Source: Rhodospirillaceae bacterium
GTDB taxonomy: Bacteria; Pseudomonadota; Alphaproteobacteria; UBA6615
Direction: 5' to 3'
DNA: 64,000 nt
Assembly: GCA_002724635.1 (NCBI GenBank)
Contig: PBPM01000100.1
Location: forward strand, 1-64,000
Shown here: one piece after another, positions 1 to 64,000 of the stretch
How the letters are laid out: every line of letters begins with the position of its first letter
How positions within the stretch are numbered: the stretch's first letter is position 1
Notes under the pieces: generated by a model
Database searches by the model: none
The model's input: only the letters and a program-made list of their open reading frames with translations
Told to the model about the DNA's origin: nothing
Made by a program: the position numbers and the translations under genes

Positions 1-2
1 CG

Positions 3-398
3 CGGTTTCGCAAGCGGATCACGGAAATGCATCACGCGGTCATGGCGCAGACCGGAAACTCGCGCGAAAAGCTGCTCGACTGGCTGCTCGGCGCGCCGCC
101 GGCGCGCTTTGCCGAGTTGGCGCCGCTAGTCATCGAGCATGCCGGGCAGGGCGATACCGCCGCGCTCGAGATCGTCAGCGAAGCAGGCCGGGAAATCGAT
201 GCCTTGGCGGATGTGCTGGATTCGAGCCGCAGTGTGCCCCTGGCGCTGGTCGGCGGGCTGGCGGCGCCCCTTGATGCTTTTCTCCCCGACCGCTTGCGCG
301 GTTGGGTGCGGGTGCCCCGCGAGGAACCTATCAGCGGCGCCCTGATGCTGGCCCAAGGCCGCGCACCGGATGAAACAATCATGTGGCAGAACCGATGA
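3..398 (+). CDS. N-acetylglucosamine kinase / BadF-BadG-type ATPase, C-terminal part (5' end outside window)
   Basis: Frame is open to the window edge; C-terminal 'LALVGGLAAPL..GALMLAQG' resembles GlcNAc kinase family; ATGA overlap with nagA downstream. Confidence 0.65.
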   Translation, partial: RFRKRITEMHHAVMAQTGNSREKLLDWLLGAPPARFAELAPLVIEHAGQGDTAALEIVSEAGREIDALADVLDSSRSVPLALVGGLAAPLDAFLPDRLRGWVRVPREEPISGALMLAQGRAPDETIMWQNR

Positions 399-1492
399 GC
401 GGATACGAACGCAGCGGACAAATCCTCACCCCCGATGGCTGGGTTGTGGGCAGGATCAGTTTTGATAGCCACGTCCTAGCCATTGTTGAAGACGACGTAC
501 CGCCGGACGCGCCTCGGATTGTCCCCGGCTTTGTCGACCTACACGTACCCGGCGGCGGGGGGGCAGACGTAATGCAGGGGACGGCTGCGGTGCGTGCGAC
601 GGCGCGGCTGCACGCCAAACATGGGACGACGTCGTTCCTGCCGGCAACGATCACGGCGCCCGAGGCGGAATTGATCGCTGCACTCGCGGGGATCGGCAGA
701 GTTCAGGCGGACCGGAAGCCCGGCGAGGCGCGGGTGCTGGGGGCACATATGGAAGGGCCCTATATCAATGCCGCGCGGCTGGGGGCCCAGCCGCCTTTTG
801 CAAGGGACCCGGATCCGGTGTTCCTCAAGACCATAGCCGATGAGGGCGTGGTCAAGCTGGTTACGCTAGCGCCGGAAATCGAGGGTGGCATCGACATGGT
901 CCGGCAAATGGCCGGCGCCGGGATCGCTGTCCAAATGGGCCATTCCGACGCCGACTATGAGACGGCCCTCGTGGCGATCGAGGCCGGTGCGCGTGGTTTC
1001 ACGCATCTGTTCAACGCGATGTCGCCGCTACACCACCGTGCACCTGGGCTTGCTGGCGCCGCACTTGCACATGGCGAATATGCGGCACTCATTCCCGACG
1101 GTGTCCATGTGGCACCGGGGGCCATGAAGGTAGCCCTGCGGACGATTCCGCGGCTGTTCGCGGTCACCGACGCAACCGCAGCTGCGGGCATGCCTGACGG
1201 CGCGTACCCGCTGGGTAATCACACGGTGACGAAGCAGGGCGACAACGTCTTTCTGGAAGACGGGACGCTGGCGGGCAGTGCGTTGACCATGGATCGTGCG
1301 CTAACGAACCTTCTGGGACTAGGCTTGTCACTCTCAGAGGCCAGCCGGCGATTATCGACTTATCCGGCGGATTTTATCGGCCGCGTGGATCGAGGCCGCC
1401 TGCAGCCGGGCGCTTGGGCCGATCTAGTAATGCTCGATCCGGCAAATCAGCTTGTCGAGGTGGTGGTCGAGGGGGAACCCGTCGAAGTGTAG
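395..1492 (+). CDS. nagA: N-acetylglucosamine-6-phosphate deacetylase
   Basis: PGFVDLHVPGGGG, HMEGPYIN, QMGHSDAD, THLFNAMSPLHHR motifs; ATG at 395 overlaps the upstream TGA. Confidence 0.93.
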   Translation: MSGYERSGQILTPDGWVVGRISFDSHVLAIVEDDVPPDAPRIVPGFVDLHVPGGGGADVMQGTAAVRATARLHAKHGTTSFLPATITAPEAELIAALAGIGRVQADRKPGEARVLGAHMEGPYINAARLGAQPPFARDPDPVFLKTIADEGVVKLVTLAPEIEGGIDMVRQMAGAGIAVQMGHSDADYETALVAIEAGARGFTHLFNAMSPLHHRAPGLAGAALAHGEYAALIPDGVHVAPGAMKVALRTIPRLFAVTDATAAAGMPDGAYPLGNHTVTKQGDNVFLEDGTLAGSALTMDRALTNLLGLGLSLSEASRRLSTYPADFIGRVDRGRLQPGAWADLVMLDPANQLVEVVVEGEPVEV

Positions 1493-2625
1493 TCGGCTGT
1501 CCGCCAGCCTCGCAGAATCTCTGCGGCGGACGCCCCCGCATCCAGTTGCACGCGCAGATCGTCGCGTCCGAACAGGTTGTCGATCGCGAAACCAGCGTCA
1601 CCCGCGGGCAGCCACGCAAAGTCCGGATGATTTGCTATCAGCCAGGCGAGCAGGTGAACGCCTAATGCTAGGGCATCGTGATGTGGCCCCCGGCGCGGCC
1701 AGAGTGTAATCCCCCGGAGCGTTTGCCCAGCATCGGGCGATCGGACGAAGAAGATGTCCCTGGACGCGGCGGCGAACCCGGTCGGCCATTCATTTATTGC
1801 GCCTGCCAGCGCCTCGGCATCGAGGCCCGGTGCCGCGACGGCTCGAAATGAGACGGATGTACCTCGGCATTCGCGTATGTTGGTGGCTTCGAGAAGCACC
1901 AGGCCGGCGTAGGCCACGACAGCGTCGGGATGCGAAAGCGCCGGCGACGGCGGTATCCAGCCGAGCGGGGCGCGCAGTGCGATATCCGCCGGGTAGATGG
2001 CGAAGGGGGCCTGACTGCTAACCGGCGCGGTTGCCAGCGAAATCAATTCCCCGATCGTGCGCCCGTGTACGAAGGGAACATCGAAATAGGCGAGTATAGA
2101 CCTTCGCTCCAGCACTGGCCGTGGGCCAGCGAGGGAGGGGCCGAGCGGGTTTGCGCGGTCACATACGATCACCTCGATATGCCGGGCCAGCGCGGCGGCG
2201 GCAAAATTCGCGGCGGTTGCGGCGTATGTGTAACAACGCACGCCGACATCGCGGAGGTCGATGATCACCGCGTCCAGACCTTCCAGCACCACGTCAACGC
2301 GATCCTCGAACCCCATATAGAGGCTGTGGACTGGCAAACCGGTCAGCGGGTCCCTGCCGTCCGCCACGGCATCGCCCGCGCCGTCTGCCAGGCGCATGCC
2401 GTGTTCGGGGGTGAAGAGCCGCGGTGGCGTCCCGTTGAGGGCGTCGAGGCGACGCGTGATGGCCAGGCTCGCGGGGATACGATCGACCGTCGTCGCAGCG
2501 TGATTGGTCAGCAGACCCACCTTCCCGGCGGCGAGCCGGTGGAACATCAGTTCGTCTGAGATCAGGCGATCGAGGCCCGCCAAAGCGCGTTTCACCGGTT
2601 CTGCGCTCTTGTCGAATCCGCTCAT
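1447..2625 (-). CDS. DUF1343 family protein (NamZ-like exo-beta-N-acetylmuramidase)
   Basis: KVGLLTNHAATT, PPRLFTPEHGMR, LPVHSLYG-like, IDLRDVGVRCYTY, NPLG motifs of the DUF1343/NamZ family. Confidence 0.85.
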   Translation of the reverse strand: MSGFDKSAEPVKRALAGLDRLISDELMFHRLAAGKVGLLTNHAATTVDRIPASLAITRRLDALNGTPPRLFTPEHGMRLADGAGDAVADGRDPLTGLPVHSLYMGFEDRVDVVLEGLDAVIIDLRDVGVRCYTYAATAANFAAAALARHIEVIVCDRANPLGPSLAGPRPVLERRSILAYFDVPFVHGRTIGELISLATAPVSSQAPFAIYPADIALRAPLGWIPPSPALSHPDAVVAYAGLVLLEATNIRECRGTSVSFRAVAAPGLDAEALAGAINEWPTGFAAASRDIFFVRSPDAGQTLRGITLWPRRGPHHDALALGVHLLAWLIANHPDFAWLPAGDAGFAIDNLFGRDDLRVQLDAGASAAEILRGWRTADYTSTGSPSTTTSTS

Positions 2626-2676
2626 AAGACTAGCCTAGACCCGAGGTATGTGACGAACAATGACTGGTGCAGGTCC

Positions 2677-2826
2677 TCATACCATGCGGTTCAGCAGAGT
2701 GCCGGTCTCGCCGGCATCCTCGTCCTCTGCGGCGTCTTCGGTTCTGCGCCTGACGTCGTCCCGACGCGCACTAAATAGGTTGCTGCGAGGCTCGAAAATC
2801 CCCGAAACTTGGTTGCTGACCTCCAT
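2677..2826 (-). CDS. small hypothetical protein (49 aa, MEVSNQVSGIFEPRSNLFSARRDDVRRRTEDAAEDEDAGETGTLLNRMV)
   Basis: ATG-to-TGA small ORF in an otherwise empty interval; composition looks protein-like but no family recognised. Confidence 0.3.
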   Translation of the reverse strand: MEVSNQVSGIFEPRSNLFSARRDDVRRRTEDAAEDEDAGETGTLLNRMV

Positions 2827-3038
2827 TATTCGGCCTGCCGAAATATCTCGAGTACGTCTCCAAGGTTACAGGCAGCTCTCGCACCACTGCTAAATCGCAT
2901 ATCTGCTGCGGCCCGAAAGGAATGCCGCTGCAATCGCGATCCAATCAATTTTTAGAATTCCGGACTTTTGAGGTTTACGGAAGGAATTCGACCAGAATCC
3001 GAACCACTTACGGCGAGGTGCTGTCCGTGGGGTCGCGG

Positions 3039-3380
3039 CTAGCCGATCGTCCGTAGCCGCGGGCGGCTCTTGATTGCCGCGAGGACCGTGTTCAAGCTCT
3101 CGCTTTGCTTCAGCCGCTGAGGACCCCTCGATACGGCATACAGTTCCGGACGACCACTTTTTCCCGGAAGTTTCTCGATCGCGTAGAGTGGATGTTCCGC
3201 AGTGTGCCGGAAAACCGAGAAGATCGCACGATCGCGTGTGAAGTCCATAGCATAGTCGCGCCATTCACCGGCCGCCACACGCCGGCTGTACTCATTGAGA
3301 AGTATGCGGAGTTCGTTTCGGTTGAACGTGACCTGAGTTGCCTTGCGCTTGGATTTTTGCAGGGTCTGATTGGAACTCAT
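3039..3380 (-). CDS. DUF2794 domain-containing protein
   Basis: VTFNRNELRILLNEYSRRVAAGEWRDYAMDFTRDRAIFSVFRHTAEHPLYAIEK typical of alphaproteobacterial DUF2794. Confidence 0.85.
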   Translation of the reverse strand: MSSNQTLQKSKRKATQVTFNRNELRILLNEYSRRVAAGEWRDYAMDFTRDRAIFSVFRHTAEHPLYAIEKLPGKSGRPELYAVSRGPQRLKQSESLNTVLAAIKSRPRLRTIG

Positions 3381-3456
3381 GACAGGTACGCCCACCCCAA
3401 AACGTGTATTCGATAGGACGAGTGTTCCCGATTTTCATACATGTGTCCAGCGCGGC

Positions 3457-3784
3457 TCAATCCGGTGTGCAGCGGGTATCGGTCTCGAACCGGTTGACCA
3501 CTTCGAAGCAGGTCACGTGCGCGACCGAATGGCAGCAAACCAGTCCTCTCTCGTGCCAACTGCGCAGCCGCGCTTGGGCTGACACTAGGCCTCGCCGACT
3601 AGGGAATAGCGGAATCTGCACTCATCGTCGGTGGTTTTGGACATCGCATGGCCGGTGACCGTTTCACCCAAATTGATCGCCGTTCCGACGCTCGCGCCCC
3701 CAAATACAAGAGATGCTGGGTCCGCATATGCCGCCAGCGCAAGCGGTGCGGTAATAGTCAGAATGGTTTTGGGATTCTTTGCAT
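3457..3784 (-). pseudogene. degraded small alphaproteobacterial lipoprotein-like gene
   Basis: Conceptual fragments PKTILTITAPLALAAYADPASLVFGGASVGTAINLGETVTGHAMSKTTDDECRFRYSLVGEA* and GLVCCHSVAHVTCFEVVNRFETDTRCTPD* lie in different frames; ATG with AGGA upstream is one base out of frame with the body. Confidence 0.55.
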
Positions 3785-3955
3785 CGTCGAATATCCTCGC
3801 GTTCGGGTACGATTGTGCGATCGCGGGGCTGAAAAATGTTATGACCCCATGCGGGTAGGGACCAAAACGCCTTTAAACGGTTGATTTTGCTGCGCCGGGC
3901 GGCGATATAGCGGCGTTTCACACTTACGTGAAGTTCTTGAAAAGGAATTTTCTTC

Positions 3956-4600
3956 GTGTCGGATCAGCTGTTCCGAGAAGTAGATGAGGAGGTCCGCCAG
4001 GACCGGCTCCAGAGCCTCTGGAAGCGCTATGGCATCTTTGCTGTCGCCGCCGTGGTCGCCATCGTGGGAGGTACGATCGCGTTCGTACTCTGGCAGAACG
4101 CTCAGCAGAGCGCCCGCGATGCCGATAGCACCCGATTCCTCGATGCCGTCATCCAGGAGAGCGCGGCGGCCGATGCCGCGCTGTTGGAGCTGCGCGAACT
4201 GGCCGAGCAGGGCACGCCCGCATACCGGTTCCTAGCGAGGCTGCGCGAGGGACGGCTGCTGGCGGCAAGAGGCGACAAGGCACAGGCGCTGGCCGTGTTT
4301 GATTCGATTGCTTCCGATGCTGATCTTGGTACGACCTATCGCGACTTAGCGCGGCTGCTGGCGGTGTCAAACGGACTCGATCAATTGTCTCAGAGCGAGG
4401 TTGAGACTCGGATTGGACCGCTGGACGTCGCCGACAATCCATTTCGCGTGACCGCGCGCGAGTTCCTCGCCGTAGCCGCGATTCAAGCCGGTGATAGGGT
4501 GCGCGCGAAAGAGTTTTTGCGTGCTAATCAGACGGATGCTCAGGCATCTGTCGCGTCGCGCGCGCGCGCGACCGAGATTCTCGCCGCGATCGGTCGCTGA
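3956..4600 (+). CDS. YfgM-like tetratricopeptide membrane protein
   Basis: Cytoplasmic N-terminus, one TM (FAVAAVVAIVGGTIAFVLW), periplasmic TPR-like helices; directly upstream of bamB. Confidence 0.8.
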   Translation: MSDQLFREVDEEVRQDRLQSLWKRYGIFAVAAVVAIVGGTIAFVLWQNAQQSARDADSTRFLDAVIQESAAADAALLELRELAEQGTPAYRFLARLREGRLLAARGDKAQALAVFDSIASDADLGTTYRDLARLLAVSNGLDQLSQSEVETRIGPLDVADNPFRVTAREFLAVAAIQAGDRVRAKEFLRANQTDAQASVASRARATEILAAIGR

Positions 4601-4602
4601 CT

Positions 4603-5946
4603 ATGCTGACGCACCTGACAGCATCTATTCGCAGATACTGGCTTCTACCCTTCGCTCTAGTCTCGCTGGTCGCATGTAACTCGTTCGATTTTCTAGGGGC
4701 CGGCGGCGACCTCCCCCTACCGGGTGAACGCATTGCCGTACTCCAGGCTCAGAACACGATCGAACCGTCGGCGCGGGTTGAGGACCTATCAATCCGCCTT
4801 CCGCGGCCGCAGGTCAACGAGGACTGGCCGCAGCAGGGCGGGTTCGCGAACCATGCGATGCACCATCTCGCCCTAGGCGTTGCACCCCAGGAAGTCTGGT
4901 CACGTGATATCGGAGCCGGCGGCGACGACGATGCGCCGATCCTGTCTGGTCCCGTGGTCGCAAATGGCTTTGTCTACGCCATGGATTCCGACGCTGTCGT
5001 GACGGCGCGGAGAGCGTCAGACGGCGTCGTCGTGTGGAGCGTCCACATCGAGCCCGAGGACGAGGATGACGGGAACTGGGGTGGTGGGGTCTCCTATGAT
5101 CTCGGACGTATCTACGCTGGAACGGGATTCGCGCAAGTCGTGGCGCTCAATGCCGGGACCGGCGCGGAACTCTGGCGCACCGCCGTTTCCGGGCCGATAC
5201 GTTCAGCGCCAACGGCGTTTGGCGGTAAGGTCTACGCCGTCACCAAGGATAATCAGTTGTTTGCCCTCGATGCGGAACTAGGGGGCGTGGATTGGACACA
5301 TACTGGAATCGAGGAGGGTGCGGGCCTGATCGGCTCGGCCAGCGCCGCCGTCGATGGCGATATGGTCATCGTTCCATATTCGTCGGGCGAAATTTTTGCG
5401 TTACGGGCCGAGAATGGCCGCCAGCTCTGGAGCGATAATCTCGCGGCTATCCGGCGCGTTGATGCGGTGTCTGCGCTTGCGGATATCCGCGGGCGCCCGG
5501 TGATCGATCGTGGCCGAGTCTATGCTATCAGCCATTCGGGCCGGATGGTTGCCATCGACCAGACGACCGGGCGCCGGGTCTGGGAGACGGACGTCGGCGG
5601 TGTAAACCAGCCCTGGGTCGCCGGCAATTTCATATTTGTGGTCAGCACTGAAGGTGACGTGGTTGCGCTGGTCGCGGAGAATGGCCTTGTGCGTTGGGTC
5701 ACGCCACTGGGGCGGTATGAGGATCCGGACGACCGTGAAGGGCTGATCAACTGGTCCGGCCCCGTGCTTGCGAGCGACCGGTTAATCGTAACCGGCAGCC
5801 ATGGTGTGGCCGTTGTGCTTTCACCCTACAGCGGCAAGATTATCGGCGAGGTTGAGATGCCCGATGACATCTCGTTGCCGCCTGTGCTTGCCGACGAGAC
5901 CCTGTATTTTCAGACCGATGGCGCGCGCCTGATCGCGTATCGCTAG
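4603..5946 (+). CDS. bamB: outer membrane protein assembly factor BamB (PQQ-like beta-propeller lipoprotein)
   Basis: Lipobox LVAC, repeated PQQ-like blades (VVALNAGTGAELWRT, LFALDAELGGVDW, MVAIDQTTGRRVWET); upstream of der. Confidence 0.92.
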   Translation: MLTHLTASIRRYWLLPFALVSLVACNSFDFLGAGGDLPLPGERIAVLQAQNTIEPSARVEDLSIRLPRPQVNEDWPQQGGFANHAMHHLALGVAPQEVWSRDIGAGGDDDAPILSGPVVANGFVYAMDSDAVVTARRASDGVVVWSVHIEPEDEDDGNWGGGVSYDLGRIYAGTGFAQVVALNAGTGAELWRTAVSGPIRSAPTAFGGKVYAVTKDNQLFALDAELGGVDWTHTGIEEGAGLIGSASAAVDGDMVIVPYSSGEIFALRAENGRQLWSDNLAAIRRVDAVSALADIRGRPVIDRGRVYAISHSGRMVAIDQTTGRRVWETDVGGVNQPWVAGNFIFVVSTEGDVVALVAENGLVRWVTPLGRYEDPDDREGLINWSGPVLASDRLIVTGSHGVAVVLSPYSGKIIGEVEMPDDISLPPVLADETLYFQTDGARLIAYR

Positions 5947-5965
5947 ATCCCGGGGCACACCGCGT

Positions 5966-7330
5966 ATGCAGCCGACCGTGGTCATTGTTGGACGTCCGAA
6001 CGTTGGCAAATCTACTCTGTTCAACCGGCTCGTCGGCCGGCGCGAGGCGCTGGTTGATGACAGCCCGGGCGTAACGCGGGACCGGCGTGAGGGTGACGGT
6101 GCGTTGGGCGATCTTGCGTTTCGGATTGTTGATACCGCGGGCCTCGAGGAGGTCTTTGATGACAGCCTGCCGGCCCGCATGCGGCGTCAGACGGAGCAGG
6201 CGCTCGACGAGGCGGATGTGGTTTTTATGGTATTCGACGCACGCGCCGGGATCACACCGCTTGATGAACAGTTCGCCACTTGGCTGCGTAGCCGTGGGGC
6301 TAATGTTTACTTAGTTGCTAACAAGTGCGAAGGACGCGCAGGTGATAGTGGCGTTCTGGAATCCTATGCGCTCGGCCTTGGCGACCCGATCGCCATCTCG
6401 GCCGAGCATGGCGAGGGGATTCATCTGCTGTTCGATCCAATCGCGGCGGTTGCTCTGGCGCCCGATGAGAACTGGCCCGATGACGACACCGCGGAAAGCG
6501 CAGAGGAAGACGACAAGCTCCTGCGCCTAGCGATTGTCGGTCGTCCCAATGTCGGCAAGTCGACGCTGATCAACGCGCTCGTTGGTCAAGACCGGCTGCT
6601 TACCGGGCCCGAGGCGGGTATCACGCGCGATGCGATTGCGGTCGAATGGATGTTCGGCCGCCAGCGGATAGCGCTCGTTGATACGGCAGGGATGCGTCGC
6701 AAGGCCCGTATTGACGAGAAACTTGAGAAGATGTCGGTCGGCAACTCGCTCAACGCGATCCAGTATGCCCATGTGGTGGCGCTGGTGCTCGACAGCGGAC
6801 AGATGCTGGAGCGCCAGGACCTGGCCATCGCCCGCCATGTTATCGACGAGGGGCGCGCCTTCGTTATCGTCGTCAATAAGTGGGACATGATCACTGATCA
6901 CACGGCGGCGCTCGGCATGCTGCGAGATCGCATGCAGGTGTCGCTGCCGCAGGGCAACGGAACGCCGATCCTCACGCTTTCAGCGACGTCCGGCCGCGGG
7001 CTCGACAAGCTGATGCCGGCTGTCCTGTTGGCCCATCAAGACTGGAACCGCCGGGTCTCGACGTCGGACTTGAACGCCTGGCTGAATGATTCGATCGAGC
7101 GGCATCCGCCGCCGTTGGCGGCCAACAAGCGCCCGATCCGGCTGCGCTATGCGACCCAACCAAAGGCGCGGCCTCCGACGGTCGTGCTTTTCGGCAACCG
7201 ACCCGAGGATTTACCGACCAGTTATCTGCGCTACTTGGAAAACAGCTTCCGGGACAGGTTCCAGCTGTCGGGTACACCGATCCGTGTGCTGACGCGCAAG
7301 GGTAACAATCCGTATCATAACAAGAAGTAA
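5966..7330 (+). CDS. der: ribosome biogenesis GTPase Der
   Basis: Two G domains (GRPNVGKSTLFN and GRPNVGKSTLIN), C-terminal KH-like domain. Confidence 0.98.
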   Translation: MQPTVVIVGRPNVGKSTLFNRLVGRREALVDDSPGVTRDRREGDGALGDLAFRIVDTAGLEEVFDDSLPARMRRQTEQALDEADVVFMVFDARAGITPLDEQFATWLRSRGANVYLVANKCEGRAGDSGVLESYALGLGDPIAISAEHGEGIHLLFDPIAAVALAPDENWPDDDTAESAEEDDKLLRLAIVGRPNVGKSTLINALVGQDRLLTGPEAGITRDAIAVEWMFGRQRIALVDTAGMRRKARIDEKLEKMSVGNSLNAIQYAHVVALVLDSGQMLERQDLAIARHVIDEGRAFVIVVNKWDMITDHTAALGMLRDRMQVSLPQGNGTPILTLSATSGRGLDKLMPAVLLAHQDWNRRVSTSDLNAWLNDSIERHPPPLAANKRPIRLRYATQPKARPPTVVLFGNRPEDLPTSYLRYLENSFRDRFQLSGTPIRVLTRKGNNPYHNKK

Positions 7331-7348
7331 GTGGGAGCTGCGGCGAGC

Positions 7349-8062
7349 TCAGGCGAGGTCTATCAGCTCGCCGTGCCGGGTGCAGTCCGGCGAGGCCAGC
7401 TCGACAAAGCTCGCTGTGATGTCCTCTGGAGTTTTGAGGCTCATTGGATCCTCACCCGGGAAGGCCGCCGCACGCATGACGGTGCGCGTCGCTCCGGGAT
7501 TAAGAAGATTGACCCTGACATGGGTCTTGGCGAGCTCGGATGCCCAGATGCGGACCATGGTCTCCAGCGCTGCCTTTGTCGTAGCATAGGCTCCCCAGAA
7601 GGCGCGTGGGTTCGCCGCGGCACCGCTTGTCACCATGATGGCGCGTCCAGCGTCAGAACGGCGCAACAAGGGGTCGAGGGTTCGGATCAGCCGCCAGTTG
7701 GCATGTATGTTGACGTCGAACACATTGTGCCATTCCTTGTCGTCATAGTGGGTGAGCGGCGTCATGTCGCCGAGTGCGCCGGCATTGCCGACCAGAATGT
7801 CGAGCTTGCCGAAACGCTCGAGCAGGGCCGGGCCGAGCGCATCGACACGCTCGAACTCGGTCAGGTCGCAAGGTACTAGGGTCGCCTGTCCACCCGCCGC
7901 CTTGATCGCATCGTCGACCTCCTCGAGGCCGCCGACCGTGCGTGCGACGAGGACTACATGGGCACCCTCGGCGGCGAATCGCTTAGCCACCGCCGCGCCC
8001 ACGCCTCGCGAAGCGCCGGTGATGACCGCAATGCGGCCCGCGAGTGCTCCGTTTTCCAACAT
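7349..8062 (-). CDS. SDR family NAD(P)-dependent oxidoreductase
   Basis: TGASRGVG, NAGA, YATTKAA motifs. Confidence 0.9.
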   Translation of the reverse strand: MLENGALAGRIAVITGASRGVGAAVAKRFAAEGAHVVLVARTVGGLEEVDDAIKAAGGQATLVPCDLTEFERVDALGPALLERFGKLDILVGNAGALGDMTPLTHYDDKEWHNVFDVNIHANWRLIRTLDPLLRRSDAGRAIMVTSGAAANPRAFWGAYATTKAALETMVRIWASELAKTHVRVNLLNPGATRTVMRAAAFPGEDPMSLKTPEDITASFVELASPDCTRHGELIDLA

Positions 8063-8070
8063 GGCGTCGC

Positions 8071-9540
8071 CTAGGCCAGTTCGGCAAGAAGCGACATCTG
8101 CGAATTGTTTTCGGTATCATTCATGTAGGTAAGGGTAATCGGATATTCGCCGCTGAAACAGGCGTCGCAATATTGCGGCATGTCTTGATCGCGACCCTGT
8201 TCCCCCATCGCGCGGTAGAGTCCGTCCATTGAGACATAGGCTAGGCTGTCGGCACCGATCAGCTTTCGAATTCCCTCCACGTCGTTGTTCGCCGCAAGCA
8301 ACTGGGAGGCTTCCGGTGTGTCGATGCCATAGAAGCAGGGGCTCTTGGTCGGCGGGCTTGATATCCGAACATGGACTTCCGCCGCACCGGCGTTGCGGAC
8401 CATCTCGACGATCTTTTGGGAGGTAGTGCCGCGCACGATGCTGTCGTCGACCAGGATCACTCGCTTGCCGTTTAGCTGTCCGCGGTTGGCGTTATGCTTA
8501 AGGCGGACGCCGAGATGGCGGATCTCGTCGGTCGGTTCGATGAAGGTGCGCCCTACATAATGGTTGCGGATCAGGCCCAGCTCGAAGGGGATCCCCGCTT
8601 TGGCGGCATAGCCGATCGCGGCGGGGACCCCGCTGTCCGGGACCGGAATTACAAGGTCGGCATCGACCGGATTCTCGCGTGCGATTTCGGCACCAATAGC
8701 CTTCCGCGCCTCGTACACATTGTGGCCCTCGACATGGGAGTCGGGCCGCGCGAAATAGATATACTCGAAGATGCAAAAACGCTTGCGCGAAGGCGGGTTC
8801 GGCTTGTGGGAGTGCAGGCCGTCGTCATCGACCACGATCACCTCGCCCGGTTCCACGTCGCGCACGAAATCGGCGCCGATGATGTCGAGCGCACAGGTCT
8901 CGGACGTCATGATCCAGGCATCGCCGATCTTGCCGAGGACGAGCGGGCGGACGCCCAGCGGGTCGCGGGCGCCGATCAGCTTGCGGCGTGACAGGGCCAC
9001 CAGCGAATAGGCACCATCGATTACGCGCAGCGCCTCTATCACCCGGTCAAGAAGCCGCACCTCGCGGCTGGTGGCGATCAGATGCTGGATCACTTCGGTG
9101 TCCATGGTCGACTGGAACAAGGATCCGGCCTGCACGAGTTCGCGGCGCAGCTGACGTGCATTGGTTAGGTTACCGTTATGGGCCAGCGCCAGCCCGCCGA
9201 AGCTGTAGTCGGCATAGAGCGGCTGCACGTTGCGCAGAACCGTCTCGCCGGCTGTCGAATAGCGGTTGTGACCGATGGCGGAATCCCCCGGCATGCGCGC
9301 GATCACGTCGCTATCGCCGAAGATGTCGCCGACGAGCCCCATGGCGCGGTGCGGGTGAAACCGCTTGCCGTCATAGGAGACAATGCCCGCGGCTTCTTGG
9401 CCGCGATGCTGCAGGGCATGCAGGCCGAGCGCCGTGAAGGCCGCCGCGTCCTCGGTACCGAAGACGCCGAAGACACCACATTCCTCGCGGAATTTGTCGG
9501 GATCGGCCTGAAACGGGAGGGTTGTGAGTGTCTGAGTCAC
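8071..9540 (-). CDS. purF: amidophosphoribosyltransferase
   Basis: ECGVFGVFG, GHNRYSTAGE, DDSIVRGTTSQK, GIDTPEASQL motifs. Confidence 0.98.
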   Translation of the reverse strand: MTQTLTTLPFQADPDKFREECGVFGVFGTEDAAAFTALGLHALQHRGQEAAGIVSYDGKRFHPHRAMGLVGDIFGDSDVIARMPGDSAIGHNRYSTAGETVLRNVQPLYADYSFGGLALAHNGNLTNARQLRRELVQAGSLFQSTMDTEVIQHLIATSREVRLLDRVIEALRVIDGAYSLVALSRRKLIGARDPLGVRPLVLGKIGDAWIMTSETCALDIIGADFVRDVEPGEVIVVDDDGLHSHKPNPPSRKRFCIFEYIYFARPDSHVEGHNVYEARKAIGAEIARENPVDADLVIPVPDSGVPAAIGYAAKAGIPFELGLIRNHYVGRTFIEPTDEIRHLGVRLKHNANRGQLNGKRVILVDDSIVRGTTSQKIVEMVRNAGAAEVHVRISSPPTKSPCFYGIDTPEASQLLAANNDVEGIRKLIGADSLAYVSMDGLYRAMGEQGRDQDMPQYCDACFSGEYPITLTYMNDTENNSQMSLLAELA

Positions 9541-10202
9541 TGGTTCTGTCGTATCAGGTCTTCAAGGCTGTTGCGTTCGTGCTCGTTATACCCCTCTTGG
9601 GCGCGTGGCGCAGCGGTTTCAGGGGGAGCTGAAAGCCGGTCGAGGGCCTTGCGGGCGTCGTCTATGTCTTTGGCTCGGTCCCGAGCGCGTTTTAGCGCGT
9701 CGCCGGTCTTGCCGATGATCTTCGAGGGCAGGATGTCCTTGACGAGCAGGGCGCCCTGTTGGACGGCTGGACGGGTACGTGCAGTCTCGACCCAGGGGGG
9801 CGGGTCGTCGAGGAAAACGTCGCTCAGGAACAGGAAGGCAACGGAGATGACAATCCCCGCCGTGGCTAGGCCTGCGAGCAGGCCGAGGGACCGGTCAAGT
9901 GCATTGAGCCGGCCTGCACGTACCCAGCCACTGAGCATGTGACTAAACAAGTGAAGCACGATCAACGCGACGATGAAAAGTACGGCGCCGGCGACGAGTT
10001 CGGCTAGCCACATAGGCTGGATATACTGACCGGCGATCGGGGAGACATGTTCGAGCCCGTAGATCGTGGCCAAGCCGGCACCGATCCAGGAGGCAACGAA
10101 CAGTCCGCCGCGCACGAAGCCGGTGACGAGGCCGAACAGCGCGCCGAGAAATATGATCGCCAGGACCGCGATGTCGAACACGCTGAAGCCGCCTAATTCC
10201 AT
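9537..10202 (-). CDS. cvpA: CvpA family protein
   Basis: FDIAVLAIIFLGALFGLVTGFVRGGLFVASWIGA; adjacent to purF. Confidence 0.93.
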   Translation of the reverse strand: MELGGFSVFDIAVLAIIFLGALFGLVTGFVRGGLFVASWIGAGLATIYGLEHVSPIAGQYIQPMWLAELVAGAVLFIVALIVLHLFSHMLSGWVRAGRLNALDRSLGLLAGLATAGIVISVAFLFLSDVFLDDPPPWVETARTRPAVQQGALLVKDILPSKIIGKTGDALKRARDRAKDIDDARKALDRLSAPPETAAPRAQEGYNEHERNSLEDLIRQNQ

Positions 10203-10205
10203 CGC

Positions 10206-11612
10206 TCAGGCCGTCGCCAGGTTGCCGCGCTGCGGCGCGACGTTAAAACGGTTGAACAGGTCGCGCAGGCGTGCAATCTCGCTAACGTCGAGACGGGTGG
10301 GTGCCCTCGAACTCCCAGACTTACCGCCGGTACCGAGCGGCGGCGTCAGCGCCCGCTCGAAGCCAAGTTTCTCGGCCTCGCGAAGTCGCGCATCTGCCTG
10401 CCCCACGCTGCGGACTTCGCCGCCGAGCCCTATCTCGCCGAAGACGACTGTGCGCGGCGGCAGGGGTTGCTCGAGATGCGCCGAGACGAGGGCAGCCGCC
10501 ACGGCGAGGTCGGCCGCGGGCTCGCCTACGCGCAGGCCTCCCGCGACGTTCAGATAGACGTCATGGGCGCCGAGATTCATTCCGCAGCGAGTCTGCAGCA
10601 CGGCGATAATCATCGCCAGGCGGCTCGAATCCCAGCCGACAACGGCGCGCCGCGGCGTGCCCAGCGGGGTGGGTGCGACCAGTGCCTGAATCTCGACCAG
10701 CAGCGGCCGTGTACCCTCGATGCCGGCAAACACTGCCGAACCGCTAGTGGCGTCGCGGTGGCCGGCGATGAACAGTTCTGAGGGATTCTCGACCTCCGTC
10801 AGACCGGTATCGGTCATCTCGAAGACGCCGATCTCGTTCGTGGCGCCGAATCGGTTTTTGACCGCGCGCAGCAGGCGGAATTGGTTCTCCCGCTCGCCCT
10901 CGAAATACAGTACCGCATCTACCATGTGCTCGAGCACGCGCGGTCCTGCAATCGCACCCTCCTTGGTGACATGACCGACTAGGATCATAGTCACGCCGCG
11001 ACGCTTGGCGACCCGGATCAGCTCCTGGGCACAGGTGCGGACCTGTGCCACTGTGCCAGGTGCTGAATCCAAATTTTCGGCGTACATGGTCTGGATGGAA
11101 TCGATGATCGCGATCTCGGCGCTGTTCGGTGCGTCCAGCGCGGCGAGGATGTCGCGGATATTGGTGGCCGAGGCTAGGTCGACGGGGGTGTCGGCCAGAC
11201 CGAGGCGCGCGGCGCGCAGACGAATTTGGTCGATAGCTTCTTCGCCCGAGATGTACGCGACCGTTACGCCCGCGCGGGCGAGCAGAGCTGCGGCCTGGAG
11301 TAGGAGTGTGGACTTCCCGATTCCAGGATCGCCGCCGACGAGCAGCGCTGATCCTGGCACAAGTCCCCCGCCGCAGACCTGGTCGAACTCGGCCAGGCCG
11401 GTCAGCCGTCGGGGACTTTCCTCAGGCGCGCCATCCAGCGAGGTAAATGCGACAGGCTTGCCACCGGCTTTGCTGACACCTCGGGGTACGTTCGTATCGT
11501 CGGATTCCTCGACGATAGTGTTCCACTCGCCGCAGGTGTCGCACTTTCCGCTCCACTTGCGGTGCACGGTCGCACAGGACTGGCAGACAAACTGGGTGGT
11601 GACGCGGGCCAT
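10206..11612 (-). CDS. radA: DNA repair protein RadA
   Basis: C4 zinc finger FVCQSCATVHRKWSGKCDTC, Walker A GGDPGIGKSTLLLQ, KNRFGA motif. Confidence 0.98.
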   Translation of the reverse strand: MARVTTQFVCQSCATVHRKWSGKCDTCGEWNTIVEESDDTNVPRGVSKAGGKPVAFTSLDGAPEESPRRLTGLAEFDQVCGGGLVPGSALLVGGDPGIGKSTLLLQAAALLARAGVTVAYISGEEAIDQIRLRAARLGLADTPVDLASATNIRDILAALDAPNSAEIAIIDSIQTMYAENLDSAPGTVAQVRTCAQELIRVAKRRGVTMILVGHVTKEGAIAGPRVLEHMVDAVLYFEGERENQFRLLRAVKNRFGATNEIGVFEMTDTGLTEVENPSELFIAGHRDATSGSAVFAGIEGTRPLLVEIQALVAPTPLGTPRRAVVGWDSSRLAMIIAVLQTRCGMNLGAHDVYLNVAGGLRVGEPAADLAVAAALVSAHLEQPLPPRTVVFGEIGLGGEVRSVGQADARLREAEKLGFERALTPPLGTGGKSGSSRAPTRLDVSEIARLRDLFNRFNVAPQRGNLATA

Positions 11613-11615
11613 TGC

Positions 11616-12398
11616 CTAGACTGCGACCTGCAACTGGATCGGCCCACTGGAACGCCCGTTGAGAAACTGGTCAACCATGTCGTTTCCGGAATGATCAATC
11701 TCGCTGACCGGACCGTGCCACACGATCCGACCTTGATAGATCATGGCTACATTGTCCGCGATTCGCCGGGCGCTGGCCATGTCATGTGTGATAGTTAGCG
11801 CGGTAGCTCCCAACTCACGCACGGACTTGACGATCAGGTTGTCGATGACGCTGCCCATGATCGGATCGAGGCCGGTCGTGGGCTCGTCGAAGAACAGGAT
11901 GTCCGGTCGGGTCGCGATGGCACGGGCCAGACCCGCGCGCTTCTGCATGCCGCCTGAGAGCTCCGCCGGCGCGCGGTCGGCGATATCGTCGTCGAGGCCG
12001 ACCATATGCATGGCCTCCAGCGCCGCCTGACGAGCCGCACGGCGGCCCATGCCCTGACTCTGGGTGAGGCCGAAGGCGACATTCTCCCAGACCGGTAGGC
12101 TGTCGAACAGCGCGGCGCCCTGGAACAGCATGCCGAACTTGCGGTTGATCTGCTCGCGCTCTCCCGGCGCTATGCCGACGGTTTCCTCGCCGTCGATCCG
12201 AATCGAGCCGGAATCCGGCTCCAGCAGCCCGATGATACTCTTGATCAGGACCGATTTGCCTGTCCCGGAGCCGCCGATGACTGCCAGTGACTGGCCGGCC
12301 GGCAGGTCCAGATCTAGTCCGCATAGCACCGCATTGTTGCCGAACGCCTTATGCAGGTCGCGGACTGTAATTTTTAGCGTGTTGCCCGAGCCCGTCAT
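11616..12398 (-). CDS. mlaF: ABC transporter ATP-binding protein, MlaF-like
   Basis: Walker A GGSGTGKSVLIKSIIGLLEPDSG, LSGGMQKRAGLARA, Walker B DILFFDEPTTGLDP. Confidence 0.9.
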   Translation of the reverse strand: MTGSGNTLKITVRDLHKAFGNNAVLCGLDLDLPAGQSLAVIGGSGTGKSVLIKSIIGLLEPDSGSIRIDGEETVGIAPGEREQINRKFGMLFQGAALFDSLPVWENVAFGLTQSQGMGRRAARQAALEAMHMVGLDDDIADRAPAELSGGMQKRAGLARAIATRPDILFFDEPTTGLDPIMGSVIDNLIVKSVRELGATALTITHDMASARRIADNVAMIYQGRIVWHGPVSEIDHSGNDMVDQFLNGRSSGPIQLQVAV

Positions 12399-13165
12399 GC
12401 AGCGAAGAAAATAGCGGTGATTATGAAGTTGAACAGCAAGAGCAGGATGGAGGCTGAGACCACCGCGTTCGTGGTCGCCTGACCGACCCCCTCGGCACCG
12501 CCCCTGGAGTGGTACCCATGATAGGTACCCATCAGGGCAACGAGGAAGCCGAAGACGGCTGCCTTGACTAGGCCGGACAGAAAGCCGGTAGCGTCGATGC
12601 TGTCCCAGGTGCTTTTCAGATAGGTCGCGGGGTTGAAGCCAAAGTCGTAGATTGAGACTAGGAAACCGCCCAGAACGCCGATCGCGTCCGCCACGAGGAC
12701 CAGTAGCGGCAACATGGCGATGGCGGCAATCAGGCGCGGCGCCACCAGATACTTGTAAGGGTTAGTCGACAATGTGGTCAGCGCATCGATCTGCTCGGTC
12801 ACCCGCATCGTTCCGATCTCTGCGGCCATGGCTGCGCCGATACGCCCGGCGACCATGAGGCCCGCGAGCACAGGGCCCAGCTCGCGCGTGATTCCCCACA
12901 CGACGACATTGGCGATCGTCGCTTCACCGGCGAAGCCAAAGCCGCTGAAGCTCTGCAGTGCCAGCACGGCGCCCGTGAAGATGGCAGTCAGTCCGACGAC
13001 CGGCAGCGAGTAGTAGCCGATCTCGATCATCTGCTGGGTGATCAGGCGCGGGTAGAAGGGTGGGCGCACGCAGTGGGAGAGCCCGATGGCGGCAAAGGCC
13101 GTGATCTTGCCGATCGTTGCAAAGATGCTAATGGTGCCGCGTCCGATAGACGCCAGGACGTCCAT
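12395..13165 (-). CDS. mlaE: MlaE family ABC transporter permease
   Basis: MlaE/YrbE core (QMIEIGYYSLPVVGLTAIFTGAVLALQ, ITRELGPVLAGLMVAGRIGAAMAAEIGTMRVTEQIDAL); start taken at MDVLASIGRG. Confidence 0.92.
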   Translation of the reverse strand: MDVLASIGRGTISIFATIGKITAFAAIGLSHCVRPPFYPRLITQQMIEIGYYSLPVVGLTAIFTGAVLALQSFSGFGFAGEATIANVVVWGITRELGPVLAGLMVAGRIGAAMAAEIGTMRVTEQIDALTTLSTNPYKYLVAPRLIAAIAMLPLLVLVADAIGVLGGFLVSIYDFGFNPATYLKSTWDSIDATGFLSGLVKAAVFGFLVALMGTYHGYHSRGGAEGVGQATTNAVVSASILLLLFNFIITAIFFAA

Positions 13166-13167
13166 GC

Positions 13168-14310
13168 TCAGCGCACCCCGCCGCGATAATCTACATGCAG
13201 GCGTGCGCCCAGGCGGCTGAGTACCTCGTAGGCGATCGTTCCCGACACGTCGGCTACTTCGTCGACTTGGACATGCGGTCCCATTAGCTCGACGATCTGA
13301 CCGGGTTGGCATAGCTCTACCGGGATTTCGGTAACATCGATGGTAATCAGGTCCATGGAGACGCGGCCCACGAGCGGGGCTGCCTGTCCATCGATAAAGG
13401 CGCACATGCTGTTGCCCTCCATGCGAGCCGTTGCGGCGCGCGGATAGCCGTCGGCGTAACCGGCGGCCAGAGTCGCGATCCGACGCGGGCTGGTGACCTG
13501 ATGAGCGGCACCGTATCCAACGGTCATCGGGGTGTCAACGTTACGCAATTGAAGTATTTTTGTATATATATCAATGACTTGATTCATTGGGTTTGGGCCG
13601 TCCATCAAAGGCCGAATCCCGTAGAGCGCAGCCCCCGGCCGGACCAATCCATAGTGAAAATCGGGCCCGAGAAACACGCCGGGCGAGTTGGCGAGGCTCG
13701 CTGCGACGGGGCCCGTAAGTGGTTCCAAGCGGTCGCGTACTGCGTCGAAAGCCGTCCTCTGGGCCGCATTCATCGGGTGACCTGGGTGGTCCGCGCAGGC
13801 GAGATGGCTCAGAATCCCCACGATCGCGAGGCTGGAGATCCGCTCGGGTGCCGCTAGGATTGCATCGACATCGTCGGCACCGAGGCCCAGCCGGTTCATA
13901 CCGGTATCCACGTGCAACCAGGCGGGCGTGTGGCCGAGTGTCGCCTCGGCGGCCCAGGTTTGGATCTGCGCGAGGCTGTTGAGGGTCGCGGTCAGACGGG
14001 CGTCGCGAAAGATGCTGCCGGTGCCGGGCTCGGGCCCGTTGAGGACGATGATCTCGGCGTCGCAGCCGATTTTGCGCAGATATACACCCTCGGCCAGCGT
14101 TGCCACGAAGAAGCTCTCGCAACCGGCTGCCGCGAGCGTCCGGGTTACGGGCCCGACGCCAAGCCCGTAGGCGTTTGCCTTTACCGAAGCGCCGACGCGC
14201 GCGCTGGGACACCGATCGCGAATTAGGCGGAAATTATCGGCAATGGCGTCTAGGTCGACGATTAGGACTGCCCCGGTGTCGGCCGGAATAACGATATCGT
14301 CGTGCGCCAA
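13168..14310 (-). CDS. alr: alanine racemase
   Basis: VKANAYGLG PLP-lysine motif, HVDTGMNRLG, VSMDLITIDVT. Confidence 0.96.
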   Translation of the reverse strand: MAHDDIVIPADTGAVLIVDLDAIADNFRLIRDRCPSARVGASVKANAYGLGVGPVTRTLAAAGCESFFVATLAEGVYLRKIGCDAEIIVLNGPEPGTGSIFRDARLTATLNSLAQIQTWAAEATLGHTPAWLHVDTGMNRLGLGADDVDAILAAPERISSLAIVGILSHLACADHPGHPMNAAQRTAFDAVRDRLEPLTGPVAASLANSPGVFLGPDFHYGLVRPGAALYGIRPLMDGPNPMNQVIDIYTKILQLRNVDTPMTVGYGAAHQVTSPRRIATLAAGYADGYPRAATARMEGNSMCAFIDGQAAPLVGRVSMDLITIDVTEIPVELCQPGQIVELMGPHVQVDEVADVSGTIAYEVLSRLGARLHVDYRGGVR

Positions 14311-14314
14311 GGTT

Positions 14315-15865
14315 CTAGTACCGGTCCTCGGGCAGGTAGTCGTCTTTTACCAAGTCCGCGAACTGGGTGTAGTCGCCGTTAAACTGCAGCACCACCGAAC
14401 CGATCGGGCCATGTCGCTGTTTGGCAACTATCAACTCCGCCTTGTTGCGGCACTTCTCAAGCAGCTCCATGTAACGCTGCTCGCGCTCTAAGTAGGTCTC
14501 CTGTTTCTCATTGTCGCGCGGGGTAGGCTTCTCGCGCTCGCGGTAATATTCCTCGCGATAGATGAACGTGACTACGTCGGCATCCTGCTCGATCGAGCCT
14601 GATTCACGCAGATCCGACAGCTGCGGGCGCTTGTCCTCGCGCTGCTCAACTGCACGCGACAGCTGGCTGAGCGCAATCACCGGAACGTTGAGTTCCTTGG
14701 CCAGCGCTTTCAGGCCCCGAGTGATCTGGGAGACTTCTTGGACCCGATTGTCGCTGCGGCTGGTAGCCGGCGGATTGATGAGCTGCAGATAGTCGACGAT
14801 GACGAGGCTGAGGCCGTGCTGGCGCTTGAGGCGCCGCGCGCGCGTTCGGATTTGCGCCATGGTCAGGGCCGGCGTGTCGTCGATGAATAGCTTAAGGCCG
14901 TGCAGTGCCTGAGAGACGGCGAAGACCCGGTTGTATTCCTCCTCGCGGACATCGCCACGGCGGATCGAGTCCGAGCGCACATGTGCCTGTTCGGAGATGA
15001 TGCGGGTGGCAAGTTGCTCGGCCGACATCTCGAGCGAGAAGAAGGCAACGCTCTCGGGCTCCTCGATGTCGGTACCGTCCGGTCCCTCGCGGCGCTGGGT
15101 TGAGGAGGCGGCGTTGTAGGCGATGTTGGTCGCTAGCGCTGTCTTGCCCATCGACGGGCGCGCGGCGACTATGACCAGATCGGATTCGTGCAGCCCACCT
15201 AGAAGCTTGTCGAGGTCGATGAAGCCCGTCGGCACGCCGACCAGATGTCCGTCGCGTTTGTAAGCCGCTGCCGCCATGTTGATGGCGCCGGTCACTGCGC
15301 TCTTGAAGTCCCGGAAACCCGTCTCGGTCGAGCCTTCCTCGGCAAGTTGGAACAGCATCTCCTCGGCGCGCTCGATCTGCTGCGTGGCCGGGGTGTCGAG
15401 CTCGTATTCATAAGCGCCATTGACCACCTGGCCGCCAATGTCGATTAGTTCGCGGCGCAGGAAGCAGTCATAGACTTCGCGTCCCAGATCGAGGGCGTTC
15501 TGGACGGTGATGACCGCGTTCGCAAGCTCAGCAATATAAGCTTGGCCGCCGATTGCCTTCAGATCTTCGTCGTCCTTGAAGTAGTTCTTCAACGTAACGG
15601 GGTCCGCGATCTGTCCATGCTCGATCAGGTGAGCGCAGGCCGCATATACGCTGGAGTGGGCGGGGTCGGCAAAATGCTCGGGCAAGAGGAATTCCTGTAC
15701 GCGCTCAAACGAGCGGTTGTTGACTAGGATCGCGCCCAGCAAGGCCATCTCCGCCTCGAAGTTGTGCGGCGGTGAGCGGAAGCTCACGCCGCCCTCTTCG
15801 CCGTGGAGAGGCGTGATGTTGGCGGCTTCATCGGCCATCGGGTCTGTCATGTCGCTCGTGGTCAT
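14315..15865 (-). CDS. dnaB: replicative DNA helicase
   Basis: VVAARPSMGKTALATNIA Walker A, QLSRAVEQREDKRPQLSDLRESGSIEQDADVV. Confidence 0.98.
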   Translation of the reverse strand: MTTSDMTDPMADEAANITPLHGEEGGVSFRSPPHNFEAEMALLGAILVNNRSFERVQEFLLPEHFADPAHSSVYAACAHLIEHGQIADPVTLKNYFKDDEDLKAIGGQAYIAELANAVITVQNALDLGREVYDCFLRRELIDIGGQVVNGAYEYELDTPATQQIERAEEMLFQLAEEGSTETGFRDFKSAVTGAINMAAAAYKRDGHLVGVPTGFIDLDKLLGGLHESDLVIVAARPSMGKTALATNIAYNAASSTQRREGPDGTDIEEPESVAFFSLEMSAEQLATRIISEQAHVRSDSIRRGDVREEEYNRVFAVSQALHGLKLFIDDTPALTMAQIRTRARRLKRQHGLSLVIVDYLQLINPPATSRSDNRVQEVSQITRGLKALAKELNVPVIALSQLSRAVEQREDKRPQLSDLRESGSIEQDADVVTFIYREEYYREREKPTPRDNEKQETYLEREQRYMELLEKCRNKAELIVAKQRHGPIGSVVLQFNGDYTQFADLVKDDYLPEDRY

Positions 15866-16068
15866 GGCGCTGCACCCTAATGATGCTTGCGTCCTCGCAC
15901 TGCACCCATCTGTAGTGAGTATAGTGGAACACGAGGATAAGCTGATTCGCGGTGCCTGTATTTTCGCTTGCGACGAACCGCAATCTGGTTATGGCGAGTT
16001 CGCGGAGGCTGGCCCGCGGCGCTTTCGAACCTATACTTCTGCTAAACAACTTATGATGGGGTGAATCA

Positions 16069-17052
16069 ATGCGTGCAGCTTGGTATGCGGACTTCGGGGC
16101 CGCGAAAGACGTTTTAGAGATCGGCGAACAGGACGCGCCGAGCGCCGGCGGTGGACAGGTGCTTGTGCGGGTTCACGCCTCGGGCATCAATCCGCTGGAT
16201 GTCAAACGGCGCGACGGAGAGCGCGGCCCGATGATCGGCGAACGGATGATCCCCCATTTCGACGGCGCCGGTGTCATTGAGGCCGTGGGCGACGGGGTCG
16301 ATCCCAGCCGGGTCGGCGAGCGAGTCTGGCTCTATGAGGGGCACTGGAAGCGCGGAGACGGGACGGCGGCGGAATATATCGTCCTAGATTCGTCGCGTGC
16401 GAACCCCCTGCCGGAACGCCACAGTTTCGCCGAAGGCGCCTGCCTTGGAATCCCGGCTATGACCGCGCACCCACTCGTGTTTACTGACGGACCGGTGGAC
16501 GGGCAGACCATCTTGGTGACGGGGGCAGCCGGTGCGGTGGGTAACTACGCGGTGCAGATGGCACGCAACGGCGGCGCTAAAGTGATTGGCACCGTCAGCT
16601 CCGACGAAAAGGCGGCGCGGGCCGCGGACGACGGGGCCACCCACACGATTAACTACAAGACAGAGGACGTCGCAGACCGGGTGATGGAGCTGACCGCCGG
16701 GAGGGGCGTGGACCGGGTGGTCGAGGTGGAGCTCGGCGGCAACATCGAGACCACGGTGAAGGTGTTGAAGACCGGCGGCGTCATCGCTGCTTATGCCTCG
16801 ATGGCACAGCCGGTTGTGCCGTTCTCCTTCTACGGTTTCCTTATGAAGTCGCCGACTTTGCGAATCATCGGCTGTTTCACAATGCCGACAGACTTCAAGA
16901 TGCAAAGCGTGGCGGATATCTCGCGTTGGATGAACGAGGGCCGGCTGACCAGCCGGGTCGCCGCAGAATTCCCGCTCGACGGAATCGCTGCCGCCCATGA
17001 GATGGTCGAAGCCGGCCGTCAGGTTGGTGGCGTCGTCGTGACGATCGACTAG
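16069..17052 (+). CDS. NADPH:quinone reductase-like zinc-type alcohol dehydrogenase (MDR superfamily)
   Basis: MDR N-domain, ILVTGAAGAVGNYAVQMARNGGAKVIGTVSS Rossmann motif. Confidence 0.88.
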   Translation: MRAAWYADFGAAKDVLEIGEQDAPSAGGGQVLVRVHASGINPLDVKRRDGERGPMIGERMIPHFDGAGVIEAVGDGVDPSRVGERVWLYEGHWKRGDGTAAEYIVLDSSRANPLPERHSFAEGACLGIPAMTAHPLVFTDGPVDGQTILVTGAAGAVGNYAVQMARNGGAKVIGTVSSDEKAARAADDGATHTINYKTEDVADRVMELTAGRGVDRVVEVELGGNIETTVKVLKTGGVIAAYASMAQPVVPFSFYGFLMKSPTLRIIGCFTMPTDFKMQSVADISRWMNEGRLTSRVAAEFPLDGIAAAHEMVEAGRQVGGVVVTID

Positions 17053-17501
17053 GCGTTTTTAATCGCCTGGATCGCGGCCTCGAGCGCCTGAAGGAAATTA
17101 GACCGGTCCTGCTTCGCGAATGCGCGCGGGCCGCGGGTCGTCTTGCCAGCAGAGCGCAGATTGGTCAAAAGGTCCCGGGTCGCGAGCGCCATGCCGATGG
17201 AAGCCTTGTCCAAGCGCCTACCGTTGGGGCGCAGGACATGCGCGTCTCGCTTGATGCAGCGGTTGGCCAACGGGATGTCATGGGTGACCACGATGTCGCC
17301 TGGCCCGACGTGCTCGGTAATCCAGTCGTCGGCCACATCGGCTCCATCACGGACGACCGTCTGGACGACCAGCGGGTGGCCGTAGAAGCCGAGCATCCCA
17401 CTGTTCGACACAAGCTGGACTCTTAGCTGGTGCCGTTCGGCGACGCGGACTATCTCGTTCTTCACCGGGCAGGCGTCAGCATCAACGAAGATTTCTAGCA
17501 T
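17049..17501 (-). CDS. YaiI/YqxD (DUF188) family protein
   Basis: MLEIFVDADACPVKNEIVRVAERH, DDWITEHVGPGDIVVTHDIPLANRCI. Confidence 0.93.
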   Translation of the reverse strand: MLEIFVDADACPVKNEIVRVAERHQLRVQLVSNSGMLGFYGHPLVVQTVVRDGADVADDWITEHVGPGDIVVTHDIPLANRCIKRDAHVLRPNGRRLDKASIGMALATRDLLTNLRSAGKTTRGPRAFAKQDRSNFLQALEAAIQAIKNA

Positions 17502-17523
17502 GTTTCTGGGAATGCGGACGTGG

Positions 17524-18756
17524 CTATTCCGCCGCCTTCGTCTCGGCCTGTGCCAGCTGTCGCTCCCAGTCGGTGATGTAGTCCCGGGTGAGCGGCACTG
17601 AGTCCTGGCGCTTGGCAATCTGGATCTGGAAAACCATCTGGCCCATGTGGCGGAACGAGATCTCGCAGCCGATCAGGTAGAATTCCCACATCCGGCAGAA
17701 GCGCTCGTCGTATAGCGCCAGCGCCTTATCGCGCTGGGCCATGAAGCGGTCGTACCAGTGATGCAGCGTGTCGGCATAGTGCAGGCGCAGGATCTCGATA
17801 TCGGTCACCCACAGGCCCGCCTTCTCGATCGCTGAGAGGGTCTCGGACAGCGCCGGCGTGTAGCCTCCCGGGAAGATATACTTGCGCAGCCAGGGGTTAG
17901 TGTTACCCGGCGTCTGCATGCGGCCAATGGAATGCAGCAGGAAGACGCCGTCGTCTGCGAGAAGCTGCTTTGTCTTGCGAAAATATTCGAGATAGTGCCC
18001 CGCGCCCACGTGCTCGAACATGCCAACCGACACGATACGGTCGAAGGTCTCGGGCTCGTCGCGATAGTCCTGCAGCTTGAACCGGACCCGGTCCGAGAGC
18101 CCGGCGTCCGCCGCGCGCTGCTCGCTGACCTTGTGCTGTTCCTTCGACAGGGTAACGCCGGTGACGTCCGCGCCCGTGGTCTTCGCGAGGTAGAGCGCCA
18201 TTCCGCCCCAACCGGAGCCGATGTCGAGCACCTTCTTGCCGGGTTCGTCGAGCAGCAGTTTGGCTGCGATATGGCGTTTTTTATCTTTTTGGGCGCGATC
18301 GAGATCGTCATGGCTACCGTCAAAATAGGCGCATGAATATTGCCGGTCGCTATCGAGGAAGAGGTCGTAGAGGTCGTCCGACAGGTCATAATGGTGGGCA
18401 ACGTTCTGCTGCGCCTTGCCGACCGGGTTGTATTGCTGGATGCGGCGGAAAAGGCGGCTCAGGCTGGCGGTTAGGTCCGAGAACCAGTGATGCTCGAAGG
18501 TATCGATATTGCGGCCGATAAGTTCAAACAGGTCGAAAAGGGTACCTTCCTCGATCGTGAGTGTGCCGTCCATATAGATTTCGCCCAAGGCAAGCCGCGG
18601 ATTGACGAGCAGGCGTCGCTCGGCGGCCTTATCCTTCACGCGTATGGTCACGCGCGGAGGCTCACCGTTTCCGAAACGGTGGGTTTTGCCTGCCGCATCA
18701 ATCAGGCCCAAGTCGCCATCACCAATAATGGCATCGAGAAAACGCGCCAGAAGCAT
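17524..18756 (-). CDS. cfa: cyclopropane-fatty-acyl-phospholipid synthase family protein
   Basis: VAHHYDLSDDLYDLFLD, VLDIGSGWGGMALYLA, FPGGYTPALSE motifs. Confidence 0.92.
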   Translation of the reverse strand: MLLARFLDAIIGDGDLGLIDAAGKTHRFGNGEPPRVTIRVKDKAAERRLLVNPRLALGEIYMDGTLTIEEGTLFDLFELIGRNIDTFEHHWFSDLTASLSRLFRRIQQYNPVGKAQQNVAHHYDLSDDLYDLFLDSDRQYSCAYFDGSHDDLDRAQKDKKRHIAAKLLLDEPGKKVLDIGSGWGGMALYLAKTTGADVTGVTLSKEQHKVSEQRAADAGLSDRVRFKLQDYRDEPETFDRIVSVGMFEHVGAGHYLEYFRKTKQLLADDGVFLLHSIGRMQTPGNTNPWLRKYIFPGGYTPALSETLSAIEKAGLWVTDIEILRLHYADTLHHWYDRFMAQRDKALALYDERFCRMWEFYLIGCEISFRHMGQMVFQIQIAKRQDSVPLTRDYITDWERQLAQAETKAAE

Positions 18757-18842
18757 CGTATCCCCCGTGTCTTACAAAAAAATTATGACACCGATTTCAG
18801 GTTAACAAAACCGATCTCGGCGGGCAAAACACGGAATCGCTT

Positions 18843-19574
18843 TCATGACGCGACCTTGTCGGCGTCATTGTCCGCTGCAGCGAGTGCTTCGGCCGCCTCG
18901 GTTGCGGCGTCTTCTGCTTCAGCGCCGTCGGTCGATCCCTCGGCCTCGTCCGCGACGCGCTCCGCCACCTCGTCTTCGACCATGCCTTCGATGGCCTCGG
19001 CCTCGGCCGCCTTGTCGTCGGCCACTGCCAGCGCCTCATCGGCGAGCGCCACCGCACTCTCTGCCGCCTCGGTTTCTTCGGCGATCTGGGTGATTGACTG
19101 ACCATGCTTGCGCTGGGTCGCCGCCTCATCTTCGGTGCGCGCGACGTTGATCGTCAGCTCGAACGACACCTCGGGATGCAGGGAAATCCGGATCGGGTGA
19201 AGTCCGAGCTCCTTGATTGCCCGGTCCAGCAGCACCTGACCGCGGCCAATGGTGACGCCGTGGCCCGTGACCGAGTCCGAGATGTCGCGCGCGCTGACCG
19301 AACCGTATAGCTGGCCGCTGTCGCCCGCCTGCCGAATCAGCACCACATCGAGATCCTCGATCTTGGTGGCAACCGCCTCGGCCTCTTCGCGGCGCTTAAG
19401 GTTCTCCGCCTCAAGCTGCGCGCGCTGAGCTTCGAAATGCGCGCGGTTGTCATCGGTTGCGCGCAGAGCCTTTTTCTGCGGTAGCAGAAAATTGCGAGCA
19501 TAGCCTGGCTTGACGGTGACCACGTCGCCCATCTGTCCGAGTTTTTCGATACGTTCGAGAAGAATTACGTCCAT
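18843..19574 (-). CDS. rplI: 50S ribosomal protein L9 with long acidic C-terminal extension
   Basis: MDVILLERIEKLGQMGDVVTVKPGYARNFLLPQKKALRA; strong SD (AGGAGG) upstream. Confidence 0.96.
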   Translation of the reverse strand: MDVILLERIEKLGQMGDVVTVKPGYARNFLLPQKKALRATDDNRAHFEAQRAQLEAENLKRREEAEAVATKIEDLDVVLIRQAGDSGQLYGSVSARDISDSVTGHGVTIGRGQVLLDRAIKELGLHPIRISLHPEVSFELTINVARTEDEAATQRKHGQSITQIAEETEAAESAVALADEALAVADDKAAEAEAIEGMVEDEVAERVADEAEGSTDGAEAEDAATEAAEALAAADNDADKVAS

Positions 19575-19584
19575 TTCATACCTC

Positions 19585-19744
19585 CTAGCCGGATCGCACC
19601 AGCCCCGTGCGCTGGCGAAAATCGAGGAACTAGTCTGCTAAACCGATCAGCGCACCCGCGCTGAGCGTGAAGGCAAAACGTTTGACCGAGTTCATCATCG
19701 CCACATTCCGAGCCGGCGCCAAACAACGCCGAGCCCACCTGTCG
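19585..19744 (-). pseudogene. remnant of DUF2232-like membrane protein gene between rpsR and rplI
   Basis: In one frame: MMNSVKRFAFTLSAGALIGLAD*FLDFRQRTGLVRSG*, like a last TM segment plus cytoplasmic tail; position matches DUF2232 gene in related genomes; internal TAG at 19630-19632. Confidence 0.4.
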
Positions 19745-20002
19745 TCAGTCGACTACGTACGGCAGCAGCGCCATGAAACGCGCGCGCTTTATTGCACGCG
19801 ATAGTTCGCGCTGTTTCTTGGCGGAAACCGCCGTGATACGGCTCGGCACGATCTTACCACGTTCGGAGATGTAGCGAGACAGCAGCTTCGTGTCCTTGTA
19901 GTCGATCTTCGGCGCGTTCGCGCCGGAGAACGGGCACGTCTTGCGACGACGGACGAACGGACGGCGTCCGCCGCCGCCTCCACCACGAGGTCCCATAGCC
20001 AT
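19745..20002 (-). CDS. rpsR: 30S ribosomal protein S18
   Basis: [51 protein letters not shown]. Confidence 0.98.
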
Positions 20003-20457
20003 TATTCGGTCTCCTCTGCGCTGGGGGCTGCCGGCGCATCTGCAGCCTCGGCAACCGGTACCTTGTCTTCAGAAGCCGATGCTGCGGGCTTCACGTCGCC
20101 ACTGTCATCATCGTCCCGGCGCGAACTGCGTTCCTTTCGGCCCTGCATAATAATAGACGGGCCTTCCTCGTGCTCCGAGACTCGCACGGTTAAATAGCGA
20201 AGGATATCGTCATGAATGCGCTGCTGGCGCTCGAGCTCGAGCACTACGTCAGACGGGGCATCGAGATTCATCATCACATAGTGGCCCTTCCGGTTTTTCT
20301 TGATCCGGTAGGCGAGATTGCGAAGGCCCCAAGACTCGGTGCCCACGACCTTTCCACCCCCGCTCTCAACGACGCCGGTAAAGGCTTCAACCATCTGGTC
20401 GACCTGTGCGCCGGAAACATCCTGACGCGCAATAAACACGTGCTCATAGAGTGGCAT
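20002..20457 (-). CDS. rpsF: 30S ribosomal protein S6
   Basis: [20 protein letters not shown]...[23 protein letters not shown]; start at ATG 20457. Confidence 0.97.
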
Positions 20458-20748
20458 ATTCTGCGACTCCCCTTGGCTGTTAACTGGCGGTCGACGATCG
20501 CCCCGTTCGGGCCGCGTCCGCACCACCATAGCCGGCCCGTAAGTACGCACCGGCAAGGAGTTGACGCCGGATGTCTCCCGGTGTCGCTTAAGGCGCGGGA
20601 ATACACCACAAGCATTCAATCGGCGCAAGGTTTACCTGACCATGCTCAACGGGTGCGCCGGGGTGGCTGCTTGCGGCTCGGCGGTGCCAGCGATATGAAG
20701 GTTCACGCGACCGGATGTCGTTCGCTCAAATTAAGGAACACCGCGATC

Positions 20749-21690
20749 ATGTCACGAGCATTCGTTTTCCCCGGACAGGGAAGCCAAGAAGTTGGTATGG
20801 GACATAGCTTGGCCGTGGCATTTCCCGCCGCGCGGCTCGTCTTCGAGGAGGTTGACGACGCACTCGAGACCAGACTCAGCCGCATCATCTTTGAGGGCCC
20901 CCAGGAGGAGCTCACCCTGACGCAGAACGCCCAGCCGGCGCTCATGGCAGTGAGCATGGCCGTGGTTCGGGTTCTCGAGGAAGAGGGTGGGGTTAAGGTC
21001 TCGGACGCCGCGTCGTACGTGGCCGGCCACAGCCTTGGAGAGTATTCGGCACTGGCCGCGTCGGGGGCGCTGAACATCGCCGATACGGCCCGCCTGTTGC
21101 AGACGCGCGGCGAGGCGATGCAGGCCGCGGTGCCCGTGGGCGTCGGCGCCATGGCGGCGATCCTCGGGCCGAGCTTGGAAGAGGTCGAGGCGATCGCGGC
21201 GGATGCCGCCGAAGATCAGGTCTGCGAGGTCGCCAACGACAATTCCGATGGTCAGGTGGTGGTCAGCGGCAACGCCGAGGCTGTCGAGCGCGCGGTCGAC
21301 ATCGCCAAGGAACGAGGTGCGCGGCGCGCGGTGCTGCTGCCGGTCAGCGCGCCGTTCCATTGCGTGCTGCTGGAGCCGGCAGCGGATGTTATGACCTACG
21401 CTCTGGCGAGCGCGGAGATTTCCGCGCCCAACCCGCCGGTCGTCGCCAACGTGACCGCTGCGCCCGTCTCGGGGCCGGATGAGATTCGCAGTCTGCTCAT
21501 CGAGCAGGTGACGAGCCGCGTGCGCTGGCGCGAGGGCGTGCTTGCGATGCGCGATCTCGGCGTGGAAGAACTTTGCGAGCTTGGTGCAGGCAAGGTTCTG
21601 GCCGGCCTGACCCGCCGCATCGATCGGGACATGACCAGCCGGGCGATCGGCACACCCGACGACATCGAAGATTTTCTCGGCGCGCTCTAG
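20749..21690 (+). CDS. fabD: ACP S-malonyltransferase
   Basis: FPGQGSQEVGMG, VAGHSLGEYSALAASGAL. Confidence 0.97.
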   Translation: MSRAFVFPGQGSQEVGMGHSLAVAFPAARLVFEEVDDALETRLSRIIFEGPQEELTLTQNAQPALMAVSMAVVRVLEEEGGVKVSDAASYVAGHSLGEYSALAASGALNIADTARLLQTRGEAMQAAVPVGVGAMAAILGPSLEEVEAIAADAAEDQVCEVANDNSDGQVVVSGNAEAVERAVDIAKERGARRAVLLPVSAPFHCVLLEPAADVMTYALASAEISAPNPPVVANVTAAPVSGPDEIRSLLIEQVTSRVRWREGVLAMRDLGVEELCELGAGKVLAGLTRRIDRDMTSRAIGTPDDIEDFLGAL

Positions 21691-21698
21691 GGGGACGC

Positions 21699-22436
21699 AT
21701 GTTTGACCTAAACGACAGAACGGCTCTGGTGACGGGTGCCACTGGCGGTATCGGCGAGGCGATCGCCCGTGCCATTCATGGACGCGGTGCGAAAGTGGTG
21801 ATCAGCGGGACCCGCGCGGAGCGCCTAGAGGCGCTGGCGGGCGAGTTGGGTGTGAATTGCCATGTCGCGGCGGCGAACTTGTCGGAACCGGAGGCGCCCG
21901 ACGCGCTTGTCGCCGCGGCGACGGAAGCCGCAGGTGGAGTCGATATCCTGATTAACAATGCGGGCCTCACGCGTGACAACCTAGCGATGCGCATGAAGGA
22001 CGATGAATGGCGGCAGGTCATCGACGTGAATCTGTCGGCGTCCTTCCGCCTGAGCCGAGCGGTGCTGCGCGGCATGATGAAGGCGCGCTGGGGCCGCATC
22101 GTGACAATCACCTCGGTGGTGGGTGCCACCGGCAATCCGGGCCAGGTAAACTACGCTGCATCGAAGGCTGGCCTGACAGGAATGAGCAAGGCGCTGGCGC
22201 AGGAGGTCGCAAGCCGGGGCATCACCGTCAACTGTATCGCGCCGGGCTTCATTGAGACGCCGATGACGGATGTGCTCGGTGATGACCAGAAGGCGACGCT
22301 GCTGGAGCGCATTCCGTCGGGACGCCTTGGGGTGCCCGAAGATATCGCCGCGAGCGTGGTGTATCTCGCGAGTGACGATGCCGGCTACGTCACGGGGCAG
22401 ACACTCCATGTCAATGGCGGCATGGCGATGCTGTGA
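21699..22436 (+). CDS. fabG: 3-oxoacyl-[ACP] reductase
   Basis: TGATGGIGEAIAR, NNAGLTRDNLAMRMKDDEW, NYAASKAGL, YVTGQTLHVNGGM. Confidence 0.97.
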   Translation: MFDLNDRTALVTGATGGIGEAIARAIHGRGAKVVISGTRAERLEALAGELGVNCHVAAANLSEPEAPDALVAAATEAAGGVDILINNAGLTRDNLAMRMKDDEWRQVIDVNLSASFRLSRAVLRGMMKARWGRIVTITSVVGATGNPGQVNYAASKAGLTGMSKALAQEVASRGITVNCIAPGFIETPMTDVLGDDQKATLLERIPSGRLGVPEDIAASVVYLASDDAGYVTGQTLHVNGGMAML

Positions 22437-22469
22437 TTGGGCGGTACGGAGGTTGTGCGGGGCACGCGC

Positions 22470-22498
22470 TTGACGTTATGCACGAAGGCCGGTAAACG
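22470..22498 (+). promoter_or_regulatory. candidate sigma70-type promoter upstream of acpP
   Basis: TTGACG - 17 nt - TAAACG in the fabG-acpP spacer; -10 match is weak. Confidence 0.25.
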
Positions 22499-22668
22499 CC
22501 GCTCCTGTGTGGCGCGCGGCTTGTTGCTATGGCGGGACGCGTGGTGCTGTGATAGGGAATAACGGTTGATTTTCGAAGGCACTCGGATCCCGAATCGTCT
22601 TAAATCAATCTTGTAACAAGCGGGCCGGAAACGGCACTGAGAAACCAAAGTAACAAGGGCAGGCAGAC

Positions 22669-22905
22669 ATGAGCGATATCGCTGAGCGGGTGCAGAAGAT
22701 TGTTGTCGAACATTTGGGCGTCGACGAAGGCAAGATCTCCGAAGGCGCGAGCTTCATTGATGACCTCGGGGCGGATAGCCTCGACACCGTCGAGCTGGTG
22801 ATGGCTTTCGAAGAAGAATTCGGATGCGAGATTCCGGACGACGCGGCCGAGAAGATTCTCACGGTCGGTGACGCGGTCAAGTTTCTCGAAGAAGCTGCCG
22901 ACTAA
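22669..22905 (+). CDS. acpP: acyl carrier protein
   Basis: [25 protein letters not shown] phosphopantetheine motif. Confidence 0.98.
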
Positions 22906-22988
22906 CTTACCGGCTGATTGCGCTGCGCATCTGCGCGGCTGTTTATCATTAGGTTTCCACTGACCGTGCAACATCGCATCGGAATCCA

Positions 22989-24248
22989 ATGAGACGTGTC
23001 GTCGTTACGGGTATGGGACTGGTCACGCCTCTGGGTGTCGGCCTCGACCATAATTGGCGCCGTCTGACTAACGGCGAATCGGGTGCGGCAAGCATCCAGA
23101 GGTTCGACGTGTCGGACCTGCCGGCGAAGATTGCCGCGCAGGTGCCGCTTGGTAGCGGCGAGGACGGCACCTTCAACCCCGACAATTATGTCTCGTCGAA
23201 GGAACAGCGCCGGATCGATGAATTCATCGTCTATGGCATTTCCGCGGCGGTTGAGGCGGTTGAGGATTCGGGCTGGAAGCCGGACGCCGAGGAAGACCGC
23301 GAACGCACCGGCGTGATGATTGGTTCCGGCATCGGCGGCCTGCAGACCATCTATGAGGGCTCGACACTCCTGAATGCAGAAAGTCCGCGCAAGGTTGGTC
23401 CTTTCTTCATTCCGTCGGCGCTGATCAATCTGGCGTCTGGTCAGGTCTCCATCCGCTACGGCTTTAAGGGACCGAACCATGCGGTCGTGACCGCCTGCTC
23501 GACAGGGGCGCATGCGATCGGCGACGCGGCGCGGCTGATCATGTGGGACGATGCGGATGTCATGGTCGCCGGCGGCGCGGAGGCGGCGATCTGCCGGATC
23601 GGCATCGCCGGGTTCGCGGCGTGCCGCGCGCTCTCCACCGGATACAACGACACCCCCGAGGCGGCATCACGTCCCTATGACAAGGGACGCGATGGGTTCG
23701 TCATGGGCGAGGGCGCAGGCGTCGTCGTGCTCGAGGAGTATGAGCACGCCAAGGCGCGTGGCGCGAATATCTACGCCGAGATCATCGGTTACGGCATGTC
23801 CGGAGACGCCCACCACATCACGGCACCGGCCGAGGACGGCAATGGAGGCTTCCGCTCCATGCAGGCGGCCATCAAGCGCGCCGGGGTCAACCCAGAAGAC
23901 ATCGACTATGTGAATGCGCACGGTACTTCGACGCCGCTGGGCGACGAGATCGAGCTCGGCGCGGTAAAGCGCCTGTTTGGCGATCACGCCTACAGCCTGT
24001 CCATGTCGTCCACCAAGTCGGCGATCGGTCATTTGCTAGGCGCTGCCGGTGCGGTCGAGGCGATCTATTCGGTGATGGCGATCAATAACAATGTCGTCCC
24101 GCCGACGATCAATCTTGACGATCCGTCGGATGCATGCGACATCGACCTTGTGCCCCATGAGGCTAAGGAGAGAAAGGTGAGCCACGCGCTCAGTAACTCC
24201 TTCGGATTCGGTGGCACAAATGCCAGCCTGATTTTCGCCGAAGTCTGA
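22989..24248 (+). CDS. fabF: beta-ketoacyl-ACP synthase II
   Basis: MRRVVVTGMGLVTPLG, TACSTGAHAIGDA active-site Cys, NAHGTSTPLGD, SFGFGGTNASLIF. Confidence 0.98.
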   Translation: MRRVVVTGMGLVTPLGVGLDHNWRRLTNGESGAASIQRFDVSDLPAKIAAQVPLGSGEDGTFNPDNYVSSKEQRRIDEFIVYGISAAVEAVEDSGWKPDAEEDRERTGVMIGSGIGGLQTIYEGSTLLNAESPRKVGPFFIPSALINLASGQVSIRYGFKGPNHAVVTACSTGAHAIGDAARLIMWDDADVMVAGGAEAAICRIGIAGFAACRALSTGYNDTPEAASRPYDKGRDGFVMGEGAGVVVLEEYEHAKARGANIYAEIIGYGMSGDAHHITAPAEDGNGGFRSMQAAIKRAGVNPEDIDYVNAHGTSTPLGDEIELGAVKRLFGDHAYSLSMSSTKSAIGHLLGAAGAVEAIYSVMAINNNVVPPTINLDDPSDACDIDLVPHEAKERKVSHALSNSFGFGGTNASLIFAEV

Positions 24249-24258
24249 GCCGCATCCG

Positions 24259-24296
24259 CAGGACTGCATTCGGACGGCAGGACTGCATTCGGACGA
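24259..24296. repeat. 19-bp direct tandem duplication (CAGGACTGCATTCGGACGG / CAGGACTGCATTCGGACGA)
   Basis: Two adjacent copies read directly from sequence in the fabF-mltG spacer. Confidence 0.9.
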
Positions 24297-24345
24297 AGGC
24301 CTGCGTCAGCACGACTCTTGTCCTCATGGCTATCATGCCTGCGCG

Positions 24346-25440
24346 ATGCCTGAGCCAACACAATCCGATCCCCTTGTTGATCCGGTCCCGACTGGGCCGG
24401 AAGTTAGCGACGCGTCGCGGAAACTACCCGCGGCGCGGCGGTGCAACATTGGTCGCCTAGTCTCGATCCTTATCTTCTTCCTGATCGTTTGCGCCACGCT
24501 GGCGGGTGGTGGTGCTGTCATGCTGAACCGCGCCTACATCGAGGCGGGACCACTTGCAGCCGACGCGTCGGTGGTGGTGCCGCGCGGTGCGTCCGGTCAC
24601 GCGATCGGTGCGTTACTCGAGGAAGCCGGTATCGTGGCGGACCGGCGCCTGCTGTTGCTGACGACCCGCATCTTCGCGCCCGACCGTCCACTTCGTGCGG
24701 GCGAGTACAGCTTCCCGGCGGCGGCGAGCCTGCGCGAGGTGGTTGCTAAGCTGCAGGCCGGCGATACGGTGGTTCGGCGGATGACCATTGCCGAGGGGCT
24801 CACGACGGCCGAGATACTCGACCTGATCGCCGTCACCGAGGGGCTGAGCGGCCCTGTGCCGGAACAGGCCGCCGTACCGGAGGGCGCACTTTTGCCCGAG
24901 ACCTATCACTTCAGTTTGGGTGATTCCCGGGCGGCACTGGTCGCGCGCATGGCCGCGGCCCGGAATGCCGTGCTGAGGCAGTTATGGGCGGGCCGCAAGG
25001 CCGGGCTTCCGCTCAAGAGCCCAGAGGAGGCGCTTGTTCTGGCCTCGATCGTCGAGCGGGAAACCGCAGTCCCCGAAGAGCGGGCCCGGGTGGCGGGGGT
25101 CTTCATCAACCGCTTGAACCTCGAGATGCGCCTGCAATCGGACCCCACGGTGGCTTATGGCTTGCGCGAGAATGACGCACCGCTCGACCGGCCGTTGCGT
25201 CGCCGCGATCTTGAGGTCGACCACCCTTACAACACCTATGTTCATCGCGGTTTGCCGCCCGGGCCGATTGCCAATCCGGGGGTGGCCAGTATCGCCGCCG
25301 TACTCAATCCGGCCGAAACCGATGAACTCTATTTCGTTGCCGATGGGACGGGCGGGCATGCGTTTGCGCGCACGCTCGCGGAGCATAACCGCAATGTCGA
25401 GCGCTGGCGGCGTATCCAGCGCGAACAGCGCGCGCGCTAG
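24346..25440 (+). CDS. mltG: endolytic murein transglycosylase MltG (YceG-like)
   Basis: ASIVERET, VFINRL.MRLQSDPTVAYG, PYNTYVHRGLPPGPIANPG. Confidence 0.96.
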   Translation: MPEPTQSDPLVDPVPTGPEVSDASRKLPAARRCNIGRLVSILIFFLIVCATLAGGGAVMLNRAYIEAGPLAADASVVVPRGASGHAIGALLEEAGIVADRRLLLLTTRIFAPDRPLRAGEYSFPAAASLREVVAKLQAGDTVVRRMTIAEGLTTAEILDLIAVTEGLSGPVPEQAAVPEGALLPETYHFSLGDSRAALVARMAAARNAVLRQLWAGRKAGLPLKSPEEALVLASIVERETAVPEERARVAGVFINRLNLEMRLQSDPTVAYGLRENDAPLDRPLRRRDLEVDHPYNTYVHRGLPPGPIANPGVASIAAVLNPAETDELYFVADGTGGHAFARTLAEHNRNVERWRRIQREQRAR

Positions 25441-26237
25441 ATACGCTGATCCGGCTGCGCCATCACCTGCTTGAGTACACGCCAATAGCCGCCCACATCG
25501 GTGAAGCCGCCATCGACGGCGATATCGTGTCCGGTGATGTAGCTCGAATCGTCGCAGGTCAGGAACAGGACAACCTTGGCGATTTCCTCGGATGTTGCCC
25601 CGCGTTCCATCGGCGTCTGATCCGACAGCGCCTGGACAAAGTCGACCGATTCCTCGACCAGCGGCGTATGTACCAGTCCCGGATGGACTGCATTGACCCG
25701 GATCCCCCAGTCGACCAGCTCCATGGCAGCGCTCTTAGTGATTCCCCGGATTCCCCATTTGCTTGCACTGTAGGCGGTCGCGAAATGGCCCGTGAGACCC
25801 GCGATGGAGCCCGTGTTCACGATGGCGCCCCCGCCGCTGTCGCGGATCAGGGGAGCGGCTTCCCGGATCCCGAGAAAGGCCCCCGTGAGGTTGACCGACA
25901 TCAGCCGGTTCCAGTCGGCGAGGGAGGTGTTGGTGATGTTGCCGCCGCGTAGGGGCACGCCCGCGTTGTTCACGAGGATATTCAGGCTACCGTTCTCCTT
26001 CGCGATCACGGCGATTAGTTCGCGCCAGTTGTCCTCGTCCGCAACATCGAGATGGCGGTATTCGGCATTTCCGCCCGTGTCCCGGATGGCAGCGGCCGTC
26101 GCTTCGCCGGCGTCGTCTGCGATATCGCTCAGGATGACCTGCGCACCGGCCGCGGCGAACAGGCTCGCCTCGGCGGCACCCTGTCCGCCGCTGGCACCCG
26201 TCACAAGCGCTGTTTTTCCGTTCAGTTTGTGATCCAT
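25437..26237 (-). CDS. SDR family oxidoreductase
   Basis: VTGASGGQGAAEA, NNAGV, YSASKWGIRG, GHDIAVDGGF. Confidence 0.9.
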   Translation of the reverse strand: MDHKLNGKTALVTGASGGQGAAEASLFAAAGAQVILSDIADDAGEATAAAIRDTGGNAEYRHLDVADEDNWRELIAVIAKENGSLNILVNNAGVPLRGGNITNTSLADWNRLMSVNLTGAFLGIREAAPLIRDSGGGAIVNTGSIAGLTGHFATAYSASKWGIRGITKSAAMELVDWGIRVNAVHPGLVHTPLVEESVDFVQALSDQTPMERGATSEEIAKVVLFLTCDDSSYITGHDIAVDGGFTDVGGYWRVLKQVMAQPDQRI

Positions 26238-26252
26238 CGTTCGGGTCTCCTT

Positions 26253-26978
26253 TCAGAAGAAGGCGAGTATGCGGACGCCCAAGTATAGCGGCCAGGGGAA
26301 CGCGATGCGTGCCCGGTCGCGGGCCAACCCGTGTACGATACGACGCGCCGCCCGGTCCGTGTCCATGAGCATCGGCATATAGAAATTGTTGGCGTCGGTC
26401 ATGGGCGAACGCACAAAGCCGGGGCAGATGACGCTGATTGACAATGAAGTGTCGCGATATGCGCGCCGCAGGCCCTCGCCGTAAATGCGCACGGCGGCTT
26501 TGCTGGCACAGTAGGCCGGCGCATCGGCGAAGCCGCGAAAACTTGCCAGACTGGACATTATCGCGACCTGCACGGCCTTGCGTTCCTGCATCAACGCGAG
26601 CGCCGGTTCCACCGTGTTGACCACCCCGCCAACATTGGTTGCGAGGATATCCGCATCTTTTGCCTGGCGTGGGTCGTCGTGCTTGTGTACACCCCCGGAG
26701 ATTCCGGCATTCGCGATCACCAGAGCGAGGGGCCTTTCGGCGTCGGCGGCCCGGATCCAGTCCGCCATCGCGTACGCGTCCAAGACGTCCGCGGTGCGGG
26801 TCAGGCAGGTGGCGCCTAAAGCCCGGCAAGCGGCGGCGACGGCCTCAAGGCGGTCGGCGTCGCGCCCGCCTAGTGAGAGTGTTCGTCCCGGCGCGGCATA
26901 GGCACGTGCTAGTGCTGCGCCGAGCCCGCTGGATGCACCGGTGATCAAGACATGCGCGGGGTTCTCAAGAGCCGACAT
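26253..26978 (-). CDS. SDR family NAD(P)-dependent oxidoreductase
   Basis: ITGASSGLGAALARAYA, ANAGISGG, YCASKAAVRIYGEGLR. Confidence 0.9.
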   Translation of the reverse strand: MSALENPAHVLITGASSGLGAALARAYAAPGRTLSLGGRDADRLEAVAAACRALGATCLTRTADVLDAYAMADWIRAADAERPLALVIANAGISGGVHKHDDPRQAKDADILATNVGGVVNTVEPALALMQERKAVQVAIMSSLASFRGFADAPAYCASKAAVRIYGEGLRRAYRDTSLSISVICPGFVRSPMTDANNFYMPMLMDTDRAARRIVHGLARDRARIAFPWPLYLGVRILAFF

Positions 26979-27099
26979 CAGGTTTCCCGGGGTTGCGCGC
27001 CGGGTTGTTGGGGGTCCGGCTCCAAGCTATAAGGCTGGCCATGATAGTAGCACTTCGGCGTTCCGTGTTTTACGGCCCGTATGGCGGGGGTCTCGCCGC

Positions 27100-27990
27100 A
27101 TGACCTTGCAAAGCATGACCGGGTTTTCCCGTTCGACTGGCCAGGATGCCGGGTTCGCCTGGACATGGGAAGGCCGCAGCGTGAACGCCCGTAGCTTGGA
27201 TATTCGCTGCCGCGTGCCGGGCGGATACGAGGCCGTCGAGCAGGCGATACGCGCCGCGGCCGTCAAGCAGTTTCAGCGTGGAAACATCACGCTCGGCCTG
27301 TCGCTGGAGCGAGTCGATCAGGCGCAATCCCGGTTCCGTATCAACCGGGAGCTTCTCGACCAGGTGCAGGCCCTGCATACGGAGCTCGGCGACGCCGTTG
27401 CCGACACACCGCCGCAGATCGACGGCCTGTTGGCGATACGGGGTATGCTCGAACCGGTTGTTGAGACCGAGGACCTCGATGACCGTGCGGCCCGCGAGGA
27501 GGCCATGATCGCGGACGGTCGACTGATGTTGACTGCTCTCTCGGACGCGCGTTGCGAGGAAGGTCGGCGCCTCGATGCAATCATGGCCGAACATCTCGAT
27601 GTCCTGGCGGATCTGACCAATGCGGCGTCAGCCTGCGCCTCGGCCCAGCCCGAGGCGATCCGGGCGCGTCTGTCAGCGCTGGTGAGCGAGTTGCTCGGGA
27701 CAGATGCCAGTCTGCCGGAGGAGCGGCTGGCGCAGGAGGCCGCGATCCTTGTCGGCAAGGCCGATATACGCGAGGAGCTGGACCGGCTCACCGTGCATGT
27801 TGCTGGTGCGCGGGACCTGTTGGCGGAGGAGCTTGCCGTCGGCCGGCGCCTCGATTTCCTCTGTCAGGAACTCAATCGCGAGGCCAACACCCTTTGTTCG
27901 AAGTCGGCGGATTTGGAGTTGACGCGGGTAGGGCTCGCTATGAAGGCGACGATCGAACAGTTTCGCGAGCAGGTTCAGAATGTGGAGTAG
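27100..27990 (+). CDS. yicC: YicC family protein (stress-induced / endoribonuclease family)
   Basis: MTLQSMTGFSRSTG, SVNARSLDIRCRVP, LDFLCQELNREANTLCSKS. Confidence 0.95.
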   Translation: MTLQSMTGFSRSTGQDAGFAWTWEGRSVNARSLDIRCRVPGGYEAVEQAIRAAAVKQFQRGNITLGLSLERVDQAQSRFRINRELLDQVQALHTELGDAVADTPPQIDGLLAIRGMLEPVVETEDLDDRAAREEAMIADGRLMLTALSDARCEEGRRLDAIMAEHLDVLADLTNAASACASAQPEAIRARLSALVSELLGTDASLPEERLAQEAAILVGKADIREELDRLTVHVAGARDLLAEELAVGRRLDFLCQELNREANTLCSKSADLELTRVGLAMKATIEQFREQVQNVE

Positions 27991-27998
27991 GACGCGCC

Positions 27999-28652
27999 AT
28001 GGCAGATGACGGGACAAGCGGTCTGCAGATCAAACGGCGCGGGCTGATGCTGGTTTTGTCTTCCCCGTCGGGGGCCGGCAAAACGTCGATCTCGCGAGCC
28101 GTGCTCGATCGGGATCAGGATATTTCTCTTTCCATATCCGTGACCACGCGGCTGCGCCGGCCGGGTGAGGTCGATGGTGAGCACTATTTATTTGTCGATC
28201 GTACCGAGTTCGACCTGATGGTGAATCGGCAGGAACTACTCGAATACGCCAAGGTCTTCGATCACTACTACGGCACGCCGCGCGGGCCGGTTGAAAAAGC
28301 GCTGGGCGCGGGCCGGGACGTCTTGTTCGACATCGACTGGCAGGGGACCCAACAGGTCGCCGAACGGGCCCGGGACGATCTAGTAAGTGTTTTTATCCTA
28401 CCACCCTCGACGGCGGAACTCGAGCGGCGTCTCCAGAGCCGGGCGCAGGACAGCCACGAGGTCATTGCCGATCGCATGGCGAAAGCGGCCGATGAGATAA
28501 CCCACTGGTCGGAATATGACTATGTGGTGGTCAACAAGACGTTCGAAGACAGCGTCGCCAAGGTTATGGCGATCCTAGATGCCGAGCGCCTGCGCCGTAC
28601 ACGTCAGGAAGGCATGTCCGACCTGGTACGCCTGCTGCGCCAGGGACAGTAA
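27999..28652 (+). CDS. gmk: guanylate kinase
   Basis: LVLSSPSGAGKTSISRAVL, SVTTRLRRPGEVDGEHYLFV, DVLFDIDWQGTQQ. Confidence 0.97.
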   Translation: MADDGTSGLQIKRRGLMLVLSSPSGAGKTSISRAVLDRDQDISLSISVTTRLRRPGEVDGEHYLFVDRTEFDLMVNRQELLEYAKVFDHYYGTPRGPVEKALGAGRDVLFDIDWQGTQQVAERARDDLVSVFILPPSTAELERRLQSRAQDSHEVIADRMAKAADEITHWSEYDYVVVNKTFEDSVAKVMAILDAERLRRTRQEGMSDLVRLLRQGQ

Positions 28653-28678
28653 ATCCGATCGGCGCTGATCGGAATTTT
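28653..28678 (+). terminator. candidate intrinsic terminator of gmk
   Basis: CCGATC-ggcgct-GATCGG hairpin followed by AATTTT immediately after the gmk stop. Confidence 0.45.
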
Positions 28679-28887
28679 GAACGCCTGCTTCCTCGTTCAG
28701 CAACGTCTCGGGTAGGCAGATAGAGTCCTGCCGTCAGAAGGGCAGGCCAGCCAAGCGTATTTCGGCGAGTGAATCCGATGGCAAAAGCGCGGCACGAGGC
28801 GTCCGGGCGGAAGGTTGTGGGCTTTGCCCCGGAATGAGCTTGTCGGAAGATATCTCTCTGCATTCCGAGAGGCTACCGGTCCGGCAA

Positions 28888-29727
28888 CTATGTCACGAAC
28901 CGTTCTTCGCCCAAGGTCCGCGCGAGCGCGCAGAATTGTTTAACATCGAGGTCTTCTGCCCGCGCATCCCCGGGGACATTTGCCGCCTCGAGGATGGCTG
29001 CCCCACCGATTGGCGCGAGGGCGCGGCGGAGCATCTTGCGCCGTTGGCCAAATGCGGCCCTGGTCACGACTTCCAAGTCTTCGCGCCGTGCCGGCGCTAG
29101 AGGTTCAGGGCGCATTGTCAGATTGACAACGGTGGAGATCACGTTGGGCGGAGGGACAAAGGCGGATGGCGGAATATCGAACATCGCTCGGGGATCCGTG
29201 AGCCAGCGCGCGAGGACCGAGAGCCGTCCATAGCTTTTGCTGCCCGGGGTCGCGACGATCCGTTCGGCGACTTCCTTCTGGAACATCAGGGTAAAGCCCA
29301 AGAAGCCGTCGGCCTGCATCAGCCAGTTGATCAGCAGCTGTGTACCGACATTGTAGGGAAGATTGGCGATCACCGTGCGGGGATACGGGGCCAATTTCGT
29401 AAGATCGGTCTCGAGTGCGTCTGCGGCGAAGACTGTAAGCCGACCCTTTGCTTGCTCGGCTAGTTCGCGCAATGCATCAACGGCGCGTGCGTCGCGTTCC
29501 AATGCATAGACGTGGTGCGCATCGGACTCAAGCAATGCGCGAGTCAGCCCGCCCGGTCCAGCGCCAATTTCGATCACGTTGACGCCCGCGAGGTCTCCGG
29601 CTACCGAGACGACGCGGCGCGTCAGGTTCAGATCGAACAGGAAATGCTGGCCGAGCGACTTCTGTGCGGCAATGTCAAACCGCCCAACGATCTCGCGCAG
29701 AGGCGGCAGGGCGTCGGCGTCAAACAC
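28888..29727 (-). CDS. rsmA: 16S rRNA (adenine(1518)-N6/adenine(1519)-N6)-dimethyltransferase
   Basis: KSLGQHFLFDLNLTRRVV, VIEIGAGPGGLTRALLE, VIANLPYNVGTQLL; GTG at 29727 or TTG further upstream, overlapping the surA 3' end. Confidence 0.95.
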   Translation of the reverse strand: MFDADALPPLREIVGRFDIAAQKSLGQHFLFDLNLTRRVVSVAGDLAGVNVIEIGAGPGGLTRALLESDAHHVYALERDARAVDALRELAEQAKGRLTVFAADALETDLTKLAPYPRTVIANLPYNVGTQLLINWLMQADGFLGFTLMFQKEVAERIVATPGSKSYGRLSVLARWLTDPRAMFDIPPSAFVPPPNVISTVVNLTMRPEPLAPARREDLEVVTRAAFGQRRKMLRRALAPIGGAAILEAANVPGDARAEDLDVKQFCALARTLGEERFVT

Positions 29728-31006
29728 GCAGGTCAACAAACGCCGCGCGGCGCAGGTCGCGGAGATAGCGTCGCGACAGCATATCTACGCGTTCGCGTTC
29801 TATGTTGCGGCGGATCTCTTCGCGGCTTGGGCCAACATTCTCCTGACGTTCACAAACCATGAGAACTTGAACCCCGGTTTGCAGGCGGATCGGCGTGCTG
29901 GCCTTCCCTATCGGCAGCTGCGCGGCTACTGATCGGAGCTTGGGATTCAAATCCTTGAGCTGAAAGCGTGCCGGTGATGCCGGCTGCGGTGTGCCCGCCT
30001 CGGCCGCAGCGGTGGCGAAATCCTCGCATCCATTTACACTCGAAGCGATTCTCTGAGCGGTCTGTATATGCGCATCGAGCGCGCCGGGCGGAGAATCGCT
30101 GTGGGACTGCAGAATCATCTGCCGCAATGAAACCGTGCGATCATTGGGATCCGGGGGCTCGTTCGTGCGTCGGTCGATCAGGATCAAAATCTGGATGCCC
30201 TCGGGTACGTCGATTGGCTCCGATATCTCTAAGCGTTCTAGGTCGCTGATGACTCGGTCCACGGCCGGATCGAGTTCACCGGGCTGAATCCAGCCGATAT
30301 CTCCCCCCGTTGCGGCGGTCGCACTCTTGGAGAACTGCTGGGCAACGGCCCGGAAGTCGGCGCCGCTGCGCAATTGTTCGACGAGGCGTCCGGCGAGCGT
30401 TCGGATATCGGACGCGTCTGCAGGGTTATCGATCGGCAGAAGGATTTCGCCGACGCGGTATTCGGTCACCCCGGCGTTCGCCTGAATTCTCGCGACCACA
30501 TCGTCGATTTCCTCATCACCGATCTCGATCGTCGGCACGACAGTGCGCACGAGCAGCTTCTGCCACAACAGGTTCGACCGGATCTGGTCGAGAGCTGCCT
30601 CAAACGATATTCCCTGCCGCTCGATGAAGGCCTTGAAGTGTCCAGCCGGAAGGTTGTTCGCCCTCTCAATCTGCTCCATAGCGGAATCGACTTCGCGCTG
30701 CGTGATCCTGATATTCAGTCGCTATGCTTCTTGGGTCTGGAGCGCCTCGTCGATCAGCCCACGCAGGACCTGAGGGGCAATCCGTTTTTGCGTTTCGGTA
30801 TTGTTGGGCAGTCCGGCTGACGTGATGAGCAGGCGCATACGCTGTTGCACGTCGAAAATGGAGATGACCTTCTCGTTCACAACGGCGGCAATACGCTGAA
30901 TATCCTGAGAGACAGATTGAGTCGCAAAGAATGAAACTGTGACGATGCAAAAGATGGCGGTGATCGGTCGCAGTACTTTCGGGCGTTTGTGGGCGTTTGG
31001 TTTCAT
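29720..31006 (-). pseudogene. surA: surA-like periplasmic chaperone/peptidyl-prolyl isomerase gene with one in-frame TAG
   Basis: N-part MKPNAHKR...LIDEALQTQEA then TAG (30722-30724) then RLNIRITQREVDSAMEQIERANNLPAGHFKAFIERQG... in the same frame to 29720. Confidence 0.8.
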
Positions 31007-33130
31007 CTAGAATACCGAGGATTCGATTTGGCCTAAGCTCTTGAACGTAACCCGGAGTGTTAGCGATTCATCGCTAGGAATGTCCCGATCAGTCGTGAAG
31101 GTAGATCGGTATATTATTTCGAAGTTCATGCAATCGCACTCGTAGACTAGAGAACCGCCATAGGACAGCGTGCCGCCCTCGGATGTCAGGTCACGCTGGG
31201 TCTGAATCTGTGCCGACCATTGGTCCGTCAACCTGGACTTGAGTGCCGCGGTGACCTCCTCCCGATCCGCGAAACCGCTGGTTCGGTCGAAGAAGACATA
31301 GTTCAGGTCGAGGTTGAGAGCTGGAGGGCCGATGGCTGCGGAGATTTCCGTGCGTCGCGCGCGCAGGGAGTCATGGTCAAATCTGGTTTTGTAGAGGAGG
31401 CTCGTGAACTTGTTCGGCTTGATTTGGAGGCTGGCGACGATGTCCGAAAGCTGATCCTCCAGTCCTGTTCCGAGTGGATAGGGGTTGGATTCGCGGAACC
31501 GAAAAGACTGGCCAACGGTGAGGGTTGAACTGCCGCCCAATTCACCGAAAACGCCAGTTCGGAAGCCGTAGACCATCCGCTGACCGCCTTCCACCCGGTC
31601 CGTGCCAGAGAACCGGTTCGGGGCGAACAGGTTGGTTTCGTCGAACGCGATGCTTTGACTGTCCTCGTCCGGGATCTTGTCCGGGTTGCCGCCATTGGGG
31701 GCGACGATTAGCGCGAGGAGGGGCTCGAAAAGCTGGCCGTTCGGTCCGGACCGCCGAATCCAAGGGTAGCGCCAACTCAAGGTCGCCTGCGGGAAGATCC
31801 GTCCGACTACGGCGTCTTCTCGGCCCCGCGAGGTGTCAACATCGCTCACGTTATAGAGGTCGCCCTGGACGGATGCACGAAAGCTTGTGATCGATCCGAA
31901 GCTGTCGGTATTAGATATCTGCCATCCAGGGGTCAGGCTGATGCGCTGGCTGGATGCGCCCTCCTCACGAGCAAGCGCACGTAAGTTGGCATCCAAGGTC
32001 GTCATACCGCCGTAGTGGCCTGGCGGGCTGATGTAGCTGTATTCCAGATTTGGGAGCACAACCGGCGTCTCGGCTTGATCGTTACTGTCACGCAATCCCT
32101 GGAAGTATAGCCCTTCCGCAACTGCATGAGATCGCGACCCGAAGCCCTCTAGATAGAGCCTGTTGGTGAGGGTGTCGCTATTTTTGAAGTACCGGCCGAG
32201 GTAGGTATCGTCGCTAACCAGCTTGATGTCCGCGCCCCAGCGCCAAAGTTCATCGAGGGAGAAGCGCGTCTCGGAGTCGATATGGCCTCGCCACCTGTCC
32301 TTTCCGACCTGCGCATCGTCTTGCGTGAACGACAATCGTGTGCGGTTTTCGCCATCGGCGAAACGTTGTCTGTACTCGCCCGTTACGACCGGAAACTGGT
32401 CGGGCGAGAGGATTGGGTCAAATGTCAGGTCCCGGTCGTCGGCAATGACCCAGAAATATGGTAGCTGGATAGATGACCCCAACAGGCTCGATGCGCCGAA
32501 TGTGGGTGTTAGAATGCCGGATTTGCGCTCGACGGTCGGGTCGGGATGGAAGAGGAATGGCGTGTAGGCGACCGGCACGCCAAGAACCTCCAGCGTCGCA
32601 TCCCGGTAGATGACCTCCTGCACGTCGGCGTCGTGCAAGACACGGCGGGCCTTGATCTGCCAGAGAGGTTCTTCTTCGAAGCTCAGGCAGTTGCGACATG
32701 GCGAATAGACCGCGCGGCTGAGTTCAGTCTCGACGCCGCCGCGGCGCTGGGCGCTCACTGCAGCCAAACGGGAATCATCATTGAGCAGCATGCGGAAGCC
32801 GCGCAGGAAGCCTTCACGCATGTCAGCAGTTAGTTCCGCAAACTCTGCGAAAAGGATTTCGCCTGTCGGCTCGAGCAGCACGACATTTCCGGATGCCGTC
32901 ACGATATCATCGCGTTGGTTGTAGGTGACGGAGTCAGCGTTCAGGATGCGTCCTCCCTGCACTATCTCGACATTCCCGCGGGCCGTTGCTGTTCCTAGGT
33001 CCTCGTCAAACGAGAGATCATCGGCGGTCATCAGGATGGGTTCGTTCGACCCGACCTGCTGGGCGAGTGCCTCGGGTATGACCGAGGCACTCGTCAGGCA
33101 AAGAGCCAGCAATAGTGCGCGCGCCTGCAT
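31007..33130 (-). CDS. lptD: LPS assembly protein LptD
   Basis: Signal peptide, NEPILMTADDLSFDEDLGTATARGNVEIVQGGRILNADSVTYNQRDDIVTASGNV OstA domain, long beta-barrel C-domain; start overlaps lptG stop (TAATG). Confidence 0.95.
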   Translation of the reverse strand: MQARALLLALCLTSASVIPEALAQQVGSNEPILMTADDLSFDEDLGTATARGNVEIVQGGRILNADSVTYNQRDDIVTASGNVVLLEPTGEILFAEFAELTADMREGFLRGFRMLLNDDSRLAAVSAQRRGGVETELSRAVYSPCRNCLSFEEEPLWQIKARRVLHDADVQEVIYRDATLEVLGVPVAYTPFLFHPDPTVERKSGILTPTFGASSLLGSSIQLPYFWVIADDRDLTFDPILSPDQFPVVTGEYRQRFADGENRTRLSFTQDDAQVGKDRWRGHIDSETRFSLDELWRWGADIKLVSDDTYLGRYFKNSDTLTNRLYLEGFGSRSHAVAEGLYFQGLRDSNDQAETPVVLPNLEYSYISPPGHYGGMTTLDANLRALAREEGASSQRISLTPGWQISNTDSFGSITSFRASVQGDLYNVSDVDTSRGREDAVVGRIFPQATLSWRYPWIRRSGPNGQLFEPLLALIVAPNGGNPDKIPDEDSQSIAFDETNLFAPNRFSGTDRVEGGQRMVYGFRTGVFGELGGSSTLTVGQSFRFRESNPYPLGTGLEDQLSDIVASLQIKPNKFTSLLYKTRFDHDSLRARRTEISAAIGPPALNLDLNYVFFDRTSGFADREEVTAALKSRLTDQWSAQIQTQRDLTSEGGTLSYGGSLVYECDCMNFEIIYRSTFTTDRDIPSDESLTLRVTFKSLGQIESSVF

Positions 33131-34230
33131 TACCCGTCCTCTAAGTGGAGAAGCGAGGTAATTCCCGCCAGCAGGCTGACGCCGGCCGGGGTCCAGGCAG
33201 CGAGGATAATTGGCACGCTGGCGCCGAGGGCGAGTGCCTCGATGACATTCGTCAGAAGAAATAGAAAAAAGCCGGCCAGAACGCCCGCGCCGACCAGTAC
33301 GATCGTGCCGCCGCGGCGCGTCAGGCGCAGCGAGAAGGTCGCGGCAATAAGGACCATGGCCGCGAGGAGAACCGGCTGGGCGAGGAGTGCGTGCATTTGC
33401 AACTGGTGCGCCACCGGAGAGAAGCCGGTCTCTTCGAGCACCCGAATGAAACGCGGCAAGTTCCACAATGCCACCGTGTCCGGGCTGGCGGAGCTCTCCT
33501 GGATCTTGTCGGGTGTCAGGTCCGTGGCGAGGTCTTGTGATTTCACGAAAACCCCCGCGCGCCCGGGCCGCGTCAGCCATGCATCCGACAGCCGCCACCG
33601 GCCGTCTAGGAGCAGGGCGCTTTCGGCATCAATCCGTCCTATGAACTTGTCGTCATTGGCAAATTCGAAAACGATGACCTGTTCGAGGCGTAGCGCGTCG
33701 GGTTGCACCCGTGCTGCATGAATCACGGTCTGCCCGGCGCCCTCGGCGCTGTTCTGGCGCAGCCAGATGCCTTCGGCCGAGACCGCGAGCAGCGATGAAC
33801 GGCCGGTGAAGTAGCGACCCTCCAACTCCTCGAATTGAGAAAGAAGCACGGCCGACAGCGGATTGATCACCGAGATATTGATGACGCCGAGGGCGAACGC
33901 AGCGATAATCGCCGGCGCGAGGAACTGCCAGACCGACACCCCTGCTGCTCTCAGAACGACTAGCTCGTGATTTCGAGTCAGCCGCTGGAACGTGAAAATG
34001 CTACCGAACATGACGGCAAACGGTACCGCTTCCTGAGCTAGGAAGGGGGTGCGGAGCAACGCCATGCTGGTGATCACGCTGAAGGTGGCATCGTTGCGAC
34101 CGCTACCGCGCCGCAGGAGTTCGATCGCGTCGATCAGGACGATTACCGCAACGATGGTGGCGGACATGATCGCGAACCAGATTAGGAATTGCCGCAGAAT
34201 ATAAAAGGATATGGTGCGCGAGGCGATCAC
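33130..34230 (-). CDS. lptG: LPS export ABC transporter permease LptG
   Basis: YjgP/YjgQ-family: ISFYILRQFLIWFAIM, FTFQRLTRNHELVVLRAAGVSVW. Confidence 0.95.
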   Translation of the reverse strand: MIASRTISFYILRQFLIWFAIMSATIVAVIVLIDAIELLRRGSGRNDATFSVITSMALLRTPFLAQEAVPFAVMFGSIFTFQRLTRNHELVVLRAAGVSVWQFLAPAIIAAFALGVINISVINPLSAVLLSQFEELEGRYFTGRSSLLAVSAEGIWLRQNSAEGAGQTVIHAARVQPDALRLEQVIVFEFANDDKFIGRIDAESALLLDGRWRLSDAWLTRPGRAGVFVKSQDLATDLTPDKIQESSASPDTVALWNLPRFIRVLEETGFSPVAHQLQMHALLAQPVLLAAMVLIAATFSLRLTRRGGTIVLVGAGVLAGFFLFLLTNVIEALALGASVPIILAAWTPAGVSLLAGITSLLHLEDG

Positions 34231-34242
34231 GACCGGGTGCGC

Positions 34243-35361
34243 CTAAGCATCTGCGGCGGCGATCTTCGCCGCGGGACGTTGGCGCGGATTGCGCATCAGC
34301 CAGTAGATTGACAGGAGTACGGCGCCGACCGGCAGGCCATAGGTGAAGGGTATGATGACCAGCGACCGGCGGGAGATATTTGTTAACCCAAGCGCCGCGA
34401 CCTGAAACGCGAAGATCAATGCAATCGCGAGCAGGATGCGTCCTGTCTGGCCCCTACGGTTGAGGTCGCCCGAGAGCAGAACGGCTAGTGCGACCGCGGC
34501 AAAGGCAAGAATCTGCAACGGATTTGTCAGCCGCCTGTGTCCCTCGGCAATCAGCTGGGTCGCATAGGTCCGGTCGTGCAGCCCGTCTCCGGGCCAAAGT
34601 AGGGAATGCAGAAAACGCTCCTCCGGTTCGCGCCAGCGCGTGGAGATGTCAGGACCAACCAGGCTTAGATCGAGAGAGTACTGGTCGAAGTTGAAGAGCG
34701 TGAGGCGCCCGGAACCGCGATCCACTTCCTGCTGGCTGCCGTTAAATAGGACGACCCGTGTCCCTTGTGCGCCCTGATTGGCGGTTCCGCGCTCGGCCGT
34801 ATAGGTGACCGGGCGCTCCGGGTTGCGCGAATCATGCGCGAAGATGCCGCGCAATTCGCCCTCGCCCGAGCGTTCACGAACGTAGATCGTTAGCCCGTCG
34901 GCCGGCGTGTTGAAGCGCTGTTCCTGAAGCAGCACGCTGCCGTAGCTGTTGCGATAGTTGAACTGCTGCAGTTTGAAGGCGTGGTTCGTCACCGGCACCA
35001 GATAGAGCTGCAGGGCATAGCCGATGAGGACACCGATGATGCCGAGGATGAGGCCGGGTCGCGCTAGTGACAACTGGCCGATGCCGGCCGCGCGCATCAC
35101 CACCAGTTCGCTATCGTTCGCAAGCTTGTTATAGACGACGAGAATGGCAGCGAAGATGGCGATAGGTAGCACCACCGCGATGACCTTGGGCAGGTTGAGT
35201 GCGGTCATCTCGAATAGGACGGAGACCGGCAGCCCCCGGTTTACGATGAAATCGATCAGTCTGAGGCACCCGAACAGCGAGATCAGCAGGGTCAGCGCAC
35301 CCGCCACGAAGAGGGTTGCTAGCGCGAGTTGCCGGAATATGTACCCGCCGATAGACGTCAT
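34243..35361 (-). CDS. lptF: LPS export ABC transporter permease LptF
   Basis: YjgP/YjgQ-family: YIFRQLALATLFVAGALTL, VVYNKLANDSELVVMRAAGIGQL. Confidence 0.95.
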   Translation of the reverse strand: MTSIGGYIFRQLALATLFVAGALTLLISLFGCLRLIDFIVNRGLPVSVLFEMTALNLPKVIAVVLPIAIFAAILVVYNKLANDSELVVMRAAGIGQLSLARPGLILGIIGVLIGYALQLYLVPVTNHAFKLQQFNYRNSYGSVLLQEQRFNTPADGLTIYVRERSGEGELRGIFAHDSRNPERPVTYTAERGTANQGAQGTRVVLFNGSQQEVDRGSGRLTLFNFDQYSLDLSLVGPDISTRWREPEERFLHSLLWPGDGLHDRTYATQLIAEGHRRLTNPLQILAFAAVALAVLLSGDLNRRGQTGRILLAIALIFAFQVAALGLTNISRRSLVIIPFTYGLPVGAVLLSIYWLMRNPRQRPAAKIAAADA

Positions 35362-35586
35362 GGACGCTCCAAGTGTGACGTTTTCGGTGAAACGCCATCC
35401 AAGTTCCTGATTCGTAAAACAAAGACCTGCTTCACAAATCGTTTGTAACAGATCGCCGGGCCGGGAAAAACTCCCGCCGTGCTATTGGAGGTTGCCTTGC
35501 ACCCGTTGCGCGTGTGCTCTAAATCTCGACTACCTTCCGGCGGCGTGTCGGCGCCGTTTTTCTGCATCTCGAGGGATAGCCCGATC

Positions 35587-37077
35587 ATGAGAATCTCGTT
35601 TGCTGAACTGAAACTGCCCACCAGCGGCGTCCTAGTTCTTCTTGTCGATGCGGAGGTGCGCCTAAGCGTCAGTGCCAAGGCGGTCGACAAGGCTACGAAG
35701 GGTGCGCTCGCGCGTGCGCTCGACGCGGCGAAATTTGCAGGCAAGAAGGGCGAAAGTTTGTCGGTTATCGCGCCGCAGGGACGCGAGAAGCTGACGGTCT
35801 TGCTGGTGGGGGCCGGAAAGGCCAAGGACTTGGATTGCCTGCGAGCTCAGGAAATCGGCGCGCAGGTCGGCAAGGCCCTGAACGCGGTGTCCGGTTCGTC
35901 GGCCACGTTGGTCTCGGAAATGTTCGGCGCTAGGGCCGGAGGCCCCGAGCTCGCGGCTAACTTGGCGCTCGGTGCACGGCTGCGGTCATACAGCTACGAC
36001 AAGTATCTGACCAAGAGCGGCGGACGCGCCCGGTCCGACGGTATCGACCGGCTGCAGGTCATGGTGAAGGGAGCGCGCGATGCCCGGCGGCGGTATGGCG
36101 TTCTTGGGGCGGTGGCCGACGGCGTGGACGTGGCGCGCGACCTCGTTTCCGAACCGTCCAACGTCAAGTCACCCAAATGGATGGCGGCGCAGTGTCGCAA
36201 GCTCACCAAGTTGGGCGTCAAGGTCGAGGTGCTGGGCGAAGCCCAGATGCGTAAGCTGGGGATGAACGCGCTTCTGGCGGTGGGACAGGGCAGCGTGCGC
36301 GAATCCCAGCTGGTGATAATGCGCTGGAACGGCGGCGGCAAAGACGCGAAGACCGTGTCGTTCATCGGCAAGGGCGTCACATTCGATACCGGCGGTATCT
36401 CAATCAAGCCGGCCGGCGGCATGGAGGACATGATCTGGGACATGGGTGGCGCGGGCACGGTTATCGGCGCGATGCGGGCGATCGCGGGCCGCAAGGCCAA
36501 GGCCAATGTCATCGGCGTGGTCGGGCTGGTTGAGAATATGCCCGACGGTAACGCCCAGCGGCCGGGCGATATCGTCACGACCATGTCCGGCCAGACGGTC
36601 GAGGTCATCAACACCGACGCCGAGGGCCGCCTCGTTCTCGCCGATGCGCTCTGGTACACGCAAAAACGTTTCAAACCGGATGCGATGATCGACTTTGCGA
36701 CCTTGACGGGTGCAATCATGGTGGCGCTGGGGCGCGAGTATGCGGGGCTCTATGCCAGCGACGAAGAGCTAGCCAAGAACTTCGTGGCGGCAAGCCAGGA
36801 TGTGGGCGAGAAGGTTTGGCGCATGCCGCTCGATGAAGCTTATGACTTGCAGATCAATACGCCGCGCGCGGACATGAAGAATGTCGGACCGCGCTGGGGC
36901 GGCAGCATCACCGCTGCCCAGTTCTTGCAACGCTACACAAACGGCGTGCCGTGGGCGCATATAGATATCGCCGGCGTGGCCTGGTCGGACAAGGAGCAGC
37001 CCTTGATGGCACGCGGCGCAACGGGCTTCGCGGTGCGTACTCTCGACCAGTTCGTCCGCAACCATTACGAGACATAA
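35587..37077 (+). CDS. pepA: leucyl aminopeptidase
   Basis: GKGVTFDTGGISIKPAGGMEDM, NTDAEGRLVLADAL M17 signatures. Confidence 0.97.
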   Translation: MRISFAELKLPTSGVLVLLVDAEVRLSVSAKAVDKATKGALARALDAAKFAGKKGESLSVIAPQGREKLTVLLVGAGKAKDLDCLRAQEIGAQVGKALNAVSGSSATLVSEMFGARAGGPELAANLALGARLRSYSYDKYLTKSGGRARSDGIDRLQVMVKGARDARRRYGVLGAVADGVDVARDLVSEPSNVKSPKWMAAQCRKLTKLGVKVEVLGEAQMRKLGMNALLAVGQGSVRESQLVIMRWNGGGKDAKTVSFIGKGVTFDTGGISIKPAGGMEDMIWDMGGAGTVIGAMRAIAGRKAKANVIGVVGLVENMPDGNAQRPGDIVTTMSGQTVEVINTDAEGRLVLADALWYTQKRFKPDAMIDFATLTGAIMVALGREYAGLYASDEELAKNFVAASQDVGEKVWRMPLDEAYDLQINTPRADMKNVGPRWGGSITAAQFLQRYTNGVPWAHIDIAGVAWSDKEQPLMARGATGFAVRTLDQFVRNHYET

Positions 37078-37089
37078 CCTGGGCGCATC

Positions 37090-37548
37090 GTGACGGAAAT
37101 TCGCTTCTATCACCTGACGCGCCGTACCCTCGAAGAGGTGTTGCCGGTCATGCTCGAGCGCACGGTCGTGCGTGATGGGCGCCGCGCAGTAGTCATCGCC
37201 AGCTCGTCCGAGCGGGTTGAGAATCTTAGTGCGCATCTCTGGACCTATGATGACCGCGTATTCCTGCCACATGGCAGCAAGGTCGATGGGCATTCTGCGC
37301 TGCAGCCCGTCTGGCTTACCGATCAGGACGAGAACCCCAACGATGCCCGGGTGCTGTTCCTAGCCGATGGTGCGTTGACGGCTGATCCCGGTGCCTTCGA
37401 TCTGGTGTGCGAACTGTTCGACGGGCGTGACGCGGTGGCTGTTACGGCAGCCCGGCAGCGCTGGCAGGCCTACAAGGATGCTGGCCACGACCTGACCTAT
37501 TGGCAGCAAACCGATCGCGGTACCTGGGAACAGAAGGCAACCGGCTAG
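37090..37548 (+). CDS. holC: DNA polymerase III chi subunit
   Basis: IRFYHLTRRTLEEVLPVMLERTV...LWTYDDRVFLPHG; downstream of pepA. Confidence 0.9.
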   Translation: MTEIRFYHLTRRTLEEVLPVMLERTVVRDGRRAVVIASSSERVENLSAHLWTYDDRVFLPHGSKVDGHSALQPVWLTDQDENPNDARVLFLADGALTADPGAFDLVCELFDGRDAVAVTAARQRWQAYKDAGHDLTYWQQTDRGTWEQKATG

Positions 37549-37655
37549 GCGCGTTGCGCGACGGCCCCGATAGTATCTCTCCGGGAGTGCCTTGTCCGGG
37601 CGGCTTGCGCTGGATATAAGGCGCCGGTACTTCCATTCCACATCGGAGAAGACTC

Positions 37656-38078
37656 ATGGCCATTGAGCGGACTTTCTCGATTATCAAACCCGACGCGACG
37701 CGGCGGAATATCACCGGCAAGATTATTGCCAAGTTCGAGGATGCCGGACTTAGCGTGGTGGCCCAGCGCCGTATTCAGATGACCCGTGAGCAGGCCGAGT
37801 CCTTCTACGGTGTGCACCGTGAGCGTCCGTTCTTCAACGATTTGGTTGCGTTCATGACCTCCGGACCGGTCGTGGTTCAGGTGCTCGAGGGGGAGAACGC
37901 CATCGCCCGGAATCGCGAAATCATGGGTGCCACGAACCCGGCCGAGGCCGTCGAGGGCACGATCCGCAAGGAGTTCGCCGAATCCATCGAGGCAAACTCG
38001 GTGCATGGCTCGGACGCGCCGGAGACCGCGGCTGAGGAGATTGCGTTCTTTTTCGATGACAGCGAGATCGTAGGCTGA
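37656..38078 (+). CDS. ndk: nucleoside diphosphate kinase
   Basis: [28 protein letters not shown] active site. Confidence 0.98.
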
Positions 38079-38108
38079 TCGAAGCACGGTCAGCCGCCTG
38101 TCGCTTCG

Positions 38109-38234
38109 TTAAACGAGCCCCCACCACATGATGAGCAGGGCGATCACTATCGCGATCCCCGAATAGGACATCAGCTTGAGGAAGCCACCCCAGATTTTCC
38201 AGCGGCCTTCGATGTTCATGATTTCGTCGGACAT
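38109..38234 (-). CDS. aa3-type cytochrome c oxidase subunit IV-like small membrane protein (41 aa)
   Basis: Manual translation MSDEIMNIEGRWKIWGGFLKLMSYSGIAIVIALLIMWWGLV*; below the ORF-track size cutoff. Confidence 0.7.
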   Translation of the reverse strand: MSDEIMNIEGRWKIWGGFLKLMSYSGIAIVIALLIMWWGLV

Positions 38235-38322
38235 TTCTACTCGCGTGTTTTGGGATGGATCGTGGAACGAGTTTTAGCGGCGTGCGATGGGGACGTCAAA
38301 GCCTTCGATGCACGCCGTTAGT

Positions 38323-38979
38323 TCATCCGTCTGTCGCCGGATGAATCAGTGCGCTGGGTGCCGTCGTATCCGTATTGAGCACCGCGCGCTCCCCAACGAT
38401 CTCGATTCGGCCTTCAGCTAGGAGCCGCACCGCATGGGGGTAGCAACGATGCTCTGCCTCCAGTATGCGGGCGGCTAGAGACGTTTTGTTGTCATCGGGC
38501 ATCACTGGAACGGCGGCCTGCACGAGGACCGGGCCCGTGTCCATTTCCGGCCTTACGATGTGGACCGTGCAGCCGCTGATCCTTACGCCGGCCGCGATTG
38601 CTTGGTCATGGGCGTCGATGCCCTTAAATGCCGGCAGTAACGAGGGGTGAATGTTTAGGACCCGGTCGCGCCAGGTCTCCACGAACCAGCCCGACAGCAG
38701 GCGCATGAAACCAGCCAAGCAGACGAGTTCGATCTCTGCTGCCTTCAGGGTAACATCGATCTCGCGGTCGAAGCTCTCGCGGTCGTGATAGCCATCATGC
38801 TCGATGACGGTCGTTTCGATGCCGGCCTCCGCGGCGTATTCAAGACCGCCCGCGTCTGGCTTGTTCGAGACCACCAAGGCGATCTCCGCGGGAAAGTCAG
38901 GGTTGGCGCACGCTGCGATCAGAGCCTGCAGATTCGACCCCCTACCGGAGATCAGGACGCCGATCTTCGTCCGGCTCAT
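38323..38979 (-). CDS. purN: phosphoribosylglycinamide formyltransferase
   Basis: [33 protein letters not shown]. Confidence 0.97.
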
Positions 38980-40043
38980 ACGCCGCCGCCGAGGGCCACG
39001 TCGAGGTTGGCGACCTCGATGGCGCCGCCAGCCGCATCCGTAACGGTCCCGACGATCGCTGCTTTTTCGCCCGCGCCCGCGAGGATTTCGACGATCGCAT
39101 CAGCGTCATCCGCCGCGGCAATCGCGACCATGCCGATCCCGCAGTTGAATGTGCTTGCCATCTCAATATCGTCGACGCCACCCGCTCGGCGCAGCCAGTC
39201 GAAGACCGGCGGGGCCGTCCAGCGGGTGCCGTCCAATGACGCGCTGAGGCCCGTCGGCAGCACCCGCGGTATGTTTTCAAGTAGCCCCCCGCCGGTTATG
39301 TGCGCGAAGCCCTTCATGCCGTTCTGTTTCGCGGCGGCGAGGCAGGCATTGACGTAAATACGGGTGGGGGTCAGCAGCGCCGTACCCAGCGCGGTGTTCG
39401 GATCGAATGGCGCAGGTGCCGACAAAGCGTCGCCGGCGCGTTCGACAATCTTGCGTACCAGAGAATAGCCGTTAGAGTGTAAGCCGCTGGATGCTAAACC
39501 GATAATCGCGTCGCCGCTGGATATCGGGTGGTCATCGCGCGGAAAGCCAGTGCCGCGCTCCATGGCACCGACGGAAAAACCGGCGACGTCGAATTCGCCG
39601 CTGGCATAGAGTCCCGGCATCTCCGCCGTTTCGCCGCCGATCAGTGCGCAGTCGGCCTGCCGGCAGCCGTGTGCGATGCCCGACACCACCGCCGCCGCAA
39701 CCTCCTGGTCGAGCCCGCCCGTGGCGAAATAGTCGAGGAAGAACAGCGGTTCCGCACCCTGGACTACGAGATCGTTGACGCACATCGCCACCAGATCGAT
39801 GCCTAGCGTGTCGAATTTTCCGGTTTCAAAGGCGAGCTTTAGCTTGGTGCCGACGCCGTCAGTCGCGGCGACTAGGATCGGGTCCTCGAAGCCTGCGGCC
39901 CTTGGATCGAAAAGGCCGCCAAAGCCTCCGAGCCCGTCCATGGACCCGGGGCGCTGGGTCGCCGCGGCTAGCGGCTTGATGGTCTCGACCAGGGCGTTAC
40001 CGGCGGCAATATCGACCCCGGCATCTTTGTAGGAAAGGCCCAG
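38976..40043 (-). CDS. purM: phosphoribosylformylglycinamidine cyclo-ligase; probable CTG start
   Basis: [25 protein letters not shown]; conserved N-terminus (L)[25 protein letters not shown] extends upstream of the first ATG (39941). Confidence 0.93.
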
Positions 40044-40172
40044 TTTCTGTCTCCCTCGCGCGCGTGCCGGCTATTCGTGCTATGGCATTGCCACATTCGC
40101 GGCGCGGTGTTTTGGTATGACGCCAATCGCGCTGCTACAGTCTGCAGAATAGGTGTTTCAAGGTCATTTGCA

Positions 40173-41348
40173 ATGTATCCCGCACGGCAAAAAACAGCTC
40201 TCGTTCTTCTCCTGTGGTTGCTGGGTGCCGTTGGGCTTTCAGTCATCAGTGTCTCGACGGTAGCAGCCCAGAAATCAGCGCTCGAGGATATTTTCGTCGT
40301 TCGCGATGTGATTCTGGATGAACGCGCCGAGACGGCGGCGGCCGCGCGTACGCAGGCGCTTGCCAAGGGACAGCGCGAGGCGTTCCGGCGCCTCGAGGCA
40401 CGCCTGATCCGCAGCGTGCATCGCGGCCTCGCCGAAAGCGTTGACGCGGACACGCTGCGGTTTTTGGTCGACGCCATACAGATCGATGACGAGAAGACAT
40501 CGAATGTGCGCTATCTCGCTAACCTGACGGTCGAATTCAAGCCCGACGCGGTGCGCAACCTGTTCCGCTTCTTGGGCGTGCCGTTCGCGGAATTGCGCAG
40601 CCGTCCGCTGACGGTTGCGCCGGTGCTCGCGCGGGTCGACCGTTACATCCTATGGGATGATCCGAATCCGTGGCGCGAGGCGTGGCGCAACGACCCCGAG
40701 GGGGCGGGCCTTGTTCCCATGCTTGCTCCGATCGGCGATCTGTCGGACCTCGCCGGGCTATCTGTGGATCAGGCCGTCGCGGGAGAGCCCGAGGCGCTGG
40801 CACAATTGGCCGCGCGATATGGTGCGCGTGGTGTATTGGTCGCAATCGCAAACGTCTTCGAGACGGAACCCGGGATTCTCCGCACTGACGTCGTCACTGT
40901 ACCGGTGGGCCTGCCGGAGATGGCTCCCTTCAGCATCTCGGTAGTCGGCATTGACGGAGACGGAGAAGCAGGTCTGTTCGCCCGCGCCGTGGGAGAAATT
41001 CGCGAGGTCGTCGAGGATGAATGGAAGGCCGCGAACGCGATTACCTCGAGCGAGATTAGCCGCGTTCGCGCGGCCGTGCCCATTTCCGACCTCAAGAACT
41101 GGGTTGATGTTCGCGTGCGTATCGCCCTTGTGCCGGCGGTCACAAACGTTCAGGTCGTCGCGTTAACCGCGACGGCTGCAGAAGTCGAGATCGATCATCG
41201 AGGTGATCTGACCCGCCTGATTCGCTCGTTCGAGCGCTTCGATCTTATCCTCGAAGAGACCGGGCTCGGGCCCGGGACGACGCCGGGCACCGGACAGCCT
41301 AGTGCCGAGACGCCGCTGACCCATGTCATACGCCTCGCCGGGTCCTAG
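40173..41348 (+). CDS. DUF2066 domain-containing protein
   Basis: Signal-peptide-like N-terminus, VVRDVILDERAETAAAARTQALAKGQREAFRRLEARLI; located upstream of hda as typical. Confidence 0.85.
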   Translation: MYPARQKTALVLLLWLLGAVGLSVISVSTVAAQKSALEDIFVVRDVILDERAETAAAARTQALAKGQREAFRRLEARLIRSVHRGLAESVDADTLRFLVDAIQIDDEKTSNVRYLANLTVEFKPDAVRNLFRFLGVPFAELRSRPLTVAPVLARVDRYILWDDPNPWREAWRNDPEGAGLVPMLAPIGDLSDLAGLSVDQAVAGEPEALAQLAARYGARGVLVAIANVFETEPGILRTDVVTVPVGLPEMAPFSISVVGIDGDGEAGLFARAVGEIREVVEDEWKAANAITSSEISRVRAAVPISDLKNWVDVRVRIALVPAVTNVQVVALTATAAEVEIDHRGDLTRLIRSFERFDLILEETGLGPGTTPGTGQPSAETPLTHVIRLAGS

Positions 41349-41360
41349 TCGGGGTATGCG

Positions 41361-42038
41361 ATGAGCCGTCAGCTAGTCCTCGATCTGGGCCACCGGACGG
41401 CACGCGGCCGTTCGGATTTCTTGGTATCGCGCAGCAACGCCGAGGCGGTCGAGTGGATCGACCGGTGGCCCGATTGGCCGGCGCGCGCGCTGGTAATCTG
41501 GGGGCCGCCCGCATCCGGCAAGACCCATCTAGGACATGTTTGGTGCGATGTCAGCGGCGGAACCCTAATTGGGCCCGATGACTTGCGCGGGTCCGACGCA
41601 GCCCAATTGCGCGCTCGGAGCGCGTTTCTGTGTGTCGACGATGCAGACCGGCTCGCGGGGGAGCGGGATGGCGAGGAGGCCCTTCTGCATCTCTACAACT
41701 ATGTGCTTGAGACGGATGGCGCGCTGCTGGTTATCGCCGGCGAGGCGCCGGCGCGCTGGAATGTCGGCCTTGCGGATCTGGCTTCGCGCATTAAGGCTCT
41801 GGCGGGCGCCGGAATTTCTGCGCCGGATGACGATGTCCTTGCGGCGCTGATGGTGAAGCAATTCCGTGACCGGCAGCTGCGCGTTGGTGAAGACGTCGTG
41901 CTTTATCTGTTGGCGCGCATGGAACGGTCGTTTGCCGCCGTACCCGGAATCGTTGCGGCGATCGATTCCGCCGCGCTGGAGCGCAGGCGGCCGGTGACCG
42001 TGCCGCTCGCACGCGAAATTCTCGATGGTTACCATTGA
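41361..42038 (+). CDS. hda: DnaA-related regulator Hda-like
   Basis: VIWGPPASGKTHLGHVWCD Walker A, FLCVDDADRL, DnaA-family AAA+ organisation. Confidence 0.8.
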   Translation: MSRQLVLDLGHRTARGRSDFLVSRSNAEAVEWIDRWPDWPARALVIWGPPASGKTHLGHVWCDVSGGTLIGPDDLRGSDAAQLRARSAFLCVDDADRLAGERDGEEALLHLYNYVLETDGALLVIAGEAPARWNVGLADLASRIKALAGAGISAPDDDVLAALMVKQFRDRQLRVGEDVVLYLLARMERSFAAVPGIVAAIDSAALERRRPVTVPLAREILDGYH

Positions 42039-42139
42039 CAACGAACTGTCATCGCCTTTTCACAAATTGTGGATATCGTGCCGTTTAGATACCCTTATGG
42101 GCACATAGGCGCGCGTGCGCCTGTAATTCTCTACAGAAC

Positions 42140-44323
42140 GTGGTTCCCTTGGTTGCCGAAGATACTGCAGTTTCGCCCGACCCGGCCCCCGGGATTGGTA
42201 TGAAGTCGCCCGAACGGTTCATCAACCGAGAACTCTCTTGGATCGCGTTCAACGAACGCGTTCTCGAGGAGGCGGGGAATCCCAATCATCCGCTGCTCGA
42301 ACGCTTGCGTTTCCTATCGATCTCCGCGTCCAATCTCGATGAGTTCTACATGGTCCGGGTCGCCGGGCTGAAGGGACAGGTCGAGGCTGGTGTCAAGACA
42401 GTGAGTCAGGAGGGTCTGAGCCCGGGTGAGCAGCTGGCGGCAATCAACGAGCGCGCGAGCGCCCTGATGGCGGCGCAACAAAAGACCTGGCTGCGGCTCG
42501 TTGTGGAGCTGGGTGCCAGCGATATCACTGTCGTCGAGCCCAATGACCTCACGTCAGAGGAATCCGTCTGGCTCGAAAACCGGTTCATGACCGCGATTTT
42601 CCCCGTCCTGACGCCGCTCGCCGTCGACCCGGCCCACCCCTTTCCGTTTATCCCGAACTTCGGCCTTGCCGAGGCACTGGAACTTTACCGGCCGAGCGAC
42701 AACCGGCGTATGATCGGGCTGCTGCCATTACCTGGGCAGATCGAGCGGTTTATCCGCCTGCCCGGTGAACATGCGCGTTTCATTCTCCTCGAGAAATGCG
42801 TGGCGATGTATCTGCATCGCATCTTCCCCGGTTTCGAACCACGGGGCATGGGGACGTTCCGAGTCATTCGTGACAGCGATATCGAGGTTCTGGATGAGGC
42901 GGAAGACTTGGTCCGCCAGTTCGAATCTGCCCTCAAGCGGCGGCGGCGTGGCGCCGTCATCCGGCTGACGGTCGGTGCTGAGATGCCGGAAGAATTGCGA
43001 CGCTTTGTCACCGAGGAGATCGGCGTCGACGACGACGATGTGTTTGTACTCGACGGGATACTGGGTCTTGATCAGACGGAGGAGCTGATCGTCGACGAGC
43101 GGCGCGATCTCCTTTTCGAATCCTTCAACGCCCGGTTTCCGGAACGAATCAGGGACTTCGGGGGCGATTGCTTCGCGGCGATCCGCTCCAAGGACATCGT
43201 GGTCCACCATCCGTTCGAATCGTTCGACGTGGTGGTTCAGTTTCTGCGTGAGGCCGCTCGTGATCCGAAAGTCGTGTCCATCAAGCAGACGCTTTATCGC
43301 ACATCGGAAAACTCGCCAATTGTCAGCGCGCTGACTGAAGCAGCGCATGCCGGGAAATCCGTCATTGCGTTGATCGAGCTCAAGGCGAGGTTCGATGAGG
43401 AAGCGAACATTCGCTGGGCCCGGGAGCTCGAACGTGCCGGCGTCCAGATCGTGTACGGTTTCATCGATCTGAAGACCCACGCGAAAATCAGCCTGATTCA
43501 TCGCCGCGAGGGGAGCACCCTGCGCGCCTACGCCCATTTCGGTACCGGCAACTATCATCCGATTACGGCGCGAATTTACACCGATATCAGCTACCTGACG
43601 CAGGACCCCGAGCTTTGCGAGGACGCCTCGCGGGTGTTCAACTATATGACCGGATATGTGAAGCCCGAACGGCTGGCGAAGATCGCGGTCGCACCAGTGA
43701 ATCTTCGTGAAACGTTGATGCAGTGCATCGAAGAAGAAATCACGCACGCGCAGGCAGGCCGTCCCGCCGAAATCTGGGCGAAGTTCAACAGCTTGGTCGA
43801 TGGCGATATCATAGACGCGCTTTACCGAGCGTCTCAGGCCGGGGTGTCCGTTCGCCTCGTTGTGCGTGGAATTTGCTGTCTTCGCCCCGGCGTGCAGGGC
43901 CTGAGCGAGAATATTGAGGTCAAGAGCATCGTCGGACGTTTTCTCGAGCATTCCAGGATCATTGCCTTCGGGTCGGGCTTCGAAATGCCCTCGCCGCAGA
44001 CCAAGCTGTTCATCTCCTCTGCCGACTGGATGCCGCGCAATCTCAACCGCCGGGTCGAGTTTCTGGTGCCCATCGAGAGTGGCACCGTACACCAGCAGAT
44101 TCTCTACCAAATCATGGTTGCGAATCTTCTGGATCGCGCTCAAAGCTGGGTTATGGAGCCCGATGGCACCTACACCCGGATCGATACGAGTGGCGAGCAG
44201 GACCCATTCAACGCGCACAAGTTTTTCATGACCAATCCCAGCCTGTCGGGGCGGGGCGCCGCGCTGAAGAAGGCGGGCAACGTTCCACAACTGCTGATGC
44301 ATCACGACCAGATTCTTTCGTAA
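42140..44323 (+). CDS. ppk1: polyphosphate kinase 1
   Basis: [63 protein letters not shown]. Confidence 0.98.
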
Positions 44324-44326
44324 GCG

Positions 44327-45901
44327 ATGCTATCGATGTCTGAGTGGTCGTCGGCAATCTGTAGCCCCGCAGCGGTCGTCGACATCGGCTCGAATTCGAT
44401 CCGTCTGGTCGTATTTCGCGACCGGTCGCGGGCGGCGCCGGTGGTGTTCAACGAGCGTGTGACCTGCGGTATCGGGCGCGACCTAGCCACCACCGGCAAG
44501 CTGCACACCGAAGGGGTGCAAAAGGCGCTGGCGAACCTGCCGCGCTTCGCGGCGATCGTCGCGGCGATGAACATCGATGAAACAACGCTGCTCGCCACCG
44601 CGGCAAGCCGTGAGGCATCGGACGGGGCCGATTTCCTGAAGCGCGTCGAGCGCATATTCGGCTGCCGGGTCACGCAGCTTGACGGCGATCAGGAGGCGCA
44701 GCTTGCCGCGAATGGTGTGATCAGTGGCCTGCCAGCGGCGCGTGGTTTGGCTGCTGACCTCGGTGGGGGCAGCCTCGAGCTGGCGGCCGTTTCCGACGGC
44801 CGCGTCGGCGATCATGGCAGCCTTCCTCTGGGGCCTCTGCGGTTGGTCGCGATGGGGCTCGTCAACAGCAAGCTGGCACGCCATATCGACGAACAGTTGG
44901 ATCAGTTTTCCTGGATTGATGGCGCTGCCGCAAACAGGACGATCTATGTTGTTGGCGGCGCCTGGCGTGCGCTCGCACGCCTCCATATGGAGCAGACCGA
45001 ATACCCGTTGCGAGTGATTCACAGCTACCAGATGAACGGACAGGACGCGTTGGATTTCTGCGGTGTCGTCGCCAAGTTGAGCGCTGCGAGCCTGTCGCGA
45101 ATCAGCGTCGTGCCGCGCTCGCGCGTGCTGACACTGCCGACGGCGGCGCTGGTGCTCGCACGGCTGATCGACGTCGCGGGAGCGAGGTCCCTGGTATTCT
45201 CCGCAAACGGCATTCGCGAAGGCTCGCAATACGAGGCGCTGGATGCGGACACCCGCGCAGCCGACCCGTTGATTGTCGCCTGCGAGCATTTCGCGGCCCG
45301 CGAAAACCGCGCGCTGGGATCGGGCGCGGCCCTGTTCGCTTGGGTTTCCCCGCTGTTTGAGGGCGAAGACGCGGAGTCGTGCCGACTTCGCCGAGCTGCC
45401 TGTCTGCTCGCCGATATTGGTTGGCACGAGCATCCTGATTACCGCGCCGAGCAGGTCTATTTCCGGATCCTGCGCCTGCCGCTTATGGGCCTGACCCATG
45501 AGGAAAAGGCCAAGATCGCGCTCGCGGTGTACCGGCGTTACACCGGCGCGAAGGGCGGAAACACATTGCGCGTGGCCAATATGCTACTGGCCCCCGACGA
45601 CATCGAATGGTCGAGCCGTCTGGGGGCATCCCTGCGTCTCGCAGAGACCCTTACGGGCGGCAATCCCGCCCTGCTGCAGGGGGCAAGTCTTAACCTCGAC
45701 GAGCGGCGTCTGTCGATGACCCTTGAACCCGGGCGGGCGGACCTCTTCGGCGATCTCGTACGCATCCGGTTCGCGGCGCTTGCGAAGTTGTTCGGTGTTT
45801 CCGGTGTGATCACAGGCGACGGGTTGAGCGAGGAACTAGGGAGCGGCCCACTGACAGGGCCCGAAGCTACTCAGCCGCGTCCTCGGCCGCCGCGGGTGTA
45901 A
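44327..45901 (+). CDS. ppx: exopolyphosphatase (Ppx/GppA family)
   Basis: VVDIGSNSIRLVVF, AADLGGGSLELA; directly follows ppk1. Confidence 0.95.
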   Translation: MLSMSEWSSAICSPAAVVDIGSNSIRLVVFRDRSRAAPVVFNERVTCGIGRDLATTGKLHTEGVQKALANLPRFAAIVAAMNIDETTLLATAASREASDGADFLKRVERIFGCRVTQLDGDQEAQLAANGVISGLPAARGLAADLGGGSLELAAVSDGRVGDHGSLPLGPLRLVAMGLVNSKLARHIDEQLDQFSWIDGAAANRTIYVVGGAWRALARLHMEQTEYPLRVIHSYQMNGQDALDFCGVVAKLSAASLSRISVVPRSRVLTLPTAALVLARLIDVAGARSLVFSANGIREGSQYEALDADTRAADPLIVACEHFAARENRALGSGAALFAWVSPLFEGEDAESCRLRRAACLLADIGWHEHPDYRAEQVYFRILRLPLMGLTHEEKAKIALAVYRRYTGAKGGNTLRVANMLLAPDDIEWSSRLGASLRLAETLTGGNPALLQGASLNLDERRLSMTLEPGRADLFGDLVRIRFAALAKLFGVSGVITGDGLSEELGSGPLTGPEATQPRPRPPRV

Positions 45902-47045
45902 TCTCCACGATTCTAACCTTTCCGTGGCCGGCCGCGAGCGCGATTTCGCCAGCCTTCAGACGCAGCGCGTCAACGCCGAAAATATCTCGTCGCCAGCCCT
46001 TCAGCGCGGCTACATCGGCTTCATCGTCGGCGGCGATGGCCTCAAGGTCCGGCACGGTGGCCACCAGCTTCTGGGCGACGTTTCCGGTGTCGCATTTGAA
46101 CTTGAGCAGTACCTTCAGGAGGTCCATCAGCGCGCTGGCGCCCGGTGGTAGCTCCACCGGCTCCGGGATCGTCGGTGCTTCGTTCGCGGTGACCGCGCGG
46201 CCCGCCTCGATAGCATCAAGCAGGCTTCGGCCGAGCCTGCCGCTAGCGAAATTCTTAGGAATGCCGCGCATCCGTTGCAGGGACTTCTCATCCTCGGGCG
46301 GGCGGGCGGCGATCTGAGCCAGCACGTCGTCTCGCATCAGCCGGTTGCGCGGCAGGTCGCGGGCCATCGCCTCGCGGTCGCGCCATGCCGCGACGGCCTG
46401 CAGCATCGCCAGGTATTTCGGCTGGTTGCGCTTCGGCTTGAGCCGTCGCCATCCCTCCTCGGGCACCACCTCGTAGAGCGCGGGGTCAGCAAGTTTGGCC
46501 ATCTCTTCTTCGACCCATTCGAGACGGCCATTCTCCTCGATCCGCCGGCGCAGCTTCTCGTAGGCCGGGCGCAGATGGGTCACGTCGGCGAGTGCATAGT
46601 CGAGCTGGGAATCCGTCAGCGGTCGCTGGGACCAGTCTGTGAACCGGCTGCCCTTGTCGGGCCGCACCTTGGTCAGCTTTGAAATCAGCGTCTCGTAGCC
46701 GACTTGGTCGCCGAAGCCCGCGACCATGGCCGCGATCTGGGTGTCGAAGAGGGGCACCGGCGTAACCCCACCCTCGTGGTGGAAAATCTCGATGTCCTGC
46801 TTTGCCGCATGCATGACCTTGAGTACGTTGTCATTGGCGATCAGGTCGAAGAGCGGGGCAAGGTCGATCCCGTCGGCCAAGGGGTCGATGATTGCCTTGT
46901 CCTCCGGGCCCGCGACCTGCACGAGGCACAGAATCGGCCAGAAGGTGCTCTCGCGCATGAACTCGGTGTCGACGGTGACGTAGTCGGCTGTGGCGAGGCG
47001 GTCGCAAAGCGCGGCGAGGGTGTTGGTGTCGGTGATCACATTCAT
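45867..47045 (-). CDS. rnd: ribonuclease D
   Basis: YVTVDTEFMRESTFWPILCLVQVA, HAAKQDIEIF, QLDYALADVTHL DEDD exonuclease motifs plus HRDC. Confidence 0.96.
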   Translation of the reverse strand: MNVITDTNTLAALCDRLATADYVTVDTEFMRESTFWPILCLVQVAGPEDKAIIDPLADGIDLAPLFDLIANDNVLKVMHAAKQDIEIFHHEGGVTPVPLFDTQIAAMVAGFGDQVGYETLISKLTKVRPDKGSRFTDWSQRPLTDSQLDYALADVTHLRPAYEKLRRRIEENGRLEWVEEEMAKLADPALYEVVPEEGWRRLKPKRNQPKYLAMLQAVAAWRDREAMARDLPRNRLMRDDVLAQIAARPPEDEKSLQRMRGIPKNFASGRLGRSLLDAIEAGRAVTANEAPTIPEPVELPPGASALMDLLKVLLKFKCDTGNVAQKLVATVPDLEAIAADDEADVAALKGWRRDIFGVDALRLKAGEIALAAGHGKVRIVEITPAAAEDAAE

Positions 47046-47195
47046 GGGCGGCGTTTCTACAAGGATTCGCGAGGGTCCGAAAGCGCCGTGGAGCCTTGAC
47101 AGGCGCGGGCGATCCGTGGCCATTGGCGCGGGCGGTGGCCCCTGCGCCGAAAGGGACCGATTTCCAGCCTTTGACCAGCTTCTCCGGGACGAAAA

Positions 47196-48992
47196 ATGCA
47201 TCCCTACCGAACTCATACCTGCGGCGAACTGCGCGACGCGAATGCCGGTGATACCGTGCGCCTGTCGGGCTGGATTCACCGCAAGCGCGACCATGGCAAC
47301 CTTTTGTTCGTCGACCTGCGTGACCAGTACGGCATCACCCAGTGTGTGATCGATACCTCCAGCCCGATCTTCGCGACCGTCGAGGGCACGCGGCTGGAAT
47401 CTGTAATCACCGTGACCGGACCGGTCGTTGCCCGCTCGGATGAGACGGTGAACTCGGGCCTGCCCACTGGCACGGTCGAGGTCGGGATTGATGAGGTGCA
47501 TGTCGAGAACCCTGCCGAAACGCTGCCGCTGCAGGTGAATTCCGACGAGGATACAGGCGAGGATATCCGCTTGCGCTACCGCTATCTGGATCTCCGCCGC
47601 GAGAAGGTCGCGCGTAACATCCTGCTGCGCAACGACGTGATCGCGTCGATCCGCCGGCGCATGATTGAGGGGGGATTCAAAGAGTTCCAGACACCTATCC
47701 TGACGGCGTCAAGCCCGGAGGGTGCGCGCGACTATCTGGTACCGTCGCGCCTGCATCCCGGCAAGTTCTACGCGCTCCCCCAGGCCCCGCAGCAGTTCAA
47801 GCAGCTGCTCATGGTCGCGGGCTTTGACAAGTATTTTCAGATTGCGCCCTGCTTCCGCGACGAGGATGCGCGCGCCGACCGTTCCCCGGGCGAGTTCTAT
47901 CAGCTCGACTTCGAGATGGCGTATGCCACTCAGGACGACGTGTTCGACGCGATCGAGCCGGTGATCGCGGGTGTGTTTGAGGAGTTCGCCGGCTTTGGCC
48001 GGGACGAGGCCTGGGCCGTCACGCCAACCCCGTTCCCGCGCATCCCCTATGCCGAGGCGATGCTCAAATACGGCAGCGACAAGCCGGACCTGCGCAATCC
48101 CATCGAGATCGCCGACGTGCCTGAGGTCTTCGCGGGATCGGACTTAAAGATTTTCGCTGGGCTGATCGAGAAGGGCGCCACCGTGCGAGCTATTCCCGCG
48201 CCGGGCGGCGGCGCGCAGCCGCGCAGCTGGTTCGACAAGCTGAACGACTGGGCCCGCGAGGAGGGCGGGCAGGGGCTTGGCTACATCGTGCTGGAAGATG
48301 GCGAGGGCAGGGGCCCCATCGCCAAGTTCGTTGCTGGTGAGCGGCTCGAGAAGCTCAAGGAGCTGGCGGGCCTCAAGGACGGCGATGCGGTGTTCTTCTC
48401 CGCCGGCGACCCCGCGGATGCCGCCGATCTGGCCGGTAAGGCGCGAACCAAGATCGGCGAGGACCTCGGCCTGATCGCGACCGGCCGCTACGACTTCTGC
48501 TGGATCGTCGACTACCCGATGTACGAACGCGACAAGGACATGGGCGCGATCGAGTTCTCCCACAACCCGTTTTCCATGCCTCAGGGCGAGATGGCGGCGC
48601 TGGATGCGGAAGACCCGCTAGATGTGCTGGCCTATCAGTACGATATCGTGTGCAACGGTGTGGAATTGTCGTCGGGCGCGATCCGGAACCACCGGCCCGA
48701 CATCATGCTTAAGGCGTTCGAGATCGCGGGCTATGACCGAGAGACCGTTGAGCGTGAGTTTGCAGGTATGTTCAACGCCTTCCGCTATGGCGCGCCGCCG
48801 CATGGCGGGTCTGCGCCCGGCATTGACCGCATCGTCATGTTGATCGCCGACGAGCCAAATATCCGCGAGGTCATCGCCTTCCCGATGAACCAGCGCGCTG
48901 AAGACCTGATGATGGGCGCCCCGGCCGAGGTGGACGACACAAGGCTGCGCGAGTTGCACCTGCGCAAGGTGCTGCCTAAGGCGGAGAAGTAG
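47196..48992 (+). CDS. aspS: aspartyl-tRNA synthetase (AspRS)
   Basis: [52 protein letters not shown], class II motifs. Confidence 0.98.
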
Positions 48993-49002
48993 GCAGTAAC
49001 TC

Positions 49003-49806
49003 ATGAATATTACTCTCAACGGTGTCGATTTCCGCTACGAACTGGACGGGCCCGAAGGCGCGCCTTGGGTAGTGTTTTCGAACTCGCTGACCACCGACGT
49101 CACCATGTGGAACACGGAGGTGGCTGAGCTTTCCGGCCGCTATCGTACCCTGCGCTACGATACGCGCGGCCACGGAAAGACCTCGGCGCCCGAGGGGCCT
49201 TACAGCTTCGAGCTTCTGGTTTCCGACGTGATCGCGCTAATGGACGCCGTCGGCGTGGACCGCGCCCATTATGTAGGACTGTCGCTCGGCGGCATGACCG
49301 GACTGGGCGTCGCCATCGAGCATGGCGACCGGCTCCTCAGCCTTGCGGCGTGCGACGCGCGCCCCTTCGCCGACCCGGAATGGGCCGAGCCGTGGGTCGG
49401 GCGCATTGCGCTCGCGCGTGACAAGGGCATGGAGGCTCTAGTCGAGCCTACTGTGGCGCGCTGGTTCACCGAAGACTTCCGTGCCGATCCGGCCAACGCA
49501 CCGGTGCTCGATCATGTGCGCCGGATGATCCGCGAGACCTCTGTCGAGGGCTATACTGGCTGCGCGGGTGCGCTACGGGGGCTCAACTATTTGCCCCGAC
49601 TAGGCGAAATCTCGGTACCGAGCTTGTTCATGACCGGCAAGTCGGACGGTAGCACGCCGCCCGTGGCCTCTGAACAGATGCACGCCGCCGTGTCCGGCTC
49701 GCAATGCGTGATCGTGGATCCGGCGTCGCATATCTCGAACCTCGAGAACCCGGCCCAGTTCGATGCGGTGTTGTTCGCCCATCTAGACGCGGCGCAGAAC
49801 GGCTGA
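49003..49806 (+). CDS. alpha/beta hydrolase, 3-oxoadipate enol-lactonase-like
   Basis: YDTRGHGKTSAPEGPYSFELL, HYVGLSLGGMTG nucleophile elbow, PASHISNLENP. Confidence 0.85.
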   Translation: MNITLNGVDFRYELDGPEGAPWVVFSNSLTTDVTMWNTEVAELSGRYRTLRYDTRGHGKTSAPEGPYSFELLVSDVIALMDAVGVDRAHYVGLSLGGMTGLGVAIEHGDRLLSLAACDARPFADPEWAEPWVGRIALARDKGMEALVEPTVARWFTEDFRADPANAPVLDHVRRMIRETSVEGYTGCAGALRGLNYLPRLGEISVPSLFMTGKSDGSTPPVASEQMHAAVSGSQCVIVDPASHISNLENPAQFDAVLFAHLDAAQNG

Positions 49807-49828
49807 CCGGCTGAAGTGCGACCAAATT

Positions 49829-49856
49829 CGTCATGCCCGCACAGGCGGGCATCCAT
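49829..49856. repeat. REP-like palindrome (GTCATGCCCGCACAGGCGGGCATCCA)
   Basis: ATGCCCGC-acag-GCGGGCAT inverted repeat; antisense translation MPACAGMT typical of dispersed proteobacterial palindromes. Confidence 0.6.
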
Positions 49857-50128
49857 TGTCGCTGACGACGCCCCGAATGTGAGCGCGTGTTTATAGGATC
49901 CCCCCTTCGCGGGGAGCGACTTTGGTCTTGGTTGCGCGCTCATTCACAAATATCCGTGGCATGGCCGGTCGGAGACCTCCGAGCGGTAGTAAGATGGCGC
50001 TCGATCCATGCTTCCTTTGCGCCGGCAGTCGGCATCACGCGTGACGGATTGTCGCCGATGGGGTGGCATAGCGGGGTCGGTAGCCTTTATCATCGCGCCA
50101 ATATTGATTTCTTTTCAGGGGAAACATT

Positions 50129-51112
50129 ATGCGCGCAGCTTTCTATGATCGGCTGGGGCCGGCGAACGAAGTCCTGACCGTTGGCGAACAGCCGACTCCC
50201 GACCCGGGCTCGGGCGAAGTGCGCGTGAAGCTGGCCACCTCGGGCGTCAACCCGTCCGACTGGAAGGCGCGGCTGCGCGGCCGAGGCGGTGCCATCCCGT
50301 TTCCGCTGATTATCCCCCACAGCGACGGTGCCGGTACCATCGATGCCGTCGGCGACGGCGTCGATGCGGGCCGTGTGGGTCGCGACGTTTGGCTGATGAA
50401 CGGCCAATGGCAGCGGCCCTTCGGGACCGCGGCGGAATATATCTGTATGCCCGAGAAGTATGTGATCGATCTGCCGGCCGGCACGGACATGGCCGAGGCG
50501 GCCTGCTTTGGCATCCCGTTCCTGACCGCGCACCGTGCTGTGATGTTCGACGGCGAGGTGTCGGGCCAGACAATCCTGGTTCAGGGTGGTGCCGGCGCGG
50601 TCGGCGATCACGCGGTTCAGGTGGCCAAGGCGAATGGCGCGCGTGTGATCACCACGGTCAGCTCCGAGGAGAAGGATGCCTATGTGCGCAAGGTCGGCGC
50701 GGACGAGGTGATCAACTATCGCACCGAGGATATGGCTGCGCGGATTCGTGATCTGACCGACGGCAAGGGGGTCGACCGGATTGTCGAGCTGAACCTGTCG
50801 GCCAATGCTCCGAGCTACGGGGAGATTCTCGCCCCGCGCGGAACCGTCATCATCTACGGGACAGTCGATGCGATGGCGAGTGTTCCGGCCCAAGACTTCA
50901 TCGTCAATGGCGCTAATCTGAAATGGTTCATTGTCTACTCGATCACGGATGCCGAGCGCGACGAGGGTGTCGCAGCCTTGAACAAGATGCTCGCCGACGG
51001 CGGCCTGACGACGACCATCGCCGCGCGATTTCCGCTTGACGAGATCGTCGCGGCCCATGAGATGGTGGAAGCCGCCCGGCACATCGGGAATGTGGTTCTC
51101 GATCTCGGCTGA
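50129..51112 (+). CDS. NADPH:quinone reductase-like MDR oxidoreductase
   Basis: ILVQGGAGAVGDHAVQVAKANGARVITTVSS; clear paralogue of the 16069-17052 product. Confidence 0.88.
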   Translation: MRAAFYDRLGPANEVLTVGEQPTPDPGSGEVRVKLATSGVNPSDWKARLRGRGGAIPFPLIIPHSDGAGTIDAVGDGVDAGRVGRDVWLMNGQWQRPFGTAAEYICMPEKYVIDLPAGTDMAEAACFGIPFLTAHRAVMFDGEVSGQTILVQGGAGAVGDHAVQVAKANGARVITTVSSEEKDAYVRKVGADEVINYRTEDMAARIRDLTDGKGVDRIVELNLSANAPSYGEILAPRGTVIIYGTVDAMASVPAQDFIVNGANLKWFIVYSITDAERDEGVAALNKMLADGGLTTTIAARFPLDEIVAAHEMVEAARHIGNVVLDLG

Positions 51113-51206
51113 GGGGCCTGATCCGATGCAGGCCGCGTGCCGTTGAGGACGCGTTTCCGCGTGTGGCATGAATCAACCGGACTTTTCAGGTTAGAATGAG
51201 TTCTCG

Positions 51207-52049
51207 ATGATATCCATATCCAAGGCTCGCTTTTGCGCGCTTTTCAGTGGTTTCCTGACGCTGCTCTTTTTGCCAGATCCCGCGCGTGCGGCCGCGGTCA
51301 CGCATGCGTCTCATCGTGCCTTTTATGAAATCAGCATCGATAGGGTCGACGCCGGGTCCAACATTGTCGATGCGCGCGGGCGCATGGTGACCGAGTGGCG
51401 CCGCGCCTGCGATGGCTGGTTATCGAGCCAGCGTCTCTTGGTCAGCATGGCGCCGGGTGAGGGAGAGCCGATCAATTCCGAAGTGGCCATGACTAGTTTC
51501 GAGGCGCTAGATGGCACGCTCTTCAGCTTCGATTCTGAAACCCGCGTCGGCGGGGAGACCGTCGAGGCGGTCAAGGGTGCAGCCGAACGAGATGGTCCAG
51601 GCAAGGCCGGGCGCGCGGTCTATAACGAGCCGCGCGGCGTGGCGGTCGATCTGCCGGCCGACACGGTGTTTCCGTTCGAGCACACGATCGCTGTGATCGA
51701 GGCCGCAGAAAAGGGCCAGTTGCGAGTCTTCAGCCACTATTTTGATGGCTCGCAGCCGGAGAATGCTCCGATGACGGCCAATTCGCTGATCCTTGATAAG
51801 GCGCGTGATGCAGCCGAGGGAACCGGGAACGGTTTCGGCGAGATCAGCGCTCACAAATGGTGGCCGGTGCGGCTGGCGATGTTTGCCAGCAACGCACATA
51901 AGCGGCTGGACGAAGAGCCGGAATTCGAGATGACGCAGATCCTGCAGGACAACGGCGTCGTGCGCCGCTTCGAGTTTGATTATGGCGAGTTCTCGCTGGT
52001 CGCAGCCCTCATTGAGATCAAAGAAATCGATCCGCCGCGCTGCAACTAG
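51207..52049 (+). CDS. EipB (DUF1849) family cell-envelope protein
   Basis: Signal peptide, THASHRAFYEISIDRVDAGSNIVDARGRMVTEWRRACDGW. Confidence 0.87.
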   Translation: MISISKARFCALFSGFLTLLFLPDPARAAAVTHASHRAFYEISIDRVDAGSNIVDARGRMVTEWRRACDGWLSSQRLLVSMAPGEGEPINSEVAMTSFEALDGTLFSFDSETRVGGETVEAVKGAAERDGPGKAGRAVYNEPRGVAVDLPADTVFPFEHTIAVIEAAEKGQLRVFSHYFDGSQPENAPMTANSLILDKARDAAEGTGNGFGEISAHKWWPVRLAMFASNAHKRLDEEPEFEMTQILQDNGVVRRFEFDYGEFSLVAALIEIKEIDPPRCN

Positions 52050-52088
52050 CGCATTTCGTGATTGCGAATTCGCCGAAAAGGGCTGTCG

Positions 52089-53417
52089 TCAGCGGTCGTA
52101 GGGCGATTTTCTGGCGGGTTTTCCAGAGCGTGGAACGGCACGACCCTTGCCGATCGCATTATGGCCCAGTTTCCCGCGGACTTGGTCGATGACCGCCTCG
52201 ACTTTTTTTCGATGATTGGCATCCGGGTCGGCCAGGTCTGGTGGGTCAGCCTCGAGCGGGTCTACGAAACTGGACAGGCCGACGCCGATCAGGCGGTACT
52301 TGCTGCCGGCCGGTGCTGCGTCGATGGCGCGATCCAGCAACGGGATGGCAGCCCGGTAGAGAGTTTCGGCCAGTTGGGTTGGCGCGGAGAGCGACTGGGA
52401 GCGCGTTATTGTCTTGAACTGGGCGGACTTGAGCTTGACCGTCACGGTGCGGCCGGCGAGCTTGCGCACCTTCATCTGGTCGGTCACCTTCTCGCAAAGG
52501 GTCCAGAGACGCTGGACGATCTTGTCCCGGTCGCCGATATCCTCGGAGAAAGTGGTCTCGCTCGACAGGCTCTTCGGCAGGGATTGCGGTATGACCGTGC
52601 GATGATCCTCGCCGCGACTGAAACGGGCCAAGCGGTGTCCGATGGCGCCGTAGCGCGCGACCAGCCGGTCCGGGTCGTGGGCTCGCAGTTGGCCGATCGT
52701 CTGGATGCCGTCGGCCACCAGTTTCTTGTGAAGGGATTTGCCGACGCCCCAGATGTGGGTTACCGGCAGCGTATTCAGGAATCCAACGGCCTCCGCTTGC
52801 CCAATTACGGCGAAGCCGCGTGGCTTGTCTATGTCGGATGCCAGCTTGGCCAGAAACTTGTTGTAGCTCAGTCCGATCGAGGCGGTAACGCCGATCTCGC
52901 GCTCGATTCGGTTCGCCAGCCGTATCATGGACTGTGCTGGGCTGGCACGGTGAAGCCGCTCGGTTCCGGTCAGGTCCATGAAGGCCTCGTCGATTGACAG
53001 CGGCTCGATTAGCGGCGTGATCTCGCGCATCAGTTCGCGAATTTGCCGCCCGACCGCGCTATACTTTTCCATGTTCGGCTTGATGACGGTCGCGTCGGGG
53101 CAAAGTTTGAGGGCCTTGAACATTGGCATTGCGGAATGCACGCCCCTGATCCGAGCCACGTAGCAGGCGGCCGAGACAACGCCGCGGCGTCCGCCGCCGA
53201 CTATGACCGGCTCGTCGCGTAACGTGGGGTCGTCGCGTTTCTCGACGCTGGCGTAGAACGAGTCGCAGTCGATATGTGCGATCGACAAGCTGTTGATCTC
53301 ATCATGGAAAAGGATACGTGGCGCGGCGCAGGCGGGGCAGTGGCGCGCAGCCCGCGGCACCGTTGCTGAGCAATCCCGGCACAGACCATCGGAGTCGCTG
53401 GGGTGCTTCGTGGTCAT
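52089..53417 (-). CDS. dinB: DNA polymerase IV with N-terminal zinc-finger-like extension
   Basis: SIAHIDCDSFYASVEKRDDP, PLSIDEAFMDLTG Y-family motifs; CRDC...CPAC N-terminus. Confidence 0.95.
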   Translation of the reverse strand: MTTKHPSDSDGLCRDCSATVPRAARHCPACAAPRILFHDEINSLSIAHIDCDSFYASVEKRDDPTLRDEPVIVGGGRRGVVSAACYVARIRGVHSAMPMFKALKLCPDATVIKPNMEKYSAVGRQIRELMREITPLIEPLSIDEAFMDLTGTERLHRASPAQSMIRLANRIEREIGVTASIGLSYNKFLAKLASDIDKPRGFAVIGQAEAVGFLNTLPVTHIWGVGKSLHKKLVADGIQTIGQLRAHDPDRLVARYGAIGHRLARFSRGEDHRTVIPQSLPKSLSSETTFSEDIGDRDKIVQRLWTLCEKVTDQMKVRKLAGRTVTVKLKSAQFKTITRSQSLSAPTQLAETLYRAAIPLLDRAIDAAPAGSKYRLIGVGLSSFVDPLEADPPDLADPDANHRKKVEAVIDQVRGKLGHNAIGKGRAVPRSGKPARKSPYDR

Positions 53418-54334
53418 GCTCGGGCGGGTTCGTCGCCGTTTGCGGGCCACAGCCACGCCGCCCCGCGTACACCGCTGGAATCACCATGCCGGGCCTTTCG
53501 GATCGGCGTGTCTATCTCGTCCGAAAACACATAGCCGGCGAGCCGATCGGGTAGGTTGGCGTAGAGCCGGTCGATATTCGACAGCCCGCCGCCTAAAACA
53601 ATTACGTCCGGATCGACGATGTTAACGATCATGGCCAAGCCGCGCGCTAGCCGATCCTCGAGATTGGCAAGGGTCTTCGACGCGTCGCGATCGCCAGTAG
53701 CGGCGGCGTTGGCGATTTCCGCGGCGGACAGGTTGTGCCCGGTGCGCGCCATGTGTTGGTGCGCGATGGCTGGGCCAGACACGAAGGTTTCGATGCAGCC
53801 CGTGCGCCCGCAGAAACACTGGGGACCGGGGAATTCTTCGGCTGTCATCCAAGGCAGGGGGGTGTGCCCCCATTCGCCGGCGACCGCGTTGCCACCTTCC
53901 AAAATATGTCCACCGCTGACCAGACCGCCACCGACGCCCGTGCCGACGATCACACCTAAGACCATCTCCCAGCCGGCGCCTGCGCCGTCCGTGGCTTCGG
54001 AAACCGCGAAGCAGTTTGCATCATTGGCGACCCGCACCGGTCGAGCAAGGACATCGGCGAGGTCCCGATCGAATGGGTGCCCAGTCAGCCAGTCCGAGTT
54101 GGAGTTCTTGACTAGGCCGGTCGCCAGGGAGATTGTCCCGGGAATGCCGATGCCGACCGGTGTCCGCAGGTGAGGGGCCGGGTCGATTTTGGCGATCAGT
54201 TCGGCGATGGCCCGAAGCGACGCCCCATAGTCGCCCCGCGGGGTAGGAACGCGCGCGCGCGCGACTTCTGCACCGGAATCGTCAAGGACGATTCCTTCTA
54301 TCTTGGTGCCGCCAAGATCGATCCCAATACGCAT
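53414..54334 (-). CDS. ROK family sugar kinase (fructokinase/NagK-like)
   Basis: MRIGIDLGGTKIEGIVLD, WGHTPLPW, CFCGRTGCIETFVSGPA ROK signature. Confidence 0.92.
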   Translation of the reverse strand: MRIGIDLGGTKIEGIVLDDSGAEVARARVPTPRGDYGASLRAIAELIAKIDPAPHLRTPVGIGIPGTISLATGLVKNSNSDWLTGHPFDRDLADVLARPVRVANDANCFAVSEATDGAGAGWEMVLGVIVGTGVGGGLVSGGHILEGGNAVAGEWGHTPLPWMTAEEFPGPQCFCGRTGCIETFVSGPAIAHQHMARTGHNLSAAEIANAAATGDRDASKTLANLEDRLARGLAMIVNIVDPDVIVLGGGLSNIDRLYANLPDRLAGYVFSDEIDTPIRKARHGDSSGVRGAAWLWPANGDEPARA

Positions 54335-54491
54335 GCTTTGGACATATGACCGGTAGCTGTGGACGTGTGAGTGTTTAACATTCATTCCTTTACAAGAGTT
54401 AGAGAACGGGTCGGTGGGCGGATGAATCTTTGGGGTCCTAGGGTTATGACCGACCTTAGTTCATGCGAACAACAATGGCTGCGCAGGTCCA

Positions 54492-54857
54492 AAGAGCGTT
54501 CTTAGGGTCGAAGACAATAAGCTGGACATTAAGCTCTTTCATGATCTTTTGGAGGGGCAGGGCTAAGCGGCGCTGCAGACTAATGATCAACACGAGGCGG
54601 TACAGCTCGCGCATCAGTATCATACCAATCTCGTTCTGATGAATATTCAGCTTCTTTAGGTATCGGGACTGGTGGTTACCAAGTGGATTAAGGAAGACGA
54701 GAAGCCGCGCAAGATTCCGATGATCGTGGTGACGGCATTCGCGATGAAGGGAAATGGGGAGAAGATCCGCCAAGGCGGGTGCGAGGCCTATATCGCGAAG
54801 CCGATTGCCGTGTCGGAGTTTCTCGAGACGGTTCAGAAGTTCATTGATGCCTAGACT
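54492..54857 (+). pseudogene. divK: divK remnant (single-domain response regulator) with two in-frame stops
   Basis: [118 protein letters not shown] in one continuous frame. Confidence 0.85.
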
Positions 54858-54876
54858 ATTACGCGATGGCCCATGG

Positions 54877-54900
54877 AAAAAGCCGCCCATCGGGCGGCTT
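54877..54900 (-). terminator. intrinsic terminator of rpmG
   Basis: Minus strand AAGCCGCCC-gat-GGGCGGCTT followed by TTT, ~40 nt after rpmG stop. Confidence 0.8.
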
Positions 54901-54939
54901 CTGCATTTCAGGAGCCCTAAATTCCGGGCGGTCGACCCG

Positions 54940-55107
54940 CTACTTCATCTTCTCTTCCTTGAACGTCACATGCTTGCGCACGACCGGGTCGTACTTGCGC
55001 ATCTCGAGCTTCTCCGGCTTTTGGCGAGGATTCTTCTTGGTAACATAGTAGTAGCCAGTATCGGCTGAACTAACCAGTTTCACAAGGATGGTCGCGGGTT
55101 TCGCCAT
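54940..55107 (-). CDS. rpmG: 50S ribosomal protein L33
   Basis: Manual translation [55 protein letters not shown]. Confidence 0.97.
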
Positions 55108-55180
55108 GGTTTTTGTCCTGTGGGCTTGAATCTGGCCGGGAAGATAGCGTGCAGCCGCCTCAAGTCAAGCGGGGATGGCC

Positions 55181-56761
55181 CTAGCGATGCGCGACCGCGG
55201 TATCCGCTTGCTTCAGAAGTGAGCTGTAGAGCGCTCGGTCTCCAATGATTTCTGTCGCGAGGGCGATGTCGATGTCTGGCAGGCCGCCGTCAGAAGGGCA
55301 GATCGTACGCAGGCTCGCGCGGCTGGCCGAATCCTTGTTGCCGGTGGCCCGCCAGTTGCCGAGCTCACCGGCGATAACGTACTCGCCCCCGCGCACAGCC
55401 GGAGCGAGTGCGTCCGGGGTCTGTAAGTCGCCGCCGCCGTGGGTACATACGGTAGGGAGGACGCCCAGTTCGTGCAGCCGGTAGCCCGACGGCGTGAGAA
55501 AACGCGACCAGGTGAGGGTAATTTCGCCGTTGTTAGGAAGCCGAAGGACCGATTGAACTGAGCCCTTGCCGAATGAGTTGGTCCCGATGACAACGGCACG
55601 GCCATGATCCTGAAGTGCGGCGGTGACAATCTCGGCGGCCGACGCGGAGTTGCCGTTGATCAGGGTCACGATGGGGCGCTGTCCGGTTTCATCCCCCCTG
55701 GAGGCTGCATAGGCTTGGCGGCTGCTGGGGTGGCGACCGTGCGTTACGATGATTTCGCCAGAATCGAGGAAAAGGTCGGCAACATCAATGGAGATATCCA
55801 GCCGTCCGCCGGGGTTAGAACGGAGGTCGAGGACGAAGCCGGCGGGCGGCCCCTCGACGCTCTGCATCTGTCGCTTGACGGCGCGCCGCAAATCTTTCGC
55901 GGAATCCACATTGAAACCCGCAAGTCGGATGATCGCGATATCGGCCTTCCGCCGGACTTCCACCGTTTCGGGCACCACATGTTGACGCCTCAGCGTGATG
56001 CTGATCGGGGCTGGAGACTGACCGCGCGAAACAGTGAAATTCACAGCCGAATTGATAGGGCCGCGAAGGGCTTCGATGAGCTGGCGTTGGGTCCAGCGAC
56101 CTATATATTCGCCTTCGATATGAGTAATCCGATCCTCGGCCTGAACGCCTCCATTCGCTGCCGGGCCGCCTTCGGTCACCGAAAGGATCAACGCGTCGTG
56201 GTCTTCCTTAGTGATCGTAACACCGATCCCGCCGAAGCCGTCGCGATAGGCACGTTTCTCGGCAGCTGTCTCGGCGTCGTCGTAGCGGGAAAATTTATCG
56301 AGTGGTGACAGAGCGCCGTCGAATACGGCCTTGAACACAGCTTCGGCTCGAGTGTCGGCCAAGACGGGAGAGGCGTCACGTGCGATCGCAATCGCGTCGA
56401 CGGTTGCCTGACTCCAGGCCATCGGGTCCTCGTCACGAGGGGCCGTGAACTGGCCGACAGTCCTCTTCTGGTAGCGGACCTCGATGTCGCGGCCCTTTGG
56501 GCGAATGTCCAGCTTGGAATCGATCTGGTGAAGGCTCGCTAGCCCGCTAAAGCTCAATGTCCGCAGAGAGACAGGTACGATGTAACGCTCATTGATAAAC
56601 TGATATCCGGTGTCGAACATTGCACGGCTGTATTCGTTCGAATACTCGGTCTCCGCGGCGGGACCGATCTGCATGCATGCCGCGAGTAGCAGGAATGCAG
56701 AAACCGCTGCTGCGTGGGAGAATCGCGCCGTACTGATATTCAAGCCATTCATATTCTTCAC
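55181..56761 (-). CDS. S41 family C-terminal processing peptidase (lipoprotein)
   Basis: Lipobox LLAAC, PDZ GFGGIGVTITKEDH, GFVLDLRSNPGG, INGNSASAAEIVTAALQDHGRAVVIGTNSFGKGSVQ. Confidence 0.94.
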   Translation of the reverse strand: MKNMNGLNISTARFSHAAAVSAFLLLAACMQIGPAAETEYSNEYSRAMFDTGYQFINERYIVPVSLRTLSFSGLASLHQIDSKLDIRPKGRDIEVRYQKRTVGQFTAPRDEDPMAWSQATVDAIAIARDASPVLADTRAEAVFKAVFDGALSPLDKFSRYDDAETAAEKRAYRDGFGGIGVTITKEDHDALILSVTEGGPAANGGVQAEDRITHIEGEYIGRWTQRQLIEALRGPINSAVNFTVSRGQSPAPISITLRRQHVVPETVEVRRKADIAIIRLAGFNVDSAKDLRRAVKRQMQSVEGPPAGFVLDLRSNPGGRLDISIDVADLFLDSGEIIVTHGRHPSSRQAYAASRGDETGQRPIVTLINGNSASAAEIVTAALQDHGRAVVIGTNSFGKGSVQSVLRLPNNGEITLTWSRFLTPSGYRLHELGVLPTVCTHGGGDLQTPDALAPAVRGGEYVIAGELGNWRATGNKDSASRASLRTICPSDGGLPDIDIALATEIIGDRALYSSLLKQADTAVAHR

Positions 56762-56836
56762 ATATCGCGCGTACGCCGGGAGCGTAAAGGATGGTTATCG
56801 AGTATTCTCAGGGTAATACAAAGCCTTAGGATTCCT

Positions 56837-59083
56837 TTAACGCGGCCGTCGTCGCTTGGTGCTGCGCTTGTCGGGTCGCTTTCGTCCGGATTTTGGCTTT
56901 CTCTCCTTGCCGTGCGATCGTCGGGTATCGGCGTTGCCGCCATCCATAAGGTCGAAGATTGACGAACCGCGTAGCCCGTCCGCCTCGGATACCCGTACCT
57001 CGACAGAATCTCCCAGGCGGTAGATTGCCCCACCGGGCAATTGCATTGTCTGCGTGCGAGTATCGAAGCGGGGGCGGCCGCCGGGCAGGCGCGACGTAGG
57101 TACGAATCCCTCCGCGCCCTTCTCGTCGATGGCGACGAAGAGGCCGGCGCGTGTAATACCCCGGATGGAACCTGCGAAACTCTGACCTATATGGCCGGCG
57201 AGGAACGCGGCGGTGTAGCGATCGTTGGCGTCGCGTTCTGCCACGACCGCGCGGCGCTCTGTCCGCGAGATGTGTTCACCAATCTCCTCGAACCGTTGGG
57301 CCTGTTCCTCTTCTAGGCCGCCGTCACCGAGTCCGAGTCCGCGGATCAGCGCACGATGGATCAGAAGGTCAGCATAGCGCCGGATCGGCGAGGTGAAGTG
57401 AGCATAGTCGCGCAGTCCGAGGCCAAAATGTCCAAGATTTTCGGGGCTGTAGCCGGCCTGCATCTGGGACCGGAGAATCAGTTCGTTCACCATCGTCTCA
57501 TGCGCTTCACCGCGCACTGCGGCGAGGATGCGGTTGAAATCCCCCGGGCGCGAAACAGCACCCTTCGCAATTCGAATGCCGAATCCCGAAAGTGCCTCGC
57601 GTAAGTCCTCCAGCTTCTCGAGCGAGGGTTCGTCATGGACGCGATACATCACCGGCTGGTTGCGTTTCCGGAGTTCGCGCGCAGCGGCCACATTGGCGGC
57701 GATCATGAACTCCTCGATCAGGCGGTGACTGTCGAGACGATGCACCGGAACGATGTCCGAAACGATGCCATCCTCGTTAAGGACGACACGTTGCTCGGGG
57801 AGTTCGAGGTCGAGGACACCACGTGACCGCCGCGCCGCGGCGAGTGCATCGTAGGCGCCGTAGAGATTGTCGAGGTGACCGGGTGCGACTGGATTCCCAC
57901 CCGCGTCTCGTGCCCTTTGCACTTCTTCATAGGTCAGGCGGGCGACCGATCGCATGAGAGCACGCTGGAATCGAAACGAGCGCAGATCGCCGTCTGAGCC
58001 GATCCATAGTTCCGCGGCCATGCAGGCACGGTCCTCGTCCGGGCGCAGTGAGCACAGGCCATTCGAGAGTGCCTCGGGAAGCATTGGAACGACACGGTCG
58101 GGGAAATAGACCGAATTTGCGCGCTTGTAGGCCTCGCGGTCGAGCGCGCTGCCCGGCGTAACATAGGCCGCGACGTCGGCGATGGCGATCACCAGGTGCC
58201 AGCCGCCGTCGGTGCTGCGCGTAGTATCCGGTTCGGCAAAGACCGCGTCATCGAAATCACGTGCGTCCGCCCCGTCGATCGTGACGAGGGGAAGATCGCG
58301 CAGGTCTAAGCGCTCACCGAGTGTCGGCGGGAGAGCCGCCTCGGCCGCTGCGGTGACCGCGTCGGGAAAGCGTTCCGGAATGCCGGCGCGATGGATCGCG
58401 ATGCGGCTGATGACACCCGGTGCGTCGCCGGCGCCGATATTCTCGACGATGCGCGCCTGAGACAGGCCCTGTCGGCTTGCGGGCAGTATCTCCACGATGA
58501 CCAGGTCACCATCTGCGGCATCGACGTCATTCGTCGCGGCGACGGCCATCTCGTCGCGACGGCCGCGTTCAAGCGCAACGATCCGGCCGCCGTCGCGGCC
58601 ATCGCGATACTGCCCGATGGTGGTTTCGGCTTCGCTTTCGGCAGGCCGCAGGGGCCTGGCTGTATAACGATTGTCTCCGCGCGGTGACAGCCGAGCGAGA
58701 AAACGGTCGCCGGGCCCTGGCGCCGTCATGTTGCGCGGTGCGGGTAGGACCTCGATCTCCGGGTCCTTGGCTCCCGAAGCCCGGTCGACTGGCCGCACCT
58801 TAAGGTCGCCGTCGGCATCGATGGCCAGGACTTCCAGGATCGCAACCGGCGTGAGCGCGTCGACGATCCGCCAGCGGCGACCTTGGATGCGCTCGATGCG
58901 CCCGTTCGCCTCGAGTGTGCGCAGCAGGTCGCGCAACTCGGTGCGTCGGCTTCCCTTGACGGCAAAGGTGCGGGCGATCTCGCGGGTCGGCAGTGCCTCC
59001 GGCCCGGTGCGCAGTAACTCCAGAATCGCGTCACCGTCGGGCAGTTGGCCCGCTTCCGTCTTGGTGGTTTTCCGCTGGGCCAA
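56837..59083 (-). CDS. rnr: ribonuclease R
   Basis: TIDGADARDFDDAVFAEPD, HFTSPIRRYADLLIHR, basic C-terminus. Confidence 0.97.
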   Translation of the reverse strand: MAQRKTTKTEAGQLPDGDAILELLRTGPEALPTREIARTFAVKGSRRTELRDLLRTLEANGRIERIQGRRWRIVDALTPVAILEVLAIDADGDLKVRPVDRASGAKDPEIEVLPAPRNMTAPGPGDRFLARLSPRGDNRYTARPLRPAESEAETTIGQYRDGRDGGRIVALERGRRDEMAVAATNDVDAADGDLVIVEILPASRQGLSQARIVENIGAGDAPGVISRIAIHRAGIPERFPDAVTAAAEAALPPTLGERLDLRDLPLVTIDGADARDFDDAVFAEPDTTRSTDGGWHLVIAIADVAAYVTPGSALDREAYKRANSVYFPDRVVPMLPEALSNGLCSLRPDEDRACMAAELWIGSDGDLRSFRFQRALMRSVARLTYEEVQRARDAGGNPVAPGHLDNLYGAYDALAAARRSRGVLDLELPEQRVVLNEDGIVSDIVPVHRLDSHRLIEEFMIAANVAAARELRKRNQPVMYRVHDEPSLEKLEDLREALSGFGIRIAKGAVSRPGDFNRILAAVRGEAHETMVNELILRSQMQAGYSPENLGHFGLGLRDYAHFTSPIRRYADLLIHRALIRGLGLGDGGLEEEQAQRFEEIGEHISRTERRAVVAERDANDRYTAAFLAGHIGQSFAGSIRGITRAGLFVAIDEKGAEGFVPTSRLPGGRPRFDTRTQTMQLPGGAIYRLGDSVEVRVSEADGLRGSSIFDLMDGGNADTRRSHGKERKPKSGRKRPDKRSTKRRRPR

Positions 59084-59092
59084 GCCGGCCGG

Positions 59093-61717
59093 CTATTCGG
59101 CGCCGGGCGCGGCGTCGGCCTTGTTGGGGGCGGCCTTTTTCTTCGCCGCCGTTTTCTTCTTGGCGGTTTTTTTCGCCGCCTTCGCCTTGTCCGCGCGGAC
59201 GGCGATTAGCTCGATCGCGACCTCGAGGGTCATCTTGTCTGGGTCGGTGTCCTTGGGGATCGTCGCGTTGATTTTGCCGTGCTTGACATAGGGGCCGTAC
59301 CGGCCGTCATGCACGGTGACGGGCTTGTCGTCGTCGGGATGCTTACCCAGCTCCTTGAGGGGGGCTGCGCGGCCGCGACGGCCCTTGCCCTTCTCGGCGA
59401 GCACGGTGACGGCGCGGTTGAGGCCGACCGTGAGCACATCGCGCGGGTCGGGCAGGGACGCATAGATCGTGCCGTGTTTCACATAGGGGCCGTAGCGCCC
59501 AAGGCCGGCCTGGATGACCACGCCGTCTTCTGGGTGCGCGCCGACATCGCGCGGCAGCGCCAACAGGCCGAGTGCGAGCTCGAGATCAATTTCGTCGAGC
59601 ATGTAGACATCGGGGATAGAAGACCGCTTGGGCTTAGTCGCCTCCTTGCCTTCGCCTTCGGGCTCGCCCAGCTGCACGTAGAGGCCATAGGGACCCTTGC
59701 GTATGGTCACGTCCTTGCCGCTGTCGGGGTCCTTACCCAGTTCGCGCGGCCCGTTGGCGAGATCAGCGGTCTCGTCATCACCGCCGTCGACCGCGAGCTT
59801 GCGGGTGTACTTGCACTCCGGATAACCCGAACAGCCGACGAAGGGGCCATGCTTGCCAATACGAAGGCCGAGCCGGCCTTCGTTGCAGGCCGGACAGAGT
59901 CGCGCGTCGGTATCGTCTTTGCGAGTCGGAAAGAAATGCGGCCCGAGTTCCTCATCGAGGGCGTCGAGGACCGAGCGGACCCGCAGCTCGGCTGTGCCTT
60001 CGATGGCGGCCGAGAAATCCTGCCAGAATTCGCGTAGGACGGCCTTCCAGTCGATCCGGCCGCCGGAGATGTCGTCGAGACGCTCTTCCATGCGTGCCGT
60101 GAAGTCGTACTGCACGTAACGTTCGAAGAAGCTGCTCAGGAAGCTGGTCACCAGCCGGCCCTGGTCCTCCAGCACGAAGCGCTTGCGGTCGAGCTGGACG
60201 TATTTCCGGTCCTGCAGAACCTGGATGATCGACGCATAGGTCGACGGCCGCCCAATTCCGAGCTCCTCCATCGTCTTGACCAGGCTCGCCTCGGAGTAGC
60301 GCGGCGGCGGCTGCGTGAAATGCTGTTCGGGGCTGACCTCGCGCACTGCGGATGCCTCGCCCTCCTCAAGCGGCGGCAGGCGGCGTTCATAGTCGTGGTC
60401 GGCCGCATCCGTGTCGGCGGGCTCGTCCTTGTCCTCGCGATAAAGCTTCAGGAAGCCGTCGAAGGCGATCGTCTGTCCGTTCGCCCGCAGCGCGAGCTGT
60501 CCGTCGCCCGAGCGCAGATCGACGGCGACCCGGTCGATCTGCGCCTCCGCCATCTCCGACGCCATCGTACGGCGCCAGATCAGCTCGTAGAGGCGGAAGA
60601 GATCGCCGTCGAGCGTGTTCTTGAGACTTGCCGGCCGGCGGAACAGGTCCGTCGGGCGCACGGCCTCGTGGGCCTCCTGGGCATTCTTGGCGCGGGTGCG
60701 GTAGACCCGCGGTTTCTCCGGCAGATACTCGCCGCCGAAATCCTTATCAATAGCGTCGCGGCAGGATGCAATGGCGTCCTGACTCAGGGTCACGCTGTCG
60801 GTGCGCATATAGGTAATGAGGCCGACGGTTTCGCCGTCGATCTCGACGCCTTCGTACAGGCGCTGGGCGACCCGCATGGTCTGCGATGCGCCGAAGCCGA
60901 GCTTGCGCGAGGCCTCCTGTTGCAGGGTCGAGGTGGTGAACGGCGGCTGCGGATTGCGGCGGGTCCGTTTCTTCTCGATCGAGGCTATCTTGAAACTTGC
61001 AGCCTCGACTTCGCTCTTCGCGGAATTGGCCGCGCTCTCGTCGCCGAGATCGAAGCGTTCGAGCTTCGTTCCGTTTCGTTCCACGAGCCGCGCCTTGTAG
61101 GAGGCACCCTTGGCGCTGTCTAGCCCGACCTCGATGGTCCAGTATTCACGCGCCTTGAAGTCCTCGATCTCGGCCTCGCGCTCGCAGATCAGGCGCAGGG
61201 CGACAGACTGAACGCGGCCGGCGGAGCGTGAACCGGGAAGCTTGCGCCACAGCACGGGCGAAAGGTTGAACCCGACCAGATAGTCGAGCGCGCGCCGCGC
61301 CAGATAGGCCTCGACGAGCTCGTCATTGAGTCCGCGCGGATGGTTGAATGCGTCCTGAACCGCGCCTTTGGTGATCTCGTTGAAGACAACTCGCTTGACG
61401 TCAATGTCGTCGAGCAGGCCGCGGTCGCGCAGCAACTGCTCGATATGCCACGAGATGGCCTCGCCCTCGCGGTCCGGGTCAGTCGCGAGATAGAGGGTTT
61501 CGGCGCCGTCCAGCGCATCGATGATCGCGTTGATCTGTTTCTCGGACCGGGCATCGACCGACCAGTCCATCTCGAAATCCTCGTCGGGCCGGACTGACCC
61601 GTCCTTGGGCGGCAGGTCGCGCACATGGCCATAGGATGCCAGCACGGTGTAGGCATCACCAAGATACTTATTGATGGTCTTGGCCTTGGAGGGCGATTCG
61701 ACGATGACGACGTTCAT
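59093..61717 (-). CDS. topA: DNA topoisomerase I
   Basis: NVVIVESPSKAKTINKYLG, TYMRTDSVTLS, zinc-finger and Lys/Ala-rich tail. Confidence 0.98.
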   Translation of the reverse strand: MNVVIVESPSKAKTINKYLGDAYTVLASYGHVRDLPPKDGSVRPDEDFEMDWSVDARSEKQINAIIDALDGAETLYLATDPDREGEAISWHIEQLLRDRGLLDDIDVKRVVFNEITKGAVQDAFNHPRGLNDELVEAYLARRALDYLVGFNLSPVLWRKLPGSRSAGRVQSVALRLICEREAEIEDFKAREYWTIEVGLDSAKGASYKARLVERNGTKLERFDLGDESAANSAKSEVEAASFKIASIEKKRTRRNPQPPFTTSTLQQEASRKLGFGASQTMRVAQRLYEGVEIDGETVGLITYMRTDSVTLSQDAIASCRDAIDKDFGGEYLPEKPRVYRTRAKNAQEAHEAVRPTDLFRRPASLKNTLDGDLFRLYELIWRRTMASEMAEAQIDRVAVDLRSGDGQLALRANGQTIAFDGFLKLYREDKDEPADTDAADHDYERRLPPLEEGEASAVREVSPEQHFTQPPPRYSEASLVKTMEELGIGRPSTYASIIQVLQDRKYVQLDRKRFVLEDQGRLVTSFLSSFFERYVQYDFTARMEERLDDISGGRIDWKAVLREFWQDFSAAIEGTAELRVRSVLDALDEELGPHFFPTRKDDTDARLCPACNEGRLGLRIGKHGPFVGCSGYPECKYTRKLAVDGGDDETADLANGPRELGKDPDSGKDVTIRKGPYGLYVQLGEPEGEGKEATKPKRSSIPDVYMLDEIDLELALGLLALPRDVGAHPEDGVVIQAGLGRYGPYVKHGTIYASLPDPRDVLTVGLNRAVTVLAEKGKGRRGRAAPLKELGKHPDDDKPVTVHDGRYGPYVKHGKINATIPKDTDPDKMTLEVAIELIAVRADKAKAAKKTAKKKTAAKKKAAPNKADAAPGAE

Positions 61718-61780
61718 GCAGGCAATATTCCGCTGTACTTCTGTTCAAGCGATAGGCGATGGCGATGCGGTCGAGAGGTC

Positions 61781-62291
61781 TCAGCAGGCCGCAACACGAT
61801 TGCCCGGGTGCCGTTACAAACGCCCTGCCAACTCAAGTTAGAATAGGATCGTCCGAACGATTGGGGCGGTTAATTGGCACCGCCGCACGAGTTCGTCAAC
61901 CGCGACGGGCTCGGGCGACAGAAAAGAAACCACGCTTTCGCGAATCTCATTCCCGAAGATTTTCGCATCAAGAACCCGCGTTTTGCGGGGCGTCGGTCGC
62001 GTTTCGTGGCGCGGTTGCGACGGCTGGACCATGGGGCAGACCGCCTCGGACACATTTTTTGGGATTGCGCACGAGAACCGCGCCTTCGCCGATCAGGTGG
62101 TTCGCACCATAGGCGCGTCGGCCACCGCGGCCGGCGAACTCCGGCGGCGCTTCGGTGGCGTCGGTTGCAGAGCCGAAATGCTCCATCAGCTCACGTCATG
62201 TGACGGGGCCGATCTTATCGGTCCGGATCAGGCGTAACCGATCACGGTGCTCGGTGTGAGAGATGTTCGTGTCGCCCACGCATGTGAGCAT
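61781..62291 (-). pseudogene. dprA: dprA remnant: N- and C-terminal parts joined by a large internal deletion, with frameshift and stops
   Basis: EHRDRLRLIRTDKIGPVT*RELMEHFGSATDATEAPPEFAGRGGR | RAYGANHLIGEGAVLVRNPKK (frameshift) VSEAV...ESVVSFLSPEPVAVDELVRRCQLTAPIVRTILF*LELAGRL*RHPGNRVAAC*; between topA and plsY, its usual location. Confidence 0.8.
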
Positions 62292-62312
62292 GACCCCGCC
62301 GAACGCGGGTGA

Positions 62313-63008
62313 TCAACTCGCCGTGCAGGAGCTCTTGAGCTTGATTCGGGATTCCTCGCCGCGCACGAGTCGTCTTATATTGCCGGCGTGGCGAATCCAG
62401 ACCAGAAGGGCGAGGAAGATAGCGATGCCGCCAGCCTGCGGCTCGCCGAGCCACCATGCATAGGCCGGCGCGAGGGCCAACGCCAATAGGGCCGATAGAG
62501 AGGAATAGCGGAAGATAAGGGCCACGGTGAGCCAGGTTGCCAGGGCCGCTACGCCGAGCAGCCAGATAAGGCCAAGCAGGACTCCGAGGGTCGTCGCCAC
62601 CCCTTTGCCGCCGCGAAATCCCAGCCAGACCGGGAACAGATGGCCGAGCACGACGGCGATCGCCGTAAAGAAGGTCACATCGGGCCCGAAGAACAGGTAG
62701 GGAATCAGCACGGCGACGTAGCCCTTGGCGGCGTCGAGCAGCAGCGTGGCGGCGGCAAGTTTCTTGCTGCCGGTGCGCAGGACGTTTGTCGCGCCGATGT
62801 TGCCCGAGCCGATCCGGCGCAGGTCGCCCATTCCGCCCAGCTTCGCCAGAATCAGGCCGAAGGGAATGCTGCCGATCAAATACGCGCCGATGATCGGCGG
62901 CAGGAAGAGCTGCCAGCCGTAGATCAAGTTCTTCCAGTCGGGAATCGAGAAGGTCGCCTGGAACATGCTCCAGTAGAAGATGATCGGACTGGCACCGTCT
63001 TCGACCAT
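62313..63008 (-). CDS. plsY: glycerol-3-phosphate acyltransferase PlsY
   Basis: AYLIGSIPFGLILAKLGGMGDLRRIGSGNIGATNVLRTG, FPVWLGFRGGKGVAT. Confidence 0.97.
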   Translation of the reverse strand: MVEDGASPIIFYWSMFQATFSIPDWKNLIYGWQLFLPPIIGAYLIGSIPFGLILAKLGGMGDLRRIGSGNIGATNVLRTGSKKLAAATLLLDAAKGYVAVLIPYLFFGPDVTFFTAIAVVLGHLFPVWLGFRGGKGVATTLGVLLGLIWLLGVAALATWLTVALIFRYSSLSALLALALAPAYAWWLGEPQAGGIAIFLALLVWIRHAGNIRRLVRGEESRIKLKSSCTAS

Positions 63009-63032
63009 ACGTGTTTCCCCCTCCGGCTGGGA

Positions 63033-64000
63033 CTAGGGTGTGTCGGTATAGATGGTTCGGCCGTCGACGATGGTCCGCATGACGCGGCCCTGAACGAGCC
63101 GTCCGTCGAACGGCGAGTTCTTCGATTTCGACGTGAAGCTGTCAGGCTCGATGCGGTTGGGACGATCGGGGTCGAAGATCACGATGTCGGCGGCACCACC
63201 CACATGCAGGCGGCCCACCGGCAGGCCGAGGAGTTCGGCCGGACGCACCGTGACCTTGGCCAGCGCGGCCGAGAGGTCAAGATGTTCGTTGTGGACCAGT
63301 TCGAGGGTCAGCGCGAGGAGACTCTCGAGGCCGGCGGCGCCGAATTCCGCCTGTTCGAAGGGCAGGCGCTTGGCCTCCTGATCCTGTGGCAAGTGATCGG
63401 AGGCGATGCAGTCGATCGTCCCGTCGGCGAGGCCCGCGACGATCGCCTGTCGATCCTCCTCGGTGCGCAGCGGCGGCGACAGCTTGGCGAAGGTTCGGTA
63501 TTCGCCGACCGCCAACTCGTTCAGGGCGAAATAGGGGGGCGCGGTGTCGCAGGTGACCTTGAGACCGGCAGCCTTGGCCGCGCGGATGCGCGCCACACCC
63601 CCGGCGGTCGAGATATGCGCCGCGTGGTAGCGCCCGCCGGTCATTTTGACCAGGGACAGGTCCCGGTCGATCATGATCGTCTCGGCCTCGCGCGGAATGC
63701 CGGGTAGGCCGAGGCGCGTGGCAAGCTCGCCGGATTGCATCACGCCCCCATTGGACAGGGTCGGCTCTTCCGCGTGCTGGACGATCAGCGCGTCGAAGGC
63801 GAGAGCGTATTTGAGTGCGCGTGACATTGTTTTGGCGCTGGCGACGGCGCTGCGGCCGTTGGTGAAGGCCACCGCGCCGGCCTGCTTGAGCAGGCCCATC
63901 TCGACAATTTCATCGCTGTTGGCATTGCGGGTGACGGTGGCGAAGGCGAAAACCTTGACCAGCTTTACGTCCCGGGCGCGCCGGGCGACGAATTCGAGCA
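63033..64000 (-). CDS. pyrC: dihydroorotase (PyrC-like), 5' end outside window
   Basis: Frame stays open to window edge (LEFVARRARDVKLVKVFAFATVTRNANSDEIVEMGLLKQAGAVAFTNG...); CDTAPPYFALNE, IASDHLPQD. Confidence 0.92.
   Translation of the reverse strand, partial: LEFVARRARDVKLVKVFAFATVTRNANSDEIVEMGLLKQAGAVAFTNGRSAVASAKTMSRALKYALAFDALIVQHAEEPTLSNGGVMQSGELATRLGLPGIPREAETIMIDRDLSLVKMTGGRYHAAHISTAGGVARIRAAKAAGLKVTCDTAPPYFALNELAVGEYRTFAKLSPPLRTEEDRQAIVAGLADGTIDCIASDHLPQDQEAKRLPFEQAEFGAAGLESLLALTLELVHNEHLDLSAALAKVTVRPAELLGLPVGRLHVGGAADIVIFDPDRPNRIEPDSFTSKSKNSPFDGRLVQGRVMRTIVDGRTIYTDTP

Follow-up and report, generated by a model that had tools for sequence, protein, structure and literature searches.

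The only surA gene of this Rhodospirillaceae bacterium was found to carry an in-frame amber codon at position 95 of 428. Read from the assembled sequence, this interruption is probably (about 0.6) a recent and real nonsense mutation in a lineage that is shedding genes. The gene was analysed in a window of 64,000 nucleotides of contig PBPM01000100.1, together with the rest of the genome and with related genomes.

The surA gene lies on the minus strand (31006..29720) and comprises 428 codons and a terminal TGA; translation of that strand gave exactly one internal stop, the TAG at 30724-30722 (codon 95). The initial annotation had proposed that two open reading frames in the same frame together make one complete SurA-like protein, interrupted only by this TAG, and both points held: the 428 codons contain no other internal stop, and the SurA_N domain spans the TAG, with a score of 66.9 bits when the stop is read through (cut-off 30.8). 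It had also stated that the codons beyond the TAG still encode SurA. This was borne out by the PPIC-type rotamase domain (PF00639), which scored 78.8 bits in the part after the TAG alone, and by homology to relatives that is continuous from codon 96 onward, including codons 96-109, upstream of the first in-frame ATG (30679..30677, codon 110). The TAG divides the gene into an N-terminal fragment of 94 residues (31006..30725), in which a basic start and a hydrophobic stretch resemble a signal peptide by eye and are followed by the first part of SurA_N, and a remainder of 333 residues (30721..29720). Same-genus SurA relatives matched with 68-76% identity over 411-418 residues and without internal stops, which identifies 31006..29720 as far more than a chance frame. 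The reading frame is interrupted at codon 95; the SurA domains and gene order are present.

A profile search gave a single SurA_N match in the whole genome, indicating that surA is single copy, and no second intact surA was found when one was sought there. The search for SurA and PpiD paralogues proposed in the initial annotation thus brought up no further SurA; it returned a parvulin of about 321 residues and a PpiD-like protein, both encoded by open genes.

The order yicC-gmk-rsmA-surA-lptD-lptG-lptF-pepA was common to eight relatives, one of which has a contig that begins within yicC. As previously noted, lptD (33136..31007, minus strand) lies directly upstream of surA: its terminal TAG (31009-31007) is followed immediately, and in frame, by the surA ATG at 31006. 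On the other side, the start region of rsmA (ksgA; 29739..28888, minus strand) overlaps the surA stop, and the two genes are possibly translationally coupled. Because rsmA overlaps the end of surA, the TAG at codon 95 could exert some polarity on it. It was observed separately that in all eight relatives examined there is no pdxA between surA and the overlapping rsmA, which is directly next.

A surA search of 60 related genomes gave a match in 55. The source genome is designated here G000 and its sister G004, and G001-G006 are among seven same-genus genomes. Among the relatives matched, no internal stop was found in any same-genus or same-family SurA. A TGA flagged in G039, a distant relative, precedes the start, as the first codon of the alignment, and was rejected as an internal stop. 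Codon 95 is a sense codon in all 28 aligned relatives (stop in 0/28), and surA is intact in the sister genome G004. Within the genus the codon encodes Glu in four genomes and Asp in one, and the proposal that the TAG arose by a single substitution stands; in more distant relatives it encodes Ala, Arg, Lys, Gln, Phe, Glu or Asp. Because so many different residues occur there, the position is free to vary, and by this alignment the stop is private to the source genome.

Loss of constraint after the TAG was measured relative to the sister genome. The distance from G002 in this part of surA was 0.545 for G000 versus 0.549 for G004. Among columns that do not vary across four further genomes of the genus, 14/206 were changed after the TAG in G000 and 20/206 in G004, and before the TAG the counts were 4/52 and 3/52, respectively. 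Flanking genes showed the same G000-G004 balance (ratios 0.83-1.11); for comparison, 25 of 105 otherwise invariant columns were changed in the old pseudogene divK. The ratio dN/dS relative to same-genus genomes was uninformative because synonymous sites are saturated. No relaxed selection after the TAG was therefore detectable versus G004, a result expected if the stop is very recent and equally if it is an error. Because no loss of constraint was seen, the surA stop should be either very young or not real.

Two other genes on the same contig, delineated with the genes of relatives, are also disrupted. The divK pseudogene (54486..54851, plus strand) has a TAA at 54564 and a TAG at 54657, an Asn in place of the phospho-acceptor Asp, and no start codon, whereas the divK orthologue is 97-100% identical among four same-genus genomes. 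The dprA pseudogene (62303..61784, minus strand) has a TGA at 62198, TAA codons at 61840 and 61816, and a deletion of the core domain, which a search of this genome did not locate elsewhere. Decay of the two genes has gone further in the sister G004, at the corresponding places: divK is a frameshifted scrap (G004:C41:58811-58988), and only 49 C-terminal residues of dprA are still recognisable. Thus divK and dprA are real, older pseudogenes shared by the clade, which renders further real loss in G000 plausible. The initial annotation had left open a fresh nonsense mutation or a base-calling error; both explanations survive, and the context provided by these older pseudogenes shared with G004 favours a real mutation.

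Two side observations concern other genomes of the genus. In G002, another small genome, the divK gene (G002:C5:102526-102888) has a single in-frame TAA at codon 28 and is otherwise intact; this type of lesion closely parallels that of surA, and it sits in a gene already shown to have been lost by a different lineage of the genus. A search for a ChpT-like HPTransfase (PF10090) found it only in G003, G005 and G006 of the seven same-genus genomes, and not in G000, G004, G002 and G001. This may point to erosion of the CtrA phosphorelay across the genus, and the loss of the cell-cycle regulator divK in the clade may exceed the surA lesion in interest.

The main rival to a recent nonsense mutation is that the main genome does not have the stop, which would be a consensus error or a minority-strain base from the metagenome assembly, with surA intact; we consider this possible but clearly the less likely of the two. 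It accounts for the sequence after the TAG evolving no differently from that of the intact sister, and for a lone one-base lesion at a variable codon. The assembly is fragmented (137 contigs, with an estimated contamination of 6.15%), and many internal-stop pseudogenes in assemblies generally are artefacts (PMC11017572). However, in a survey of stops with the genes of relatives, taking one frame per place (66 genes inside or adjoining the window, 50 in a further 75 kb), surA alone had one clean stop out of about 116 genes supported by relatives (about 154 kb), and genuine gene loss can be demonstrated elsewhere on this contig. Every apparent internal stop inspected outside surA, divK and dprA fell in a shadow frame or ahead of the true start; the latter was the reason for rejecting those in lptD, dinB, pyrB and moeA. 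Since surA alone among these genes has a clean single stop, false stops are not widespread in the assembly: isolated stops are rare and the error rate is not high, and a single error in about 116 genes is compatible with these counts. A nonsense mutation is thus favoured.

Elsewhere in the assembly, on G000:C10 (stretch 12000-69000), an extra segment upstream of a moeA-like start, absent in G006, reads in frame VMPARAGIHEHR; the moeA-like match next to it ends at local position ~48960 of this stretch. This peptide may resemble those of dispersed repeats.

The remaining explanations accept the TAG as real and invoke its decoding. Read-through of codon 95, whether through a suppressor tRNA or through leaky termination, would yield enough full-length SurA, and would fit a frame that is fully conserved after the TAG. 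This is improbable, as no CUA anticodon was present among the 42 tRNAs with anticodons read by ARAGORN (out of 43 tRNA matches; the 43rd, weak match has the anticodon CAT by eye), the outcome of the amber suppressor search that the initial annotation had suggested. RF1 is open, with its PET motif and GGQ, and so is RF2, with SPF and GGQ. TAG is one of two main stop codons here: of 55 segments with support from relatives, located within the window or beside it (a set that includes a few shadow frames), about 23 end in TAG, mostly exactly at the homologous C-terminus. Since the lptD TAG is in frame with the surA ATG, efficient amber suppression would fuse LptD to SurA. The stop occurs in no relative, which argues against a conserved programmed site. 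Amber recoding was rejected on these grounds (no CUA tRNA, RF1 retained, TAG a widely used stop, site not conserved), and the read-through option raised earlier thereby lost its support. A variant in which the amber codon is real but tolerated, a leaky context allowing a little full-length SurA and surA being a low-level gene in an organism that sheds envelope and cell-cycle functions, is less probable still. Least probable of all is a restart at the ATG at 30679, 42 bases past the TAG, with a shortened SurA keeping function: the remaining 319 residues include the PPIase domain, but the product would have neither a signal peptide nor much of SurA_N and would be predicted to remain cytoplasmic, leaving the earlier suggestion of re-initiation unsupported. 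The weak CAT tRNA match lies near a contig end on G000:C19 (local 60-220), with an intact 3' half and an odd 5' half, and is perhaps the remnant of an integration site.

According to the favoured reading, a recent one-base substitution would have turned codon 95 of the sole surA into an amber stop, and RF1 would terminate there to leave a 94-residue fragment with the signal peptide and only the beginning of the N-terminal domain. SurA would be missing from the cell, and outer-membrane protein folding would be left to Skp, whose gene is open in this genome, and to the two other parvulins; surA would be an incipient pseudogene, in a lineage already without divK and dprA. We infer that the substitution is real, that no SurA is produced and that the remaining factors are sufficient. 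Deletion of surA is viable in A. baumannii, which survives even when SurA, Skp and DegP are all lost; in E. coli, by contrast, losing surA along with either skp or degP is conditionally lethal (PMC9578438). A search of the literature on surA pseudogenes found nothing relevant.

If the mutation is real, the first step of SurA loss would have been caught outside the intracellular Anaplasma/Ehrlichia group, with Skp and PpiD still present, and an envelope gene would join the losses in a clade shedding divK and dprA. Should it instead be an error, the case illustrates why isolated stops in metagenome assemblies ought to be backed by reads. The mechanism, mutation or error, is ordinary in either case.

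Compared with known systems, surA resembles a case of amber recoding in having an in-frame TAG with conserved sequence on either side, but differs in that no suppressor tRNA was found, RF1 is kept and TAG is widely used as a stop. It agrees with alphaproteobacterial SurA (SurA_N and one PPIC rotamase) in domains, in length and in the lptD-surA-rsmA order of same-genus orthologues, except that the frame is broken at codon 95. Anaplasma and Ehrlichia are likewise Alphaproteobacteria without SurA in which Skp is kept (PMC2635482); there surA is gone, whereas here it is complete but for one codon. Young bacterial pseudogenes in gene-losing lineages offer a further comparison: surA, if its stop as read from the assembled sequence is real, shares with them one disabling change and clade-shared decay of other genes on the contig, and no relaxation after the stop was detected.
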